In this document: piece after piece, positions 1 through 64,000 of the stretch
Numbering within the stretch: position 1 is the stretch's first letter
Layout: every line of letters begins with the position of its first letter
Source of the DNA: Microbacterium barkeri
GTDB taxonomy: Bacteria > Actinomycetota > Actinomycetes > Actinomycetales > Microbacteriaceae
Length of the DNA: 64,000 bases
NCBI RefSeq assembly: GCF_027921765.1
Contig: NZ_BSEJ01000006.1
Coordinates: 124,001-188,000 of the forward strand
Direction: 5' to 3'
Notes under the pieces: generated by a model
Databases searched by the model: none
Seen by the model: the letters and a program-made list of their open reading frames with translations, nothing else
What the model was told of the DNA's origin: nothing
Position numbers and translations under genes: made by a program

Positions 1-1
1 G

Positions 2-676
2 GTGGAGAACCCGGCTTCCGGATACCGGCTCCGGCAGGTTCCGATCCCGGGGATGCACACGAAGTGGCTCGGCGCCCACCGCGCGCTCGTCGAGGCGCTG
101 CACAGCGCCGCGACGGGAAGGGAGTCCCTCGGCCTGATCACCTCGATGCCCGGCGTGCGCGTGCGCTTCCTCGACGCTCGTCTGCGCCCCGGCGGACTCG
201 CCGACATCGTCGCCCCGCTCGATGAGCTTGCGGGCCTCCGCGTTCCCGCGCGGACGGTCGTGGTGGTCGAGAACCTGGAGACGCTGCTCGCGCTGCCCGA
301 GCGAGGTGGCGTCGTCGCGGTGCACGGAAGTGGATACGCCGTCGCCGACGCGATCCCGCGGCTGCCCTGGGTGGCGGCCGCGCGCGTCCTCTACTGGGGC
401 GATCTCGACGCCGACGGATTCGCCATCCTCCATGCGCTCCGAGTTCGCGGTGTGACGGCGCAGAGCCTGCTCATGGACGAGGAGACGCTCATCGCGTTCC
501 GCGATCTCTGGGTCGCCGATCCGGGCACGGCCGCGCCCCGCGCGCTGTCGGCTCTGACCGCGGCGGAGCAGCGAGCGCTGGGCCGTATCCACAGCGAGGG
601 CGGCATCCGGCTCGAGCAGGAGCGCGTGCCCTGGCCCTATGCGCTCGCGGCGCTCGACGACGCGATTGGCGGCTGA
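2..676 (+). CDS. jetD: Wadjet JetD-like Toprim nuclease, C-terminal part (gene cut by window edge)
   Basis: The frame is open from the first bases, so this is the 3' half of a longer gene; the GTG at position 2 is probably internal. The visible 224 residues match the C-terminal DUF2220/Toprim-like domain of JetD. VVVVENLET (about 86-94) and YWGDLDADGF (131-140) supply the acidic metal-binding residues of a Toprim fold, and LEQE (204-207) is a further conserved acidic patch near the end. In Wadjet, JetD is the nuclease that works with the SMC-like JetABC complex to cleave invading plasmids. The family is usually about 380-420 residues, so close to half is missing. The JetABC genes would lie to the left of the window and cannot be seen; a stand-alone DUF2220 protein is the alternative. 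Confidence 0.75.
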   Translation: MENPASGYRLRQVPIPGMHTKWLGAHRALVEALHSAATGRESLGLITSMPGVRVRFLDARLRPGGLADIVAPLDELAGLRVPARTVVVVENLETLLALPERGGVVAVHGSGYAVADAIPRLPWVAAARVLYWGDLDADGFAILHALRVRGVTAQSLLMDEETLIAFRDLWVADPGTAAPRALSALTAAEQRALGRIHSEGGIRLEQERVPWPYALAALDDAIGG

Positions 677-679
677 CCT

Positions 680-931
680 TCAGTCGCGGGGCCCGCGATC
701 CTCCCAGACGCGCTTCGCGATCGCGGCCACCTCCGCGTCCAGATGCTCCATCCGGGTATCCATCGCGTCGAAGCGCGCGTCCATCCGGTCTCCGAGCGCC
801 CGCATCGAGTCGCTCACCGCCTGAAGCGAACGGTGCGTCGCGGTCCAGATCATGCTCGCCGAGAGCGTCGTCACGCCGAGCATGGTCGCGCCGAACACGC
901 TGATCAGCACCCACACCTGGATCTCGGTCAT
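680..931 (-). CDS. Small membrane protein with one TM helix and a coiled-coil tail
   Basis: An 83-residue protein converging on the jetD-like gene, with 3 nt between the stop codons. Residues about 5-27 are a hydrophobic helix; residues 34-75 are amphipathic and heptad-like, rich in Met, Asp and Arg (for example SMRALGDRMDARFDAMDTRM). It looks like a membrane-anchored coiled-coil protein of the kind often called hypothetical. The start at 931 is chosen because GGGGAG lies 6 nt upstream; an in-frame ATG at 937 touches that Shine-Dalgarno sequence and is less likely. The function is unknown. Whether it belongs with the Wadjet-like gene is doubtful because they point at each other. Confidence 0.6.
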   Translation of the reverse strand: MTEIQVWVLISVFGATMLGVTTLSASMIWTATHRSLQAVSDSMRALGDRMDARFDAMDTRMEHLDAEVAAIAKRVWEDRGPRD

Positions 932-1047
932 GGACATCTCCCCATTGTGTCGCGGGCGTGCTCGGAACTCCAGGGTGTCGCGTCGCTCGAGCACTCGGTG
1001 CTGCACGACGGCGATGTGAGCGGAAACGCCGAATGAAATGGTGCTGT

Positions 1048-1095
1048 GCACGCGACGACGGCCCGCCCCGATCGGGGCGGGCCGTCGTCGCGTGC
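1048..1095. terminator. Long perfect hairpin, probable bidirectional terminator
   Basis: A perfect 48-nt palindrome with 24-nt arms centred on GATC lies just after the stop of the alpha/beta hydrolase gene. It has no clear T-run, which is common in high-GC actinobacterial terminators. It would end the hydrolase transcript reading left. Confidence 0.7.
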
Positions 1096-1098
1096 GGG

Positions 1099-2016
<918 letters not shown>

Positions 2017-2033
2017 TCAAGTAGACTGGGCGC

Positions 2034-2597
2034 ATGACCGAGGAAGAAGCACGCGAGCGCATCCTCGCCGCGGCCGAGGAGCTCTACTACCGCAAGGGAT
2101 ACGCGGCCGTCGGCATGGACGAGCTGCGCTCGGCGGCCGGCGTGTCGCTGCGGCGCCTGTACGCGCTCTTCCCCGCCAAGAACGACATCGTCGCGGCCGT
2201 GCTCGACCGTCGGCATCGCCAGTGGGAGTCGGCGCTCGACGGGGCGATCGCCGCCGCCGGCGACGATCCGCGCGAGCGCCTGCTCGCGGTCTACCGCTAT
2301 CTCGAGGACTGGTTCTGCACGGGGGACTTCCGGGGCTGCGCGTTCATCAACGCCTTCGGCGAGCTCGGCGGAACGCATCCCGAGGTCGCCCGCATCGTCC
2401 GCGAGCACAAGGCGTCGTTCCAGGAGCACATGGCGGCGCTCGTGGCGGCGTCGGGAGCCCCCGCCGCCCTCGCGGCGCAGCTCTCGATCCTCGCGGAGGG
2501 CGCGCAGAGCACGGCCGCCATCTCGGGCGACCCGCAGGTCGCGGCTCAGGCGCGCGCTGCGGCCGAGGTGCTCATCGACGCCGCGACGGCGCGCTGA
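2034..2597 (+). CDS. TetR family transcriptional regulator
   Basis: A 187-residue protein with an N-terminal TetR helix-turn-helix (about residues 8-52; ELRSAAGVSLRRLYALF covers the recognition helix) and a helical C-terminal ligand-binding domain of normal length. It is divergent from an alpha/beta hydrolase, and two copies of GAGAACGNTCGTTCTC lie between them, so autoregulation and repression of the hydrolase are likely. The ligand is probably a substrate or product of the hydrolase; this is inference. It converges on the AI-2E transporter gene with 6 bp between stops. Confidence 0.9.
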   Translation: MTEEEARERILAAAEELYYRKGYAAVGMDELRSAAGVSLRRLYALFPAKNDIVAAVLDRRHRQWESALDGAIAAAGDDPRERLLAVYRYLEDWFCTGDFRGCAFINAFGELGGTHPEVARIVREHKASFQEHMAALVAASGAPAALAAQLSILAEGAQSTAAISGDPQVAAQARAAAEVLIDAATAR

Positions 2598-2603
2598 GCG
2601 CGC

Positions 2604-3749
2604 TCACGCCCGCGCGCCGACCGTCCGGTCCTTCCGCCGCGCCCAGCGCGCGGGCGTGGCCGGTCCGTCCCAGACCTGCACGATGCCCCACACGACCGCG
2701 GCGAACGGCGCGGCGAGGATCGCGCCGAGGATGCCGCCCAGCACGGTTCCGATGGCCAGTGCGATCAGGACGACGAGCGAGTGCAGCTTGAGCGCCCGCC
2801 CCATGAGGATGGGCTGCAGCAGGTTGCCCTCGAGCTGGTTCACGACGACGACGATCGCGATGACGATGATCGCGACGATCGGACCGTTCGCCACGAGCGC
2901 CACGAGCGAGGCGAGGATGCCCGCGACCGTCGCGCCGACGATGGGGATGAACGCGAGGAGGAACACGAGGATCGTCAGCGGGAAGGCGAGCGGCACGCCG
3001 AGCACGAACAGCCCGATGCCGATGCCGATCGCGTCCACCGCGGCGACGGCCGCCGTTCCGCGCACGTAGGCGCCGAACGTGTCCACCGACTTGGCTCCCG
3101 CGCGCTGCACGCGCGCGTACCACTCGCCCTCGAACGGCCGCGTGAGGAAGGACCAGATCTGCGGGCCGTCCTTGAGGAAGAAGAACAGCACGACGACCAT
3201 GAGCACGAAGCCCGTCACGAAGTTCGCGACGGCGCCGACCCCGGCGACCGCGCCAGAGCCGAACTGCGCGCTCGTGAAGAAGTCGGTCACCGACGCGATC
3301 CACTCGTCGATCTGCGCCTGGTCGGGCGCGAACGGCAGCGTGTTGACCCACGCGACCACCTGGAGGAAGCCCTCCTGCGCCTGCGCGTACAGCTCGCTCC
3401 ACTGGCTGCGCACGGCCGAGACCATCGCCCATCCGAGTCCGCCGATAATGAGCACGATCGCGAGGAGCACGATCGCCGTCGAGAACGACGGCCCGAGCCG
3501 CGGCCGCAGCCACCCCATGAGGGGCTCGAACGCGCACGCGAAGATCAGCGCGAGGAGCACGGGGATGACGACGACCGACAGCGTCTGCGACGCGTAGACG
3601 AGCCCCGCGGCGAGGATGACCACCGCGATGATCTGCACCGCGCGCGTCGCGAGCGTGCCGAACCCGTCGGACCACAGCCGGCGCGGCGTGCGGCCGTCGG
3701 TCACGACCGGCGCGGGCGCCGGCGCCTGAGGCGTGCGTCGTCTGAACAT
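2604..3749 (-). CDS. AI-2E family transporter (membrane permease)
   Basis: A 381-residue polytopic membrane protein of the AI-2E/YdiK/PerM family (PF01594). After a Pro-rich cytosolic N-terminus (residues 1-20) there are paired hydrophobic helices near 38-80, a long soluble segment around 110-160 (WSELYAQAQEGFLQVV region), and several more helices to residue 365. The family name comes from a proposed autoinducer-2 exporter, but most members have no proven substrate and some act as sodium/proton antiporters. It stands alone between convergent TetR on the left and an oxidoreductase operon on the right. Family assignment is firm; function is open. Confidence 0.85.
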   Translation of the reverse strand: MFRRRTPQAPAPAPVVTDGRTPRRLWSDGFGTLATRAVQIIAVVILAAGLVYASQTLSVVVIPVLLALIFACAFEPLMGWLRPRLGPSFSTAIVLLAIVLIIGGLGWAMVSAVRSQWSELYAQAQEGFLQVVAWVNTLPFAPDQAQIDEWIASVTDFFTSAQFGSGAVAGVGAVANFVTGFVLMVVVLFFFLKDGPQIWSFLTRPFEGEWYARVQRAGAKSVDTFGAYVRGTAAVAAVDAIGIGIGLFVLGVPLAFPLTILVFLLAFIPIVGATVAGILASLVALVANGPIVAIIVIAIVVVVNQLEGNLLQPILMGRALKLHSLVVLIALAIGTVLGGILGAILAAPFAAVVWGIVQVWDGPATPARWARRKDRTVGARA

Positions 3750-3831
3750 CGTGCTCCCCCTGTCGTCGCGAACGCGTCGTCACCATCCTGCCGGACGCCG
3801 CGCGCGAGTCCCGGGAGCTTGACCCTGCGGA

Positions 3832-4926
3832 TCAGCTGTGCCAGTCCTCCCGCGCGGTGAAGGGAACGGCCTCGGGACGCGCGGTGGTCGTGGTGAGCTC
3901 GACGCGCCCGCCCTGCTCGGCCGCGCGCAGGATGCCGGTCATGATGTCGAGCACGTGGAGCGCCATCGCGCCGCCCGCGCGCGGCTCGACGCCGGGCGCG
4001 GTCCGCACGAAGTCGACGAGGCCGACGCCGCGTCCTGCCCCGTCGTAGCCGCCCGAGACGGCGAGCGTCTCGGGCTCGGCGCCCGGCCGGTGCAGCACGA
4101 CGTCGCCGTCGAACCGGTTGGGGTCGGGCACGAGGAGCGTGCCGTCGGTGCCGTGCACCTCGATCGGCGACGCGGTCGTCGTCGTGCCGTCGAAGCTCGT
4201 CACGATCGTCGAGATCGCGCCGTTCGCGTGCTCGAGGATGCCCGTCACGTGCGTGTCGACGTCGACCGGGATGGTCTCGCCCGCGCGCGGACCGGATCCG
4301 ATCACGCGCTCGGAGCGGAGGCGCGATGCCGCACCGCTCACGGCGACCACCGGCCCCAGCAGCGTCACGAGCGCCGAGACGTAGTAGGGGCCCATGTCAA
4401 GCATCGGGCCGCCGCCCGGCTGGTAGTAGAAGTCGGGGTTCGGATGCCAGCGCTCGTGGCCGGCCGTGATCATCGTCGCCGATGCCGCGACGGGTCGCCC
4501 GATGAGGCCGTCGTCGACCGCGCGGCGGGCCGTCTGCACGCCCGTGCCGAGCACCGTGTCGGGTGCGGAGCCGACCGCCACGCCGGAGCGCGCGCCGGCC
4601 TCGACGATCCCCCGCCCCTCGTCGACCGAGACCGCGAGCGGCTTCTCGCCGTACACGGCGCGGCCGGCCTCGATCGCGGCGTGCGCGATCTCGGCGTGCG
4701 CGGCCGGGATCGTCAGGTTGAGCACCGTCTGCACCGCGGGGTGCCGCACGAGCTCGGCAGCCGGAACCGCCTCCGCGCCGGTCTCCGCGGCGACCGCGGC
4801 CGCGCGCTCCTCCGACAGGTCGGCGACCGCGACGATGCGGATCTCGGGATGGCCCGCGAGCGCGTCGAGGTACTGCCGCGAGATGTTGCCGAGTCCGACG
4901 ATGCCTACGCCGTGCGCGTCGCCCAC
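3832..4926 (-). CDS. Gfo/Idh/MocA family oxidoreductase (last gene of the GH43-LacI-DUF6807 operon)
   Basis: A 364-residue NAD(P)-dependent sugar dehydrogenase-like protein. The Rossmann motif GIVGLGNISRQY is at 8-19, and EKP at 94-96 supplies the usual catalytic/cofactor Lys. The C-terminal domain contains GGGPMLDMGPYYVSAL, the typical substrate-side helix of this superfamily. The start is GTG at 4926, giving a 22-nt overlap with the upstream ThuA-like gene and a GAGAGGGG Shine-Dalgarno inside it, so the two are translationally coupled. It is the last of seven co-directional genes. ThuA plus Gfo/Idh pairs elsewhere act on keto-sugars such as 3-ketotrehalose; the same chemistry here is inference. 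Confidence 0.85.
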   Translation of the reverse strand: MGDAHGVGIVGLGNISRQYLDALAGHPEIRIVAVADLSEERAAAVAAETGAEAVPAAELVRHPAVQTVLNLTIPAAHAEIAHAAIEAGRAVYGEKPLAVSVDEGRGIVEAGARSGVAVGSAPDTVLGTGVQTARRAVDDGLIGRPVAASATMITAGHERWHPNPDFYYQPGGGPMLDMGPYYVSALVTLLGPVVAVSGAASRLRSERVIGSGPRAGETIPVDVDTHVTGILEHANGAISTIVTSFDGTTTTASPIEVHGTDGTLLVPDPNRFDGDVVLHRPGAEPETLAVSGGYDGAGRGVGLVDFVRTAPGVEPRAGGAMALHVLDIMTGILRAAEQGGRVELTTTTARPEAVPFTAREDWHS

Positions 4927-5600
4927 ACCAGGCCCCTCTCGATGATCGTGCGGACGTTCTCGTCCTGCAGGACGTCCGGGCTGTGGCCGGGCGTGGCGAC
5001 GAAGATCCGCCCCTCGCCCCACTGCCGCGTCCAGACCGCGGGCGACGTGATCGGCCGGTGCCACGGATGCCACGGGCGCACGGGGTGCGTCGTGGTCGCG
5101 AGCACGTCGTTCAGGTCGTCGTGCAGCACCCAGTACTGCTCGGTCTCGAGCGCGAAGTCGTCGATCCCGGCGGTGATCGGGTGCGTGCGGCCGAGCTCGG
5201 TGATCTCGACCGTGTACGGCAGGTAGTTGTCGCTCGCGTCGCCGACGAGCTCGCCGGGCTCCTTGCTCGGGTGGGTCGCGAACTGGCCGCCGACGAGCTG
5301 CAGGTAGTCCGAGCTGTTGCGGAACGAGTCCGCGATCCCGCCGTGCCATCCGGCGAGGCCCGTGCCGGCGCGCACCGCGGCGATGAGCCCCTTGAGCTCC
5401 TCGGGCTCGATCGTCGACATCGTGACGCTCTGCAGGATGAGGTCGGTCTGCGCCATCGCGTCGGCATCGGCGTAGACCGCGGTCGTCTCCTCGACGCGGA
5501 CGTCGTAGCCGCGCTCCTCGAGGAAGGGGAGGAAGAGGTCCGTCGACTCGACGGGCTTGTGCCCGTCCCATCCGCCGCGGACGACGAGTGCCCGGGTCAC
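4905..5600 (-). CDS. ThuA-like (trehalose utilisation) domain protein
   Basis: A 231-residue protein of the ThuA family (PF06283, glutamine amidotransferase-like flavodoxin fold). Visible family features are VVRGGWDGHKP near the start, GWHGG (84-88) and DNYLPYTVEITE mid-protein. ThuA proteins take part in disaccharide catabolism with Gfo/Idh oxidoreductases, although their exact reaction is unsettled. The start is GTG at 5600, whose GTGA overlaps the stop of the preceding Gfo/Idh gene by 4 nt; the gene in turn overlaps the next Gfo/Idh gene by 22 nt. This tight coupling suggests a stoichiometric ThuA-dehydrogenase unit. The length is normal. Confidence 0.85.
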   Translation of the reverse strand: MTRALVVRGGWDGHKPVESTDLFLPFLEERGYDVRVEETTAVYADADAMAQTDLILQSVTMSTIEPEELKGLIAAVRAGTGLAGWHGGIADSFRNSSDYLQLVGGQFATHPSKEPGELVGDASDNYLPYTVEITELGRTHPITAGIDDFALETEQYWVLHDDLNDVLATTTHPVRPWHPWHRPITSPAVWTRQWGEGRIFVATPGHSPDVLQDENVRTIIERGLVWATRTA

Positions 5601-6775
5601 GCGCCTCCCCCGACCTGCGTGAGGACGGCGTCGGCCGCTGCGCTGCGCTCGACCGCGTCGAGGACGCGCTGCACGCTGAGCGCCTCGTCGAAGCTCGGCG
5701 ACGGGTCGCGCTCCTCGGCGATGGCGGTGACGAGGTCGACGACCTGGTGCGTGAAGAGGTGCTCGTAGCCGAGGCCGTGGCCGGCGGGCCACCACGCGTC
5801 GACATACGGATGGGTCGGCTCGGTCACGAGGATGCGGCGGAAGCCCTGCTCGCCGTCGGCGTCGGCCGCGTCGTAGAACTCGAGCTCGTTCATCCGCTCG
5901 AAGTCGAAGGCGATCGATCCGCGGTCGCCGTTGATCTCGATGCGGTTCGCGTTGCGGTGCCCGAGCGCGAAGCGCGTGGCCTCGAACACGCCGAGGGCTC
6001 CGCTCGCGAACGACGCGGTGAACGCGACGGCGTCGTCGACCGTCACCGGGCCGCGCTCGGCGTCGGCCGCCGCGCGTCCGCCGAGACCGCGCTGCTCCGA
6101 GAGCACCGGGCGCTCGGCGACGAACGTGCGCAGCTGCGCGGAGACCGCCTCGAGCGGCTCGTCGAGGAGCCACTGCGCGGTGTCGATGATGTGCGCTCCG
6201 ATGTCGCCCAGCGTTCCGGACCCCGCGATCTCCTTGTCGAGGCGCCACGTGAGGGGCGCGTCGGCGTCGGTCAGCCAGTCCTGGAGGTACTGCGCGCGCA
6301 CGTGGCGGATGGTGCCGAGGCGGCCGTCCGCGACGAGGCGCTTCGCGTAGGCGAGCGCGGGCGTGCGGCGGTAGCTGAAGCCGCACATCGCGCGCGTGCC
6401 CGCGGGCGCGCTGCGCGCGGCCTCGGCCATCCGCTCGGCCTCCGGCAGCGTGCGGGCCAGCGGCTTCTCGCACAGCACGTGCTTGCCTGCGGCGAGCGCC
6501 GCGATCGACACCTCGGCGTGCACGTCGCCCGGCGCGCAGACGTCGACGATGTCGATGTCATCGCGCGCGATGACGGCGCGCCAGTCGTCCGACCACTCCG
6601 CGGCTCCGAGCTCGTGCGCGGCGCTCTCCGCGCGCTCGGCAGAGCGGCCGACGACGACCGCCAGCTCGGGTCGGGCCGGGAGGTCGAAGAACCGCGGTGC
6701 GGTCCTCCAGGCGTGAGCGTGTGCACGGCCCATGAAGGCGTGTCCGATGATTGCCACCCGCAGCGTCGAGGTCAT
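5597..6775 (-). CDS. Gfo/Idh/MocA family oxidoreductase
   Basis: A 392-residue dehydrogenase-like protein. VAIIGHAFMGRAHAHAW (7-23) is the nucleotide-binding turn, with Ala-Phe-Met in the loop, and EKP lies at 103-105. GDIGAHIID in the second domain carries the Asp/His pair typical of the active site. It resembles the branch annotated as ThuB or 1,5-anhydrofructose/inositol dehydrogenase-like. The ATG at 6775 has GGAGAGGAG upstream. The stop overlaps the ThuA start by 4 nt, and 47 bp separate it from the preceding Gfo/Idh gene. It probably uses NAD(P) on a sugar or keto-sugar released by the upstream glycosidase; substrate unknown. Confidence 0.85.
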   Translation of the reverse strand: MTSTLRVAIIGHAFMGRAHAHAWRTAPRFFDLPARPELAVVVGRSAERAESAAHELGAAEWSDDWRAVIARDDIDIVDVCAPGDVHAEVSIAALAAGKHVLCEKPLARTLPEAERMAEAARSAPAGTRAMCGFSYRRTPALAYAKRLVADGRLGTIRHVRAQYLQDWLTDADAPLTWRLDKEIAGSGTLGDIGAHIIDTAQWLLDEPLEAVSAQLRTFVAERPVLSEQRGLGGRAAADAERGPVTVDDAVAFTASFASGALGVFEATRFALGHRNANRIEINGDRGSIAFDFERMNELEFYDAADADGEQGFRRILVTEPTHPYVDAWWPAGHGLGYEHLFTHQVVDLVTAIAEERDPSPSFDEALSVQRVLDAVERSAAADAVLTQVGGGA

Positions 6776-6822
6776 GGCGTCTCCTCTCCATTCAGGAGCC
6801 ATCGTGCCATATAGCGGGGCTG

Positions 6823-7956
6823 TCAACAAATGAAGGGCGCGCCGAGCTCGGTGAACGTCCGCTGCGTGCGCAGGGCGTCGTGCAGCGCGGCCTCCACGCC
6901 CCGGACGACGCGATGACGGCCGGCGTCGTCGACGGCCTCGGTCCAGTGCTCGGCGGGGATCGCGCGCGGCTCGGGAGCGGCCATCACGGCGTCGACGAGG
7001 CGCATGAACGCGCCCGTCTCCGCGAGGGGCACGGCGAGCGGCGCGCGGCCCGCGCGGGCGTCGAGCAGGTTCTCGAGGAGCGGCGCGCGGCCGAACGCGC
7101 GCGTGACGGGCGGACGCCCGTCGCCGCGCACGAGCTGCACGACGTCGAGCGTGTAGTACAGGCGCACCGTGCCGTGCGCTCCCACGACTTCCACCCAGGG
7201 CTCCTCGCGCTGCGCGGCGCACAGCGTGACGGCCGTCGTGAGCGTCCGCCCGTCGCGCAGGGCGAACCGCGCGACCGAGGTGTCGTCGGCCTCGATGTCG
7301 TTCGCGTGGAAGAGATCGAGCGCGATGCCGTCGACGTCGTCGGCGCGCTGCATGCCGGCGAGCGCGAGCGCCGTCGCCGACGCGTGCGCGAGCGGGTTGG
7401 TGAGCGCTCCGTCGGCGACGACCACGCCGCCCATGCGGCGCCGCCCCGCCCACGCCGCCCGCGCGTAGTAGCGGTCGTCGCGCACCCACGCGCCGGTCGC
7501 GCCGTAGCGCAGCACCTCGCCGATCGCGCCGTCGGCGACCAGGCCGCGCACGTACGGCACGGCCTCCGACCCGAGGCTCTGGAACCCGACCTGCGCCCGC
7601 GCGCCCCGCGCCGCGGCGTGGACCTCGAGCGCGTGGAACTCGTCGAGGGTCGCGGTCGGCGGCTTCTCGAGCAGCACGTCGCACCCGGCATCGAGCGCGG
7701 CCGCCGCGATCGCGGCGTGGGTGTGAATGGGCGTCGAGATGATCGCGACGTCGACGATGCCCCGCGCGAGCATGCCCTCCGCATCGTCGTCGTGGACCAC
7801 GTGCGCGGGCAGCGCGCCCGGCGCGGGCGGCGTCGGGTCGGCGACCGCGACGAGGCGCGCGACGCCGCGCTCCTCGAGCGCGAGCGCGCGGCGGACGTGC
7901 GATGCCCCGTGGCCGTGGATTCCCACGATCCCGATGCGCGGCGTCTCGACGGTCAT
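6823..7956 (-). CDS. Gfo/Idh/MocA family oxidoreductase coupled to DUF6807 gene
   Basis: A 377-residue oxidoreductase with GIVGIHGHGASH (9-20) in place of the more usual GAGxxG turn, and EKPP at 97-100. The atypical glycine loop (His-Gly-His) is seen in Gfo/Idh members that sit beside DUF6807/PmoA proteins. The ATG at 7956 overlaps the stop of the DUF6807 gene as ATGA, so the two are translationally coupled. Residues in ATGAWVRDDRYYARAAW and GRRRMGGVVVADGALTNP lie in the substrate-side domain. It is probably a sugar-modifying NAD(P) enzyme of the same pathway as its neighbours. Confidence 0.85.
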   Translation of the reverse strand: MTVETPRIGIVGIHGHGASHVRRALALEERGVARLVAVADPTPPAPGALPAHVVHDDDAEGMLARGIVDVAIISTPIHTHAAIAAAALDAGCDVLLEKPPTATLDEFHALEVHAAARGARAQVGFQSLGSEAVPYVRGLVADGAIGEVLRYGATGAWVRDDRYYARAAWAGRRRMGGVVVADGALTNPLAHASATALALAGMQRADDVDGIALDLFHANDIEADDTSVARFALRDGRTLTTAVTLCAAQREEPWVEVVGAHGTVRLYYTLDVVQLVRGDGRPPVTRAFGRAPLLENLLDARAGRAPLAVPLAETGAFMRLVDAVMAAPEPRAIPAEHWTEAVDDAGRHRVVRGVEAALHDALRTQRTFTELGAPFIC

Positions 7957-8765
7957 GCCCTCACCTCCGTGCGGATCCGCTCCGCGATGCGCGCCGCGTC
8001 GTCGGCGGCGACCGGCCCGTCGAGGACGACTGCGGAGAGGTCGAGCTCGAGCGTCTCGGATGGCGCGAGCACGCGCCGTCGCACGGTCGCGACGGCCGGC
8101 CCGAATCCCACGTACCCGCCGGTGCGGACGAACCACGGCAGCCCGCTGTCCGTCGCGGCGACGACGGTCGCGCGGTCGCCGACGATCGCGAGCCACGGCG
8201 AGCGGGAGCCGTGTGCGATGTCCGTGCCCTCGCCGTCGGCGCACACGGCGTGCGCGCGGGCGAAGGGCGTGCGCCAGAAGATCCCGCCGTAGAACGCGCC
8301 GTCGCGTCCGTTCGTGTGCGGGCTGCCGAACTCGGCTCCGCCGGCGCCGGCGGTCAGGGTCGAGCGCCACGACATCCGCCATCCGTCGCGGTCGGGCGCG
8401 ATGCGCAGCGCGCGCCGCTCGGAGAGCAGCACCGCGCCATCCGGGCCCGCCCACGCGAGCTCCTCCTCGACGCCGTCGCCGTCGGCATCCCGCGCGAGCA
8501 CGCGCTGGACGCCGTGGTTGTCGAGCATCGTCGAGCCCCGCCCGGCGACGAACGTGCGACCGCCCCAGAACGAGGCGCGCGAGACGTCGGGGATCGCGAG
8601 GCTCACCCCCAGGTGGTGGAGGTGATCGGCCGGCCCGACCGCGGTCACGGCCTCGCCGCCGAGCGTGACGGCCTCGAGATACGGGCGCGGCGACAGGCGC
8701 GGGGCGACGTCGAGCCCCTCCCGGTACCGCGCGACCGCCGCGTCGCCCGCGTGCAGGGCGATCAT
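7953..8765 (-). CDS. DUF6807 (PmoA-like) protein
   Basis: A 270-residue protein of the DUF6807/PmoA family, recognised by YLEAVTLGGEAVTAVGPADH and the following DHLHHLGVSLAIP segment (47-59; family consensus DHxHHxG) and by PHTNGRDGAFYGGIFWRTPF. The family has no established reaction; its genes recur next to Gfo/Idh oxidoreductases and sugar regulators, and the His-rich motif suggests a metal or sugar site. It is sandwiched by 4-nt ATGA overlaps with lacI upstream (8762-8765) and a Gfo/Idh gene downstream (7953-7956). No signal peptide is visible, so it should be cytosolic. Confidence 0.75.
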   Translation of the reverse strand: MIALHAGDAAVARYREGLDVAPRLSPRPYLEAVTLGGEAVTAVGPADHLHHLGVSLAIPDVSRASFWGGRTFVAGRGSTMLDNHGVQRVLARDADGDGVEEELAWAGPDGAVLLSERRALRIAPDRDGWRMSWRSTLTAGAGGAEFGSPHTNGRDGAFYGGIFWRTPFARAHAVCADGEGTDIAHGSRSPWLAIVGDRATVVAATDSGLPWFVRTGGYVGFGPAVATVRRRVLAPSETLELDLSAVVLDGPVAADDAARIAERIRTEVRA

Positions 8766-9778
8766 GGCCGGGGCCCCGTGCTCGCGCGCACGGTCAGCGC
8801 CGGCGTGAACACGACGGGGTCGCGGCGCAGGCCGCCGCCGATCTCGTCGTGCAGCTCGCGCCACACGGCCGCCCCCACCCCGGGCAGGTCGACCGTCATC
8901 GTCGTGAGCGGCGGCGCGGAGTACCGCGAGAAGGGGATGTCGTCGAAGCCCGTCACGGAGAGGTCGTCCGGCACGCGCACGCCCTCCTCGTCGAGACGGC
9001 CGAGGAGACCGAGAGCGACGATGTCGTTGAAGGCGAGCACGGCGGTCGCGCCGCTGCCGCGCACCGCGTCCCACGCGCGATAGCCGTCCTCGAAGCCCGA
9101 CCCGCACGCGAGCTCCCGGATCTCGATGTCGGGGTGCGTCTCGCGGAAGGCGATGAGCCCGCGCAGGCGCTCGTGGTTCGATCGCGACGCCTCGGGGCCG
9201 GAGAGGAACGCGATCCGCTCGTGCCCGAGGTCGACGAGGTGCTGCGCGAGGGTCTGGATCCCGGTCGCGTAGTCCACCTGCGCGACTGCCGCGTTGCGGC
9301 CCGTCGTGCGGTTGACGACCGCGACCGGCTGCACGCGCGGGAGCAGGTCGAGCAGCTCGGGTCGTGTCATGCGCGGCGCGATGAGGACGACGGCGTCGGT
9401 GCGGTTGCGGATGTCGATGGCCGATGCGGCCTCACCGGCCTCGTCCTCGAGGGTGTCGGCGACGAGCACGCGGTACCCGTCGGCCGCGGCCGCCCGGTGC
9501 ACCCCGTGGAGGACCTGGTGGAACATGGGGTTCGACAGGTCGGGCACGAGCACGCCGATCGTGCGGCTGACCCCGAGCGAGAGCGACCGCGCGGTCTGGC
9601 TGGGCGTGTACCCGAGCTCGTCGATCGCCGCGCGGACGCGCTCGGCGATGTCCTCGGCGACCGTGGGGACGCCGTTCATCACGCGAGACACGGTGGCCTT
9701 GGAGACTCCCGCGAGCTCCGCGATGTCGGAGATCGTCGTCTGCCGGACGGGGTGCCGTCGGGTGCGCTTCGTCGCCAT
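8762..9778 (-). CDS. LacI family transcriptional regulator
   Basis: A 338-residue LacI-type repressor: HTH at about 15-39 (TISDIAELAGVSKATVSRVM), hinge helix near 60-70, then a periplasmic-binding-protein-like sugar domain beginning IGVLVPDLSNPMFH. The length is standard. It is embedded as the second gene of the operon, 3 nt after the GH43 gene and overlapping the DUF6807 gene by 4 nt, so the repressor is made from the transcript it probably controls. The most likely operator is GAAACCGGTTAC at 11302-11313 between the GH43 gene and the divergent hydrolase gene. The inducer is presumably a released sugar. Confidence 0.9.
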   Translation of the reverse strand: MATKRTRRHPVRQTTISDIAELAGVSKATVSRVMNGVPTVAEDIAERVRAAIDELGYTPSQTARSLSLGVSRTIGVLVPDLSNPMFHQVLHGVHRAAAADGYRVLVADTLEDEAGEAASAIDIRNRTDAVVLIAPRMTRPELLDLLPRVQPVAVVNRTTGRNAAVAQVDYATGIQTLAQHLVDLGHERIAFLSGPEASRSNHERLRGLIAFRETHPDIEIRELACGSGFEDGYRAWDAVRGSGATAVLAFNDIVALGLLGRLDEEGVRVPDDLSVTGFDDIPFSRYSAPPLTTMTVDLPGVGAAVWRELHDEIGGGLRRDPVVFTPALTVRASTGPRP

Positions 9779-9781
9779 GGC

Positions 9782-11287
9782 TCATCTTCTCCCGTCTCGC
9801 ACGTCGATCTCGACGTCTGCGAAGCGCGCCGTGGCGTGCTGGGCCGCCCCGGTCGCCGCGAACAGCACGTACTCGGCGCCGATCCACTGCCCCTCCGCCG
9901 CGCGGAAGCGCACGGGGAGCGCGCGGTCACCGCCGGGCTCGCGCACCGCCACCGCGATCTCGCCGTCGGCGTCGCACGACAGCGCGAGCCGCACGGAGGC
10001 TGCGGGCGCCGCCTCGTCATGCCGCAGGGTCTCCCCCGGCTCGTCGCGATGCCGCGTCGCGACGACGAGCCGATCGCCCTCGGCCGTGCGGCGGAGTCCG
10101 GCCCAGAGGTAGTCGAGGCCGAGCACCCCGGCGCCCGCGCGCGTGCCGGCCGGGCCCTCGAGCGAGAGGGAGACCGCCATCGTGGACGGGACGCCCGGCA
10201 GCGGCTGCCCGATCACGCGCGGCAGCGTGCGCAGGTTCCCCGCGTCGACCCCCGCGACGATCCGCAGGCATCCCGGTTCCGGGAGGAGCCATCCGTCGTC
10301 GGGATTCGCCTGCCACGCCCACTGCGCGCCAGGGAGCCCGTCGGGGAAGCCGTCGCCGCGCGCGAGCGTGCGCGGGCCCTGGGGCGCTCCCTGGGGCGAC
10401 GCGTGCTCGAGGACCGGGCGCCCCTGGTCGCCGAGCACGGGCCATCCGTCGTCGCCCCAGTGCATCGGCTGGAGATGCAGGACGCGGCCGAAGACCCCGC
10501 GGTCCTGGAAGTGGAGGAACCAGTGCGCGCCATCGGCCGTCTCGACCCACGCGCCCTGATGCGGCCCGTTCACGGGGGTGTCGCCCTGCGCGAGCACGAC
10601 GCGCTCCTCGTACGGCCCGTACGGGTCGCGCGCGCGGAAGGCGTACTGCCATCCGGTCGCGACGCCGCCCGCGGGGGCGAGGATCCAGTACCACCCGTCG
10701 CGCTTGTAGAGCTTCGGGCCCTCGAGCGTGACGCATCCGTCGATCGCGTCGCCGTCGACGACGTCGCGCGACGGCCCGACGACGGCCGTGAGGGCCGCGT
10801 CGACCGGCACGATGCTGAGGACGTTCTTGCGGCCCGCGCGGCTGCGCGCCCACCCGTGCACGAGGTACGTCGCGCCGTCGTCGTCCCACAGGGGGCACGG
10901 GTCGATCACGCCGAGCCCGGGCAGGAGCAGCCGCGGCGCGCTCCAGGGCCCGCGCGCGTCGGCGGCGCTCACCACGAAGACGCCCTGATCCGGATCCGGG
11001 TAGACGATGTGGAAGAGGCCGTCGTGATGGCGGATGGATGGCGCCCAGACGCCGGCGCCGTGCCGCGGCTGCGCGAACCACGCCTGCGGGGTGTTCCCGG
11101 CGACCGCGTGCGAGATGATCTCCCAGTTGACGAGGTCGGTCGAGGCGAGCACGGGCAGCCCGGGCGCGCGGTTGAAGCTCGAGGCGACGAGGTAGTAGAC
11201 GTCGCCGACGCGGATCGCATCGGGGTCGGGGACGTCGGCGTCGATGATCGGGTTGCGGTACCGCGCGGCGCTGGTCGGCTCTGTCAT
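9782..11287 (-). CDS. Glycoside hydrolase family 43 enzyme (xylosidase/arabinofuranosidase type)
   Basis: A 501-residue GH43 enzyme with a five-bladed propeller (about 1-310) and a C-terminal beta-sandwich domain (about 320-500). The catalytic triad is visible: Asp21 in ADVPDPDAIR (general base), Asp129 in VIDPCPLWDDDG (pKa modulator) and Glu189 in TLEGPKLYKRDGWYW (general acid). Family members cleave alpha-L-arabinofuranose or beta-D-xylose from hemicellulose oligomers. There is no signal peptide, so it acts on imported oligosaccharides. ATG at 11287 is the first gene of the seven-gene operon, and a LacI-type AACCGGTT site lies 17 bp upstream. Confidence 0.88.
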   Translation of the reverse strand: MTEPTSAARYRNPIIDADVPDPDAIRVGDVYYLVASSFNRAPGLPVLASTDLVNWEIISHAVAGNTPQAWFAQPRHGAGVWAPSIRHHDGLFHIVYPDPDQGVFVVSAADARGPWSAPRLLLPGLGVIDPCPLWDDDGATYLVHGWARSRAGRKNVLSIVPVDAALTAVVGPSRDVVDGDAIDGCVTLEGPKLYKRDGWYWILAPAGGVATGWQYAFRARDPYGPYEERVVLAQGDTPVNGPHQGAWVETADGAHWFLHFQDRGVFGRVLHLQPMHWGDDGWPVLGDQGRPVLEHASPQGAPQGPRTLARGDGFPDGLPGAQWAWQANPDDGWLLPEPGCLRIVAGVDAGNLRTLPRVIGQPLPGVPSTMAVSLSLEGPAGTRAGAGVLGLDYLWAGLRRTAEGDRLVVATRHRDEPGETLRHDEAAPAASVRLALSCDADGEIAVAVREPGGDRALPVRFRAAEGQWIGAEYVLFAATGAAQHATARFADVEIDVRDGRR

Positions 11288-11301
11288 GGGATCCCGTCTG
11301 A

Positions 11302-11313
11302 GAAACCGGTTAC
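11302..11313. promoter_or_regulatory. Probable LacI operator in divergent promoter
   Basis: GAAACCGGTTAC has the perfect core AACCGGTT, the central-CG palindrome typical of LacI-family operators. It lies in the 73-bp gap between the divergent GH43 operon and the hydrolase gene and could repress both. The likely ligand is the LacI protein at 8762-9778. Confidence 0.65.
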
Positions 11314-11360
11314 TCTCGTTCCATCGTAGGGTGCTGCACGACGCCAGGGGAAGGACGAAC

Positions 11361-12482
11361 ATGACCCGCCGCGATCTCCGGGGGCTCGAGGGGCTCGATG
11401 CGCTCCTCGGCCGGCCCTTCACCGCGCGGCCCGAGGAGGTGGATCTCGGCGCCGTCCCCGCCCGCCTCGCGGCGGCGCTCGGCGTGCCGCCCGTGCCCGA
11501 CACGACTCCCGTCGTCGAGGAGGGCACCTGGACGCGCGACGGCGTCGACGGCCTGGCCCTGCGCTGGAGCACGGGGTTCGGATCCGACACCCGCGCCTGG
11601 CTCCTGCGCCCGGCCGGCGAGCGCGCGCCGCTCCCGGGCATCGTGGCGCTGCACTGCCACGGCGGGATGAAGTTCCACGGGAAGGAGAAGATCGCCGACG
11701 GCCCCGTGGACGAGCCGCGGGTGGCGGCGTTCCGCGCCGAGGCGTACGACGGCGTCGCCGTGGCGAACGCGTTCGCCCGCGCCGGCTTCGCCGTGCTCGC
11801 GCACGACGCGTTCGGCTGGGGCAGCCGCCGAATGCGCCGGGAGGACATGCCCGAGCGCACCCTGCGGGCAGCCGCCGACGCGATCGCCGCACGGGGCGGC
11901 GCGCTCGACGATGCCGCACGCTACGACCTGCACGCCGGCCCGAACGAGGACGCCGTCGCCAAGACGCTGGGCGTCCTCGGGACGTCGTGGGGCGGCCTCG
12001 TCGCGCGCGACGACCTCATCGCCGCGCGCGTGCTCGCGGCCCGGGCGGACGTGCGCCCCGGCGGCGTCGTCCTCGTGGGACTGTCGGGCGGCGGCGCCCG
12101 TGCGGCCCTGGCCGGCGCGCTCGACGAACGGGTCGTGCGCGCGACGGCGGTCGTCGCGATGATGGCGACCTTCGATGCGATGCTCGACGGGTACATCCAG
12201 CGCCACACGTGGATGCTCATGAACCCGGGGATGGCCCGGGTCGGGGAATGGCCCGACATCGCGGCCGCACGCGCACCGCGTCCGCTGTTCGTCGGCTTCG
12301 CCCGCCGCGACGCGCTCTTCCCCCTGCGCGGCATGCTCGACGCCGAGGCGCGTCTGCGCGCGCACTACCGTCGAGCGGGCGCCGAGCACGCTCTGCACAC
12401 GGCGTGGGCCGATCGCCCGCACTCCTTCGGCGCCGACACGCAGCAGGCGTTCCTCGCCTGGGCGGGAGCGCTCTCCTCCTAG
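11361..12482 (+). CDS. Alpha/beta hydrolase, carbohydrate esterase-like (Abhydrolase_7 type)
   Basis: A 373-residue cytosolic alpha/beta hydrolase. Visible elements are oxyanion loop LHCHGG (97-102), nucleophile Ser242 in VGLSGGGA, Asp317 in ARRDALF and His354 in DRPHSFG. A second elbow-like sequence, GTSWGG (207-212), lies in the cap region and is less likely to be catalytic. Related proteins are annotated as acetyl-xylan-esterase-like. ATG at 11361 follows AGGGGAAGGA. It is divergent from the GH43 operon and shares its operator region, so a role in removing acyl groups from the same oligosaccharide is a reasonable inference. Confidence 0.7.
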   Translation: MTRRDLRGLEGLDALLGRPFTARPEEVDLGAVPARLAAALGVPPVPDTTPVVEEGTWTRDGVDGLALRWSTGFGSDTRAWLLRPAGERAPLPGIVALHCHGGMKFHGKEKIADGPVDEPRVAAFRAEAYDGVAVANAFARAGFAVLAHDAFGWGSRRMRREDMPERTLRAAADAIAARGGALDDAARYDLHAGPNEDAVAKTLGVLGTSWGGLVARDDLIAARVLAARADVRPGGVVLVGLSGGGARAALAGALDERVVRATAVVAMMATFDAMLDGYIQRHTWMLMNPGMARVGEWPDIAAARAPRPLFVGFARRDALFPLRGMLDAEARLRAHYRRAGAEHALHTAWADRPHSFGADTQQAFLAWAGALSS

Positions 12483-12558
12483 AATCACGCGGAGGAGCGC
12501 CACCCGCGCCTCCGACGGAGAGCGCGCGACGAGGCGCGCATGGCAGGAAGGCACACGA

Positions 12559-14028
12559 ATGCTCGACACGATCCAGGCGTTCCTCGATCAGCTCGGCGCC
12601 ATCATCTGGGGCCCGTGGCTGCTCATCCCGCTCCTCCTCGGGACGGGGCTCTACCTCACCATCCGGCTCGGCGGCATCCAGTTCCTCCGCCTCGGCCCCG
12701 CCCTCCGCCTCGGCCTCTGGCGCCGCAAGGACGCCGGCGCGGAAGGCGACATCTCGCAGTTCCAGGCGCTCACGACCGCGCTCGCCGCCACGGTCGGCAC
12801 GGGCAACATCGTCGGCGTCGCGACGGCCATCGCGATCGGCGGCCCCGGCGCCCTGTTCTGGATGTGGATCACGGGCCTGCTGGGCATGGCGTCGAAGTAC
12901 ACCGAGGCGTTCCTCGGCGTGCGCTTCCGCACGACCGATGCGGCCGGCGAGCGCAACGGCGGCCCGCAGCAGTATCTCGAGCGGGGAATCCGCGGGCCGG
13001 TCGGCAAGGTGCTCGCACTGGCGTTCACGATCTTCGCGATCTTCGCGAGCTTCGGCATCGGCAACATGACGCAGGGCAACTCGGTCGCGGCGAACCTCGA
13101 GAGCAGCTTCTCGATCCCGACCTGGGTCACCGGCGTCGTGCTGACGATCATCGCGCTCGCGGTGCTCGTGGGCGGCATCAAGTCGATCGGCCGCGTGACC
13201 GCGGGCTTCGTGCCGATCATGATCGTGTTCTACGTGCTCGGCGCGATCTACATCCTCATCGCCAACATCGGCGAGGTGCCCGCCGCGTTCGCGACGATCT
13301 TCCGCGACGCCTTCACGGGCAGCGCGGCGGCGGGCGGCTTCGCGGGGTCGGTGCTCATCATCGCCATCCAGTTCGGCGTCGCGCGCGGCATCTTCTCGAA
13401 CGAGTCCGGTATGGGGTCGGCGGCGATCGCCGCGGCCGCCGCGCAGACGAGCCACCCGGTGCGCCAGGGCCTCGTGTCGATGACGCAGACGTTCATCGAC
13501 ACGATCATCGTCGTGTCCATGACGGGCCTCGTGATCGTCACGACCGGCGCCTACACGTTCACGGACGAGACGGGCGCCCAGATCGATCCGTCGGTCATGA
13601 CCGGCGAGGCGTTCACCCACGGCCTGCCCGGCGAGTGGGGGCACTGGGTCGTCACGCTCGCGCTCGTCATGTTCGCGTTCTCGACGGTGCTCGGCTGGTC
13701 GTACTACGGCGAGCGCTGCATCGAGAAGCTGCTCGGCCGACGTGCCGTGCTGCCGTTCCGCGTCGTCTTCTCGCTCATCGTCTTCGTCGGCTGCACGACC
13801 GAGCTCAGCGTCGTCTGGTCGTTCTCCGACGTGATGAACGGCCTCATGGCGCTGCCGAACCTCATCGGCCTGCTCGTGCTCTCGGGCCTCGTCGCCCGCG
13901 AGACGCGCGCATACCTCAAGCACGACCCGAAGCTCGAGGCCTCCCAGGACGAGATCGAGCGCTTCATGGCCGGCGACGCCGGCTGGGAGGAGTGGCGCGC
14001 CGCCGAGGCGGTCCGCGAGACGCGCTGA
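12559..14028 (+). CDS. AGCS family sodium:alanine/amino acid symporter
   Basis: A 489-residue membrane protein of the alanine/glycine:cation symporter family. It has about 10-11 hydrophobic helices and the family signature GTGNIVGVATAIAIGGPGAL (about 80-99). Substrates of the family are usually alanine or glycine with Na+. The ATG at 12559 follows GGAAGG. It lies 76 bp downstream of the esterase-like gene in the same direction and may be cotranscribed, but the family has no known sugar transport, so a functional link with the GH43 locus is uncertain. Confidence 0.88.
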   Translation: MLDTIQAFLDQLGAIIWGPWLLIPLLLGTGLYLTIRLGGIQFLRLGPALRLGLWRRKDAGAEGDISQFQALTTALAATVGTGNIVGVATAIAIGGPGALFWMWITGLLGMASKYTEAFLGVRFRTTDAAGERNGGPQQYLERGIRGPVGKVLALAFTIFAIFASFGIGNMTQGNSVAANLESSFSIPTWVTGVVLTIIALAVLVGGIKSIGRVTAGFVPIMIVFYVLGAIYILIANIGEVPAAFATIFRDAFTGSAAAGGFAGSVLIIAIQFGVARGIFSNESGMGSAAIAAAAAQTSHPVRQGLVSMTQTFIDTIIVVSMTGLVIVTTGAYTFTDETGAQIDPSVMTGEAFTHGLPGEWGHWVVTLALVMFAFSTVLGWSYYGERCIEKLLGRRAVLPFRVVFSLIVFVGCTTELSVVWSFSDVMNGLMALPNLIGLLVLSGLVARETRAYLKHDPKLEASQDEIERFMAGDAGWEEWRAAEAVRETR

Positions 14029-14041
14029 CGAGCGGGAGCGC

Positions 14042-14233
14042 TCAGCCGACCGGCGCGGGCGCTCCCGGCCGGAACAGCACCGTCGCGCGGCCCGTCTCCG
14101 GGTCGCGCGACACGTCGGCGCGCACGCCGTAGACGTCGGCGATGAGCTCGGGCGTGAGCACCTCGGCCGGATCGCCCGCCGCCACGACGCGCCCCTCGCG
14201 CAGCACGAGCACGCCGTCGCAGAACATCACCAT
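14042..14233 (-). pseudogene. Remnant of a FecE/FhuC-type ABC transporter ATPase (C-terminal 60 residues)
   Basis: The 63 codons encode the C-terminal end of an iron-siderophore/hemin ABC ATPase: DGVLVLREGRVVAAGDPAEV and LTPELIADVYGV are characteristic of that family. Walker A, signature and Walker B, normally in the preceding 200 residues, are missing. The remnant stops being recognisable near 14215 and runs into the end of the epimerase gene, overlapping it by 7 nt. It is best read as the scar of a deletion that removed the rest of an iron-uptake operon. Translation of a short peptide from ATG 14233 is possible but unlikely to be functional. Confidence 0.7.
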
Positions 14234-15027
14234 CGCGTCCCGATCGGATGGTCTGGGCGCGTGAAGGGCCCTCCGATCGGATCGGTCGGATCGGGATCGG
14301 GAACCGACACGCCGAGCCGGTGCAGCTCCGCCATCGCGTCGTCCTGCGGGCGGTAGCCGATCTCCTCGCCCGCCCCGAGCGGAAACCATCCCTGCGCGTT
14401 GCGCGAGACGCCCCACACGATGTGATGCCGGCCATCCGCGAGCGCGATCGCGGCCTCGAAGAGGCGGGCGGCGTCGCCCGGCGAGAGCCACGACGCCGCG
14501 GCCCTGCCCGGGTCGGGCGTCTCGAGAAAGGTGCAGATGCGCGCGCTGACGATCGACATCCCGAAGCGGTCGCTGAAGAGGCTCCCGAGCGCCTCCATCG
14601 CCGCCTTCGTGACCCCGTAGTAGGTGTCGGGTCGCGGCAGGAGGGGCTCCGCCTCGCCGACGCGATCCGGCACGTGGAACCCGGCCGCGTGCACGGAGCT
14701 CGAGAGGAGCACGGCGCCGACGCCTGCGTCTCGCGCGGCTTCGAGCAGGATGCGCGTGCCGTCGACGTTGACGCGCAGGAGGTCGCTCCAGGGTGCCTCC
14801 GATGCGATGCCGGCGAGGTGGATGACCGCTCGCGCATCCGACAGCGCGTCCCGCAGCCCGGTCGCGTCGTCGATCGAGAGGTCGCGCCACTCCCCGGGCT
14901 CGGCGGCCGACGGCTCGGCCGTGTCGACGAGACGGAGCTCGCGCCCCTCCCGACGCAGAAGCGGCACGACGGCCGACCCGATCCGCCCGGAGGCCCCGGT
15001 CACCACGACGATCTCGCGCTCGCGCAT
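14227..15027 (-). CDS. NAD-dependent epimerase family, uronate dehydrogenase-like
   Basis: A 266-residue extended-SDR protein: GASGRIG at 11-17 binds NAD, Asp35 (LVDTAE) would favour NAD over NADP, and Tyr137 with Lys141 (YYGVTKAAME) is the catalytic pair. The segment HHIVWGVSRNAQGWFPL and GYRPQDDAMAE near the C-terminus are close to uronate dehydrogenases, which oxidise galacturonate or glucuronate to aldarolactones. The length is right for that family. The 3' end overlaps the ABC-ATPase remnant by 7 nt. A role in uronic acid removal beside the hemicellulose locus is plausible but not proven. Confidence 0.75.
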   Translation of the reverse strand: MREREIVVVTGASGRIGSAVVPLLRREGRELRLVDTAEPSAAEPGEWRDLSIDDATGLRDALSDARAVIHLAGIASEAPWSDLLRVNVDGTRILLEAARDAGVGAVLLSSSVHAAGFHVPDRVGEAEPLLPRPDTYYGVTKAAMEALGSLFSDRFGMSIVSARICTFLETPDPGRAAASWLSPGDAARLFEAAIALADGRHHIVWGVSRNAQGWFPLGAGEEIGYRPQDDAMAELHRLGVSVPDPDPTDPIGGPFTRPDHPIGTRW

Positions 15028-15096
15028 GCCTCCTGCCTAGCGCATGCGCGGCGAGCGCCGCGATCCCCTTGACGCGCGGTCGTCCCACCCGAACGC

Positions 15097-15128
15097 AGAA
15101 CGGCCCCCGCCGAAGCGGGGGCCGTTCT
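15097..15128 (-). terminator. Terminator of the tRNA-Arg gene
   Basis: A hairpin with 14-nt perfect arms (AGAACGGCCCCCGC and its complement) and a CGAA loop lies 4 nt downstream of the tRNA 3' CCA, reading left. Confidence 0.75.
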
Positions 15129-15132
15129 CGTG

Positions 15133-15208
15133 TGGTGCGCCCCGAGGGACTCGAACCCCCAACCTTCTGATCCGTAGTCAGATGCTCTATCCATTGAGCT
15201 AGGGGCGC
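15133..15208 (-). tRNA. tRNA-Arg (anticodon ACG)
   Basis: The minus strand folds as a complete 76-nt tRNA. The acceptor stem GCGCCCC pairs with GGGGCGC, the D arm is AGCTCAATGGATAGAGCA, and the anticodon stem TCTGA/TCAGA encloses loop CTACGGA with anticodon ACG (read as ICG). The T arm has GGTTCGAGTCC. The discriminator is A and the 3' CCA is encoded. It is followed by a strong terminator. No integrated element or duplicated 3' end was found next to it. Confidence 0.96.
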
Positions 15209-15294
15209 ATTCACCGCTGCCGAAGCAACCGTATGAGCATACAACGCGTTCGCCGCACCGGACAAATCGGGGCGCGCCGCCCGGGCGCGTCGCG

Positions 15295-15864
15295 TCAGTC
15301 GACCGCCGCGGAGGCGCCCTCCGACCGGCGCTCCTTAGTCTCGACAGCGAGCTTCTGCAGGTCGACGAGGCGCAGCGCCTGCATGCGCGCCTCGCGCATC
15401 GAGGCGTAGTCCGGGTCCTCGTCGGGGCGCATCGCCTCGACGCGCAGACGGTTGTCGAGCGTCGACGCGATGTCGCCCCATGCCGCCTCGCGGGACTGCT
15501 CGACGAGCGCGAGCAGCTGCGCCTCGTCTTCGAGCTCCGTGCGGAGAGCCTTCGCGACGCCGACGTACTGCTTGGCGCGGCGGCGGAGGTTGCGCACGTC
15601 GCGGTCGCGGTAGTCGTGCGTGCCGCGCGACTGCGAGTGCCGCCCCCACGCGGCCTTCCGCGCCTTCGAGATCTCCTGCGCCGCCTGCTCGGACTCGTCG
15701 GCGAGCGCCGCGATCGTCTCGCGGGCGACCGGCAGGAAATGGGACGCGTCGAACGCCTCGTCGAGCGAGATCGTGCTCACGAGGATCCTGTTCTTCACCG
15801 CGAGCCGCGCGGCGGCATGCGCGATCGCGAGACCCTCGGCGATCGCATCGGCGTTCCGTCCCAC
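15295..15864 (-). CDS. Hypothetical actinobacterial protein with charged helical C-terminus
   Basis: A 189-residue soluble, strongly helical protein that I do not assign to a characterised family; close-looking actinobacterial proteins are sometimes mislabelled asparagine synthase. Residues about 1-30 form an Ala-rich helix, about 60-130 are rich in Arg, Glu and Gln with coiled-coil character, and the C-terminus (about 150-180) is again charged. The GTG at 15864 is chosen because AGGAGG lies at proper spacing; an ATG at 15918 would overlap the tautomerase end and lacks such a site. No catalytic motif is visible. Confidence 0.6.
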   Translation of the reverse strand: MGRNADAIAEGLAIAHAAARLAVKNRILVSTISLDEAFDASHFLPVARETIAALADESEQAAQEISKARKAAWGRHSQSRGTHDYRDRDVRNLRRRAKQYVGVAKALRTELEDEAQLLALVEQSREAAWGDIASTLDNRLRVEAMRPDEDPDYASMREARMQALRLVDLQKLAVETKERRSEGASAAVD

Positions 15865-15914
15865 CGCACCTCCTCGTACCAGATTAGCCGCGAGGACCGG
15901 GCGGCGGGCGCGGG

Positions 15915-16310
15915 TCACGCCTGCGGGACGGCGAGCTCTCCCGTGAGGTACTGGGCGCGGCCGAAGCCGAAGCTCCAGTCCTCCGGCCCGTTCTCGACGT
16001 ACCCGATGAAGACGTCGGACGAGGCGACGCCGACCGGCTCGAGCGCCGCGGCGATCGCGGCGTACAGGCGCTGCTTCTGATCGACGGAGCGACCCCGCTG
16101 CGTGAAGATCTGGATGACGACGGGGTCGGTGCGCTCGAAGCCGAGCCCGGCATCCTCCGCGACGATTGTCGACGCGGGGCGCGAGGTGATCACCTGGAAC
16201 CGGTCGCGCTCGGGGATCCCGTAGACGGAGACGATGGCGTCGTGGACGGCGCCGGCGATCTCGGCGGGATTCGTGCGGGCGTCGCTGTGGTCGATGCGGA
16301 CGAGGGGCAT
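15915..16310 (-). CDS. Tautomerase family protein (PF14552 type)
   Basis: A 131-residue protein beginning Met-Pro-Leu-Val, so the mature protein has the N-terminal catalytic proline of the tautomerase superfamily. DWSFGFGRAQYLTGEL near the end and VVIQIFTQRGRS mid-protein are hallmarks of the Tautomerase_2 family, which includes malonate-semialdehyde decarboxylase-like and small keto-enol isomerases. The ATG at 16310 has AGGAGT upstream, which fixes the start on Pro2. A perfect TGTCCTGACA, the same site found before the inositol genes, lies 29 bp upstream. That links it, by inference, to inositol or semialdehyde metabolism. Confidence 0.85.
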   Translation of the reverse strand: MPLVRIDHSDARTNPAEIAGAVHDAIVSVYGIPERDRFQVITSRPASTIVAEDAGLGFERTDPVVIQIFTQRGRSVDQKQRLYAAIAAALEPVGVASSDVFIGYVENGPEDWSFGFGRAQYLTGELAVPQA

Positions 16311-16338
16311 GCGGACTCCTGAGAGAGGTCGAGGACTT

Positions 16339-16348
16339 TGTCCTGACA
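16339..16348. promoter_or_regulatory. IolR-like operator upstream of the tautomerase gene
   Basis: TGTCCTGACA here is identical to the site at 40144-40153 between iolC and the GntR regulator. It sits 29 bp upstream of the tautomerase ATG. It matches, from memory, the KGWCHTRACA motif described for Corynebacterium glutamicum IolR. Confidence 0.5.
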
Positions 16349-16394
16349 TTCTCTCATATGCGTCTCCGGGAGGACAACCCCTCGTCCGCCCACC

Positions 16395-18575
16395 TCACTC
16401 CGCGGCGGCGTGCAGGAGCAGCGCCTGCTCGGGGCGCAGGATCGGCAGCGTCACGCCCACGGCGTCGAGGAAGCGCCCCGTCGCCGTGAGCCCCTCGTCG
16501 AACCATCCCGGTCCCCGGTGCTGCACGAAGGGGCTCGCGCTGTCGCCCTCGGTCGTGCGCGGGAAGTCCTCCGCCGTGGGCAGGAGCGGCACGACGCGGT
16601 AGACCCGGTCGGGGTCGAGCCCCGGAAGTCGCACCCGGCCGGGCATCTCGGCGACGGGGGTCCGGTGCATGACCGCCGTGAAGAGCGCCTCCCCCCGGTC
16701 CTGCGCGACGATGCCGTGGAGCGCGAGCGCCGGCTCGACGAGGTCGGCGTTGACGCGGACCCCCGAGTGGATCAGGCCGCGGAAGCGCTTGTACAGCTCG
16801 ATGCCCTTCCGCAGGACCGCTCGCTCGTGCTCGGAGGCCGCGCGGATGTCCCACTCGATCCCGAAGTGCCCGAAGAGGGCCGTGAGCACGCGGAACCCGA
16901 TGTCGTGGACGCGGCCTGTCGTGTGGGAGTGGGTGGGTCCGACGTGGGCGCCGACGAGCTCGGGCGGGAGCACCGCCTGGGTCCACCGCTGGATCGTCTG
17001 GCGCTCGAGCGCGTCGTTGCAGTCCGACGCCCAGACGCGGTCGGTGTGCGCGAGGACGCCCAGATCGATGCGCGCGCCGCCCGACGAGCACGACTCGATC
17101 TCGACACGGGGGTGGGCCTCCTTGAGCGCCGCGAACAGGCGGTAGACCGCGAGGGTCTGCGCGTGCACGGACGGGCGCCCATCGTGCCCGTGCTCGCGCA
17201 GGTCGCGATTCTGATCCCACTTGAGGTACGCGATGTCGTTCTCGCGGAGGAGGGCGTCGATGCGGTCGTAGACGTACTGCCACGCGTCGGGGTTCACGAG
17301 ATCGATGACCTGCTGATGCCGCCATTCGACGGGCAGGCGCCCGCCCTCGTCGTGCGAGCGCGCGTCGGGTCCGGCGATCCAGTCGGGGTGCTCCCGCGCG
17401 ACGTCGGAGTCGAGGTTCACCATCTCGGGCTCGACCCACAGCCCGAACTCCATGCCCCGCGACGTGACGGCCTCGATGAGCGGCGTGAGGCCATCCGGCC
17501 ACAGCCCCTCGTCGACGTGCCAGTCGCCGAGCCCCGCACGGTCGTCGCGGCGCCCGCGGAACCATCCGTCGTCGAGCACGAAGCGCTCGACGCCGAGCTC
17601 GGCGGCCGCCGCGGCGAGCTCGACGAGCGGCTCGATGCGGTGGTCGAAGTAGACCGCCTCCCAGGTGTTGAGCACGACCGGCCGGGGGCGACCGCCGTCG
17701 ACCTCGACGTGCTGCGGACGCGCACGGAACCAGCGATGGAACCGCTCCGTCACGCCGTCGAGGCCGCGATCCGACCATGCGGCGTACAGCGCGGGCGTCT
17801 CGTAGGCCTCTCCCGGCGCGAGCACGACCTCGCCCGATCCGAGCAGCTCCGCGGCGCCGATCATCTGGCGCCCGTCGGCGAGCGCGTCGAGGAACTGCTC
17901 GTGGTCGCCCGACCAGGCGAAGTGCGCTGCCCACACGGCGCCCGAGCGGTTGCCGAAGCCCGGCGTGCCCGCCGCGACGAGCAGCGAGGAGTCGTGCCCG
18001 GTGCGGCCGTGCCGCCCCGTGCGGACCCACGTGCCACGGCGGATGGCCTGCCGCTGCGGGTGGTTCTCCCGGCACCAGCGCCCGGTGAGGTCGAGCAGCT
18101 CGCCCGCATCGGCGGGCACCGGGAGCTGGATGGCGAGCTCGTCTACCTGGTAGGGGGTCGCGCCCGTGTTCGTCACCGAGGACGCCGCCTCGAGCAGCCC
18201 GGACGGGTGCAGGCGGAGCCGCGTCGCGACCTCCAGCCCCGCGCTCGCATCTCGCTGCACGATCCGCGCGGTCTCGCCATCCGCCTCCGCCGCGACGACG
18301 CGCAGAGCCGGCGAGAAGTCCCGCCCCGGTCGCCCGTCCTCGTCGATGCGGCTCCCGCGCAGGCCCGGCCGTCCGAGCCATCCCGACGACGGCTGCGGCA
18401 CGACGCCCGCGATCACGGGCACGTCGAGCGCCGAATGCGGGACGGGGTCGGTGAGCAGCTCGAGATCCGGCACGTGCGCGCCGAGGTCGGCACCCCAGTG
18501 GACGATCTCGGCCTCGCCCGAGCGGAAGGAGAGCAGCACGCTGACGCCGTCGGCGCGCAGATGGATGGGGTTCAT
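16395..18575 (-). CDS. Alpha-galactosidase, glycoside hydrolase family 36
   Basis: A 726-residue GH36 enzyme: N-terminal beta-supersandwich (about 1-290), (beta/alpha)8 catalytic barrel (about 300-620) and a C-terminal beta domain. Nucleophile Asp454 lies in YLKWDQNRD and acid/base Asp518 in VWASDCND; ESCSSGGARID (494-504) is the typical substrate loop. It releases terminal alpha-galactose from melibiose or raffinose-type sugars in the cytosol (no signal peptide). ATG at 18575 is chosen at the family N-terminus although the Shine-Dalgarno sequence is weak. It lies 79 bp downstream of the binding-protein gene, beyond a hairpin, as the last gene of the transport operon. Confidence 0.92.
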   Translation of the reverse strand: MNPIHLRADGVSVLLSFRSGEAEIVHWGADLGAHVPDLELLTDPVPHSALDVPVIAGVVPQPSSGWLGRPGLRGSRIDEDGRPGRDFSPALRVVAAEADGETARIVQRDASAGLEVATRLRLHPSGLLEAASSVTNTGATPYQVDELAIQLPVPADAGELLDLTGRWCRENHPQRQAIRRGTWVRTGRHGRTGHDSSLLVAAGTPGFGNRSGAVWAAHFAWSGDHEQFLDALADGRQMIGAAELLGSGEVVLAPGEAYETPALYAAWSDRGLDGVTERFHRWFRARPQHVEVDGGRPRPVVLNTWEAVYFDHRIEPLVELAAAAAELGVERFVLDDGWFRGRRDDRAGLGDWHVDEGLWPDGLTPLIEAVTSRGMEFGLWVEPEMVNLDSDVAREHPDWIAGPDARSHDEGGRLPVEWRHQQVIDLVNPDAWQYVYDRIDALLRENDIAYLKWDQNRDLREHGHDGRPSVHAQTLAVYRLFAALKEAHPRVEIESCSSGGARIDLGVLAHTDRVWASDCNDALERQTIQRWTQAVLPPELVGAHVGPTHSHTTGRVHDIGFRVLTALFGHFGIEWDIRAASEHERAVLRKGIELYKRFRGLIHSGVRVNADLVEPALALHGIVAQDRGEALFTAVMHRTPVAEMPGRVRLPGLDPDRVYRVVPLLPTAEDFPRTTEGDSASPFVQHRGPGWFDEGLTATGRFLDAVGVTLPILRPEQALLLHAAAE

Positions 18576-18612
18576 TCGATTCGCTTTCGTGTGTCTCGGG
18601 GTGCCGACGACG

Positions 18613-18641
18613 CGCGGGGCGCGGCCGTGCCGCGCCCCGCG
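18613..18641 (-). terminator. Hairpin between binding-protein gene and alpha-galactosidase gene
   Basis: Perfect 12-nt arms (CGCGGGGCGCGG and complement) around a 5-nt loop follow the sugar-binding-protein stop. It may partly terminate or stabilise the upstream mRNA so that the enzyme is made at a lower level than the binding protein. Confidence 0.6.
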
Positions 18642-18654
18642 GGTCATCGGGGGG

Positions 18655-19983
18655 CTACTGGAACAGGGCGTTGACCTGCTCGTTCGCGTCGGTGAACGAG
18701 CTCGCCGGCGCGTCTCCCGTGAGCACCGCGTCCGAGGCCGGCTTCATGATGCCGACGATCTTCGCGGCGTTCTCGCCGATCGGGAACAGGAACGTCGTGC
18801 CCTCCTCGACGTGGACGGTGAACGAGGAGACGTCGACACCCTTCGCCTCGAACGCCTCGGAGGCCTTGTCGCTCGACGTCGTGATCGCGGGGAAGACGAC
18901 CGCGTGCTCGGCGACGACGTCCTGGCACGCGGCCGAGGCGAGGTACTCGACCCACTTCTTCGCGCCCTCCGGGTTCTCCGTGCCCGCCCAGATCGAGTCG
19001 GCGAGGCCGTTGAACATCGACGCGCGTTCGCCGCTCGGGCCGATCGGCGTCGGCGCGATGCCGACCTCGATGCCCTCGTAGCCCGTGTACTGTCCGATCA
19101 TCCACGAGCCGTTCGAGTTGATCGCCGTCTTGCTCGCGCCGAAGTTGTCGGGCATGGACGCGCCGACCGTGGTCTCGAGCGGCGGCATGTAGCCCTTCTC
19201 GACCAGAGACGCCCACCAGGCGAAGGTGTCCTGGAACTCCGGTGCGTCGTAGTTGTACGACGTGCCCCACGGGTTCTCATCCGTGTGGGTCCATCCGAGC
19301 GTGGCCGTGAGGAAGGACCACTCCGTCTGCCCCATCCCCTCGCCCGAGCTGTTGAGCCCCAGCCCGTACACCTCGACGTTGTCCTTATCGAAGCCGGGCT
19401 CGTCGCCGCGCACGCCGTTCTTGTCGATCGTCAGCTTCGCGATGACGTCCTCGTACGTGCCGCCGTCCTCCGGGTTCCACTCGAGGCTCGCCATCTCCTC
19501 CTCGCTGATGCCGGCCTCCTCGATCATGGCCTTGTTGTAGAACAGGGCGACCGTGTCCCAGTCCTTCGGGAAGCCGTAGCGCTTGTCGTCCTGACCGACC
19601 CAGAGGTCGGCGAGGCCCTCGATGTAGACCGAGGTGTCGACGTCGAGGTCGTCCAGCGGGAGCAGCTGGTCGGTCTTCACGAAGTCGGGGTACTTGCTGA
19701 GGTGATCCGTGAAGACGTCGGGCGCGGTGCCGGCGGCCATCCCGTTCGTGATCTTGCTCCAGTAGTCGTCCCAGCCGGTCTGGGTGACCTTCACCTGGAC
19801 GTCGTCGTTCGCCGCGTTGAAGTCCTCCGCGCACTGCTGGTAGGCCGGCAGCTGATTCGCGTCCCACAGCCAGTAGTCGATGGTGCCGTCGCCGCCGCCT
19901 CCCCCCGCGCCACCGCCGCAACCTGTCAGGGCGAGGGTCGTGGTGCCCGCGAGCGCCATCGCTCCGAGTGCCTTCTTCTTCAT
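18655..19983 (-). CDS. Sugar ABC transporter substrate-binding lipoprotein
   Basis: A 442-residue family-1 solute-binding protein. A Lys-rich start, a hydrophobic stretch and lipobox LTGC put the lipid-modified Cys at 22, followed by a Gly-rich linker, so it is anchored outside the membrane. The mature part (YWLWDANQLPAYQQCAEDFN onward, GTAPDVF, ERASMFNGLADSIW) is typical of oligosaccharide-binding proteins. ATG at 19983 follows AAGGAGA. It is third in the order permease - permease - binding protein - alpha-galactosidase, so alpha-galactosides are the likely ligands; this is inference from the operon. No ATPase gene is present, as expected for systems using a shared MsmK/MsiK-type ATPase. Confidence 0.9.
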   Translation of the reverse strand: MKKKALGAMALAGTTTLALTGCGGGAGGGGGDGTIDYWLWDANQLPAYQQCAEDFNAANDDVQVKVTQTGWDDYWSKITNGMAAGTAPDVFTDHLSKYPDFVKTDQLLPLDDLDVDTSVYIEGLADLWVGQDDKRYGFPKDWDTVALFYNKAMIEEAGISEEEMASLEWNPEDGGTYEDVIAKLTIDKNGVRGDEPGFDKDNVEVYGLGLNSSGEGMGQTEWSFLTATLGWTHTDENPWGTSYNYDAPEFQDTFAWWASLVEKGYMPPLETTVGASMPDNFGASKTAINSNGSWMIGQYTGYEGIEVGIAPTPIGPSGERASMFNGLADSIWAGTENPEGAKKWVEYLASAACQDVVAEHAVVFPAITTSSDKASEAFEAKGVDVSSFTVHVEEGTTFLFPIGENAAKIVGIMKPASDAVLTGDAPASSFTDANEQVNALFQ

Positions 19984-20012
19984 CTTGTTCTCCTTACTCC
20001 GGGTGTGAAGGG

Positions 20013-20933
20013 TCATTTGGTGCCGTTGAAGCCGATGGAGTTCACGATCCGCTTGCCGAAGATCGCGAACAGGATGAGCACCGGCAGGGCCGAGATGAGG
20101 GTCGCGGCCATGAGGCCCGACCAGTCGGGCGCGCCCTGCGGGGACTGCGATTTGAAGACGCCGAGGCCGACGGTCAGGACGCGCGTGCTGTCGTCGGAGG
20201 CCACGAGGAGCGGCCAGAAGTACTCGTTCCACTGGGTCATGAAGGTCAGCAGTGCGAGGGTCGCCAGCGGAGCCGCTGCGTTGGGCAGGACGATCTGGAA
20301 GAAGATCCGCCAGTGCTTCGCGCCGTCGAGCATGGCGGCCTCCTCGACCTCACGCGACATGTTGAGGAAGAACTGCCGCATGAAGAAGATCGCGAACGGC
20401 GTCATGAAGAGGTACGGCAGCACGAGGCCCAGCATCGTGTTCAGCAGGCCCAGGTTGCGCACGAGAAGGAAGTTCGGCAGCGCCGTGAAGATCGGCGGCA
20501 CGAGCACCGTGGCGAGGAACAGGCCGAACACCTTGTCGCGCCCCTTCCAGCGCAGTCGGGCGAAGGCGTACGCCGCCATCGCGCTGAAGAACACCGCGCA
20601 CGCCGTCGTGACCGTCGCGAAGACGGCGGAGTTCATGAGGTAGGTCCAGAAGCTGATCGAGGCGCCCGATCCGCCCTGCGCGATGGCCTCGGCCGAGGAT
20701 TGCAGGCCGAACACGCGGGCAAAGGCGCCGAGGTTGAAGCCGGCCGGAAGCAGGCTCGCCGACTGCGAGGCGAGCATGCTGTTCGTCGACAGCGCCGTGC
20801 GGAGCACCCAGTAGAAGGGCAGGACACTCACGGCGATCGCGAGCACGACGAAGAACCAGGGGACGACGGTGCGCCAGGTGATCCGCGGCGCACGCCGCCG
20901 CTGCACAGTGAGGAGAGCTCGGGTTTCAGACAT
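20013..20933 (-). CDS. Carbohydrate ABC transporter permease, MalG type
   Basis: A 306-residue inner-membrane permease with six predicted helices, the first at about 22-42. The ATPase-contact EAA loop is recognisable in EEAAMLDGAKHWRIFFQIVLP. It pairs with the MalF-type permease 10 nt upstream and the binding protein 29 nt downstream. Start ATG at 20933 (MSETRALL) follows GGAGCC. Substrate is probably an alpha-galactoside, judged by the downstream GH36 gene. Confidence 0.9.
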   Translation of the reverse strand: MSETRALLTVQRRRAPRITWRTVVPWFFVVLAIAVSVLPFYWVLRTALSTNSMLASQSASLLPAGFNLGAFARVFGLQSSAEAIAQGGSGASISFWTYLMNSAVFATVTTACAVFFSAMAAYAFARLRWKGRDKVFGLFLATVLVPPIFTALPNFLLVRNLGLLNTMLGLVLPYLFMTPFAIFFMRQFFLNMSREVEEAAMLDGAKHWRIFFQIVLPNAAAPLATLALLTFMTQWNEYFWPLLVASDDSTRVLTVGLGVFKSQSPQGAPDWSGLMAATLISALPVLILFAIFGKRIVNSIGFNGTK

Positions 20934-20943
20934 CGCAGGCTCC

Positions 20944-21879
20944 TTAGGCCAGATCCGACTCGTTGCCGCGCAGCACCTTCATCTGGATGAAGGCGACGAT
21001 GGCGAGGATGAGGAAGAGCACCACGGCGATGGCGGAGCCGTACCCGAACTCCTGTTCGCTGAACGCCTTCTGCCAGATGTAGAACTGCAGCACGCGGCTC
21101 GCGTTGACCGGACCGCCCTGCGTGGTCACCGCGACGGTGTCGAACACCTGGAACGAGCCGGTGACGGTGAGGATCAGGACGAGCGCGATCACAGGCCGCA
21201 GCAGAGGAAGCGTGATGCGGAAGAACTGCTGGAAGGGGTTCGCGCCGTCGAGGTTCGCGGCCTCGTAGACGGTCTCCGGGATGGCCTGCAGACCCGCGAA
21301 GATGAGCAGCGCGACGTAGCCCATGTGCCGCCAGGTGTTGATGAGGGCCTGGGTCGGGATCGCCCACTCCTGCGCGCCGAAGAACGCCACTCGCGGGAGT
21401 CCGAGCCACTCGATCATCTGGTTGACGATGCCGATGTTGTAGTCGAGCATCCAGAACCACAGCAGGGCCGCGATCACGTTCGCCATGAGGTAGGGCATCA
21501 GCAGCATCCCTCGCACGAGCGTCGATCGCGCGACGCGGTGCATGAGTAGAGCGAGCCCGAGGGCGACCGCAGTCTGCAGCACGATGTTGATGAGGACGTA
21601 CTGGATGGTCACGACGAGCGCGTTCCAGAAGAGCGGATCGGCGAGGAGGCGCTCGTAGTTCGCGGTGCCGACCCAGTCCGGGTCGCCGAGGATGCTGTAT
21701 TCCGTGAAGCTGAGGTACAGACCGCGCACGGTCGGCACGAGATAGAACGCGATCAGCCCGAACAGCGCCGGCGCGACGAAGACGAGCGCAATCTTCAGGT
21801 CGCTGCGCCCTTGCCGCATCCTGACGCCGCCGTCGCGCTGAGCGCGCCGCCGCCCGAGGACGATGGTCGTCGTGGTCAT
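20944..21879 (-). CDS. Carbohydrate ABC transporter permease, MalF type
   Basis: A 311-residue permease; six helices, first at about 25-48, and the EAA loop VYEAANLDGANPFQQFFRIT. It is the first gene of the alpha-galactoside operon. Two in-frame ATGs exist: 21885 lies 1 nt after GGAG and 21879 lies 7 nt after it, so 21879 is preferred. The same leader arrangement occurs before iolC. A LacI-type operator pair lies in the upstream gap shared with the divergent oxidoreductase gene. Confidence 0.88.
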   Translation of the reverse strand: MTTTTIVLGRRRAQRDGGVRMRQGRSDLKIALVFVAPALFGLIAFYLVPTVRGLYLSFTEYSILGDPDWVGTANYERLLADPLFWNALVVTIQYVLINIVLQTAVALGLALLMHRVARSTLVRGMLLMPYLMANVIAALLWFWMLDYNIGIVNQMIEWLGLPRVAFFGAQEWAIPTQALINTWRHMGYVALLIFAGLQAIPETVYEAANLDGANPFQQFFRITLPLLRPVIALVLILTVTGSFQVFDTVAVTTQGGPVNASRVLQFYIWQKAFSEQEFGYGSAIAVVLFLILAIVAFIQMKVLRGNESDLA

Positions 21880-21918
21880 CTTCATACTCCGTTGTGATGA
21901 GGGATGTTGCCGGCGAGG

Positions 21919-21930
21919 TTACACGAGTCA
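21919..21930. promoter_or_regulatory. LacI-type half-matched operator, left copy
   Basis: TTACACGAGTCA is the inverted copy (11 of 12 bases) of the site at 21997-22008. It lies 39 bp upstream of the MalF-type permease start. Confidence 0.55.
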
Positions 21931-21936
21931 CCAAGA

Positions 21937-21945
21937 TTGCCGCAA
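21937..21945. promoter_or_regulatory. Short TTGC-N-GCAA palindrome in the divergent promoter
   Basis: TTGCCGCAA is an odd-centred palindrome of the sort used by LacI proteins, positioned between the two larger inverted sites. It may be a third contact or coincidence. Confidence 0.3.
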
Positions 21946-21996
21946 GCGCTGAAGGCGTCACGGAATTGCAACGACTGCGCCGAGCTAAGTGGCTGT

Positions 21997-22008
21997 TGAC
22001 TCGTGTCA
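21997..22008. promoter_or_regulatory. LacI-type operator, right copy
   Basis: TGACTCGTGTCA has palindromic TGAC/GTCA arms and lies 23 bp before the oxidoreductase ATG. With the left copy it brackets the divergent promoters; the LacI protein at 23275-24288 is the likely binder. Confidence 0.55.
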
Positions 22009-22031
22009 CACGCCGTGGCAGACTCGCCCGC

Positions 22032-23273
22032 ATGACCTCTCAGGCTTTCTCCCTCGGCATCGTCGGCGCAGGGCAGTTCTCCGGGCACTTCGCGAAGCTG
22101 TTCCAGGCGCACCCGCTCATCTCCGAGGTGTGGGTGACCGACACCATCCCCGAGCGCGCGGAGGCGCTCGTCGCGCGCGAGCACCTCGCCGGCACGCTCG
22201 TCGACTTCGACGCGATGCTCGCGAGCAACCTCGACGCGGTCGCGATCTTCACGCAGCGCTGGACGCACGGGCCGCTCGTCGTGCAGGCGCTGCGCGCGGG
22301 CAAACACGTGTACTCCGCCGTGCCGATGGCGATCAGCGAGGACGAGATCGCCGCGATCATCGACGCCGTGCGCGAGACCGGGCTCACCTACATGATGGGC
22401 GAGACGAGCTACTACAACCCCGCGACCGTCTACGCCCGCAAGCGCGCGGCGGAGGGCGCCTTCGGCCGCATCTTCTACGCGGAGGGCGACTACGTCCACG
22501 ACATGGACCTCGGCTTCTACGCCGCCTACCAGTTCAGCGGCGGCGCGGAATGGAAGCGCACCGCGAGCTACCCGCCCATGCTCTACCCGACGCACTCGGT
22601 CGGCGGCGTGCTCGGCGCGATCGGCGGCCGTGCCGTCAGCGTGAGCTGCATCGGCGTGCGCGACGATCGAGGGGACGGCGTCTTCGACCGCGAGGTCAGC
22701 ATGTTCGACAACGACTTCTCGAACGCCACGGCGCTGTTCGAGCTCGCCGGCGGCGGCAGCATGCGCATCAACGAGTTCCGGCGGGTCGGCTACCCGTCGC
22801 ACCTGCGCGAGTCGCGCTTCCGCTACTTCGGCACGGAGGCGAGCTTCGAGCAGCTCGTCGAGACGGCCGTGTGGCAGGACAAGCAGGGCTTCTCCGACGT
22901 CACGGAGCTCCTCGAGACGAAGCCCAGCATGTCGCCCGACGACCCGTCGCTCGCCGACGTCGATCCCGCCCTGCGGGACGCCTTCATCTCGGGGCTCGCG
23001 CGCGTCCACGATGCCGAGCGGCTTCCGGTCGAGCTGCGCGGCCAGCCGACCGGGCACGAGGGCAGCCACCACTTCCTCGTCGACGACTTCGCCGTCGCCG
23101 TCGCGAACCGCACGCTGCCGCCGGTCAACGCATGGGAGGCCGCGCGGTACACGCTGCCCGGCATCGTCGCGCACCAGTCCGCGCTCCGCGGCGGGGAGCG
23201 CCTCGCCATCCGCGACTTCGGCGATGCCCCGGTCGCGGCTGACGCCCCGGATGGCCAGGTGCTCGCTCGTTAG
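22032..23273 (+). CDS. Gfo/Idh/MocA-like oxidoreductase lacking the EKP lysine
   Basis: A 413-residue Gfo/Idh-like protein. The Rossmann turn GIVGAGQFSGHFAKLF (9-24) is intact, but the segment aligned with the EKP motif reads KHVYSAVPMAIS, with Ala-Val-Pro at 96-98, so the conserved Lys is absent. The second domain contains YPPMLYPTHSVGGVL with a His in the active-site helix. The gene is divergent from the alpha-galactoside operon and 1 nt ahead of a LacI gene, so it belongs to that locus. The missing Lys suggests altered chemistry or a different proton relay. A substrate cannot be given. Confidence 0.8.
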   Translation: MTSQAFSLGIVGAGQFSGHFAKLFQAHPLISEVWVTDTIPERAEALVAREHLAGTLVDFDAMLASNLDAVAIFTQRWTHGPLVVQALRAGKHVYSAVPMAISEDEIAAIIDAVRETGLTYMMGETSYYNPATVYARKRAAEGAFGRIFYAEGDYVHDMDLGFYAAYQFSGGAEWKRTASYPPMLYPTHSVGGVLGAIGGRAVSVSCIGVRDDRGDGVFDREVSMFDNDFSNATALFELAGGGSMRINEFRRVGYPSHLRESRFRYFGTEASFEQLVETAVWQDKQGFSDVTELLETKPSMSPDDPSLADVDPALRDAFISGLARVHDAERLPVELRGQPTGHEGSHHFLVDDFAVAVANRTLPPVNAWEAARYTLPGIVAHQSALRGGERLAIRDFGDAPVAADAPDGQVLAR

Positions 23274-23274
23274 G

Positions 23275-24288
23275 ATGGCTGACGTGCCGCGCTCGACGTC
23301 CGCTTCTGCGAGCCGGGCGACGCGCAACGACGTCGCCCGGCTCGCGGGAGTGAGCCCCGCGGTCGTCAGCTACGTGGTGAACGGCACCAAGAAGGTGTCC
23401 CCCGACACCGAGGCGCGCGTGCGCGACGCGATCGAGAAGCTCGGCTACCGGCCCAACCCCTCGGCGCGTGCGCTCCGGCTCGGATCGACCGAGATGCTCG
23501 GGATGGTCGTGCCCACGTCGATCAATCCGTACTTCGCGCAGCTCGCGCACGAGGTCGAGCTCGCGGCGGCGCGGCGCGGCTACCTGCTTCTCACGTCGAG
23601 CTCCGACGGATCCATCGAGTCGGAGCGACGGCACCTCGAGCACCTCACGACGCGGCTCGTCGACGGCATCTTCCTGTGCAGCAACGTCTTCGAGCCCGAC
23701 CTGCGCGGACTCGAGCACTCGAACATCCCCGTCGTCCTCCTCAACCACAGCGCTGGCGTGCCCGCCCGCAACTCGATCGGCGTCGACCTCGTGCAGGGCG
23801 CGCGCCTCGCGGTCGAGCACCTGGCGGGGCATGGCTACGAGGAGATCGGCCTCGCGATCGGGCGCACGTCGGGCGACGAGGAGGACGGCCGCGAGATCGG
23901 ATGGCGCGAGACGCTGGAAGAGCTCGGGCTCGAGCCGGGCCCCATCGCGCGCGGCGCCTTCTCGCCCGACGGCGGGTACGAGGCGATGCGGCGCCTGCTG
24001 CAGCGCGGGCGCGTGCCGCGCGCGCTCTTCGTGAGCTCCGACCAGATGGGCCGCGGCGTGCTCAAGGCCGCGCACGAGGCGGGCGTGCGCGTGCCCGAGG
24101 ATCTCGCGATCGTGTCGTTCGACGGGTCCGTCGACGCCGCCTACAGCTGGCCGACGCTCACCTCCGTCGCACAGCCGCTCACGGAGATGGCCGCCGCCGC
24201 CGTCGAGGCCCTGCTCGACCACACCGGCGACCCCGTGCATCGCATCATGCCTCCGCACCTCGTCGTCGGCGCCTCCTGCGGCTGCTGA
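23275..24288 (+). CDS. LacI family regulator of the alpha-galactoside locus
   Basis: A 337-residue LacI repressor: HTH at about 17-40 (RNDVARLAGVSPAVVSYVVN), hinge PSARALRLGST, then the sugar-binding core from MLGMVVPTSINPYFAQL. ATG at 23275 is 1 nt after the TAG stop of the oxidoreductase gene, so translation is probably re-initiated. It likely binds the TGACTCGTGTCA-type pair between the oxidoreductase and ABC operons and is autoregulated with the oxidoreductase. The C-terminus ends in a short Cys-rich GASCGC, not common in the family. Confidence 0.9.
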   Translation: MADVPRSTSASASRATRNDVARLAGVSPAVVSYVVNGTKKVSPDTEARVRDAIEKLGYRPNPSARALRLGSTEMLGMVVPTSINPYFAQLAHEVELAAARRGYLLLTSSSDGSIESERRHLEHLTTRLVDGIFLCSNVFEPDLRGLEHSNIPVVLLNHSAGVPARNSIGVDLVQGARLAVEHLAGHGYEEIGLAIGRTSGDEEDGREIGWRETLEELGLEPGPIARGAFSPDGGYEAMRRLLQRGRVPRALFVSSDQMGRGVLKAAHEAGVRVPEDLAIVSFDGSVDAAYSWPTLTSVAQPLTEMAAAAVEALLDHTGDPVHRIMPPHLVVGASCGC

Positions 24289-24300
24289 CACCGCGGACGC

Positions 24301-24337
24301 CGCAGGCCCGGCCCCGTTCGCGGGGGCCGGGCCTGCG
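24301..24337. terminator. Bidirectional terminator between convergent LacI and MFS genes
   Basis: Perfect 15-nt arms (CGCAGGCCCGGCCCC and complement) with a 7-nt loop lie between the two convergent stop codons. Confidence 0.8.
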
Positions 24338-24348
24338 GGCGCGCGGAG

Positions 24349-25806
24349 TCAGCGGCGGCGTGCGGCCGACTTCGAGACGGTGTAGATCGCGCCGGTCGTG
24401 ACGTCCTCCTCGAGCGCCTCGAGCGTGCGGCCTCGCGTCTCGGGCACCTGAGTGAGGACGAAGAGGAGGGCGAGCGCCCCGACCGCGGCGAAGAGGAAGA
24501 ACGTGCCGGTGATGCCGATCGCCTCGACGAGCGAGAGGAAGTACAGCGACAGGACGCCGTTCACGACCCACAGCATGAAGACCGAGATGCCCATGCCGAC
24601 GCCGCGCATGTGCAGCGGGAAGATCTCGGACAGGTACACCCACACCGCGATGTTGAGGAACGTCTGCATCGAGCCGACGAAGGCGACAACGAGGAAGAGG
24701 ATGACCCACGGGCGCAGGGGGTTGCCGACCTCAAGCACGGTCGACGCGACGCCGATGAGCAGGTGGCACGACGTCGTGAGGGTGAGGCCGATCGCGAACG
24801 TCTTCCGACGGTCGAGCCGGTCCATCATGGCGAGGGCGATGACGCCGCCGACCACCGCGATGACGCCCGGGGCGATGTTGGCGATGAGCGCCGCGCTCTC
24901 GTCGAAGCCCGATTCGATGAGCACCGTCTGGCCGAAGTACATGATCGAGTTGATGCCGGTCAGCTGCTGGGCGACGCCGAGGCCGATGCCCACGAGGAGG
25001 ATGCGCGTGAGGTTGCGGTTGCCGAGGATCGCGCGCCATCCGAGCTGGCTCTCCTGCTTCTCCTCGTCGGCGACCTTCTCGAGCTCGGCGAGCTCTGCCA
25101 GGGCGCGGTCCTCCGAGCGGACGCTCTTGAGCACCGCGAGCGCGCCCGCACGGTCGCCCTTCTCGATGAGCCAGCGGGGCGACTCTGGCATCCGCAGCAT
25201 GCCGAAGAACAGCGCGATCGCCGGCAGGGCGCAGATCGCGAACATGATGCGCCACACGCCGTCGAGGTGCCCGAGGGTGTTGCCGATGATCGCGTTGACC
25301 ACGAAGGCGGCCAGCTGCCCGGTCACGATCATGAGCTCGTTGCGGCCCGCGAGCGATCCGCGGATCTCGTACGGGGCGAGCTCGGCGAGGAAGACCGGCA
25401 CGACCGTCGAGGCGCCGCCCACGGCGAGCCCGAGGATGATGCGGCCGATGACGAGCACGGGCAGGTTGGGCGTGAAGACGACGAACAGCGTGCCCGCGAA
25501 GAAGAGCACCGCGAGCAGGATGATCGTCTTGCGACGCCCCCAGCCGTCCGAGAGCCGCCCGCAGAACATCGCGCCGATCGCGGCGGCGAAGATGAGCGAG
25601 CTGGTCGCGACGCCCTCGGTGAACGCGTTCAGGCCGAGCTCCTCGGCCATGGGGCGCAGCGCGCCGTTGATCACGCCGGTGTCGTAGCCGAAGAGCAGCC
25701 CGCCGAAGGTCGCGATGAGCGCGACCAGGCCGAGCCGCTTCCGGTGCGGTCCTCCGACGAGCGGGGGAAGGGTCGTACTCGAGCCCTCCGCGTGTGCATG
25801 TGCCAT
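24349..25806 (-). CDS. iolT: MFS sugar porter, probable myo-inositol transporter
   Basis: A 485-residue, 12-helix sugar porter. Diagnostic motifs are GRLSDGWGRRKT (loop 2-3), PESPRWLIEKGD at the end of helix 6, QQLTGINSIMYF in helix 7 and PETRGRTLE after helix 12. The central loop is charged (DEEKQESQLGW). It faces the ABC importer operon across a 195-bp gap holding three IolR-like sites and lies in the inositol locus, so proton-coupled inositol uptake is the likely role. The ATG at 25806 follows AAGGAG. Confidence 0.82.
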   Translation of the reverse strand: MAHAHAEGSSTTLPPLVGGPHRKRLGLVALIATFGGLLFGYDTGVINGALRPMAEELGLNAFTEGVATSSLIFAAAIGAMFCGRLSDGWGRRKTIILLAVLFFAGTLFVVFTPNLPVLVIGRIILGLAVGGASTVVPVFLAELAPYEIRGSLAGRNELMIVTGQLAAFVVNAIIGNTLGHLDGVWRIMFAICALPAIALFFGMLRMPESPRWLIEKGDRAGALAVLKSVRSEDRALAELAELEKVADEEKQESQLGWRAILGNRNLTRILLVGIGLGVAQQLTGINSIMYFGQTVLIESGFDESAALIANIAPGVIAVVGGVIALAMMDRLDRRKTFAIGLTLTTSCHLLIGVASTVLEVGNPLRPWVILFLVVAFVGSMQTFLNIAVWVYLSEIFPLHMRGVGMGISVFMLWVVNGVLSLYFLSLVEAIGITGTFFLFAAVGALALLFVLTQVPETRGRTLEALEEDVTTGAIYTVSKSAARRR

Positions 25807-25837
25807 GGTGACTCCTTCGTCCGGCGAGCGACGCCTT

Positions 25838-25847
25838 TGTCCTTACA
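25838..25847. promoter_or_regulatory. IolR-like site, 9/10 match
   Basis: TGTCCTTACA, one base off the perfect TGTCCTGACA, 32 bp upstream of the MFS start. Confidence 0.45.
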
Positions 25848-25863
25848 TAGTAGCGCGTCACTT

Positions 25864-25873
25864 TGTCCTGTCA
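25864..25873. promoter_or_regulatory. IolR-like site within a larger inverted repeat
   Basis: TGTCCTGTCA overlaps the inverted repeat TTGTCC-N8-GGACAA (25863-25882). It is positioned to control the MFS promoter. Confidence 0.45.
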
Positions 25874-25918
25874 AACGGACAAGCGGCGTCACTGCCTTCC
25901 ATAACGAAAATGACACTA

Positions 25919-25928
25919 TGTCTTGACA
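25919..25928. promoter_or_regulatory. IolR-like site overlapping a TTGACA promoter element
   Basis: TGTCTTGACA fits the motif fully and contains a TTGACA -35-like hexamer; a second TTGACA starts at 25934. Binding here would block the ABC importer promoter. Confidence 0.5.
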
Positions 25929-26001
25929 ATCTGTTGACAAGCGCGCGATCACGGGTCACAGTGATCGCAGTGCCGACGAGGACGCCGGCCACGCACCGCG
26001 G

Positions 26002-26952
26002 ATGGGCAGAGCGGCCCGCCCGCGCACGGCATCCTCTGCCCGCCCGCCGCAGCAGAACACGGCCGATGACGGGTCCGGAGGAGGCGGCGGCGACTCCGGC
26101 TACGTCATCTCGATGGTCACGCACGAGACCCCGGGAGACACGTTCTGGGACAAGATCCGCGCCGGCGCCGAGCAGGCCGCGAAGGACGTCGGAGCGACGC
26201 TGCAGTACTCGAACGACCCGGCGGCCGACAAGCAGGCCCAGCTCATCCAGACCGCCATCGACTCGGACGTCGACGGCATCGCGACCACGCTCGCGACCCC
26301 CGACGCGCTTGCGGCGTCAGTGCAGGCGGCGGCCGATGCGGGCATCCCGCTCGTCGGCTTCAACTCCGGCATCGACCAGTACCAGGAGGTGGGCGCGCTC
26401 ATGTACTTCGGCTCGGACGAGACGCTCGCCGGGCAGACGGCGGGAGAGCGCATCGCCGAGGCCGGCGGCGCGCATCCGCTGTGCGTCATCCAGGCCGCCG
26501 GCTCGGTGGCCCTCGAGGCGCGCTGCGCGGGCGTGAAGAGCGCCGTGCCGGGCACGGAGAACATCCAGGTGAACGGCGCCGACGACTCCGCCGTGGTGGC
26601 GAGCCTGCAGGCGAAGCTCCAGCAGGACCCGTCGATCGACTACATCGTGACGCTCGGCGCTCCCATCGCGCTGGACGCGCTGAAGGCGATGGAGCAGTCC
26701 GGCAGCGAGGCGAAGCTCATCACGTTCGACCTCAACGCCGACGCCGCGCAGGCGATCAAGGACGGCCAGATCGAGTTCTCGATCGACCAGCAGCCGTACG
26801 TGCAGGGGTACATGGCCGTCACGTCGCTCTACCTCTACCTGAAGAACGGCAACGACATCGGCGGCGGGAAGCCCGTCCTGACGGGCCCGTCGTTCGTCGA
26901 CGAGTCGAACATCGACACGATCCTCCCGTTCGCTGAGAACAACACCCGCTGA
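26002..26952 (+). CDS. Sugar ABC transporter substrate-binding protein without a recognisable signal peptide
   Basis: The 316 residues contain a full Peripla_BP_4 sugar-binding domain: VISMVTHETPGDTFWDKIRA at about 35-54, GIPLVGFNSGIDQYQEV, and TFDLNADAAQAIKDGQIEF near the hinge. Such proteins must be exported, yet the N-terminus (MGRAARPRTASSARPPQQNT then a Gly-rich linker) has no hydrophobic stretch and no lipobox Cys, and neither of the other two frames upstream supplies one. Only about 120 bp separate the -35-like element from the mature domain. A 5' deletion or indel that removed the signal sequence is likely. Next come the permease and ATPase genes of the same importer; inositol is the inferred ligand. 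Confidence 0.75.
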   Translation: MGRAARPRTASSARPPQQNTADDGSGGGGGDSGYVISMVTHETPGDTFWDKIRAGAEQAAKDVGATLQYSNDPAADKQAQLIQTAIDSDVDGIATTLATPDALAASVQAAADAGIPLVGFNSGIDQYQEVGALMYFGSDETLAGQTAGERIAEAGGAHPLCVIQAAGSVALEARCAGVKSAVPGTENIQVNGADDSAVVASLQAKLQQDPSIDYIVTLGAPIALDALKAMEQSGSEAKLITFDLNADAAQAIKDGQIEFSIDQQPYVQGYMAVTSLYLYLKNGNDIGGGKPVLTGPSFVDESNIDTILPFAENNTR

Positions 26953-26959
26953 CCACCGC

Positions 26960-26987
26960 GGAGGGCGGGCCGCAGGGCCCGCCCTCC
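26960..26987 (+). terminator. Intercistronic hairpin after the binding-protein gene
   Basis: Arms GGAGGGCGGGC and complement with a 6-nt loop lie between the binding-protein and permease genes. Such hairpins usually stabilise the 5' message or cause partial termination, giving excess binding protein. Confidence 0.6.
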
Positions 26988-27006
26988 CCCACCACCAGGA
27001 GTACCC

Positions 27007-28062
27007 ATGTCACAGGGTTTCGCTTCCTCCGCTCCGTCGGAGGCGTCGAACCGGGTGAAGCTCGGCTGGTCGCACCGCCTGCTCGCCCGTCCGGAGGTCG
27101 GCGCGGCGGTCGCCGCGGCGCTCATCTTCGTGTTCTTCCTCGCCGTCGCACCCGCGTTCCGCTCGGCCGACGCGCTCTTCACCGTGCTCTACCAGGCCTC
27201 CACGATCGGCATCGTCGCCGTCGCCGTCGGCCTGCTCATGATCGGCGGGGAGTTCGACCTCTCCGCCGGCGTCATCGTCACGAGTGCGGGGCTCTTCAAC
27301 GCGCTCTTCTCGTACTACCTCGGCATCAACCTCATCGTCGGGGCCGTCCTCTCGCTCGTGTTCTGCCTCGGCGTCGGCTTCGTCAACGGCTACCTCGTGA
27401 TGCGCACGGGCATCCCGAGCTTCCTCATCACGCTCGGCTCGTTCTTCATCCTCCAGGGTGCGAACCTCGGCATCACCAAGCTCGTCACCGGCGCCGTGGC
27501 GAGCCCGAACATCTCGCGGATGGACGGCTACGACATCCTCCGGACGATCTTCGCCGGGTCGTTCCAGATCGGCGGGATCACGATCTGGAACAGCGTCCTC
27601 TACTGGATCGCGTTCGTCGCCCTCGCCGCGTGGATCCTCCAGCGCACGCGCGTGGGCAACTGGATCTACGCGGTCGGCGGGAACGCCGCCTCCGCCCGCG
27701 CCGTGGGCGTGCCCGTGGTCGCCGTCAAGATCGGCCTGTTCATGACGGTGTCGTTCCTCGGCTGGTTCGTCGGCATGCACACGCTGTTCCGGTTCAACAC
27801 GCTCCAGGCGGGCAACGGCGTCGGCAACGAGTTCCTCCACATCATCGCCGCGGTGGTCGGCGGGACGCTCCTCACGGGCGGCTTCGGCAACGCCATCGGC
27901 GTGGCCATCGGCGCCTTCATCTTCGGGATGACCTCGCTCGGCATCGTGTACGCCGGATGGGACCCGAACTGGTTCCGCTCCTTCCTCGGGGCGATGCTCG
28001 TCATCGCCGTCCTCGTGAACCTCTATGTCAAGAAGCTCTCCACCGCACGGAAGGTCGGGTGA
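27007..28062 (+). CDS. Sugar ABC transporter permease (FrcC/RbsC type)
   Basis: A 351-residue permease of the BPD_transp_2 family with about ten hydrophobic helices (first at about 38-58). GLLMIGGEFDLSAGVIVTSA and GGTLLTGGFGNAIGVAIGA are the conserved loops of ribose/fructose-type permeases. ATG at 27007 follows CAGGAG. It lies between the binding-protein gene and the ATPase gene, overlapping or abutting the latter, so it completes a three-gene importer in the inositol locus. Confidence 0.9.
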   Translation: MSQGFASSAPSEASNRVKLGWSHRLLARPEVGAAVAAALIFVFFLAVAPAFRSADALFTVLYQASTIGIVAVAVGLLMIGGEFDLSAGVIVTSAGLFNALFSYYLGINLIVGAVLSLVFCLGVGFVNGYLVMRTGIPSFLITLGSFFILQGANLGITKLVTGAVASPNISRMDGYDILRTIFAGSFQIGGITIWNSVLYWIAFVALAAWILQRTRVGNWIYAVGGNAASARAVGVPVVAVKIGLFMTVSFLGWFVGMHTLFRFNTLQAGNGVGNEFLHIIAAVVGGTLLTGGFGNAIGVAIGAFIFGMTSLGIVYAGWDPNWFRSFLGAMLVIAVLVNLYVKKLSTARKVG

Positions 28063-28067
28063 CGACG

Positions 28068-28919
28068 ATGACCGAGAGCCCCCGCGGCGGCGCGCCGCTC
28101 ATCCAGATGACCGAGGTCGGCAAGAGCTACGGCGCCATTCGAGCGCTCAAAGGCATCAACCTCACCGTCAACGCCGGGGAGGTCGCGTGCGTGCTCGGCG
28201 ACAACGGCGCGGGCAAGTCCACGCTCATCAAGATCATGGCCGGACTCCACCCGCACACCGAGGGCACCCTCCTCGTCGAGGGCGCCGAGCGCCGCTACGA
28301 ATCCCCCCGCCAGGCGCTCGAGGACGGCATCGCGACGGTCTACCAGGACCTCGCCGTCGTGGGCCTCATGGAGGTGTGGCGCAACTTCTTCCTCGGCTCC
28401 GAGCTCGTCCGCTCGCGCTTCCCGCTCGCGAGCATGAGCATCCGCGACATGAAGGCGATCGCCGATGCCGAGCTGCGCAAGATGGGGATCGTCGTGAAGG
28501 ACCTCGACCAGCCCATCAGCGAGCTCTCCGGAGGCCAGCGCCAGTGCGTCGCGATCGCCCGCGCCGTCTACTTCGGGGCCAAGGTGCTCATCCTCGACGA
28601 GCCCACCGCAGCCCTCGGCGTCAAGCAGTCCGGCGTCGTGCTCAAGTACGTCGCCGCGGCCCGCGACGCGGGCCTCGGCGTCGTCTTCATCACGCACAAC
28701 CCGCACCACGCGTACCTCGTGGGCGACCACTTCGTCATCCTCAAGCTCGGCCAGGCCGTCCTCGACCGCAAGCGCGACGAGGTCACCCTCGACGAGCTCA
28801 CGCGTCAGATGGCCGGAGGCGACGAGCTCGCCGAGCTCAGCCACGAGCTCAAGGAGCTCGGCGGCCGCACCGAGGCCATCCGCACCGTCGAGGAGGACAC
28901 ACGGCGTCGCCGACGCTGA
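28068..28919 (+). CDS. Sugar ABC transporter ATP-binding protein (single-domain FrcA type)
   Basis: A 283-residue ATPase with one nucleotide-binding domain: Walker A GDNGAGKS (44-51), signature LSGGQ (153-157), Walker B LILDEP (174-179) and the H-loop ITHN. RbsA-type partners of such permeases usually have two fused domains (about 500 residues); this single-domain form resembles FrcA and would act as a homodimer. ATG 28068 is preferred; a GTG at 28059 that overlaps the permease stop is possible. The C-terminal tail is rich in Glu and ends in Arg repeats. Confidence 0.9.
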   Translation: MTESPRGGAPLIQMTEVGKSYGAIRALKGINLTVNAGEVACVLGDNGAGKSTLIKIMAGLHPHTEGTLLVEGAERRYESPRQALEDGIATVYQDLAVVGLMEVWRNFFLGSELVRSRFPLASMSIRDMKAIADAELRKMGIVVKDLDQPISELSGGQRQCVAIARAVYFGAKVLILDEPTAALGVKQSGVVLKYVAAARDAGLGVVFITHNPHHAYLVGDHFVILKLGQAVLDRKRDEVTLDELTRQMAGGDELAELSHELKELGGRTEAIRTVEEDTRRRRR

Positions 28920-28933
28920 CGCGGTGCACGAAG

Positions 28934-28972
28934 AAGGGGCCCGATCCGCAGGCGACGCGGATCGGGCCCCTT
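28934..28972. terminator. Bidirectional terminator between the ABC and iol operons
   Basis: Perfect 16-nt arms (AAGGGGCCCGATCCGC and complement) with a 7-nt loop and a short T-run serve both the ABC operon reading right and the ten-gene iol operon reading left. Confidence 0.85.
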
Positions 28973-28983
28973 TCGTCGCGCCG

Positions 28984-29985
28984 TCAGACGAGGGCGTCGA
29001 CGGGCTCGCTGCGCCCCGACGCGAGCGAGCGCGTCGCCGCCTCGGCGATCGCCTGCGCGCGGAGCCCGTCGCGCAGGCCGACGGGCACGGGAGCGCCCGT
29101 TTCGAGCGCCGACACGAACGCGCCGAGCGCGGCGGCGTAGGTCGGCTGCACGCGCTCGAACCATCCGGCGTGGAGGCCGTCGGACACCGCCTCCGTGCCG
29201 CGGAAGCGGGTGACCCCGCCGGCGCGCATGCGACCGGACTCGGCCATCCCCGTCGAGCCCAGCACCTCGATGCGCTCGTCGTAGCCGTAGCCCGTGTGCC
29301 GCACGCTGTCGATCTGGACGAGCGCGCCTCCGGCGAGCTTCAGCGTCGCCGCCGAGGTGTCGACGTCGCCGATCTCGGCCACGCGCGGGTCGGCGAGCGC
29401 CGACCCCGCGACGTGCACCTCGACGGGCTCGAGGCCCGTGATCCACCGCGCGAGGTCGAAGAAGTGCACCGTCTGGTCCCGCATCTGGCCGCCGGACACC
29501 CGCAGGTAGTCGAGCGGCGGCAGCGCCGGCCCGCGCGAGGTGAGCTGCACGAGCGCGACCTCGCCCACGGCGCCCTCGTCGACGAGCCGCTTGAGCTCGG
29601 CGTGGTCGCGGTCGAACCGGCGGTTGAAGTCGACCATGGCGGGGACGCCCGCCCGCTCGACGTGCGCGACGGTCTCGGCGGCGTGCGCGAGGTCGAGGTC
29701 GATGGGCTTCTCGACGAGCACGGCGAGACCGGCGTCGGCGGCGCGTCGCAGGTTCTCGGCATGCGTGTCGGTCGACGAGGCGATGAAGACGGCGTCGACG
29801 AGCTCGGGATCGAAGGCCTCGGCGAGCGAGCGCGCCGCGCGGGCGCCGTGCGCCGTGGCGAGCGCTTCCGCGCGGGCGCTGTCGACGTCGTAGACGAGGC
29901 GGAAGTCGACGGCGGGATGGGCCGCGAGGCTCTGGGCGTGGACGGAGCCGATGAAGCCGGCTCCGATCAGGGCGAAGCGCTGCAT
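28984..29985 (-). CDS. iolG: Inositol 2-dehydrogenase-like Gfo/Idh oxidoreductase (second IolG)
   Basis: A 333-residue Gfo/Idh enzyme with IGAGFIGSVHAQSL (7-20), EKP at 92-94 and the active-site helix RDQTVHFFDLARWI. Length and motifs fit inositol 2-dehydrogenase or the scyllo/chiro-inositol variants. It is the last gene of the iol operon, 11 nt after a TIM-barrel gene and just before the terminator. The other copy at 31773 is the closer match to classic IolG, so this one may act on another stereoisomer. ATG at 29985 has GAGAAGG upstream. Confidence 0.82.
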   Translation of the reverse strand: MQRFALIGAGFIGSVHAQSLAAHPAVDFRLVYDVDSARAEALATAHGARAARSLAEAFDPELVDAVFIASSTDTHAENLRRAADAGLAVLVEKPIDLDLAHAAETVAHVERAGVPAMVDFNRRFDRDHAELKRLVDEGAVGEVALVQLTSRGPALPPLDYLRVSGGQMRDQTVHFFDLARWITGLEPVEVHVAGSALADPRVAEIGDVDTSAATLKLAGGALVQIDSVRHTGYGYDERIEVLGSTGMAESGRMRAGGVTRFRGTEAVSDGLHAGWFERVQPTYAAALGAFVSALETGAPVPVGLRDGLRAQAIAEAATRSLASGRSEPVDALV

Positions 29986-29996
29986 GGTCTGCCTTC

Positions 29997-30881
29997 TCAG
30001 GAAACGAGGATGTGGAGGAGCCCGCGGATGGTCGTGGCCACCTCGAGGAAGTCGTGCTCGTTCGCCTTGTCGGAGAACATCTCCGACACCCACCAGCCGT
30101 CGTACCCCGTCGACTTGATCGCGTCGACCCATTCCTGCAGCGGGATGGCGCCGCCGCCGATGACGACGTTGCGGTGCACGCTCTGATCCGGCACGTCGTG
30201 CTCCCGGTCGAGGTCGAGGCCGTCGGAGATGTGCGCGGCCTTGATGAGCTCCTTCGGCGTCGCGGCGACCTCCTCGAGGGTGTCGCCCGTCGTCCAGTAG
30301 TGCCATGTGTCGAGCGCGATGCCGACGTTGTCGCGGCCGGCACGCTTGATGATCTCGAGGGAGTGCCGGTGCCGGTTGAGGTTCGACCAGGCGAGCGGCT
30401 CGAGGTAGAGGTCGAGGCCGCGGTCGGCTGCGATGTCGGCCGCCTCGCGCACGTTCGTCGCGGCCACGTCGAGCGCATCGCTCTCGGGGAGCCCGAGCGT
30501 GCCGCGGTAGCGCACGTCGTCGGCCGACAGTCGTCCGGCCCGGAAGTCCTTGACGACCTCCCAGTCGACGGGGCCGGTGCACATCTGCAGGATGGGGGCG
30601 CCGACGACGACGGCGATGTCGGCCATCCGCTCGACCTCGGCGAGGAGCGCCTCGCGGCCGGCGCCGCGTCGCTCGAGATCCAGGACGGCGCCGATGCCCG
30701 ACACCTCGATCCCCTCGAGGAGGGGAGGCAGGGACTCGACGGCGTAGCCCGCGTCGAGGTAGCGGTAGAGCTTGGGGCTCTGCAGCTCGATCCCGGCGTA
30801 GCCCGCGGCCTTCGCAACAGCGATGTCGCTCACGACATTGCCGTAGAACGTCGTCGTGACGTTCATCGACAGCTTGGTCAT
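29997..30881 (-). CDS. Sugar phosphate isomerase/epimerase-family TIM barrel (IolI/IolE-like)
   Basis: A 294-residue AP-endonuclease-2-type TIM barrel. Likely metal ligands are the Glu of DLYLEPLAW, Asp and His of GIALDTWHYW, His of KAAHISDG and Glu of WWVSEMF, the Glu-Asp-His-Glu set of inosose isomerases and dehydratases. It is one of three such barrels in the operon, with IolH and IolE, and starts 3 nt after the iolH stop. Inosose isomerase (IolI-like) is a plausible role; a 2-keto-inositol dehydratase for another isomer is an alternative. Confidence 0.75.
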   Translation of the reverse strand: MTKLSMNVTTTFYGNVVSDIAVAKAAGYAGIELQSPKLYRYLDAGYAVESLPPLLEGIEVSGIGAVLDLERRGAGREALLAEVERMADIAVVVGAPILQMCTGPVDWEVVKDFRAGRLSADDVRYRGTLGLPESDALDVAATNVREAADIAADRGLDLYLEPLAWSNLNRHRHSLEIIKRAGRDNVGIALDTWHYWTTGDTLEEVAATPKELIKAAHISDGLDLDREHDVPDQSVHRNVVIGGGAIPLQEWVDAIKSTGYDGWWVSEMFSDKANEHDFLEVATTIRGLLHILVS

Positions 30882-30884
30882 GGG

Positions 30885-31754
30885 TCAGGATCCGATCAGC
30901 TCGCGCAGCTTCTCGAGCTGGTAGCGCGACACCTCGTCGCGGTTCTCGTCCTCGGCGAACACGTTCGACACGATGAGCGCGTCGTCGCGGTCGAGGTAGC
31001 CGATCTCGCGGAGCGTCGTGAAGAGCTCGTCCCAGTTCACGTCGCCGTCGCCGATCTTCAGGTGCTGATGCACGCGCACCGCGTTGCCCGGCGGGTTCGT
31101 GATGTAGCGGAGCCCGTGGGAGCGCGTGTGGTCGAACGTGTCGGCCGTGTACACGGCGCCGACGCGGTCGCCGATCTCGGGCAGGAGCGTCGTCGCGCGG
31201 TCGCCGTAGTGGAACGTGTGCGACGCGACGTACACGAAGCCGACGGCGGAGGAGTTCAGCCCCCGCAGCACGCGCCATCCCTCGAGCCCGTCCTCGACGA
31301 AGTCGTCGGGGTGCGGATCGACGTTGAGGCGGAGGCCCTCGCGCTCGATGATCGGCAGGAGCTCCTCCATCGAGGTGTAGAACGCCGCCTCGGAGTCCTC
31401 CTGACGCTCGGGGCGGCCCGAGAACTCGGTGTTGATGACGGGCACCTCGAGCTCGACGGCGAGCTGGATGATCCGGCGGAAGTTCCGCACGGCCGCCTGG
31501 CGCTGCGGCTCGTCGGGCCACGAGATGCGCTGAACCGGGAGGATGGCCGGGATCGACACGCCGGCATCCCTCGCGGCCCTCTTCAGCTTCGCCACGAGGC
31601 CGTCGTCGGCCTTCGGGTAGCGGAAGAAGGGCGAGAAGTCGGCGTGAGGCGTGAGCTGGAGGTGCGTGTAGCCCAGCCGTGCGGCGATGTCGGGGAACTC
31701 GAGCAGCGCGTGCCCGTCGTGGAACGGCGTCGGGTCGAGGGCGATGCGGACCAT
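30885..31754 (-). CDS. iolH: IolH-like TIM-barrel protein
   Basis: A 289-residue barrel whose start (MVRIALDPTPFHDGHALLEF, GYTHLQLTPHADFSPFFR) and length match IolH of inositol operons. Probable metal ligands are in INTEFSG, NVDPHPDDF, SHTFHYG and the later VHQHLKIGDG. IolH has no settled reaction. ATG at 31754 follows AAGGAG. It sits between iolG and the third TIM-barrel gene. Confidence 0.8.
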   Translation of the reverse strand: MVRIALDPTPFHDGHALLEFPDIAARLGYTHLQLTPHADFSPFFRYPKADDGLVAKLKRAARDAGVSIPAILPVQRISWPDEPQRQAAVRNFRRIIQLAVELEVPVINTEFSGRPERQEDSEAAFYTSMEELLPIIEREGLRLNVDPHPDDFVEDGLEGWRVLRGLNSSAVGFVYVASHTFHYGDRATTLLPEIGDRVGAVYTADTFDHTRSHGLRYITNPPGNAVRVHQHLKIGDGDVNWDELFTTLREIGYLDRDDALIVSNVFAEDENRDEVSRYQLEKLRELIGS

Positions 31755-31772
31755 CGTCGTGCTCCTTCGGTG

Positions 31773-32786
31773 TCAGGCGTAGAAGGCGGGGCGGGCGGGT
31801 GCGTCGACCGGCTGCACGCCGCCGTCGAGCGCGCGCACGCCGGCCTCGCACGCGAGCGCGACGAGGTAGCCGTCCCACGCGTTCGGGCCGTCGACGAGGC
31901 GTCCGTCGCGCACGGCGTCGACCCAGCGCTGGATCTCGTTGTCGTACGCGGTCGCGAACCGCGTCGTGAAGCTCACGTGCTCGGCGGTCGAGACACGGCC
32001 CGCCTGCCACAGGTGCAGCCCGGACGGCTGGCCGATGCGGGCGATCCCCTGCTGGAAGACGGCCTCGGTCGCCACCTGGTAGCCGAACTGCACGCTGACG
32101 TTCATCTCGACGTCGACGAGCACGCCGTTCTCGAGCTCGATGAGCACGAGGATGGGCTCGCGCAGGCGCTCGGGCGAGAGGTCGTTGCGACGCGGGTACT
32201 TCACCTCGACGCTCACGATCGGCGAGCCGGCGAGCCACGGCACGACGTCGAACTCGTGCACGACCGAGTCGGTGATGAGCATCGTCTGGCTGTAGCTGTC
32301 GGGCACGCTCGGGTTGCGGTGCACGGCGCGCACCATGAGCAGCTCGCCCGCCTCGCCCGAGGCGACGAGCTCGCGCAGCCGGGCGTACTCGGGGTCGAAG
32401 CGGCGCATGAAGCCGACCTGGATGTGCGGCCGATCGAGTCGCTGCTCGAGCTCGAGCACCTGGCGCGACGTCTCGGAGTCGGGCGTGAGCGGCTTCTCGC
32501 AGAGGATCGGCAGGCCCGCGGCGAGCGCCGGCTCGAGCACGGGCAGGTGGAACTGACCCGGCGTCGCGATGAGCACGGCGTCGACGGCGTCGGCCGCGAT
32601 CGCGTCCTCGATGCGGGTGAAGGTCTGCGCCCCCGGCGCGTTCCCCGCGGCGGACGCGGCGCGCCCTGCGTCGGGCTCGATGATCGCCGCGACGCGGGCG
32701 CCGCTGATGCGCTGCGTGATGCGGGCGATGTGGTCGGCGCCCATGGCGCCTGCGCCCACGACGCCGATGCGGAGGTCCTGGCTCAT
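31773..32786 (-). CDS. iolG: myo-Inositol 2-dehydrogenase
   Basis: A 337-residue Gfo/Idh protein with GVVGAGAMGADHIARI (8-23), EKP (97-99) and the substrate helix TDSVVHEFDVVPWL. These and the length are the actinobacterial IolG pattern. It oxidises myo-inositol to 2-keto-myo-inositol with NAD, the first catabolic step. It follows iolE by 19 nt and precedes iolH by 18 nt. ATG 32786 has GGAGA upstream. Confidence 0.9.
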   Translation of the reverse strand: MSQDLRIGVVGAGAMGADHIARITQRISGARVAAIIEPDAGRAASAAGNAPGAQTFTRIEDAIAADAVDAVLIATPGQFHLPVLEPALAAGLPILCEKPLTPDSETSRQVLELEQRLDRPHIQVGFMRRFDPEYARLRELVASGEAGELLMVRAVHRNPSVPDSYSQTMLITDSVVHEFDVVPWLAGSPIVSVEVKYPRRNDLSPERLREPILVLIELENGVLVDVEMNVSVQFGYQVATEAVFQQGIARIGQPSGLHLWQAGRVSTAEHVSFTTRFATAYDNEIQRWVDAVRDGRLVDGPNAWDGYLVALACEAGVRALDGGVQPVDAPARPAFYA

Positions 32787-32805
32787 GTCGTCTTCTCCTG
32801 GAGAC

Positions 32806-33756
32806 TCAGTGCTGGCGCGCGAAGTGCGTGCAGCTGAAGATGTGCTGGCGGGTGCGGCTCGCGATGGGGAACGGGGTGTCGACGTCGCAGCCGTACATGT
32901 CCTGCTCCACGATCGCGAAGATGTCGGGGTCGATCGCCGCGACGGCCTCGATGATCGGGCCGAGGTCGGGCACGCCGTGCGGCGGCTCGATCATGATGCC
33001 CTGGCTGACCGCCTCGGCGAACGGCACGTCGTTCTTGAGCACGTCGAAGAGCAGCGACGTGTCGACCTGCTTGAGGTGCAGGTACCCGATGCGGTCCGGC
33101 CGCTCCTCGATGAGCTTGAGGTTGTCGCCGCCGTAGTACGCGAAGTGCCCGGTATCGAGGCACAGGTTCGTGTAGCGCGGGTCGGTCTCGTCGAGGAAGC
33201 GGAGCACCTCGCGGGTCGTGCCGACGTGGCTGTCGGCGTGCGAGTGGAACTGCTGGCGGACGCCGTACTCCTCGAGGAGCGCCTTGCCGAGCCGGTCGTG
33301 CCCCGCGGCGAGCTTCGCCCACTGCTCGTCGGAGAGCGTGCGCGCCTCGAGCACCTCGCTCGTGGCGTCGCTGCGCCAGAGGTCGGGGATGACGACGATG
33401 TGCTCGGCGCCGAGCTGCGACGCGAGACCGGCGACCTTCACGGCCTGGTCCCATGCGCGCTGCCACTCGTCGTCGCTCTTGTGGAATCCCGTGAAGACCG
33501 TGCCGCCCGAGAGCCGGAGCCCTCGGCTGCCCAGCTCGTCCTCGAGCTGGTGCGGGTCGGTCGGCAGATAGCCGTAGGGGCCCAGCTCGATCCACGTGTA
33601 CCCGGCCTCGACGACCTCGTCGAGGAACCGCTGCCAGGGCACCTGCTTCGGGTCGTCGGGGAACCACACGCCCCACGAGTCCGGCGCGGTGCCGATGCGC
33701 AGGCCGGCGTCGGAGCGGACGACGATGTCTGCGTCGTCGGGGATGCTGTCGGTCAT
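32806..33756 (-). CDS. iolE: Inosose dehydratase-like protein
   Basis: A 316-residue TIM barrel. RIGTAPDSWGVWFPDD near residues 20-35 is the IolE signature, and the metal ligands are in QFHSHADSHVG, CLDTGHFAYYGG, YLHLKQVD and AIVEQDMYG. IolE dehydrates 2-keto-myo-inositol to the trihydroxycyclohexane-dione used by IolD, whose gene lies just upstream. ATG at 33756 has AGGAGA. Start and gene order support the assignment; the extended N-terminus (about 18 residues) is a small oddity. Confidence 0.85.
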   Translation of the reverse strand: MTDSIPDDADIVVRSDAGLRIGTAPDSWGVWFPDDPKQVPWQRFLDEVVEAGYTWIELGPYGYLPTDPHQLEDELGSRGLRLSGGTVFTGFHKSDDEWQRAWDQAVKVAGLASQLGAEHIVVIPDLWRSDATSEVLEARTLSDEQWAKLAAGHDRLGKALLEEYGVRQQFHSHADSHVGTTREVLRFLDETDPRYTNLCLDTGHFAYYGGDNLKLIEERPDRIGYLHLKQVDTSLLFDVLKNDVPFAEAVSQGIMIEPPHGVPDLGPIIEAVAAIDPDIFAIVEQDMYGCDVDTPFPIASRTRQHIFSCTHFARQH

Positions 33757-33782
33757 GCTGTGTCTCCTGTCGATGCCCGCGC

Positions 33783-35696
33783 TCAGCCGATGAGCGGCTT
33801 CTGCGCCTGGACCTGCTGCTCGTACTCCGCCCTGGCCGCCTGGGTCGATGCGAGCGTCGACACCTGCGCGACCGGGACGTCCCACCATCCCTCGCCGTCG
33901 GGCGCGTAGATGTGCGGGTCGCTGTTGATGTGGATGAAGGTCGACCGGTCGGACGCCTTGGCGCGCGCGATCGCGTCGCGGAGGTCGTCGACCGCGGCGG
34001 GCGTCGGCTCGATCTCGATGACGTCCATGCCGTAGCTGCGCGCGTTCATCGCGAGGTCGACGGGGAGGACGTCCTCGCCCTGGAAGTCGCGGGCCTGCGG
34101 GTCGTAGGCCCGGTACTTCGTGCCGAAGCGCTCCGACCCGACCGTCTCGGACAGGTGGCCGATCGAGGCGTACCCGTGGTTCTGGATGAGCACGACGATG
34201 ATCTTGATGCCCTCGGCGACGGCCGTCACCAGCTCGGTGTTGAGCATGAGGTACGACCCGTCGCCCACCATGACGATCACGTCGCGGTCCGAGCCGTCGG
34301 CCACGGCGCCGCGCTTGACGCCGATGCCGCCGGCGATCTCGTAGCCCATGCACGAGAAGGCGTACTCGACGTGGTACCCGAGCGGGTCGCGCACGCGCCA
34401 CAGCTTGTGGAGGTCTCCCGGCAGCGACCCCGCGGCCTGGACGACGACGTCCTCGGGGGCGCTCGCCTGCTGCACGGCGCCGATGATCTCGGGCTGGCCC
34501 GGCAGCGCGAGTCCCGAGCGGGCGAACGCCTCGTCGACCGTGGCGTCCCACGCGGCCTTCTCGCGCGCGATGCGCTCCGCGTACTCGGCGGTCACACGGA
34601 GCCCCTCGAGCTCAACGAGGAGCTCGACGAGGGCCTCGCGCGCGTCCGCGACGACCGGCAGCTGCGTGCCGTGCTTGTAGGCGTCGAACGACGCGACGTT
34701 GATGTTCACGAACGCGACGTCGGGGTTCTGGAACGCCGTGCGCGACGCCGTCGTGAAGTCGCTGTAGCGGGTGCCGATGCCGATGACGACGTCCGCCTCG
34801 GCCGCGAGGCGGTTCGCGGCGAGCGTGCCCGTGGCGCCGACGCCGCCGAGGTACTGCGGGTGGTCCCAGTTCAGCACGCCGCCGCCGGCCTGCGACGTGC
34901 CCACGGGGATGCCCGTGGCCTCGACGAGCGCGCGCAGCTGCTCCTCGGCGTCGGAGTAGAGCACGCCGCCGCCGGCGACGATGAAGGGGCGCTGCGCGCC
35001 GCGGATGGCCCGCACGGCGAGCGCGAGCGCGTCGCGATCCGGACGCGGACGGCGCACGCGCCACTCGCGGTCCTGGAGGAACGCGAGCGGCACGTCGATC
35101 GCCTCGGCCTGGACGTCCTCGGGGAGCGCGATCGTGACGGCCCCGGTCTCGGCGGGGTCGGTGAGCACGCGCATCGCGGCGAGCGCGATCGAGTACAGCT
35201 GCTCGGGGCGCTGCACGCGGTCGAAGAAGCGCGACACGGGGCGGAAGGCGTCGGTCACCTGGATGCCGATGTCGTGCGGGTGCTCGAGCTGCTGCAGCAC
35301 GGGGTCGGCGACGCGCGTCGCGAACGTGTCACTGGGCAGGAGCAGAGCCGGCAGGCGGTTGGAGGTCGCGAGCGCCGCGCCGGTGAGCATGTTCGCCGCT
35401 CCGGGGCCGACCGACGCGGCCGACGCGAAGGTCGCACGGCGACGGTGCATGCGCGCGTACCCGACGGCCTGGTGCACCATGGCCTGCTCGTTCCGGGCCT
35501 GGTAGTACGGCATGAGGCCCGGCTGCTCCTCGTGGACCTGCTTGAGCGCCTGCCCCACGCCCGCGACGTTGCCGTGGCCGAAGATGCCGAACACGCCGGG
35601 GATCGTGCGCTCGCGGCGGTCGCCGTCGACCGTCCACTGGTGCGCCAGGAACTCGACGAGAGCCTGGCTCACGGTCATCCGCTTGGTGCTGCCCAT
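33783..35696 (-). CDS. iolD: 3D-(3,5/4)-trihydroxycyclohexane-1,2-dione acylhydrolase (ThDP-dependent)
   Basis: A 637-residue ThDP enzyme with three domains. The N-terminal one has GVFGIFGHGNVAGVGQAL and the cofactor-activating Glu in YQARNEQAMVH; the C-terminal one has the ThDP/Mg motif beginning VGDGSYLMLNTEL and ending near QNHGYASIGHLS. It opens the ring to 5-deoxy-glucuronate. Start ATG at 35696 is 4 nt after the iolB stop, with AAGGAAGG inside the iolB end. Length is normal for IolD. Confidence 0.95.
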   Translation of the reverse strand: MGSTKRMTVSQALVEFLAHQWTVDGDRRERTIPGVFGIFGHGNVAGVGQALKQVHEEQPGLMPYYQARNEQAMVHQAVGYARMHRRRATFASAASVGPGAANMLTGAALATSNRLPALLLPSDTFATRVADPVLQQLEHPHDIGIQVTDAFRPVSRFFDRVQRPEQLYSIALAAMRVLTDPAETGAVTIALPEDVQAEAIDVPLAFLQDREWRVRRPRPDRDALALAVRAIRGAQRPFIVAGGGVLYSDAEEQLRALVEATGIPVGTSQAGGGVLNWDHPQYLGGVGATGTLAANRLAAEADVVIGIGTRYSDFTTASRTAFQNPDVAFVNINVASFDAYKHGTQLPVVADAREALVELLVELEGLRVTAEYAERIAREKAAWDATVDEAFARSGLALPGQPEIIGAVQQASAPEDVVVQAAGSLPGDLHKLWRVRDPLGYHVEYAFSCMGYEIAGGIGVKRGAVADGSDRDVIVMVGDGSYLMLNTELVTAVAEGIKIIVVLIQNHGYASIGHLSETVGSERFGTKYRAYDPQARDFQGEDVLPVDLAMNARSYGMDVIEIEPTPAAVDDLRDAIARAKASDRSTFIHINSDPHIYAPDGEGWWDVPVAQVSTLASTQAARAEYEQQVQAQKPLIG

Positions 35697-35700
35697 GGGA

Positions 35701-36597
35701 TCAGCCTTCCTTGTTCTCGTAGGGGAGGCGGGAGTCGAGCTCCTGCCCCTCCCAGGTCTCGCGCACCCAGGCGTGCCCGGGGTCGTCGCTGATGAGCCAG
35801 ACCCTCTCGGCGTCGGGCCCGGCCATCACGTTGAGGTAGTAGAGGTCGTAGCCCGGCGCGGCGACCGCGGGGCCGTGGTAGCCGTACGGCACGAGCGCGA
35901 CGTCGCCCGTGCGCACCTGCGCGTTGATGTCGATCTCGCCCGCGGGCGAGGAGTAGGTGCTGAACATGCCGAAGGAGGCCTCCGGCGTGCCCTTCGCGCC
36001 TCCGACCCGGGCGGGAGCCGTCTCGAAGTAGTAGATCTCCTCGAGGCGCGACTCGTGGCCCGGCACGTGCTCGTCGTGCTTGTGCGGCGGGTACGACGAC
36101 CAGTTCTCGGCAGGGGTGATGACCTCGCACACGATGAACCGCGCCGCGTCGAGCGCATGGGGAGTGCCGAAGTTGTGCACCTGGCGGCTCGAGGCCCCCG
36201 CGCCGCGCAGCTCGACCGGCGTGTCGGCGGCGGGGATGAGGCGCGTGGCGAAGACCCTCTCGGTCGGCGATGTCGCGACCGCCACGCGCCCCTCCCCCGA
36301 CAGCACGCCCTGCTCCGCGGTCGACAGGTAGAGCACGTCCGTCGGCCCGTCGAACACGGAGCGCCGGCCCGCGAGCGCATAGGTGGCATCCCCCGTGCGC
36401 ACCTCGAACGCACCCGCGAGCGGCACGACGAGCTTCTCGGTGCCCGGCTCGAGCGCGAGCTCGTCGCCGGCGGCGAGCTGCGCGACCCGCAGGCCCGTGT
36501 GCTCCCAGCCCTCGATCGAGCCGTCGACGACGGTCTCCCAGCCGTCGCGCGCGAGCGCGCCGCGGCGGTGGAACCAGCGCTGGTCCGTCATGTCCAT
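35701..36597 (-). CDS. iolB: 5-Deoxy-glucuronate isomerase
   Basis: A 298-residue double-cupin protein. Metal and substrate motifs are SSYPPHKHDEHVPGHES and EEIYYFE, and NAQVRTGDVALVPYGYHGP in the second cupin. It converts 5-deoxy-glucuronate to 2-deoxy-5-keto-gluconate for IolC. ATG at 36597 (MDMTDQ) is used, although ATG 36591 is equally possible from the GAGAAGAGAG leader. A 96-bp gap separates it from iolA upstream, holding a dispersed repeat. Confidence 0.93.
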   Translation of the reverse strand: MDMTDQRWFHRRGALARDGWETVVDGSIEGWEHTGLRVAQLAAGDELALEPGTEKLVVPLAGAFEVRTGDATYALAGRRSVFDGPTDVLYLSTAEQGVLSGEGRVAVATSPTERVFATRLIPAADTPVELRGAGASSRQVHNFGTPHALDAARFIVCEVITPAENWSSYPPHKHDEHVPGHESRLEEIYYFETAPARVGGAKGTPEASFGMFSTYSSPAGEIDINAQVRTGDVALVPYGYHGPAVAAPGYDLYYLNVMAGPDAERVWLISDDPGHAWVRETWEGQELDSRLPYENKEG

Positions 36598-36630
36598 CTC
36601 TCTTCTCGTCGTTCTCGGGGTCGTCTCGCG

Positions 36631-36690
36631 GCGTTTCGACTCGCTGGCGCTCGCTCAACGACCGGGAGCGGCTCGCTCCGCTCGCCTCAT
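36631..36690. repeat. Dispersed intergenic repeat typical of Microbacteriaceae
   Basis: The segment from GTTTCGACTCGCTGGCGC through CGCTCAACGACCGGGAGC and a small GGAGCG/CGCTCC hairpin matches a sequence I recall as scattered between genes in Microbacterium and relatives. It lies between iolB and iolA. No other copy was seen in this window, so assignment rests on memory. Confidence 0.4.
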
Positions 36691-36693
36691 CAT

Positions 36694-38217
36694 CTAGTCG
36701 TTCTGGGGGAAGCCGAGGTTGATGCCGCCGTGGGCCGCGGGGTCCAGCCAGCGGCTCGTGACGGCCTTCTCGCGCGTGAAGAAGTCGAAGCCGTGCACGC
36801 CGTACGCCTTCGCCTCGCCGAACAGCGACTGCTTCCATCCGCCGAACGAGTGGTACGCGACCGGCACGGGGATCGGCACGTTGATGCCGATCATGCCGAC
36901 CTGGATCTCGTTCTGGAAGCGGCGTGCCGCGCCGCCGTCGTTCGTGAAGATCGCGGTTCCGTTGCCGAACTGCCCGGAGTTGATGAGGTCGACGCCCTCC
37001 TGGAAGCTCTGCACGCGGACGACCTCGAGCACGGGCCCGAAGATCTCCTCCTGGTACGCGCGAGAGGTGGTCGGCACCTTGTCGATGAGCGTCGGGCCGA
37101 AGAAGAAGCCGTCCTCGTGCCCCTCGACGCGGAAGTCGCGCCCGTCGACGACGATCGTGGCGCCATCCTGCTCGGCGATGTCGACGTAGCCGGCGACCTT
37201 CTCGCGGTGCTGCGCGGTGATCAGCGGGCCCATGTCGGGCTCGACGCCGTCGACGCCGGCGCCGTTGCCGATGCGGAGCTTCGCGATCCGCTCCGAGATC
37301 TTCGCGATGAGCTCGTCGGCCACCGGCTCGACCGCGAGCACGACCGAGATCGCCATGCACCGCTCCCCCGCCGCGCCGTATCCGGCGTTGATCGCCTGAT
37401 CGGCGACGAGGTCGAGGTCGGCGTCGGGCAGCACGAGCATGTGGTTCTTCGCGCCGCCGAGCGCCTGCACGCGCTTGCCGTGCTTCGACGCGGTCTCGTA
37501 GATGTACTGCGCGATGGGCGTCGAGCCGACGAACGACACCGACTGCACGCGGGGGTCGGTGAGAAGGCCGTCGACGGCGAGCTTGTCGCCCTGAAGGACC
37601 GTGAACACGCCGTCCGGCAGGCCGGCCTCCTTCCACAGCTGCGCGAGCCACAGCGCCGCCGAGGGGTCCTTCTCGCTCGGCTTGAGCACGACCGCGTTGC
37701 CGGCCGCGATCGCGATGGGGAAGAACCACATCGGCACCATGGCCGGGAAGTTGAACGGGCTGATCACGCCCACCACGCCGAGAGGCTGCTTGATCGAGTA
37801 CACGTCGATGCCCGTCGAGGCGTTCTCGCTGAACGCGCCCTTGATGAGGTGCGGGAACCCGGTGGCGAGCTCGACGACCTCCTGGCCGCGCAGGATCTCG
37901 CCCATGGCGTCGGAGAGGACCTTGCCGTGCTCGGCCGTGATGATCGCGGCGAGCTCGCCCTTGCGCGCGTTGAGCAGCTCGCGGAACGCGAACAGCACGG
38001 TCTGCCGCTTCGCGACCGAGAACCGGCTCCACGTCTCGAAGCCGCGCTGCGCCGACGCGATCGCGGCGTCGATCTCGCTCTCGTCGGCGAGCGCCACCTC
38101 GGCGCTCACAGCGCCGGTCGCGGGGTTGAAGACGGGTGCGGTGCGCCCGCTCTGCGACGCTCGCGGTGCGCCGTCGATCCAGTGGCCGATGACCGTCGTG
38201 TCGGTGATGGTGCTCAT
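36694..38217 (-). CDS. iolA: Methylmalonate/malonate-semialdehyde dehydrogenase (CoA-acylating)
   Basis: A 507-residue aldehyde dehydrogenase. FNFPAMVPMWFFPIA (about 155-169) is the MMSDH signature, and catalytic Cys287 lies in GAAGERCMAI. It converts malonate semialdehyde to acetyl-CoA and CO2, the last step of inositol catabolism. No general-base Glu of ordinary ALDHs is expected in this family. It follows the aldolase gene by 24 nt. Its semialdehyde substrate is a possible link to the tautomerase at 15915. Confidence 0.93.
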   Translation of the reverse strand: MSTITDTTVIGHWIDGAPRASQSGRTAPVFNPATGAVSAEVALADESEIDAAIASAQRGFETWSRFSVAKRQTVLFAFRELLNARKGELAAIITAEHGKVLSDAMGEILRGQEVVELATGFPHLIKGAFSENASTGIDVYSIKQPLGVVGVISPFNFPAMVPMWFFPIAIAAGNAVVLKPSEKDPSAALWLAQLWKEAGLPDGVFTVLQGDKLAVDGLLTDPRVQSVSFVGSTPIAQYIYETASKHGKRVQALGGAKNHMLVLPDADLDLVADQAINAGYGAAGERCMAISVVLAVEPVADELIAKISERIAKLRIGNGAGVDGVEPDMGPLITAQHREKVAGYVDIAEQDGATIVVDGRDFRVEGHEDGFFFGPTLIDKVPTTSRAYQEEIFGPVLEVVRVQSFQEGVDLINSGQFGNGTAIFTNDGGAARRFQNEIQVGMIGINVPIPVPVAYHSFGGWKQSLFGEAKAYGVHGFDFFTREKAVTSRWLDPAAHGGINLGFPQND

Positions 38218-38241
38218 GGGGTGTCCTTCGGATGGTCGGGG

Positions 38242-39147
38242 TCAGACGGACGCGGGGATGTCGCGGTGCACGAGGCGCGCGGCCGTGTCGACGGCCGCCG
38301 CGACATCGCCGTCGGGCGGGTAGAGGAGCGTGCGGCCCACGGTGAGGCCGCGCACGCCGGGCAGGGCGAGCGCGCCCTCCCAGGCGGCGAACGTCTCATC
38401 GGGGTCGGCGCCGGAGTCGCCGCCCAGCAGCAGGGTCGGCATGGTCGTGGCCGCCATGACGCGCTCCATGTCGTCGACGACGGGCAGCTTCATCCAGGTG
38501 TAGGCGCTGTCGGCGCCCAGCCCCGCCGCGATCGCGACGGAGAGGATGACGGCGTCGGTCGACAGGTCGTTGACGATGCGGCCGTCGCGCCACTCGCTCA
38601 TGAACGGCTCGAGCATGATCGGCAGCCGCGCGGCCGCCGCCTCGTTCACGGCGCGGGCCGTGGCCTCGAGCGTCGGCGCCGTGGCGGGATCGCCGAGGTT
38701 CACGCGGATGAGGGTCTTGGCGAAGTCGATGCCCTTCGCCGCCATCGTGGCGACGTCGTACGCGCCGTAGCGGTCGTCCATCTCGAACGCCGCACCGCGC
38801 AGGCCGCCGCGGTTCATCGACCCGACGACCACCTTGTCGTCGAGCAGCCCGAGCGCCGCGAGGTCGTCGATGATGTCCGGCGTGCCGAGCACGCCGTCGA
38901 CCCCCGGCCGGCCGAGCGCGATCGCGAGACGCTCGAGGAGCTCGTAGCGGTCGGCCATGGCCGTCTGGTCGGAGCCGACCGCGAGCGCGCCGCGCGCGGG
39001 GTGGTCTGCGGCCACGATGAAGAGCCGGCCGTCTCCGCGCAGCACGTCGCGGCGACGGCGGGCGGCGAACGCGGCGCCGATCTCGTCGGGCCGGTGGGCG
39101 CGGACGTCGCGGAGCCGCTCGAAGTCGGCTGCGGAGAGTGCGGTCAT
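38242..39147 (-). CDS. Cgl0159-type (beta/alpha)8 aldolase of inositol operons
   Basis: A 301-residue protein of the deoxyribose-phosphate-aldolase-like family found in actinobacterial iol operons. FIVAADHPARGALAVG (about 43-58) and DFAKTLIRVNLGD carry the probable Schiff-base Lys and phosphate site; TWMKLPVVDDMERVM has another conserved Lys. It is placed to cleave 2-deoxy-5-keto-gluconate-6-phosphate to dihydroxyacetone phosphate and malonate semialdehyde, the role of IolJ in Bacillus. ATG 39147 is 1 nt from the iolC stop. Confidence 0.8.
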   Translation of the reverse strand: MTALSAADFERLRDVRAHRPDEIGAAFAARRRRDVLRGDGRLFIVAADHPARGALAVGSDQTAMADRYELLERLAIALGRPGVDGVLGTPDIIDDLAALGLLDDKVVVGSMNRGGLRGAAFEMDDRYGAYDVATMAAKGIDFAKTLIRVNLGDPATAPTLEATARAVNEAAAARLPIMLEPFMSEWRDGRIVNDLSTDAVILSVAIAAGLGADSAYTWMKLPVVDDMERVMAATTMPTLLLGGDSGADPDETFAAWEGALALPGVRGLTVGRTLLYPPDGDVAAAVDTAARLVHRDIPASV

Positions 39148-39148
39148 G

Positions 39149-40093
39149 TCATGCTCCCTGGAGGGTGTTCTCGACCTCGTCGGCCGTCGGCATGGCGGTC
39201 GAGCACTCGCGCCGCGACGCGACGATCGCGCCGGCGACGTTCGCGAAGCGCAGCGTGCGCTCGATGCTCCAGCCCTCGAGAAGTCCGTGGCAGAGGGCGC
39301 CGCCGAACGCGTCGCCCGCGCCGAGGCCGTTGATGACGTCGACCGCATGGACGGGGACCTCGACGACCTCGTCGCGCGTCTTCGCGAGCACCCCGCGGGG
39401 CCCCTGCTTCACGATCGCGAGCTCGACCCCGCGCTCGAGGAGGGCGTCGGCCGCCCGCTGCGGCTCGGTCTCGCCGACCGCGACCTGGCACTCCTCGCGG
39501 TTGCCGACGGCGACGGTGACCTGGTCGAGCACCTGGCCGATCTGCTCGGTCGCGAGCGCCGGGTCCTCCCAGAACATCGGGCGGTAGTCGAGGTCGAGGA
39601 TGGTGTGGGTGCGGCGCTCGCGCGCGGAGAGGGCCGCGTGGTGCGCCTCGCGGCTCGGCTCCTCGCTCAGCCCCGTCGTCGTGAACCAGAGGATGCGCGC
39701 GGCGCGGACGGCGTCGAGGTCGATCTGCGCCGCGTCGACGTTCATGTCGGGCGCCTTGGGCTCGCGGTAGAAGTACAGGGGGAAGTCGTCGGGCGGGAAG
39801 ATCTCGCAGAAGGTGACGGGCGTGCTCAGCGTCGGGTCGGTCGCGACGTACCGGTTGTCGACGCCGAGGCGCGTGAGCTCGCCGAGGAGGTAGCGGCCGA
39901 ACGGGTCGTCGCCGACGCGCGAGACGAGGGCCGAGTCGTGGCCGTAGCGGGCGACGGCGACCGAGACGTTGGCGGCCGTCCCGCCGAGGTACTTGCCGAA
40001 CGTCTCGACCTTCTCGAGGCCCACGCCGTCCTGCAGCGGGTAGATGTCGACGCCGAGGCGGCCGATCGCGAGGACGTCGGGTGAGGTGCTCAT
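39149..40093 (-). CDS. iolC: 5-Dehydro-2-deoxygluconokinase (PfkB family)
   Basis: A 314-residue ribokinase-type kinase with GGTAANVSVAVARYG (38-52), the anion hole and catalytic base Asp261 in NGLGAGDAFGG. It phosphorylates 2-deoxy-5-keto-gluconate. It is the first gene of the iol operon. ATG 40093 is preferred over ATG 40099 because GGAG lies 7 nt before it. A perfect TGTCCTGACA site lies 50 bp upstream, in the gap shared with the GntR regulator. Confidence 0.92.
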   Translation of the reverse strand: MSTSPDVLAIGRLGVDIYPLQDGVGLEKVETFGKYLGGTAANVSVAVARYGHDSALVSRVGDDPFGRYLLGELTRLGVDNRYVATDPTLSTPVTFCEIFPPDDFPLYFYREPKAPDMNVDAAQIDLDAVRAARILWFTTTGLSEEPSREAHHAALSARERRTHTILDLDYRPMFWEDPALATEQIGQVLDQVTVAVGNREECQVAVGETEPQRAADALLERGVELAIVKQGPRGVLAKTRDEVVEVPVHAVDVINGLGAGDAFGGALCHGLLEGWSIERTLRFANVAGAIVASRRECSTAMPTADEVENTLQGA

Positions 40094-40143
40094 CGTCATA
40101 CTCCGTTGTCGTGACTGGGCGGCTGCGCCCGCGGGTCGATCTA

Positions 40144-40153
40144 TGTCCTGACA
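40144..40153. promoter_or_regulatory. IolR-like operator upstream of iolC
   Basis: TGTCCTGACA, identical to the copy at 16339. It fits, from memory, KGWCHTRACA of C. glutamicum IolR and lies between iolC and the divergent GntR gene. Confidence 0.6.
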
Positions 40154-40217
40154 ATATCACAAGAGCGACGGCGTGCAACAGTCAATCCGAGGTGACAAAG
40201 GTCGAGGCGGGTAAGGT

Positions 40218-40227
40218 TGTCGGGACA
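40218..40227. promoter_or_regulatory. TGTC-GG-GACA palindrome before the GntR gene
   Basis: TGTCGGGACA is a perfect palindrome with the same half-sites as the IolR-like operators, 32 bp upstream of the regulator ATG. It may serve autoregulation. Confidence 0.5.
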
Positions 40228-40259
40228 TCACATCCTGACGATCGAGGAGGAGCGCAGCG

Positions 40260-41021
40260 ATGGCAGCCGACGAGGCCGTGTGGCCGGACGAACTCTTCGC
40301 GGACCTCGATCGCACGGGGCCCGTGCCGCTCTACTTCCAGGTGTCCAGCCGGCTCGAGCAGGCCATCCGCTCGGGGGACATCCCTCCCGGTGCGCGCCTC
40401 GAGAACGAGATCGCCATCGGGCATCGGCTCGGGCTCTCGCGCCCGACCGTCCGCCGCGCGATCCAGGAGCTCGTCGACAAGGGCCTGCTCGTGCGCCGGC
40501 GCGGCATCGGCACGCAGGTCGTGCAGGGCCAGGTCACGCGGCAGGTCGAGCTCACGAGCCTCTACGAGGACCTCAAGAGCGCGCACCACGACCCGGCGAC
40601 GCGCGTGCTCACGCGCGAGGTGCGCGCGGTCCCGGCCGACGTGGCCGAGCGTCTCGGCGTCGCGGCCGGCGACGACGTCCTCTACCTGCGGCGACAGCGC
40701 AGCACCGACGGCGTTCCGGTCGCCCTCCTCGAGAACTGGCTGCCGGGCGACCTCGCAGACATCTCGCTCGAGCAGCTCGAGCAGCAGGGTCTGTATCAGA
40801 TCCTGCGATCGCGCGGCGTGACCATCCGGGTCGCGAAGCAGCGCATCGGCGCGCGTCGCGAGCACGGCGACGAGGCGGAGCTGCTCGACGTCGACCGGGG
40901 CGGGCCGCTCCTCACGATGGAGCGCGTGGCCTACGACGCGTCAGGGCGCGCGATCGAGTTCGGGCGGCACTGCTACCGGCCCGACATGTACAGCTTCGAG
41001 ACGACGCTCGTCGCCAAGTAG
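40260..41021 (+). CDS. iolR: GntR/UTRA family regulator, probable inositol regulator
   Basis: A 253-residue HutC-subfamily GntR protein: winged HTH at about 20-88 (ENEIAIGHRLGLSRPTVRRA) and a UTRA effector domain at about 105-245. It is divergent from the iol operon, and TGTC/GACA sites lie in that gap and in the MFS/ABC gap, so it is the obvious candidate for the local repressor that responds to an inositol intermediate. ATG at 40260 follows GAGGAGGAG. A hairpin overlaps its stop codon. Confidence 0.85.
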   Translation: MAADEAVWPDELFADLDRTGPVPLYFQVSSRLEQAIRSGDIPPGARLENEIAIGHRLGLSRPTVRRAIQELVDKGLLVRRRGIGTQVVQGQVTRQVELTSLYEDLKSAHHDPATRVLTREVRAVPADVAERLGVAAGDDVLYLRRQRSTDGVPVALLENWLPGDLADISLEQLEQQGLYQILRSRGVTIRVAKQRIGARREHGDEAELLDVDRGGPLLTMERVAYDASGRAIEFGRHCYRPDMYSFETTLVAK

Positions 41022-41034
41022 CGACGAGCGTCGT
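41001..41034. terminator. Hairpin overlapping the iolR stop codon
   Basis: Perfect 14-nt arms (ACGACGCTCGTCGC and complement) with loop CAAGTA; the TAG stop at 41019-41021 lies in the loop and right arm. It separates iolR from the convergent GAPDH gene. Confidence 0.7.
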
Positions 41035-41045
41035 CCGGCTGCGGC

Positions 41046-42548
41046 TCAGACCGCCGCGGGCTCCACGGCGTCGACCGCGGCCTCCGCGCCGAGCACGACG
41101 GGCTCGCGCACCGGGAGGATCGTCGGATGCACGTCCGCCATCTTCTCGAGCACGCGGACGACCTGGCACGAGTAGCCGAACTCGTTGTCGTACCAGACGT
41201 ACAGCACGACGCTCTCCTCGCCGGCGACGGTCGCGAGGCCATCGACGATGCCCGCGCGGTTGCTGCCCACGAAGTCGGTCGAGACGACCTCGGGCGACTC
41301 GACGTAGTCGATCTGCTGGCGCAGCGGCGACGTGAGCGACGTCTGCCGCAGGTAGGCGTTGATCTCGTCCTTCGTGGTCGGGCGCTCGAGCTGCAGGTTG
41401 AGGATCGCGAGCGACACGTCGGGCGTGGGCACGCGGATCGCGCTGCCGGAGAGCCGGCCGGCGAGCTGCGGAAGCGCCTTCGCGACGGCCTTCGCAGCGC
41501 CCGTCTCCGTGATGACCATGTTCAGGGCCGCCGAGCGCCCGCGACGGTCGCCCTTGTGGAAGTTGTCGATGAGGTTCTGGTCGTTCGTGTACGAGTGGAC
41601 CGTCTCGACGTGCCCGTGGCGGATGCCGAAGGCCTGATCGACCGCCGCGAGGACCGGCGTGATCGCGTTCGTCGTGCACGACGCCGCCGAGAGGATGCGG
41701 TCCTCGGGCGAGATGTCCTCGCTGTTGATGCCCGACACGATGTTCTTGATCGTGCCCTTGCCGGGCGCCGTGAGGAGCACGCGCGAGACGCCCGTCGCGC
41801 GGAGGTGCTGGCCGAGCCCCTCCTCGTCGCGCCAGCGGCCCGTGTTGTCGACGACGATCGCGTCGGAGATGCCGTACTGCGTGTAGTCGACGGCCGCAGG
41901 GTCGTTCGCGTAGATGACCTGGATGAGCGTGCCGTTCGCGAGGATCGTGTCGTTCTCCTCGTCGATCTCGATCGTCCCCGCGAAGGGGCCGTGGACCGAG
42001 TCGCGGCGCAGGAGGCTCGCGCGCTTCTTGAGGTCGTCCGCCGACCCCCGTCGCACGACGATCGCCCGCAGACGCAGGCCCGAGCCGTCGCCCTGGTGTG
42101 CGATGAGGATGCGCGCGAGGAGGCGCCCGATGCGCCCGAAGCCGTACAGCACGACGTCGGTGGGCTTCGATTCGCGGGCCGTGAGCACCTCGGCCAGCTC
42201 CTCGCGGAGGAAGTCGACGAGCTCGTCGGTCGCGTAGGAGCCCCCGCGCGCGTCGAAGCGCGCGACGAGACGCGCGACGTCGATCGAGGCCGGGCCGGGC
42301 CGGAGCGTCTCGAGCGCCTCGAGCACGGCGTAGGTCTTCTCGGGCCGCAGCACCTCGTCACCGACCTTGCGCGTGTAGCGGTGGGTGCGGAGGATCTCGA
42401 CGGGCGAGATGTTCAGCAGGCGGCGGCCGTGGATGGATGTGACGATGCCGAGCTCGCGGTACAGGCGGCCGATGAGCGGGATCATCCGCTCGGCCAGCTC
42501 CTCTCGGGCGATCCACTCGACGCGACGTGCTTCGAACTGCTGGCTCAC
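41046..42548 (-). CDS. Glyceraldehyde-3-phosphate dehydrogenase with N-terminal extension (GapB-like)
   Basis: A 500-residue protein whose C-terminal 370 residues are a GAPDH: NAD turn YGFGRIGRLLAR (135-146) and catalytic Cys291 in SAASCTTNAI. Ordinary GAPDH is about 335 residues; here about 130 extra residues precede the Rossmann fold (RLLNISPVEILRTHRY region). Proteins of this layout are the second, often gluconeogenic, GAPDH of corynebacteria and relatives. GTG at 42548 (VSQQFEARR) with AAGGAGA upstream is the only start that fits the alignment. Confidence 0.88.
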   Translation of the reverse strand: MSQQFEARRVEWIAREELAERMIPLIGRLYRELGIVTSIHGRRLLNISPVEILRTHRYTRKVGDEVLRPEKTYAVLEALETLRPGPASIDVARLVARFDARGGSYATDELVDFLREELAEVLTARESKPTDVVLYGFGRIGRLLARILIAHQGDGSGLRLRAIVVRRGSADDLKKRASLLRRDSVHGPFAGTIEIDEENDTILANGTLIQVIYANDPAAVDYTQYGISDAIVVDNTGRWRDEEGLGQHLRATGVSRVLLTAPGKGTIKNIVSGINSEDISPEDRILSAASCTTNAITPVLAAVDQAFGIRHGHVETVHSYTNDQNLIDNFHKGDRRGRSAALNMVITETGAAKAVAKALPQLAGRLSGSAIRVPTPDVSLAILNLQLERPTTKDEINAYLRQTSLTSPLRQQIDYVESPEVVSTDFVGSNRAGIVDGLATVAGEESVVLYVWYDNEFGYSCQVVRVLEKMADVHPTILPVREPVVLGAEAAVDAVEPAAV

Positions 42549-42610
42549 GCTGGCTCTGTCTCCTTCGGTCGGCGGGCCGCTGTGCCCGCGCTGCTCGTGG
42601 CGACTCCAGG

Positions 42611-43873
42611 CTATGCGCAGTGATCCGGGTCTTTGCGGCCAGTCGATGACGCAAGAACCGCAGTTCTTTCCGAATGCGCAAGCTGGAAGGCGATGAGCGC
42701 GATGGCGGCCGACACCGCCATGACGATGCCGCAGGGGACCGCCGTCGTCTCCCCGCCGAGGCCGACGAGGGGCGAGACGAGCGCGGCGAGGCCGAACTGC
42801 AGCGCGCCGAGCACGGCCGATGCGAGGCCGGCCGCACCGGGAGCCGCCGCCTGCGCGAGGGCCGTGGCGTTTCCGAGGACCAGCCCGAGCGGCGCGACCG
42901 CGACGAACACGGCCACCGCGAGGAGGGGCGCCGGCGCGCCGGCGACCGCGATCGCGAGGAAGAGCACCGCACCCGCGAGCGAGCCGGTCAGGCCCCACCC
43001 CAGGAGCCGGCGTGGCGCGACCCGGTCCGCGAGCCGCGCCGAGAGCGCGCTCGTCGCCATGAGAGCGAGTGCGTTGACGCCGAAGAGCAGTCCGTACTGC
43101 ACCTCGTCGAAGCCCATCATCGTCTGGTAGAGGAACGGCGACGCCGAGATGTAGGCCATCATGACCGCGAAGGCGAGCGCGAACGCGAGCGCGTGGCCGA
43201 GATAGCCCCGCGTGCGCAGAGCCCGCGCGCCCGTGGCCGCGCCGGGAGTTCGGCGGGCGCGCGCTGACGCCGGATGGGTCTCGCGCACCACCACGAGCAC
43301 GGCCAGGAGCATCGCGACCGCGATCGCGAGCACGACGGCGAGCACCCCGCGCCAGCCCAGGGGCGCCGAGATGAATCCGCCCACGAGCGGAGCGATCACG
43401 GGGGCGACGCCGCCGACGATCATCATGAGGCTGAAGGCGCGTGCCGCTGCGGGTCCGGTCGCGAGGTCGGAGATGACCGCGCGGCCGAGCACCATGCCGG
43501 CCGCCCCCGCGAGCCCCTGCACCACACGCGCGGCGATGAGGATCTCGAGGGTCGGGGCGACGACCGCCGCGGCGCTCGCGACCACGAGCGCGATCGCGCC
43601 CGCGAGGAGCGGTCCGCGCCGCCCGAACCGGTCGGAGAGCGGGCCGAAGAGGAGCTGCCCTGCCGCCACGCCGACGAGGAAGCCCGTGAGGGTGAGCTGG
43701 GCGCCGGTCGCGTCGGCGCCGAGCTCGGCCGCGAGCTGCGGGAACGCGGGCAGATAGAGGTCGGTGGCGAACGGCGCCACCGCGGAGAGCAGTGCGAGCA
43801 CGGCGAGCAGCCCTCCCGTGATCCCGCTCGCGCGGACGACGGCGCCGGGCGCGGCGATGGTTCCCGTGGTCAT
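42611..43873 (-). CDS. MFS drug-efflux transporter, Bcr/CflA type
   Basis: A 420-residue 12-helix transporter. PFATDLYLPAFPQLA in helix 1 and GPLSDRFGRRGPLLAG in loop 2-3 are typical of the Bcr/CflA subfamily of multidrug exporters. It is divergent from a MarR regulator, with a 22-bp palindrome between their start codons, so it is likely to be repressed by MarR and induced by a toxic compound. Substrate is unknown. ATG 43873 follows GGAGGAATCA. Confidence 0.9.
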   Translation of the reverse strand: MTTGTIAAPGAVVRASGITGGLLAVLALLSAVAPFATDLYLPAFPQLAAELGADATGAQLTLTGFLVGVAAGQLLFGPLSDRFGRRGPLLAGAIALVVASAAAVVAPTLEILIAARVVQGLAGAAGMVLGRAVISDLATGPAAARAFSLMMIVGGVAPVIAPLVGGFISAPLGWRGVLAVVLAIAVAMLLAVLVVVRETHPASARARRTPGAATGARALRTRGYLGHALAFALAFAVMMAYISASPFLYQTMMGFDEVQYGLLFGVNALALMATSALSARLADRVAPRRLLGWGLTGSLAGAVLFLAIAVAGAPAPLLAVAVFVAVAPLGLVLGNATALAQAAAPGAAGLASAVLGALQFGLAALVSPLVGLGGETTAVPCGIVMAVSAAIALIAFQLAHSERTAVLASSTGRKDPDHCA

Positions 43874-43886
43874 GTGATTCCTCCAG

Positions 43887-43908
43887 ATAGTTATGCATAC
43901 ATAACTAT
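43887..43908. promoter_or_regulatory. MarR operator (22-bp AT-rich palindrome)
   Basis: ATAGTTATG-CATA-CATAACTAT has perfect 9-bp arms and is strikingly AT-rich for this DNA. It sits in the 56-bp gap between MFS and marR, covering the probable promoters. Confidence 0.75.
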
Positions 43909-43929
43909 ACCGCCCGATAGCCTGAACGC

Positions 43930-44388
43930 ATGCCCGACGACGTCCCGACCCGCGCCGCCCTCGCCGACCTGGCGGACGCCGTCCTCACCCTCGCGCGCGA
44001 GCTCGACCTCCGCGTCGGCGAGGATCCTGAGATCATCCCGCTCACCGCGACCGCGCGGATGGTGCTGCGGTTCGTCCATCACCATCCGGGCGTCTCACCC
44101 AGCGGGATCGCCGACCGGCTCGCGCTCAAGCGCCCCAATGTGAGCGAGGCCCTGCGCCAGCTCGAGCGCCTCGGCCTCGTCAGCCGCTCGCGGCCTGCCG
44201 GCGACGGCCGCGGCGTCGTCGTCGCGATCACGCCGCTCGCGGAGGCGAACCTCGAGCGGCTGCGGCGGGTCTGGGCACGCGCTCTCTCCCCGGCGGCCGA
44301 CCTCGACGTGGCCATGCTCACCGACACGATGAGCGCGCTCGCCGACGAGGTCGCGCGCGATCGCCGCGAGGCCGACGACCGCTCGTGA
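43930..44388 (+). CDS. MarR family transcriptional regulator
   Basis: A 152-residue MarR protein; winged HTH at about 45-110 (HHPGVSPSGIADRLALKRPN, then the wing SRPAGDGRGVVVAI) flanked by dimerisation helices. It is divergent from the Bcr/CflA efflux gene and next to the 22-bp palindrome, which it probably binds. ATG at 43930. Confidence 0.9.
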   Translation: MPDDVPTRAALADLADAVLTLARELDLRVGEDPEIIPLTATARMVLRFVHHHPGVSPSGIADRLALKRPNVSEALRQLERLGLVSRSRPAGDGRGVVVAITPLAEANLERLRRVWARALSPAADLDVAMLTDTMSALADEVARDRREADDRS

Positions 44389-44500
44389 CGCGGCGTGGGC
44401 AGTTCTGCCCTCTCTCACCGCGGGCAGTGATGTCGACGTCTGTAGGCTGAGAGCGACGTTCGCCGATGACATCGGCCTTTTCCCCAGAGGAGACGACCAG

Positions 44501-45958
44501 ATGCTTGACGACTCGAGCCAGGCCGGGCTCTCTGCTGTGATCCGCCCCGACGGATCCGCCGAGCTCACCGTCGACGAGACGCCGCAGCAGATCACGACGA
44601 CGCTCGTCGAGGATGCGCGCCGCGAGATCGTGCGCCGGGCCGCCGAGATCGCCGCGATGCTCTCCGGCCCCGTGCACGTGACGGTGCACGAGCCCGACGG
44701 CGACTGGCCGCTCCTCGTGCACCCCGACGGCCGCGTCGATTCCGACGAGGGCGCCGCCGAACCTGCCCCCGCGGGCGGCGAGACCGCCGATGACGACCTC
44801 CTCGCCGCCGACACGCAGATCGTGACGCGCATCCCCGTGACGTTCGAGCCCTCGCCGCAGCAGGCATCCGCGCCCGCCCCGACTCCTGCACCGGCTCGGG
44901 CTCCCGCGCGCGCGGCGGGTCAGCCCGGGCCCATGCGCACGGGGTCCGCCCCGCAGCCCGCGAGCGCCGCGCCGCAGCCCCCGAGCACTCAGGCGCAGCC
45001 CGCGAGCGCGCCGGCCGACGGCGGCGCGCAGCGCCCGTCGTTCCTGGCCCCTGAGCGCATCGAGGAGCCCGCGACCCGCGGATGGCGGGGCGCGCTCGTG
45101 CGCGCGGGCATGCGGGTTCCGCCGGGGTCGGCGGAGCGCGCCGAGCGCGAGGACCAGGCCGCGGTCTCGCAGCACTGGGCGGGGCCCCGCACGATCGCCG
45201 TCGTCAACGGCAAGGGCGGCTCGGGCAAGACGCCCACGACGATCCTCACGGCGGCCGTCTTCGCGCGCTTCGGCGGCGCCGGCGTGCTCGCGTGGGACAA
45301 CAACCAGACGCGCGGCACGCTCGGATGGCGCACCGAGCAGGGGCCGCACGAGTCGACGCTGCACGAGCTGCTGCCCGAGACCGATCACCTGCTCTCGTCG
45401 AGCGCGCAGTCGGCCGATCTCGCCCGCTTCGTGCACCACCAGACCCGCGACCGCTTCGATGTGCTCCGCTCGCAGCCGATGGCCCTCGCCGAGCAGCAGC
45501 GCATCGACGCGGCAGACGTCGACCGCATCCACGCCGTCGCGGCGAAGTACTACCGCCTCATCGTCATGGACTCGGGCAACGACGAGTCGGACCCCGTGTG
45601 GCTGCAGATGATCGACCACACCGACCAGCTGGTCGTCGCGACGACGTCGCGCGCGGAGCACGCCGAGGCCGGCGCCCTGCTGCTCGAGGCGCTCGCGATG
45701 CGCGACGAGCGCTCGGCGCGCCTCGCGCGGAACGCCGTCGCGGTCGTGAGCCAGGCCGACCCGAACGCGCCGTCGAGCGAGCACCGCAAGGTGGTCGACG
45801 GATACCGGGCCCTCGCGCGCGACGTCGTGAGCATCCCCTACGACCCGGCGATGATCGGCGGCCTGCTGCACTACGGCGCCCTGAAGCCCGCGACGCAGCG
45901 CGCGTGGCTCTCGGCCGGTGCGGCGATCGCGCGCGGCTTCGACGCGACGTCCGCATAG
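44501..45958 (+). CDS. MinD/ParA-like ATPase with Pro/Ala-rich N-terminal region
   Basis: A 485-residue protein in three parts: a small N-terminal domain (1-80), a disordered Pro/Ala/Gln-rich linker (about 85-180) and a SIMIBI-class ATPase (about 228-480). The deviant Walker A GKGGSGKT (237-244) has the signature Lys. Walker B-like VMDSGN is at 355-360, with Asn-Glu-Ser following. This layout recalls EspI/SCO5717-type proteins linked to type VII secretion, but no Esx or EccC genes are in the window. ATG 44501 has AGAGGAG. It ends 11 bp before an IS481 element and originally converged on the helicase gene. Confidence 0.8.
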   Translation: MLDDSSQAGLSAVIRPDGSAELTVDETPQQITTTLVEDARREIVRRAAEIAAMLSGPVHVTVHEPDGDWPLLVHPDGRVDSDEGAAEPAPAGGETADDDLLAADTQIVTRIPVTFEPSPQQASAPAPTPAPARAPARAAGQPGPMRTGSAPQPASAAPQPPSTQAQPASAPADGGAQRPSFLAPERIEEPATRGWRGALVRAGMRVPPGSAERAEREDQAAVSQHWAGPRTIAVVNGKGGSGKTPTTILTAAVFARFGGAGVLAWDNNQTRGTLGWRTEQGPHESTLHELLPETDHLLSSSAQSADLARFVHHQTRDRFDVLRSQPMALAEQQRIDAADVDRIHAVAAKYYRLIVMDSGNDESDPVWLQMIDHTDQLVVATTSRAEHAEAGALLLEALAMRDERSARLARNAVAVVSQADPNAPSSEHRKVVDGYRALARDVVSIPYDPAMIGGLLHYGALKPATQRAWLSAGAAIARGFDATSA

Positions 45959-45969
45959 GCCCCGTCTAG

Positions 45970-47053
45970 TTGTACCCGGCCATGAGGTTGGTCCCCTCGT
46001 TGGGATTGTGAATGGGGAGGACCTCCGGGCTTAGTGGAGATATCTGACGTCTTCACGAAGCACACGGAGGTCCCATGGCCCACGCTAACGCCCGTCTGAC
46101 CGTTCATGGCAGGCGGTTGATCATTGAACGTGCCCGAGCCGGCTGGAAGCAGGCGCACATCGCCGCGGCGATGGAAGTCTCACGTCGTTGCGTGAAGCGC
46201 TGGATCGAGCGTTACCGCGCCGAGGGCGAGGCTGGGCTGGTCGACCGTTCCTCGCGTCCGCACACCAGCCCGACGCGTACGAGTCCCGGGCGCGAGGAGG
46301 CAGTGCTCGAGCTGCGCCAGAGGGAGCGCATCGGGCGTGAGGAGATCGCCGCGCGACTGGGCATGTCGGCTCGGACGGTCTCGCGCATCCTCGCCCGTCA
46401 CGGCATCCCGCCGCTGCGGGCACTGGATCCGATCACGGGGGAGGTGATCCGCGCGTCGAAGACCACCGCGGTCCGTTACGAGCGGGACCGGGCCGGCGAG
46501 CTGGTCCACATGGACGTGAAGAAGCTCGGCAAGATCCCCGACGGCGGCGGCTGGAAAGCACACGGCCGCGCCAGCGGATCCATCCTGCGAGACCGGAACA
46601 CGAAGGTCGGGTACGACTATGTCCACTCCCTCGTCGACGATCACTCCCGGCTCGCGTACTCGGAGGTCCTGCCCGACGAGAAGGGAGCCACCTGCGCGGC
46701 GTTCCTGGAACGCGCGATCGCCTACTTTGCCGCCCACGGCATCCCCCACATCGAGCGGCTCATCACCGACAACGCCTGGGCCTACAGGTTCTCGCTGCGC
46801 GAGGTCTGCGCCGCGCACGGGATCCGGCAGAAGTTCATCAAGCCGCACTGCCCCTGGCAAAACGGCAAGGTCGAACGCTTCAACCGCACCCTGCAGACCG
46901 AATGGGCCTACCGGCACGTCTTCCTCACCAACACAGACCGCACCGCAGCGCTTGCACCCTGGCTCGAGCACTACAACACTGGACGGCGCCACTCAGCCCT
47001 CGGAGGCCACCCGCCGACCACCCGACTGGCACCAACGTGATGACCCGGTACAG
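45970..47053 (+). mobile_element. IS481-family insertion sequence, complete, with CTAG target duplication
   Basis: The element is 1,084 bp. Its ends are imperfect inverted repeats (left begins TTGTACCCGG, right complement begins CTGTACCGGG; about 20 of 26 bases match). CTAG flanks it on both sides (45966-45969 and 47054-47057), consistent with the NCTAGN target preference known for IS481. It carries one transposase gene. It lies between the converging MinD-like and helicase genes; the right-hand CTAG supplies the helicase stop codon. Confidence 0.88.
46075..47040 (+). CDS. IS481 family transposase
   Basis: A 321-residue single-ORF transposase: HTH domains at about 5-110 (HIAAAMEVSRRCVKRWIERY, then EIAARLGMSARTVSRIL) and an RNase H-like rve core with the DDE triad Asp147 (VHMDVKKLG), Asp232 (LITDNAWAY) and Glu267 (NGKVERFNRT). 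It appears intact. ATG at 46075 follows GGAGG. It reads out of the element towards the helicase gene's 3' end and is probably active or recently active. Confidence 0.95.
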   Translation: MAHANARLTVHGRRLIIERARAGWKQAHIAAAMEVSRRCVKRWIERYRAEGEAGLVDRSSRPHTSPTRTSPGREEAVLELRQRERIGREEIAARLGMSARTVSRILARHGIPPLRALDPITGEVIRASKTTAVRYERDRAGELVHMDVKKLGKIPDGGGWKAHGRASGSILRDRNTKVGYDYVHSLVDDHSRLAYSEVLPDEKGATCAAFLERAIAYFAAHGIPHIERLITDNAWAYRFSLREVCAAHGIRQKFIKPHCPWQNGKVERFNRTLQTEWAYRHVFLTNTDRTAALAPWLEHYNTGRRHSALGGHPPTTRLAPT

Positions 47054-49558
47054 CTAGAGCCGCACGACCTCGGTCACGCGGACGATCGCGGTGCCGGCCT
47101 CGGCCGACGCCTCGAGGTCGACCTCGGCGCGGATGCGCCAGTCGTGGTCGCCCTCGGGGTCGTCGATCGTCTGCTCGACCCGCCAGATCGCCCCCGCTTC
47201 CTCGATCCGACACAGCGCGGGCCACCGGGAGGCGCCGCCCGTTCCGATCGACTCGTGGTCGGCGTAGTAGCGGTCGAGGGCGTGCGGCCATCCGACGTCC
47301 GGATCGAGCGCCTCGAGCTCGTCGTCCTTCTCGAGCGCCGCGAGCTGCACGCGCCGGAACATCTCGTTCCGCACGAGCACGGTGAACGCGCGCCGGTTCA
47401 CCGTGACGGATGGCGGCGCCGGCGGCACGACGGAGGTCGCGTCGTCGCCGTCCGCGCCCGAGGCGAGCGCCTCCCACTCGTCGACGAGGCTCGAGTCGAC
47501 CTGGCGGACGAGCTCGCCGAGCCACTCGATGATGTCGCGCAGCTCCTCGGTCCGCGCCTCGGCGGGCACGGTCTGGCGGATGGCGCGGTACGCGTCGCTG
47601 AGGTAGCGGAGCACGAGGCCCTCGCTCCGCCCGAGCTGGTACCAGTTCACGAACTCAGCGAACGACATCGCCTGCTCGAACATGTCGCGCACGACCGACT
47701 TGGGGCGCAGCTCGAAGTCGCGCACCCACGGCTGGCTCGTCGCGAACACCTCGAACGACTGCTGGAGGAGGTCGGCGAGGGGCTTGGCGTAGGTGATCTC
47801 CTCGAGGGCGCTCATGCGCTCCTCGTACTCGAGACCCTCGCGCTTCATGGCGGCGACGGCCTCGCCGCGCGCCTTGAACTCCTGCTGGGACAGGATCGCC
47901 CGCGGGTCGTCGAGGGTCGCCTCGATGACGCTCACGACATCGAGAGCGTACGAGCCGGTGCCCACGCCGTCGGCGCCGCCCTCGGGGTCGAGCAGCTCGA
48001 TCGCCGCGAGCGCGAACGGCGACAGCGGCTGGTTGAGCGCGAAGTTCGGCTGCAGCTCGACGACGAGGTGGATGCGCCCGTCGGCGTCGACCTCGACGAT
48101 CCCGGCCTCGCGCAGCGTGCGGAAGATCGCGAGCGCCCGACGTGCGAGCGCGTACTTCCGGTTCCGCGGCTCGTGGTTGTCGAACACGAGTGCGCGCACA
48201 TTCGCGAAGACGTCTCCACCGCGGCCGATCACGTTGATGAGCATCGCGCTCGTGATCTGCAGCTGCGGCTGGAGCGCCTCCGGCTCCGCCTCCACGAGCT
48301 TGTCGAAGGTCTGCTCGCTCCACGACACGAACCCGGTCGGGGCCTTCTTGCGCTGCACGCGCTTGCGCTTGACGGGGTCGTCTCCGGCCTTGCGGAGGGC
48401 CTGCGCGTTCTCGATCTCGTGGTCGGGGGCGAGCACGACGACGTTGCCGTACGGGTCGTACCCCGCGCGGCCGGCGCGGCCCGCGATCTGATGGAACTCG
48501 CGCGCCGACAGCCGCCGCATGCGCGTGCCGTCGTACTTCGACAGCGCCGTGATCATGACCGTGCGGATGGGCACGTTGATGCCGACCCCGAGGGTGTCGG
48601 TCCCGCAGATGACACGGAGGAGCCCGCGCTGCGCGAGCGTCTCGACGAGGCGGCGGTAGCGCGGAAGCATCCCCGCGTGGTGCACGCCGATCCCCGATCG
48701 CACGAGGCGCGAGAGCGTCCTGCCGAACGCGGTCGTGAAGCGGAATCCGCCGATCGCCTCGGCGATCTCGTCGCGCTGCTCGCGGGTGGTGACCTTGACG
48801 CTCGCGAGCGCCTGGGCGCGCTCCATGGCCGCCGCCTGCGAGAAGTGCACGATGTACACGGGCGTCTCGCGCTCCTCGAGGAGCCGCTCGACGGTCTCGT
48901 GCGCCGGATGGTCGGAGTAGGAGTGATGCAGGGGCACGGGCCTCTCCGCTCCCGCGACGAGCGTCGTCTGCCGTCCGGTGCGCCGGGTGAGGTCCTCCTG
49001 GATGGCCGTCGTGTCGCCGAGCGTGGCCGACATGAGGAGGAACTGCGCGCGCGGCAGGAGCAGCAGCGGAACCTGCCAGGCCCATCCGCGATCCGCGTCG
49101 CCGTAGTAGTGGAACTCGTCCATGACGACCTGGTCGACGGGGGCATCGGCCCCCTGGCGCAGGGCCAGGTTCGCGAGGATCTCGGCGGTGCAGCAGACGA
49201 TCGCGGCGTCGGGGTTGACCGACGAGTCGCCCGTGACCATCCCGACGCTCTCGGCCCCGAAGATGTCGACGAGCGCGAAGAACTTCTCACTCACGAGCGC
49301 CTTGATGGGGGCCGTGTAGTAGGTGCGGCCGCCGCGCGCGAGCGCGATGGCGTGCGCGGCGATCGCGACGAGCGACTTGCCCGTGCCCGTGGGCGTCGCG
49401 AGGACGACGTTGCTGCCCGAGACGAGCTCGATCAGCGCCTCGTCCTGCGCGGGGTAGAGGGCGAGCCCGCGCTCGGTCGTCCACGCGGTGAACGCGTCGT
49501 AGAGCGCGTCCGCATCGCCGTCGGTCGTTCGGATGCGGTCGAGCAGGGAGGAGGCCAT
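47054..49558 (-). CDS. DEAD/DEAH-box helicase with DUF3516
   Basis: An 834-residue superfamily-2 helicase of the Ski2-like type. Motif I is ATPTGTGKS (54-62), motif II DEFHYYGD (about 146-153), motif III SATLGD and motif VI QIAGRAGRAGYD. The C-terminal third is DUF3516, found in actinobacterial helicases of unknown RNA or DNA role. Its stop codon TAG lies in the CTAG target copy of the neighbouring IS481 element, so the insertion left the protein intact. ATG 49558 is the family start. Confidence 0.92.
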   Translation of the reverse strand: MASSLLDRIRTTDGDADALYDAFTAWTTERGLALYPAQDEALIELVSGSNVVLATPTGTGKSLVAIAAHAIALARGGRTYYTAPIKALVSEKFFALVDIFGAESVGMVTGDSSVNPDAAIVCCTAEILANLALRQGADAPVDQVVMDEFHYYGDADRGWAWQVPLLLLPRAQFLLMSATLGDTTAIQEDLTRRTGRQTTLVAGAERPVPLHHSYSDHPAHETVERLLEERETPVYIVHFSQAAAMERAQALASVKVTTREQRDEIAEAIGGFRFTTAFGRTLSRLVRSGIGVHHAGMLPRYRRLVETLAQRGLLRVICGTDTLGVGINVPIRTVMITALSKYDGTRMRRLSAREFHQIAGRAGRAGYDPYGNVVVLAPDHEIENAQALRKAGDDPVKRKRVQRKKAPTGFVSWSEQTFDKLVEAEPEALQPQLQITSAMLINVIGRGGDVFANVRALVFDNHEPRNRKYALARRALAIFRTLREAGIVEVDADGRIHLVVELQPNFALNQPLSPFALAAIELLDPEGGADGVGTGSYALDVVSVIEATLDDPRAILSQQEFKARGEAVAAMKREGLEYEERMSALEEITYAKPLADLLQQSFEVFATSQPWVRDFELRPKSVVRDMFEQAMSFAEFVNWYQLGRSEGLVLRYLSDAYRAIRQTVPAEARTEELRDIIEWLGELVRQVDSSLVDEWEALASGADGDDATSVVPPAPPSVTVNRRAFTVLVRNEMFRRVQLAALEKDDELEALDPDVGWPHALDRYYADHESIGTGGASRWPALCRIEEAGAIWRVEQTIDDPEGDHDWRIRAEVDLEASAEAGTAIVRVTEVVRL

Positions 49559-49613
49559 CCCCTCGAGTCTGCCTCATCGCCCTGCAGCGCAGCTGCGCTT
49601 GCCGACCGCGAAG

Positions 49614-49634
49614 AGTGAGTGTACAGTCACTCAC
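49614..49634. promoter_or_regulatory. TetR operator overlapping the tetR promoter
   Basis: GTGAGTG-N6-CACTCAC abuts the regulator's ATG. A related GAGTGAT/ATCACTC site precedes the downstream oxidoreductase gene. Confidence 0.6.
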
Positions 49635-50186
49635 ATGCCGCGCACCCTTCTCACCGCCGACGCCCGACGCCCCGACCTCGTCGACGCCGCCGTGCGCCGG
49701 TTCGCGCGCGGCGGCTACGCGGGCACGAGCGTCGCCTCGGTCGCGGCCGAGGCCGGGATCTCCGCCGCGTACGCGTTCAAGCTCTTCCCGCGCAAGGAGC
49801 AGCTCTTCGCCGCGGCCGTCGATCGGTGCTTCGACCTCGTCGTGGATGCCCTCGAACGAGGCGCCGACACGGCACAGGGAGAGGACGCCGACGCGGTGCT
49901 CGACGCCATGGGCGGCGCCTACGCCGCGCTCATCGCCGACCGCGACCTCCTTCTGCTCCAGGTGCACGCGCAGTCCGTGGCCGAGATCGCCGAGGTCGGC
50001 GCCGCGCTCCGCCACGGGCTCGGCCGCGTCGCCGAGCTCGCCGCCGAGCGCTCGGGCGGCACTCCCCCGCAGGTGCAGCGGTTCGTCGCCTACGGCCAGC
50101 TGTGCCACCTCGTCGTGACCGCGGGCCTCGACGATGTCGACGCCGACTGGGCTCACGCGCTGACGGCGGGCATCCGACACCCCTGA
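49635..50186 (+). CDS. TetR/AcrR family transcriptional regulator
   Basis: A 183-residue TetR protein; HTH at about 13-56 (TSVASVAAEAGISAAYAFKL) and a helical effector domain. ATG at 49635 lies immediately after the palindrome GTGAGTG-N6-CACTCAC, so there is almost no leader and autoregulation is likely. It precedes the NmrA-like gene by 64 bp, a gap with a second related palindrome. Confidence 0.9.
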   Translation: MPRTLLTADARRPDLVDAAVRRFARGGYAGTSVASVAAEAGISAAYAFKLFPRKEQLFAAAVDRCFDLVVDALERGADTAQGEDADAVLDAMGGAYAALIADRDLLLLQVHAQSVAEIAEVGAALRHGLGRVAELAAERSGGTPPQVQRFVAYGQLCHLVVTAGLDDVDADWAHALTAGIRHP

Positions 50187-50219
50187 CCGCTCCCTTCCTT
50201 CCAACCGCCACCGATCAGT

Positions 50220-50235
50220 GAGTGATTGATCACTC
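50220..50235. promoter_or_regulatory. TetR operator before the NmrA-like gene
   Basis: GAGTGAT-TG-ATCACTC is a perfect 16-bp palindrome sharing AGTGA half-sites with the site at 49614. It lies 15 bp before the oxidoreductase ATG. Confidence 0.65.
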
Positions 50236-50250
50236 TACAAAGGAGAACCC

Positions 50251-51105
50251 ATGAACACCTCCCCCTCTGTCCTCGTCACGGGCGTCACCGGCGCGACCGG
50301 GTCGGCCACGGCCCGCGCCCTCGCCGCTCGCGGCATCGCCTACCGCGGCTTCACCCGCCGAGACGGTGCCCCTCTCCCCGGCGACGGCACCGTCGTCCGC
50401 GGCGACTTCGACGACCGCGAGGCGGTCGCGCGGGCGCTCGAGGGGGTCGGCGCGGCCTATCTCGTGACGCCCTCGACCGAGCGCGCCCAGGACCAGCAGC
50501 TCGCGTTCCTCGACGCCGCACGTGAGGCGGGCGTCGCGCACATCGTCCTGCTGTCGCAGTTCGCGGCGGCGGAGGACTCCCCCGTGCGCTTCCTGCGCTA
50601 TCACGCCGTGGTCGAGGCCGCGCTGCGCGCGTCGAGGATGGCCTCGACCGCCCTGCGGCCGAACCTCTTCATGCAGGGCCTGCTCGTGTACCGCGACCTC
50701 ATCCGCGCGCAGGGGATCGTGCCCGCGCCGATCGGCGACGCCCGCGTGAGCGCCGTGCACGTCGACGACATCGGAGCGGTCGCCGCGCACGCCCTCGTGT
50801 CCGAGACGGGCCTGGGCGTGCTCGACCTCACCGGGCCCGCCGCGCTCACGCACGCCGAGATGGCGAGCGCGCTCGCGCGTGCGGCCGAGCGCGACATCCG
50901 CTTCGTCGACGTCCCCGCGCCGGCGTTCGCCCGGTCGCTCGAGGGGCTCCTCCCCGCGTGGCAGGTGGAGGGCCTCCTCGAGGACTACGCGCACTACGCC
51001 GCGGGCGAGGCCGAGCGTGTCTCACCCGACGTCGAACGCGTCACGGGTCGCCCCGCGCGCCCGTTCGCGGCCTTCGCGGCGGAGGCGGCGCCGCTGCTGC
51101 GGTGA
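50251..51105 (+). CDS. NmrA-like NAD(P)-binding oxidoreductase
   Basis: A 284-residue atypical SDR. GVTGATGSATARAL (11-24) is the dinucleotide site, and Tyr/Lys catalysis is not evident, as usual for the NmrA/QorB-like group. Such proteins act as NADPH sensors or quinone reductases. The promoter carries a perfect TetR-type palindrome, so it is the probable target of the TetR protein upstream. ATG 50251 follows AAAGGAG. Confidence 0.85.
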   Translation: MNTSPSVLVTGVTGATGSATARALAARGIAYRGFTRRDGAPLPGDGTVVRGDFDDREAVARALEGVGAAYLVTPSTERAQDQQLAFLDAAREAGVAHIVLLSQFAAAEDSPVRFLRYHAVVEAALRASRMASTALRPNLFMQGLLVYRDLIRAQGIVPAPIGDARVSAVHVDDIGAVAAHALVSETGLGVLDLTGPAALTHAEMASALARAAERDIRFVDVPAPAFARSLEGLLPAWQVEGLLEDYAHYAAGEAERVSPDVERVTGRPARPFAAFAAEAAPLLR

Positions 51106-51121
51106 CGCCGCCCCGCGGCGG

Positions 51122-52189
51122 TCAGCGCGACGTCTCGCGCGCGATCGCGGCGACGAACGCGTCGACGTCGTCCTCGGTGGTGTCGAAGCTGCACATCCAG
51201 CGCACCTCGCCGACCGACTCGTCCCAGTCGTAGAAGCGGACGCTCTCGCGCAGGCGATCGGCGACCCCCTCCGGGAGGATGGCGAACACGCCGTTCGCCT
51301 GCGTCTCGCGCGTGAACCGCACGCCGCGGATCGAGCCGTCCGCGAGGCCCGCCTCGACGCCCGCGCGCAGCCGCCGCGCCATGGCGTTGGCATGGCGGGC
51401 GTTGCGCAGATACAGGTCGCCGTCGAAGAGCGCCACGAGCTGCGCCGACACGAAGCGCATCTTCGATGCGAGCTGCATGTTCATCTTGCGGAGGAAGGTG
51501 AGGCCATCCGACGCCGCGGGGTCGAGCACGACGATCGCCTCGGCGAGCATCGCGCCGTTCTTCGTGCCGCCCAGCGAGAGCACGTCCACGCCCGCGTCGC
51601 GCGTGAAGGCGCGCAGCGGGAGGTCGAGCGCGGCCGCGGCGTTCGCGAGGCGCGCGCCGTCCAGGTGCACGCGCATGCCGAGGCCGTGCGCGTGGTCGGC
51701 GATCGCGCGGATCTCGTCGGGGGTGTAGACGGTGCCGAGCTCGGTCGCCTGCGTGATCGAGACGACGAGCGGCTGCGCGCGGTGCTCGTCGCCCCAGCCC
51801 CACGCCTCGCGGTCGATGAGGTCGGGGGTGAGCTTGCCGTCCTCGGTGGGCACCGTGAGGAGCTTCATGCCGCCGATGCGCTCGGGCGCCCCCTGCTCGT
51901 CGACGTTGATGTGCGCGGTCGAGGCCGCGATCACGGCGCCCCAGCGGGGCAGCATCGACTGCAGCGCCGTGACGTTCGCGCCCGTGCCGTTGAACACGGG
52001 GAACGCGGCCACGGGCCCGCCGAAGTGCTCGGCGAGCACCTCGTGCAGGCGGGCGGTGTAGACGTCCTCTCCGTAGGCGATCTGGTGTCCGGCGTTCGCG
52101 TCGGCGATCGCCGCGAGCACCTCGGGGTGGATGCCGGCGTAGTTGTCGGAGGCGAATCCGCGCAGGTTCGCGTCATGAATCGGGGTCAC
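51122..52189 (-). CDS. Low-specificity threonine aldolase
   Basis: A 355-residue PLP enzyme of the beta-eliminating lyase/threonine aldolase family. PLP-anchoring Lys210 is in LSLGGTKNGAM, and HLDGAR (175-180) holds the Asp that contacts the cofactor. It splits threonine or allo-threonine to glycine and acetaldehyde. Length and residues are normal. ATG at 52189; it is the third convergent or co-directional unit here and has no obvious partner. Confidence 0.9.
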   Translation of the reverse strand: MTPIHDANLRGFASDNYAGIHPEVLAAIADANAGHQIAYGEDVYTARLHEVLAEHFGGPVAAFPVFNGTGANVTALQSMLPRWGAVIAASTAHINVDEQGAPERIGGMKLLTVPTEDGKLTPDLIDREAWGWGDEHRAQPLVVSITQATELGTVYTPDEIRAIADHAHGLGMRVHLDGARLANAAAALDLPLRAFTRDAGVDVLSLGGTKNGAMLAEAIVVLDPAASDGLTFLRKMNMQLASKMRFVSAQLVALFDGDLYLRNARHANAMARRLRAGVEAGLADGSIRGVRFTRETQANGVFAILPEGVADRLRESVRFYDWDESVGEVRWMCSFDTTEDDVDAFVAAIARETSR

Positions 52190-52211
52190 TGATCCAGCCT
52201 ATTCAGGGTCG

Positions 52212-52850
52212 TCAGGCGAGCTCGACGACCCGGTCGTTGACGGCGGCCGCGTCGGCCGCCCACAGGTCGGCGTACGCGTCGGCGAGGCGCTCCTCGCGTC
52301 CGGCGAGAGCCGTGACGCGGAAGATCGTCGCGGCCGCGGAGGGGGCCTCCTTCGCGAAGCCGTCGGCGAGCGCGCGCGTCCACGCCTCGCTCGCGGCCTT
52401 GACCGCCGCGTAGCTCGCGCCGCCCGCGCGGGGGCGCGCGACGGCCGTGGACGAGACGATCGCGACGCGGGCGCGCGACGACGCGACGAAGGACGGCCAC
52501 AGCGCGCGCGTCACGAGACGCAGCGACGTGAACGACGACTCGAGGAACCGGTGGTCCTCTTCCGATTGGCCGGGGATCCCTCCGCCTCCGCGCCATCCGC
52601 CGACGAGGTGCAGCAGCCCGTCGATCGCGCCCGCCGACGAGGCGAGCGTGCGCACCTCGCCCTCGTCCGCGAGGTCGACCTCGATCGTCTCGAAGCCCTC
52701 CCCCGCGAGCGCAGCGAGCTTCCGGGGGTCGCGCCCCACCACGATGACGCGCGCGCCGCCATCCGCGAGCCGCCGGGCCGCCGCGCGGCCGGCCGCGCTC
52801 GTGCCCCCGGCGAGGAGCACGGCGCGGCCGACCAGGGCGTCGTCAGTCAT
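52212..52850 (-). CDS. Short-chain dehydrogenase/reductase (SDR)
   Basis: A 212-residue classical SDR: cofactor turn GGTSAAGR (15-22), with Ser133 or Ser134 and the Tyr147-Lys151 pair (SYAAVKAA) as catalytic residues. It lacks the extra C-terminal helices of longer SDRs. Its start overlaps the end of the DUF6421 gene by 8 nt, so the two are translationally coupled. Substrate unknown. Confidence 0.88.
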   Translation of the reverse strand: MTDDALVGRAVLLAGGTSAAGRAAARRLADGGARVIVVGRDPRKLAALAGEGFETIEVDLADEGEVRTLASSAGAIDGLLHLVGGWRGGGGIPGQSEEDHRFLESSFTSLRLVTRALWPSFVASSRARVAIVSSTAVARPRAGGASYAAVKAASEAWTRALADGFAKEAPSAAATIFRVTALAGREERLADAYADLWAADAAAVNDRVVELA

Positions 52851-54270
52851 CCGTCCCGCGGATGCCCGAGGTCTGCGCGATCACGTCGCGCATCTTCTTC
52901 TCGAGCGCCTCGTAGAACATCGACAGCGGGAACTCGTCGTCCAGCACGGCGTCGGTGAAGCCGCGCGGCGGGCCCGCGAGCACCTCGTCCGGAAGGCCGC
53001 GGGCCCACTTCGAGGCGGGGTGGGGCGTCAGCACCGACCGGATGAGGTCGTATGCCGCGAGCCAGTGCACGGTCTTAGGCCGGTCGATCGAGCGCCAGTA
53101 CAGGTCGTCGATCGCGTCGCCCAGGGCGACGACCGCGTCGGGGACCGCGTCCCAGTCGAACGTGAGCGCGGTGTCCGTCCAGTGGAGCGCCCCGCGCTGG
53201 TGCAGCCACGCGAACAGCAGCTGGCCGCCGAGCCCGTCGTAGTTGCGCACGCGGCTGCCCGTGATCGCGAACCGGAAGATCCGGTCGAAGATCACCGCGT
53301 ACTGCACGAGCCGCGCGTGCTCGAGCGTCTCGGCCTCGACCGCGGAGAGCTCCTCGGCGCCCGTGAGACGCCGCTGGATGGCGACGCACTCGCGGAAGGC
53401 CGTGAGGTCGCAGCGCAGCTCCTCGAGCGAGTAGAGGAAGTACGGCATCCGCTGCTTGATCATGAACGGGTCGAACGGCAGGTCACCGCGCATGTGGGTG
53501 CGATCGTGGATGATGTCCCACATGACGAAGGTCTGCTCGGTCAGCTGCTGGTCGTCGAGCATCCGCGCGGCCTCGGCCGGCAGCTCGAGCTTCGTGATCT
53601 CGGATGCCGCGCGGACGACGCGGCGGTAGCGCGCGGCCTCGCGGTCCTGGAAGATCGCTCCCCACGTGAAGGCGGGGATCTCGCGCACGGCGACGGTCTC
53701 GGGGAAGAGCACGGCGGAGTTCGTGTCGTACCCGGGCGTGAAGTCGACCAGACGCAGGCTCACGAAGAGCCGGTTGCCGTAGTCGGTCGCCTCGAGGCGC
53801 GCGATGAAGTCGGGCCAGATGACCTCGACGACGAGCGCCTCGAGATGCCGGTCGGGCGAGCCGTTCTGCGTGTACATCGGGAACACGACGAGGTGACGCA
53901 GCCCGTCGACCCGGTGCTGCTCGGGGTGGAACGCGACGAGGGCGTCGTGGAAGTCGGGAACGCCGAACCCGTCGGCGACCCAGCGGCCGAGGTCGGCGAC
54001 GACCGCCTCGAGGTACGCGGCGTCGTGCGGGAAGCGCGGCGCGAGCTCGCGCACCGCGTCCTGCACGCGCTCGACCTCGGCGCGCGCGGCGTCATGCGCC
54101 GATGCGTCGGGAATCGAGCCGTCGGATGCCTGCATCGCCTGGAGCGCGATCGCGGCGTCCTTGAGACGCCGCCACGCATCCGAGGTCTCGACGCCGGGGG
54201 CTCGGCCGTCCTCGACGACCTCGGGCTCACCGATGATCGCCTTCGTGCTGTGCACCTGGCTCATGGACAT
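52843..54270 (-). CDS. DUF6421 family protein
   Basis: A 475-residue soluble protein of an actinobacterial family of unknown function. The conserved core includes MWDIIHDRTHMRGDLPFDPF (about 225-244), a His-Asp-His cluster that could bind a metal, and SLEELRCDLTAFRECVAIQR. No membrane segment or signal peptide is visible. It is followed, with an 8-nt overlap, by an SDR gene, which suggests the two proteins act on the same compound. ATG at 54270 (MSMSQVH); the second Met is an alternative. Confidence 0.7.
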   Translation of the reverse strand: MSMSQVHSTKAIIGEPEVVEDGRAPGVETSDAWRRLKDAAIALQAMQASDGSIPDASAHDAARAEVERVQDAVRELAPRFPHDAAYLEAVVADLGRWVADGFGVPDFHDALVAFHPEQHRVDGLRHLVVFPMYTQNGSPDRHLEALVVEVIWPDFIARLEATDYGNRLFVSLRLVDFTPGYDTNSAVLFPETVAVREIPAFTWGAIFQDREAARYRRVVRAASEITKLELPAEAARMLDDQQLTEQTFVMWDIIHDRTHMRGDLPFDPFMIKQRMPYFLYSLEELRCDLTAFRECVAIQRRLTGAEELSAVEAETLEHARLVQYAVIFDRIFRFAITGSRVRNYDGLGGQLLFAWLHQRGALHWTDTALTFDWDAVPDAVVALGDAIDDLYWRSIDRPKTVHWLAAYDLIRSVLTPHPASKWARGLPDEVLAGPPRGFTDAVLDDEFPLSMFYEALEKKMRDVIAQTSGIRGTDD

Positions 54271-54414
54271 GGGAACCTCCGATCTTCGAGGCTCTGGCCG
54301 CGTCGTCGCGGCGGTGGATGTCGGTCCCTCCAGGCTATGCGGCGGCGGGCGCGAATGGGCTGCGCATCCTGCGCGATCACCCGCGCGACGCGCCGGGGCC
54401 GATCATCGTTCTGC

Positions 54415-55584
54415 TCAGCGGCGGCCGCCGCGGCCCAGCACGAAGCCGATCGCGGTCTGGATCGCGGTGAGCCCGACGAGCAGCGCGAGGGTCGGCGCCC
54501 AGCTGCCCGTGCGCTCGGCGAGGAAGCCCGCGGCGAACGGGCCGGCGGCCGCGAGCAGGTAGCCGAGCGACTGCGCCATGCCCGACAGCTTCGCCGCCTC
54601 GCCGTGGCTGCGCGCACGCAGGCTGAGCATCGTCAGCGCCGCCACGAGCGATGCGCCCTGCGCGAGACCGAGGAGCGCGAGCCACAGGTACAGGGCGCCG
54701 GGCCACACGAGCAGGCCGAGCGTTCCGATCGCGAGCGGAGCCGTCGCCACGACCATCCCCGGGCCCTGGTCGACGCCATCGCGCAGCAGGCGCGGGATGA
54801 GCAGGCCGCCTGCGATGCCGAGGAGGAGCACGACGGAGAGGTGCAGGCCGGCCGTCGCGGCGGGCACGCCCCACGTGCCCTCGATCGTCGGCAGCCACGT
54901 GACGACGACGTAGAAGGTCGTGGACTGCAGCCCCATGTACGCCGTCGCGAGCCAGGCCGTGCCCCAGCGCCAGATGCTCGGATGGTGCGGCACGGGAACG
55001 GGATCGAGCGAGCGCGCATGCGACGAGGGGCCAGCCACCCGCGGCAGCCACGCGAGCGCGACGACGAGCGCGAGTCCGCCCCACACGACGAGCGAGAACC
55101 GCCAGTCCACGAGGTGCGCGAGCGGCACGGAGAGCGCCGAGCCTGCGCCCGCCGCGAACGTGAGGAACGCCGTGTAGAACCCGGTCGCGAGGGAGATGCG
55201 CGTCGGGTAGTCGCGCTTGACGAGAACCGGGGTGAGCACGTTGCCGACCGCGACCGCGGCGCCCACGGCGAACGTGCCGACCCACAGCCCGGCGTCGCCC
55301 GCGTAGGAGCGCACGAGCGTCGCGCCCACGAGGACGATGAGCGCGACGAGCACGGCCCTGTCGTCGCCGAAGCGCGTCGCCATCCGGTGCACGAGCGGCG
55401 ACACCGCGGCGAAGGCGAGGAGGGGCAGGGCCGAGAGCAGGCCGAGCGCACCCTCCCCGAGCCCGGTCTCCGCGCCGATGCCGCCGAGGACCGGGCCGAC
55501 GGCCGTGATCGCGGGGCGCAGGCAGAGCGCGACGAGGAAGACGAGAGCGGCCATCCAGCCGGTTCTGCGCATGCCCTCGTTCAT
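54415..55584 (-). CDS. MFS transporter, CynX/NimT type
   Basis: A 389-residue, 12-helix MFS protein of the cyanate/nitroimidazole-resistance (CynX/NimT) group: RPAITAVGPVLGGIGAETGL in helix 1 and HRMATRFGDDRAVL in loop 2-3. It faces a FadR-type GntR gene, with ATGTCCTACAT between them. The first Met (55584) is kept; there is no clear Shine-Dalgarno sequence, and Met at 55572 is possible. Substrate unknown. Confidence 0.85.
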   Translation of the reverse strand: MNEGMRRTGWMAALVFLVALCLRPAITAVGPVLGGIGAETGLGEGALGLLSALPLLAFAAVSPLVHRMATRFGDDRAVLVALIVLVGATLVRSYAGDAGLWVGTFAVGAAVAVGNVLTPVLVKRDYPTRISLATGFYTAFLTFAAGAGSALSVPLAHLVDWRFSLVVWGGLALVVALAWLPRVAGPSSHARSLDPVPVPHHPSIWRWGTAWLATAYMGLQSTTFYVVVTWLPTIEGTWGVPAATAGLHLSVVLLLGIAGGLLIPRLLRDGVDQGPGMVVATAPLAIGTLGLLVWPGALYLWLALLGLAQGASLVAALTMLSLRARSHGEAAKLSGMAQSLGYLLAAAGPFAAGFLAERTGSWAPTLALLVGLTAIQTAIGFVLGRGGRR

Positions 55585-55593
55585 CTGTGCAAA

Positions 55594-55604
55594 TGTAGGA
55601 CATC
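55594..55604. promoter_or_regulatory. FadR/GntR operator between MFS and gntR
   Basis: ATGTAGGACAT is a perfect 11-bp odd-centred palindrome of the FCD-type GntR kind (TNGT-N3-ACNA-like). It lies 10 bp upstream of the MFS start. Confidence 0.55.
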
Positions 55605-55667
55605 TGGCCGTCGCGCGCCAGCCGGACGCCGGCGACGCCGGTACGCTCGACGGGAGGAGGTATCGCG

Positions 55668-56339
55668 ATGCCGCTCAACGCGCCGATCCGGCAGGCCCCG
55701 CTCGTCGTGCAGGTCACCGAGCAGTTCCGCGCGCTCATCGTGTCGGGCGCGTGGCCGGTGGGGTCGCGGATCCCGGGCGAGATCCAGCTGGCGGAGGATC
55801 TGGACGTGAGCCGCGGCACGGTGCGCGAGGCGCTGCGCGCGCTGAGCGTCGCGGGACTCCTCGAGCCGCGCGTGGGTGACGGCACCTACGTGCGCGCGTC
55901 CGACGAGCTCCCCGTGCTGCTCGCGAGAGACACGGTGTCGATCGACCACGTCTTCGAGGCGCGGGCCGGGCTCGAGGCCGCCGCCGCGCGCGCCGCCGCG
56001 GCCATCCCCGAGACCGCGGGCCCGGCGATCGAGCGCGCCCTCGTCGAGCGGATGCGCGCGCACGAGGCGGGCGACCTCGACGCCTGCGTCGCGGCCGACG
56101 CGGCCTTCCACCGGGCGGTGATCGAGGCGAGCGGCAACCCCCTGCTCGCGCGCCTCCACGAGGCGATGGCGGGGCTCGTGACCCACTCGATCGCCGAGAC
56201 GAGCGCCCTCCCCGAGCCGCGCGAGGTGGGCGACGCCCATCGCGCTCTCGCCGACGCCATCGCGCGCGGAGACCGCGACGCGGCGGGCGCCCTCGCGGCG
56301 TCGCTCATCGACACCGTCCGGGCGACGGCCGCCCCGTGA
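55668..56339 (+). CDS. FadR-type (FCD) GntR regulator
   Basis: A 223-residue GntR protein: winged HTH at about 10-77 (IQLAEDLDVSRGTVREALRA) and an FCD helical domain (about 90-215) with likely metal/ligand residues in AADAAFHRAVIEASGN. It is divergent from the CynX-like MFS gene and probably controls it. Its stop overlaps the yigZ-like start by 4 nt (GTGA). ATG at 55668 follows GGGAGGAGG. Confidence 0.88.
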   Translation: MPLNAPIRQAPLVVQVTEQFRALIVSGAWPVGSRIPGEIQLAEDLDVSRGTVREALRALSVAGLLEPRVGDGTYVRASDELPVLLARDTVSIDHVFEARAGLEAAAARAAAAIPETAGPAIERALVERMRAHEAGDLDACVAADAAFHRAVIEASGNPLLARLHEAMAGLVTHSIAETSALPEPREVGDAHRALADAIARGDRDAAGALAASLIDTVRATAAP

Positions 56340-56989
56340 GCCGCCGCTATCCGTCGACCATCGCGGCGCCCGTCGAGCACGAGCTCGTCGAGCGGAAGTC
56401 GCGCTTCATCGCCCAGGTCGCGCCGGTCTCCTCGCCGCAGGAGGCGGAGGAGGTCATCGCCGCCGCGCGCCGGCGCGCATGGGATGCCCGCCACCACTGC
56501 GTCGCGATGGTGACGGGCCTCCTCGGCGACCAGGCGCGCTCATCCGACGACGGCGAGCCGTCGGGCACGGCGGGGATCCCCATGCTCGAGGTGCTGCGAC
56601 GCCGCGACCTCACCGACGTCGTCGCGGTCGTCACCCGCTACTTCGGCGGGATCAAGCTCGGGGCGGGCGGGCTCGTCCGCGCGTACTCCTCTGCCGTGTC
56701 GGAGGCGCTCGACCTCGCCGCGCCCGTGCGCCGCGAGGCGCTCACGCAGGTGACGGTCGCGGTGCCGCACGGCGACGCGGGCCGCATCGACAACCTGCTG
56801 CGCGAGTGGGCCGCGCACCACGGCGCGACGCTCGGCGAGACCTCCTATGCGACGCACGCGACCTTCGAGCTCTGGACGCCGGCCGCCGAGCTCGGCCGCC
56901 TCCGCGACGACCTCGCAGCCGCCACGGCCGGCGCCCTCGCGCCGGTCATCGGCGGAGAGCGCGTCGTCGACGTGCCCGGCCGAGGCTAG
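56336..56989 (+). CDS. YigZ/IMPACT family protein (UPF0029)
   Basis: A 217-residue two-domain protein: UPF0029 at about 10-115 (ERKSRFIAQVAPVSSPQEAE, SSDDGEPSGTAGIPM, RYFGGIKLGAGGLVRAYSSA) and a C-terminal DUF1949-like domain. The family is conserved in bacteria and relates to eukaryotic IMPACT; its function is not settled. GTG at 56336 overlaps the gntR stop, so translation is coupled. The TAG stop overlaps that of the convergent epimerase gene. Confidence 0.92.
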   Translation: MSRRYPSTIAAPVEHELVERKSRFIAQVAPVSSPQEAEEVIAAARRRAWDARHHCVAMVTGLLGDQARSSDDGEPSGTAGIPMLEVLRRRDLTDVVAVVTRYFGGIKLGAGGLVRAYSSAVSEALDLAAPVRREALTQVTVAVPHGDAGRIDNLLREWAAHHGATLGETSYATHATFELWTPAAELGRLRDDLAAATAGALAPVIGGERVVDVPGRG

Positions 56990-57879
56990 CCGCGCCAGGA
57001 GTGCTGCGGCTCGAAGCCCAGCAGGCGGCGCGCCTTCTCGATCGACAGCAGGGTCTGCGTGCCCGCGACCTCGCCGCGCACCGGCACCTCGGGGAACACC
57101 TCGGCGGCGAGCTCGGCCGAGCCCCGCGACATCACCGTGTCGGCCGCCGCGATGACGAAGTTCTCCGCGCCGACGATGCCGCTCTCGACCGCGAGGCGGC
57201 AGGCGAGCGCGCCGTCGCGCGCGTCGATGTAGCCCCACGCGTTCCACGAGCGCTCGGACGGGTCGGCGTCGAACCCCGGGAAGCGCGCGTAGTCCTCGGG
57301 ATCCATCACGTTCGAGAACCGCAGGCCGAGGAAGCCCGCATCGGGGCACCAGCGGGCGAAGTGGCGGGCGAGCTCCTCGTCGACCGCCTTCCCGAGGGAG
57401 TAGGACGTCTGCGGCCGGACGGCGTACTCCTCATCGACGGGGAGGTACGGCGGAGGGGTGTCGGCGAACGACAGCCCGAGGAGGGTCTCGCTCGATGCGA
57501 ACACCACGCGGCGGATGCCGGCGAGCCGTGCCGCGGAGAAGAGGTTGTAGGTGATCGCCGTGTTGTTCGCGAAGGTCGCGGCGTCGGGCAGCAGGCCGGG
57601 CGCCGGGATCGCGGCGAGGTGCACGAGCGCGTCGACGCCGCGGCCCGACCCGACGGGAAGCGCGCCGTAGTGCTCGTCGACGTGCGTGAGCACCTGGACC
57701 GCCTGCCCGTAGTCGCTGAGGTCGGCCTGCAGGAACCGCGCCCCCTCCGGCAGCGAGGCGGGCCGCACGCGGTCGACCGCGGTCACCGCGTACCCGTGCT
57801 CGGCGAAGTGCGCGACGACCGCGCGCCCCAGCTTCCCGCTGCTCCCCGTGATGACGACCCGCTGCGCTGCTGTGCCCAC
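56986..57879 (-). CDS. NAD-dependent epimerase/dehydratase family protein
   Basis: A 297-residue extended SDR: NAD site TGSSGKLGR (11-19) and Tyr160-Lys164 (SYSLGKAVDE). RYxxNVMDPEDY and GYIDARDGALACRLA resemble uronate/UDP-sugar-type epimerases, but no substrate is clear. It follows the IclR gene by 9 nt in the operon hutH - IclR - epimerase, an unexpected place for a sugar-type enzyme. It converges with yigZ by a 4-bp overlap. Confidence 0.8.
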   Translation of the reverse strand: MGTAAQRVVITGSSGKLGRAVVAHFAEHGYAVTAVDRVRPASLPEGARFLQADLSDYGQAVQVLTHVDEHYGALPVGSGRGVDALVHLAAIPAPGLLPDAATFANNTAITYNLFSAARLAGIRRVVFASSETLLGLSFADTPPPYLPVDEEYAVRPQTSYSLGKAVDEELARHFARWCPDAGFLGLRFSNVMDPEDYARFPGFDADPSERSWNAWGYIDARDGALACRLAVESGIVGAENFVIAAADTVMSRGSAELAAEVFPEVPVRGEVAGTQTLLSIEKARRLLGFEPQHSWRG

Positions 57880-57888
57880 GGGTCCAGC

Positions 57889-58680
57889 CTAGGAGGCCGG
57901 GTCGCGCGGCGCGCCGTGGATGCGGCGCGAGATCTCCTCCGCCACCGAGCGGGCGTCGTCGACGAGCGCCGGGAGGCGCTCGGGCGCGACCGACGCGTCC
58001 GGATACGTGATCGCGATCGCGGCCACGGGCCATCCGCGGTGATCGAGCACGGGGACCGCGACCGATGACAGCCCCGGGGTGACGTCGCCGGTCTCCTCGG
58101 CCCATCCGCGCAGGCGCCCCTCCTCGAGGACCCGCCGCAGCTCGGCGTAGGTCGTCACGGCGGGCTTCTCGGCATGCCGCTGCACGAAGGCCCGCGCATC
58201 GGGATACAGCGCGCGCAGCTGCGCCTTGGGCAGCGCGGCGAGGATGGCCCGTCCGCTCGCGGTCAGCTGGGCCGGCAGGCGGACGTCGACGGCCGTGACG
58301 AGGTCGGGTGCGTGCTTCGCGCGGATCTCGACGATGTAGAGCACCTCGCGCCCGTGCAGGACGGCGAGGTGCGCGCTGAGCCCGATCCGGTCGACCAGGC
58401 GCGCGACGTGCACGCGGCCGAGGCGCGCGAGCGGGTCGGTGCGCGCATAGGAGCTGCCGAGGTCGACGGCCGCGATGCCGAGCCCGTATCGGCTCTCGTC
58501 GGGCAGCCGCATGACGTATCCCGCCCGCTCGGCGACGTTCAGGAGGTGGTAGACCGTCGAGCGGGGCAGCTCCAGGCGCTGCGCGATCGTCGCGGCCTGG
58601 AGCGGCCCGCTCGCGCGCGCGAGCAGGTCGAGGATGCGCAGCCCGTTCTCGAACGCGGGAACGCGGGACGACTCTGACAT
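57889..58680 (-). CDS. hutR: IclR family regulator of the hut genes (HutR-like)
   Basis: A 263-residue IclR protein: winged HTH at about 8-60 (QAATIAQRLELPRSTVYHLL) and a GAF-like effector domain (about 75-255). It lies 11 nt after hutH. Three TCTGG-N4-CCAGA sites occur at the hut promoters, the same motif I recall for HutR of C. glutamicum, so it probably controls the cluster in response to histidine or urocanate. ATG at 58680; Shine-Dalgarno is weak. Confidence 0.85.
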   Translation of the reverse strand: MSESSRVPAFENGLRILDLLARASGPLQAATIAQRLELPRSTVYHLLNVAERAGYVMRLPDESRYGLGIAAVDLGSSYARTDPLARLGRVHVARLVDRIGLSAHLAVLHGREVLYIVEIRAKHAPDLVTAVDVRLPAQLTASGRAILAALPKAQLRALYPDARAFVQRHAEKPAVTTYAELRRVLEEGRLRGWAEETGDVTPGLSSVAVPVLDHRGWPVAAIAITYPDASVAPERLPALVDDARSVAEEISRRIHGAPRDPAS

Positions 58681-58691
58681 CGAGGTCGAGG

Positions 58692-60257
58692 CTACGCGAG
58701 CGCCCCGATCGCCGTCTCGACCGCCGCGAGCACGCGACCCGACTGCACGTGCGCGACCGCCGCCTGGATGTCGGGCGACGTGAAGGCGTCGGTGTCGGGC
58801 GCGGCGATGTCGGTGCGGAAGAGAGCGTGCAGCGCGCGGGTGGCCGCGCCCGGCTCGCCCTCGCCGGCGGCGAGGCGGAAGTCGAGGGCGCGCGTCGCGG
58901 TGAGCAGCTCGATCGCGAGCACGCGCGCGAGGCCGTCGATCGAGCGGCGCAGCTTGCGCGCGGCCGCCCATCCCATCGCGACGTGGTCCTCCTGCATCGC
59001 CGAGGACGGGATGGAGTCGACCGAGGCGGGGACCGCGAGCCGCTTCATCTCGGAGACGATGCCCGCGGCCGTGTACTGCGCGATCATGAGGCCCGAGTCG
59101 AGCCCCGGGTCCGCGGCGAGGAACGGCGGGAGGCCGTGGTTGCGCGCGACGTCGAGGAAGCGGTCGGTCCGGCGCTCCGACATCGACGCGACGTCGGCCG
59201 CGGCGATCGCGAGGAAGTCGAGCACGTACCCGACGGGCGCCCCGTGGAAGTTGCCGTTCGACTCGACGCGCCCGTCGCGGGTCACCACCGGGTTGTCGAT
59301 CGCGCTGCCGAGCTCGATGCGGGCGACCGATGCCGCATGCGCCGCCGTGTCGCGCGCGGCGCCGTGCACCTGCGGAGCGCAGCGCAGGGAGTACGCGTCC
59401 TGCACGCGCGTGAACTCGCCGCTCACCCGCCGGGAGACGAGGCCCGAGTCGCCCAGCACCCGCGCCATGTTCGCGGCCGCGGCGGCCTGCCCGGGGTGCG
59501 GGCGCAGCTCCTGCAGATCCGCGGCGAACACGGAGTCGGTCCCGCGGAGCGCCTCGACGCTCGCGGCGGCCGCGACGTCGGCCACGCGCAGGAGCGCCTC
59601 GAGGTCGTGCAGCGCGAGCAGGAGCGTGCCGAGCATCCCGTCGGTGCCGTTGATGAGGGCGAGGCCCTCCTTCTCCTCCAGCACGACGGGGGCGATGCCC
59701 GCCTCCTCGAGGGCATCGCCCGCGCCGCGCAGCTCGCCGGCCGCATCGCGCACGGTGCCCTCGCCCATGATGGCGAGGGCGCAGTGCGCGAGCGGCGACA
59801 GGTCGCCCGAGCAGCCGAGCGAGCCGTACTCGTGCACGACGGGCGTGAGCCCTGCGTTGAGCACCTGCGCGTAGGTCTCCGCGACGATCGGGCGAGCGCC
59901 CGTGCGGCCCGTCGCGAGGGTGTCGAGACGCAGGAGCATGAGCGCGCGGACCACCTCGCGCTCGACCTCCTCGCCGGTTCCGGCGGCGTGCGATCGCACG
60001 AGGCTGCGCTGCAGCTGCCGGCGCTTCTCGCGCGGGATCTGCACGGTGGCGAGGGCGCCGAAGCCCGTCGAGACGCCGTAGTGCGGGAGCGCGTCGTGTG
60101 CGAGGTCGTCGATGAGCGCGCGGCTCTCCGCCATGTCGCGGAGCGCCTGCTCCGAGAGATGGACGGGCGCGCCGTCTCGGGCCACGGCGACGACGTCGTC
60201 CGGGCGGAGGCCCGCGGAGCCGAGCGAGATGGAGCGGAGGGCGTGCGAGGTGGTCAT
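58692..60257 (-). CDS. hutH: Histidine ammonia-lyase
   Basis: A 521-residue aromatic amino acid lyase that converts histidine to urocanate. The active-site Tyr60 is in HYGVSTGFGA. The MIO prosthetic group normally forms from Ala-Ser-Gly; here it reads Cys149-Ser150-Gly151 in GSLGCSGDLSPLAH, a variant I believe is known in actinobacteria but cannot check. ATG at 60257 fits the family N-terminus, with GGAGGG directly before it, closer than usual. It is divergent from hutG, with two hut operators between. Confidence 0.93.
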   Translation of the reverse strand: MTTSHALRSISLGSAGLRPDDVVAVARDGAPVHLSEQALRDMAESRALIDDLAHDALPHYGVSTGFGALATVQIPREKRRQLQRSLVRSHAAGTGEEVEREVVRALMLLRLDTLATGRTGARPIVAETYAQVLNAGLTPVVHEYGSLGCSGDLSPLAHCALAIMGEGTVRDAAGELRGAGDALEEAGIAPVVLEEKEGLALINGTDGMLGTLLLALHDLEALLRVADVAAAASVEALRGTDSVFAADLQELRPHPGQAAAAANMARVLGDSGLVSRRVSGEFTRVQDAYSLRCAPQVHGAARDTAAHAASVARIELGSAIDNPVVTRDGRVESNGNFHGAPVGYVLDFLAIAAADVASMSERRTDRFLDVARNHGLPPFLAADPGLDSGLMIAQYTAAGIVSEMKRLAVPASVDSIPSSAMQEDHVAMGWAAARKLRRSIDGLARVLAIELLTATRALDFRLAAGEGEPGAATRALHALFRTDIAAPDTDAFTSPDIQAAVAHVQSGRVLAAVETAIGALA

Positions 60258-60310
60258 CCCTCCATGGAACGTCACGTCCACCCCGGCGGACAGCACCGCG
60301 GGCCTCCTGC

Positions 60311-60328
60311 CGTCTGGGATCCCAGACG
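60311..60328. promoter_or_regulatory. hut operator, copy 1 (18-bp perfect palindrome)
   Basis: CGTCTGGGATCCCAGACG is perfectly palindromic and lies 53 bp upstream of hutH. Its centre is 22 bp from copy 2, two helical turns, so two regulator dimers could bind the same face. Confidence 0.75.
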
Positions 60329-60334
60329 ATGCGC

Positions 60335-60348
60335 TCTGGGATCCCAGA
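60335..60348. promoter_or_regulatory. hut operator, copy 2
   Basis: TCTGGGATCCCAGA is a perfect 14-bp palindrome, 55 bp upstream of hutG, sharing its core with copy 1 and with the site at 62825. Confidence 0.75.
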
Positions 60349-60403
60349 CGACGATGTGCGGGGCGGCGGTTCGCCCCGCACCGCCCGTGGGTACCGTGAC
60401 GCC

Positions 60404-61327
60404 ATGAGCGATCAGCCCTCCCCTGCCCTCTCGCACGATCCCCTCTGGCCGCGCACGGGCGGATGGCCGCGCCCCGACGGCGCGGAGGCGGACGCCGCCC
60501 TCATCGGGCTCCCGACGCGGCGCACCTCGCTCTCGCCGACGCACGCGGACGCCACGCCATCGGCGGTGCGCGACGCGCTGCGCCGCTACTCGGCCCTCGC
60601 GCACGTGGAGGGCAGGGGCGCCGTCGACCTCGACGAGGCGCTGCGCATCGTCGACGCGGGCGACATCGCCGAGCCCGACCACGGCCACGATGAGGACGCC
60701 GCCGTCGCGGCCGTCCGCGCGCTCGCGGAGCGCGCACGGCTCGTCATCGCGCTGGGCGGCGACAACGCGGCGACGGTCCCCGCGGCGCTCGGCGCGTGGG
60801 GCGACGGCATCGCGTCGGCCGGCCTCATCACCTTCGACGCGCATCACGACCTGCGCGACGGGATCAGCAACGGCTCCCCCGTCCGGCGCCTCATCGAGGC
60901 AGGGCTCGACGGGCGGCGCGTCGTGCAGATCGGCATCGCCGACTTCGCGAACTCGCTCGCGTACGCGCGGAGGGCGCAGGAGCTCGGGATCACCGTCATC
61001 CCGCGCGATGCCCTGCACGATCGCCCGATCGCCGACGTCGTCGACGAGGCGCTCGCGATCGCGGGCGCGGGCGGCGGCGCGGTCCACGTCGACGTCGACG
61101 TCGACATCTGCGACCGCGCGGTCGCTCCCGCCTGCCCGGCCTCCGTGCCCGGCGGCCTCTCGGCCGCCGAGCTGCGCAGGGCCGTCCGACGCGTCACGCG
61201 CGACCCCCGCGTGCGATCGCTCGACCTCACCGAGGTCGATGCGACCGCGGACACCCCCGACGGGCGCACCGTGCGCCTCGTCGCGACGCTCGTCCTGGAG
61301 GCGCTCGCGGGCGTCGCCGGACGCTAG
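60404..61327 (+). CDS. hutG: Formimidoylglutamase (arginase superfamily)
   Basis: A 307-residue ureohydrolase. The Mn-binding segments are LGGDNAAT (117-124, Asn where arginase has His), FDAHHDLRD (144-152) and [11 protein letters not shown]. It hydrolyses N-formimidoyl-glutamate to glutamate and formamide. ATG 60404. It is the first gene of the right-hand hut unit and probably is cotranscribed with the permease 26 bp downstream. Confidence 0.88.
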
Positions 61328-61353
61328 CCCGACCGAGGAGAATGGAGACGACG

Positions 61354-62808
61354 ATGTCTGACACCTCTGCCACGCACGCGCCCGCCGCGACCGCTTCCGC
61401 GCACACCCTCCGCCGCGGGCTCTCCGCCCGGCACGTGCGCTTCATGGCGCTCGGCTCCGCGATCGGGACCGGCCTCTTCTACGGGTCGTCCGCGGCCATC
61501 CAGTCCGCGGGACCCGCCGTGCTCCTCGCGTACATCGTCGGCGGCGCCGCCGTCTTCATGGTGATGCGCGCGCTCGGCGAGATGGCGGTCCGCCATCCCG
61601 TCGCGGGCTCCTTCGGCCAGTACGCCGCCCGCTACCTCGGCCCGCTCGCGGGCTTCGTGACGGGATGGACGTACGCGTTCGAGATGGTGATCGTGTGCCT
61701 CGCCGACGTGACGGCGTTCGGCATCTACATGGGCTTCTGGTTCCCCGACGTGCCGCGCTGGATCTGGGTGCTCTCGATCATCCTCTTCATCGGCGCGCTC
61801 AACCTGCTGAGCGTGAAGGTGTTCGGAGAGCTCGAGTTCTGGTTCTCGCTCGTCAAGGTCTCGGCGATCATCGCGATGATCGTGGGCGGCATCGCCATCA
61901 TCACGTTCGGGCTCGGCAACCAGGAGGAGAACGCCTCCGGCATCGCGAACCTGTGGAGCCACGGCGGCTTCGCCCCCGAGGGCTTCGGCGGGCTCATCGC
62001 GAGCCTCGCGGTCGTCATGTTCGCGTTCGGCGGCATCGAGATCATCGGCGTCACGGCCGGAGAGGCCCAGGATCCCAAGCGCGTGCTGCCGCAGGCGATC
62101 AACACCGTGCCGCTGCGCATCCTCCTCTTCTACGTGCTCACGCTCGGGGTCATCATGATGCTCGTGCCGTGGACGTCGATCACGGGCGAGGCGAGCCCCT
62201 TCGTCTCGATCTTCACGACCCTCGGGATCCCGTTCGCGCCGCACCTCCTCAACGCCGTCGTCATCACGGCCGCCGTCTCGGCCATCAACTCCGACATCTT
62301 CGGCGCGGGTCGCATGATGTTCGGCCTCGCGCAGCAGGGGCAGGCGCCCGCGATCTTCCGGAAGACCTCCCGCCAGGGTGTCCCGATCTTCCCTGTCCTC
62401 ATCCTCATGGCGACGCTGCTCGTCGGCGTCGTCCTCAACGCGGTGATCCCCGAGCAGGCGTTCCTCCTCATCGCATCGGTCGCGACGTTCGCCACGGTGT
62501 GGGTGTGGCTCATGATCCTGCTGTCGCACGTGCGCATGAAGCACGCGATCGCGCGGGAGGGCCGGCTTCCGTCGGAGTTCCCCGTCCCGCTCTGGCCGGC
62601 GGCCTCCTACGCGGCGATCGCCTTCGTGCTGTTCGTCGTCGTCGTGCTCGGCATCGTGCCCGACACGCGGCCCGCGCTCATGGTGGGCGCGGTGTGGCTG
62701 GCCGTCCTCTGGCTGGCGTACACGCTGTTCGTCCGCGAGCAGGGGCGATCGGCGCCCGACCTCGAGGACGCGACAGCGCCCATCCCGCTGCCTCCTCGAG
62801 CGCCGTGA
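61354..62808 (+). CDS. Amino acid permease, probable histidine transporter
   Basis: A 484-residue APC-family permease with about 12 helices. [20 protein letters not shown] (about 32-51) is the substrate/cation-binding loop of helix 1, and the length is usual for the HutT/ProY branch. It lies between hutG and hutU, so histidine is the inferred substrate. ATG 61354 has GGAG 6 nt upstream; ATG 61342 is too close to its Shine-Dalgarno. Confidence 0.88.
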
Positions 62809-62813
62809 CGCGA

Positions 62814-62853
62814 CGCGACGGCCCCGTCTGGGATTCCAGACGGGGCCGTCGCG
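62814..62853 (+). terminator. Terminator hairpin with an embedded hut operator motif
   Basis: Perfect 18-nt arms (CGCGACGGCCCCGTCTGG and complement) with loop GATT follow the permease gene. The inner part reads CGTCTGGGATTCCAGACG (62825-62842), the same as the hut operators at 60311 and 60335 apart from one central base. It can therefore act as terminator, as operator for hutU, or both. Confidence 0.75.
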
Positions 62854-62925
62854 TTCCCCGTTGTCGCGCGGGCCGTCGCGGGATTGGATCGAGGCAGACC
62901 CCGGCTCGAGAGAGAGGCCCCGACG

Positions 62926-64000
62926 ATGACGCTCCCCGGCGCACGCCCCGTCCGCGCACAGCGCGGCACCACCCTGACGGCGAAGAGCTGGCAGACCGAA
63001 GCCCCGCTGCGCATGCTGCACAACAACCTCGACCCCGAGGTCGCCGAGCGGCCCGACGACCTCGTCGTCTACGGCGGAACCGGGCGCGCCGCGCGCAACT
63101 GGGAGGCGTTCGACGCGATCACGGCGGCGCTCACCGATCTCGAGGATGACGAGACGCTTCTCGTGCAGTCCGGCAAGCCGGTCGGCATCTTCCGCACGAA
63201 CCCGTGGGCGCCGCGCGTGCTCATCGCGAACTCGCACCTCGTCGGCGACTGGGCGACGTGGCCCGAGTTCCGCCGTCTCGAGGCCGAGGGGCTCACGATG
63301 TACGGGCAGATGACGGCCGGCTCCTGGATCTACATCGGCACGCAGGGCATCCTGCAGGGCACGTTCGAGACGTTCGCCGCGGTCGCCCGCAAGCGCTTCG
63401 GCGGGACGCTCGCCGGAACGCTCACGCTCACGGGAGGCTGCGGCGGGATGGGCGGCGCTCAGCCGCTCGCGGTCACCCTCAACGAGGGCGTCTGCCTCGT
63501 CGTCGACGTCGACGAGACGCGTCTGCGCCGTCGCGTCGGCAAGCGCTACCTCGACCGCGTCGAGGCCGACCTCGACACCGCCGTCGCGGTCGCCCTCGAG
63601 GCGAAGGAGCAGCGCCGCGCGCTCTCGATCGGCGTCGTCGGCAACGCGGCCGAGGTCTTCCCCGAGCTCCTGCGCCGCGGCGTCGCGATCGACATCGTCA
63701 CCGACCAGACCTCCGCGCACGACCCGCTGTCGTACCTGCCCGTCGGCATGTCCGTCGAGGAGTGGCACGACGCCGCCGCTGCCGACCCCGAGGGCTTCAC
63801 CGAGCGCGCCCGCGCATCGATGGCGGCCCAGGTCGAGGCGATGGTGGGGTTCCAGGATGCGGGTGCCGAGGTCTTCGACTACGGCAACTCCATCCGAGAC
63901 GAGGCCCGCCAGGCCGGGTACGAGCGCGCGTTCGCCTTCCCCGGGTTCGTGCCGGCCTACATCCGCCCGCTCTTCTGCGAGGGTCTCGGCCCGTTCCGCT
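62926..64000 (+). CDS. hutU: Urocanate hydratase, N-terminal part (gene cut by window edge)
   Basis: 358 residues of the roughly 550-residue enzyme are visible; the frame runs off the right edge open. [10 protein letters not shown] (50-59), QSGKPVG (81-87) and NAD-binding [10 protein letters not shown] (170-179) are diagnostic. It converts urocanate to imidazolonepropionate using NAD as electrophile. ATG 62926 lies 72 bp after the hairpin/operator, so it probably has its own promoter. Confidence 0.95.

Follow-up and report, generated by a model that had tools for sequence, protein, structure and literature searches.

How is hutU switched on in a hut locus where it lies apart from hutH, behind an amino acid permease gene and a hairpin whose tip carries the same palindrome as the hutH promoter region? 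We analyzed this locus in the window, by which we mean the whole 64-kb stretch of Microbacterium barkeri DNA shown above; positions refer to it unless the contig is named. Genes were called by a codon-usage script, and the features are collected in Table 1. The genes hutR and hutH run leftwards, followed on the other side by a hutG-like gene, the amino acid permease gene, hutU, and hutI, which run rightwards. The best NCBIfam match of hutR was the PcaR/PcaU/PobR subfamily, with a score below the cut-off, and its named relatives come from Microbacterium sp. Root53 (86% identity) and M. hominis (55%). TIGR01227 (hutG) was the top NCBIfam match of the hutG-like gene, also below the cut-off. For hutH we took the ATG at 60257 as the start; automatic gene calls extend the gene to GTG 60296, where it could begin instead. 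The permease probably serves histidine uptake. As in Corynebacterium resistens, an IclR-type regulator is encoded in the hut cluster, here adjoining hutH, and all corynebacterial hut clusters compared in the accessible text of PMC3350403 contain hutR.

Table 1. Features of the hut locus (window coordinates unless the contig is named)
Feature	Position	Strand	Basis or remark
hutR, IclR-type regulator, 263 aa	57889..58680	-	IclR_C + HTH_IclR (Pfam)
hutH, histidine ammonia-lyase	58692..60257	-	TIGR01225 above cut-off; ATG 62.5 bp from box 1 centre
Predicted hutH -10, TTCCAT	60264..60269	-	begins 50.5 bp from box 1 centre, the distance seen in relatives of the genus
HutR box 1, TCTGGGATCCCAGA	60313..60326	none	assigned to hutH
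HutR box 2, TCTGGGATCCCAGA	60335..60348	none	assigned to hutG
Predicted hutG -10, TACCGT	60392..60397	+	begins 50.5 bp from box 2 centre; weaker, not TNNNAT
hutG-like formimidoylglutamase, predicted leaderless	60404..61327	+	Arginase family (Pfam); ATG 62.5 bp from box 2 centre
Amino acid permease	61354..62808	+	AA_permease (Pfam)
Hairpin, 19-bp arms, GATT loop, terminator-like	62813..62854	+	starts at fifth base after permease stop
HutR box 3, TCTGGGATTCCAGA, hairpin apex	62827..62840	none	centre 62833.5; assigned to hutU
Predicted hutU -35, TTGTCG	62861..62866	+	17-bp spacer to -10
Predicted hutU -10, TTGGAT	62884..62889	+	predicted start 62896
Possible hutU ribosome-binding stretch, GAGAGAGAGG, purine-rich	62908..62917	+	sequence
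hutU, urocanate hydratase	62926..64000, past the window to contig 188596	+	ATG 62926; TIGR01228 above cut-off
hutI	contig 188598-189779, directly after hutU	+	TIGR01224 above cut-off

The palindrome TCTGGNNNNCCAGA occurs three times in the window, where 0.03 copies are expected, and an exact-match scan of the whole 3.5-Mb genome placed all copies in the hut locus, with no fourth elsewhere. The looser form TCTGNNATNNCAGA returned the identical three exact copies genome-wide, plus 14 sites with one mismatch. Boxes 1 and 2 lie 22 bp apart, centre to centre, in the divergent hutH/hutG promoter region, and box 3 has no partner 22 bp away. The three sites, with their flanks, and the 22-bp distance were present as a first-pass annotation had described them. 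The same annotation had attributed the motif to HutR of C. glutamicum; the motif printed in Table 1 of PMC8222616, GTCTGWWATWCCAGAC, is that of C. resistens. Boxes 1 and 3 match this motif at all 13 defined non-W positions; its W positions are G, G, and C here (T in box 3). Box 2 deviates from the motif at its first base. The distance between the divergent palindromes fits the spacing of 18-22 nt given for tandem IclR-family sites in the accessible text of PMC8222616; unlike those, the hutU site is single. Palindromes of the form (G)TCTG-N6-CAGA(C) stand upstream of hut genes, and we infer from the sequence and from the rigid promoter geometry described below that the motif serves HutR, an IclR-type regulator, as its binding box.

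The distance between box and promoter was first spotted as a 50.5-bp spacing in the window, and the relatives then fixed it independently. A first set comprised 41 loci, three of them repeats, and boxes with at most two mismatches were accepted. Thirty-six of these loci carried hutH (not found in L043, L054, L055, L056, and L127), a box was present at 28 of the 36 genes, and at 26 of the 28 the hutH ATG lay exactly 62.5 bp from the box centre. The box without a start at exactly that distance was seen in L061 and L130; the eight hutH genes that had no box at this threshold belong to L044, L053, L057, L124, L125, L126, L132, and L133, where L132 and L133 are repeat loci of L057 and L044. The hutH ATG of Root53 and M. 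hominis likewise lies at 62.5 bp. A second, additional set consisted of 60 regions upstream of hutR homologues (L165-L224), taken as the next 60 rows of the longer homologue list after the earlier loci, with genome G063 skipped as already included. Here hutH was found in 57 of the 60 regions and the box in exactly these 57 (56 exact, one with a single mismatch); the three regions without a box (genomes G169, G173, and G156) had no hutH in the examined stretch either. A hexamer TNNNAT, mostly TGGAAT, started exactly 50.5 bp from the box centre in 54 of the 57, and the ATG, in an open frame with hutH in every case (57/57), was located at exactly 62.5 bp in 52, the remaining five being off by one base. 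The genus consensus reads TGTCTGGNATNNCAGACACAGGATGCCA, then TGGAAT, then ATG six bases on. These fixed distances of hexamer and ATG indicate that hutH is probably leaderless and that HutR is probably an activator acting from -62.5.

In the window, the ATG codons of hutH and hutG are found at the genus distance from the left and the right box, respectively, and the hutU hexamer at +50.5; the hutG hexamer is atypical. The permease genes of genomes G080 (a homologue of about 70% identity with its own HutR-type box), G100, and G165 show a box and TNNNAT at 50.5 bp, followed by a leader. The hutH promoters of the genus additionally contain a conserved half-site, ACAGGATGCCA, right after the HutR box, an arrangement similar to the sites with three boxes that have been predicted for other members of the IclR family; the half-site is absent from the boxes of the window, box 3 included. 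Between box 2 and the hutG start, a GC-rich palindrome with 10-bp arms, GTGCGGGGCG...CGCCCCGCAC, covers the expected -35 region (60356-60381).

The first-pass annotation had proposed that the third site also serves as the regulator site for hutU, with a hutU promoter downstream. TTGGAT at 62884 is the only TNNNAT that starts within 62841-62920, and its offset from the centre of box 3 is exactly 50.5 bp; TNNNAT occupies 0.5% of intergenic positions in the background. The -35-like TTGTCG precedes it by 17 bp. At 12 of the 14 one-mismatch genome sites, examined in both directions, no TNNNAT was found at 50.5 bp (0 of 24 tests). Because a -10-like hexamer sits at the box-promoter distance conserved at hutH in the genus, together with a -35-like element, box 3 is very probably the regulator box of hutU, and both parts of the proposal hold at the level of prediction. 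A consensus promoter scan, which accepts only -10 elements with A as the second base, returned no sigma-70-type site; the predicted promoters were missed because their -10 elements are mostly TNNNAT without this A. The reading of box 3 as operator of a hutU promoter is strongly supported by these sequence features.

Box 3 occupies the top of a hairpin of 19 perfect pairs per arm. The presence of a hairpin with the motif on top in front of hutU agrees with the first-pass annotation, which had put the arms slightly shorter, at 18 bp. Bases 62811-62856 fold at -45.8 kcal/mol, and the region 62800-62880 reached z = -6.19 against shuffles. The arms do extend beyond the motif, as had been stated: with one mismatch allowed, symmetry continues for 14 bp outside the 14-mer, and for at most 2 bp at 10 further boxes that adjoin hut or permease genes. 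More symmetry was seen at sites in L075, L077, and L079, but these loci showed no hut homologue and the sites lack the promoter hexamer.

The hairpin is GC-rich, stable, and placed directly after a stop codon, as are canonical intrinsic terminators. The bases that follow, TCCCCGTTGT, form no U-tract, and a scan for U-tract terminators does not list it; it is therefore not classed as a canonical intrinsic terminator, although it may work like one. In 187 kb of the contig, we counted 33 intergenic hairpins with arms of at least 11 bp. Of these, 21 follow a stop codon at a distance of at most 35 bases; such zones make up 14.5% of intergenic bases. Tails were read in the direction of the gene for 20 hairpins located 1-35 bases past a stop: one had six T in eight bases and 19, including the hairpin before hutU, had 0-3. 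This local class of post-stop hairpins probably marks transcript ends, with the permease-hutU hairpin as a normal member, and it is plausible that the latter ends permease transcripts. How well hairpins without U-tracts terminate in actinobacteria is debated, which is why we treat termination at this site as presumptive. GC-rich hairpins whose arms reach 22 bp, and which almost always lack a T-rich tail, are enriched directly after stops in the contig around the window (for example, at window 1048-1095), and such hairpins are possibly a genome-wide style of transcript end.

On this basis, we propose three transcription units, hutH leftwards and hutG-permease and hutU-hutI rightwards, each with a HutR box 62.5 bp upstream of its predicted start. 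HutR would activate them from these upstream boxes in the presence of histidine or one of its breakdown products, and the hairpin, with box 3 in its tip directly after the permease stop, would most likely end (or trim) the hutG-permease transcript. A single 42-bp element would then close one transcription unit as RNA and open the next as DNA. We regard this arrangement of three HutR-activated units, with box 3 nested in the hairpin ending the hutG-permease transcript, as rather probable as a whole; the dual use of one element as 3'-end hairpin and activator site is likely.

The hairpin could instead be a processing or stability element within a single hutG-permease-hutU-hutI operon, with the box and the hutU promoter being real and forming an internal, HutR-driven promoter. 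The missing U-tract speaks for this, as do the start of the hairpin at the fifth base past the stop, where a translating ribosome may interfere, and the fact that all of these genes suit one pathway. However, like hairpins are enriched after stops in the contig, and one of them (26958-26989) is also followed, 66 bp on, by a gene start on its own strand, so that we consider a single operon possible, if rather unlikely.

It had also been suggested that the element couples termination with initiation. In that case, HutR bound to the hairpin DNA would block the elongating polymerase, or transcription from upstream would displace HutR, and termination and hutU initiation would interact. Box and hairpin do physically overlap within the 42 bp; however, a switch is not required if, as predicted, both units answer to one regulator, and we hold such a switch to be very improbable. 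Similarly, it is improbable that HutR on the hairpin DNA acts as a conditional boundary which activates hutU-hutI while stopping polymerase arriving from the permease, and so sets both ends. No result supports more than shared DNA between the two functions. In Bacillus subtilis, the hut terminator is controlled by HutP, which binds RNA and prevents termination. The present locus resembles that system by analogy, as a hut operon with an intergenic hairpin; in contrast to HutP, the regulator of the window is a predicted DNA-binding activator, and none of our results points to regulation of the hairpin.

That the motif is merely the chance apex of an ordinary 3'-end hairpin, unused by HutR, is hardly credible: every hairpin is palindromic, and GATC loops occur in 2 of 20 comparable hairpins, but, judged by stem composition, a TCTGG apex has a rough chance of about 5e-4, and one with a 4-base NATN loop a chance about ten times lower, and the hairpin before hutU is the only one of the 21 post-stop hairpins with a TCTGG apex (0 of the 20 others), standing ahead of a hut gene and with the promoter hexamer exactly where the conserved spacing puts it.

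The likely dual use of box 3 raises the question of how it arose. Among the best matches listed from 366 genomes of the genus, no other spans the permease-hutU junction, and conservation therefore cannot test the fusion of box and hairpin. A permease gene and a hutU that match separately may still adjoin in rows beyond this listing. In the examined loci where hutR faces hutH, hutU follows closely after hutH, so that a separate hutU promoter is not needed there. Genomes G091 and G305 contain a similar permease gene (85% and 80% identical at the DNA level along roughly 580 bases), which adjoins a homologue of the dehydrogenase-like gene flanking hutR in the window (56986-57879; loci L136 and L137); hut genes were not found in the examined permease stretches of these two genomes. 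Since the two genes are direct neighbors there, the hutR-hutH-hutG block was probably inserted in our locus or lost in theirs. In G100 and G165, the permease has its HutR box about 40 bp away from a hairpin that immediately follows a tRNA-Met gene; in the locus of the window, the two elements are merged. It is likely that hutU, separated from hutH, ended up downstream of the permease gene and acquired its activator site inside a hairpin at that place. A plasmid search returned pieces of the permease gene or of hutU and a few short matches, and no record covered 80% of the query.

Other candidate sites turned up in the relatives. Sites of the form TCTGGTATACCAGA in L065, L075, and L079 were rejected as further HutR boxes, as TNNNAT is absent at +50.5 on either side; lacking a hexamer at the HutR distance, they probably belong to another regulator. 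In L075 (1501-1514; genome G242), TCTGGTATACCAGA lies inside a longer palindrome, GCACGATTCTGGTATACCAGAATCGTGC. The site in L070 (1501-1514; genome G199) has the box TCTGGTATCCCAGA, TGGAAT at +50.5, and GTG at +62.5, and is possibly a further HutR target; this 3-kb locus showed no homologue of hutR, hutH, hutG, the permease, or hutU.

For C. resistens HutR, the accessible text of PMC8222616 mentions no hairpin-embedded box, and among the open-licence papers listed on operators in or over terminators and on leaderless or IclR/hut regulation, titles and abstract openings describe no such arrangement. If the proposal is true, it illustrates how a relocated gene, here hutU behind the permease, can have an activator site to itself within a 3'-end hairpin and without any additional DNA. 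Of wider use is the fixed distance between box and start: it leads one to expect that hutH transcripts are leaderless and that HutR acts as an activator throughout the genus.
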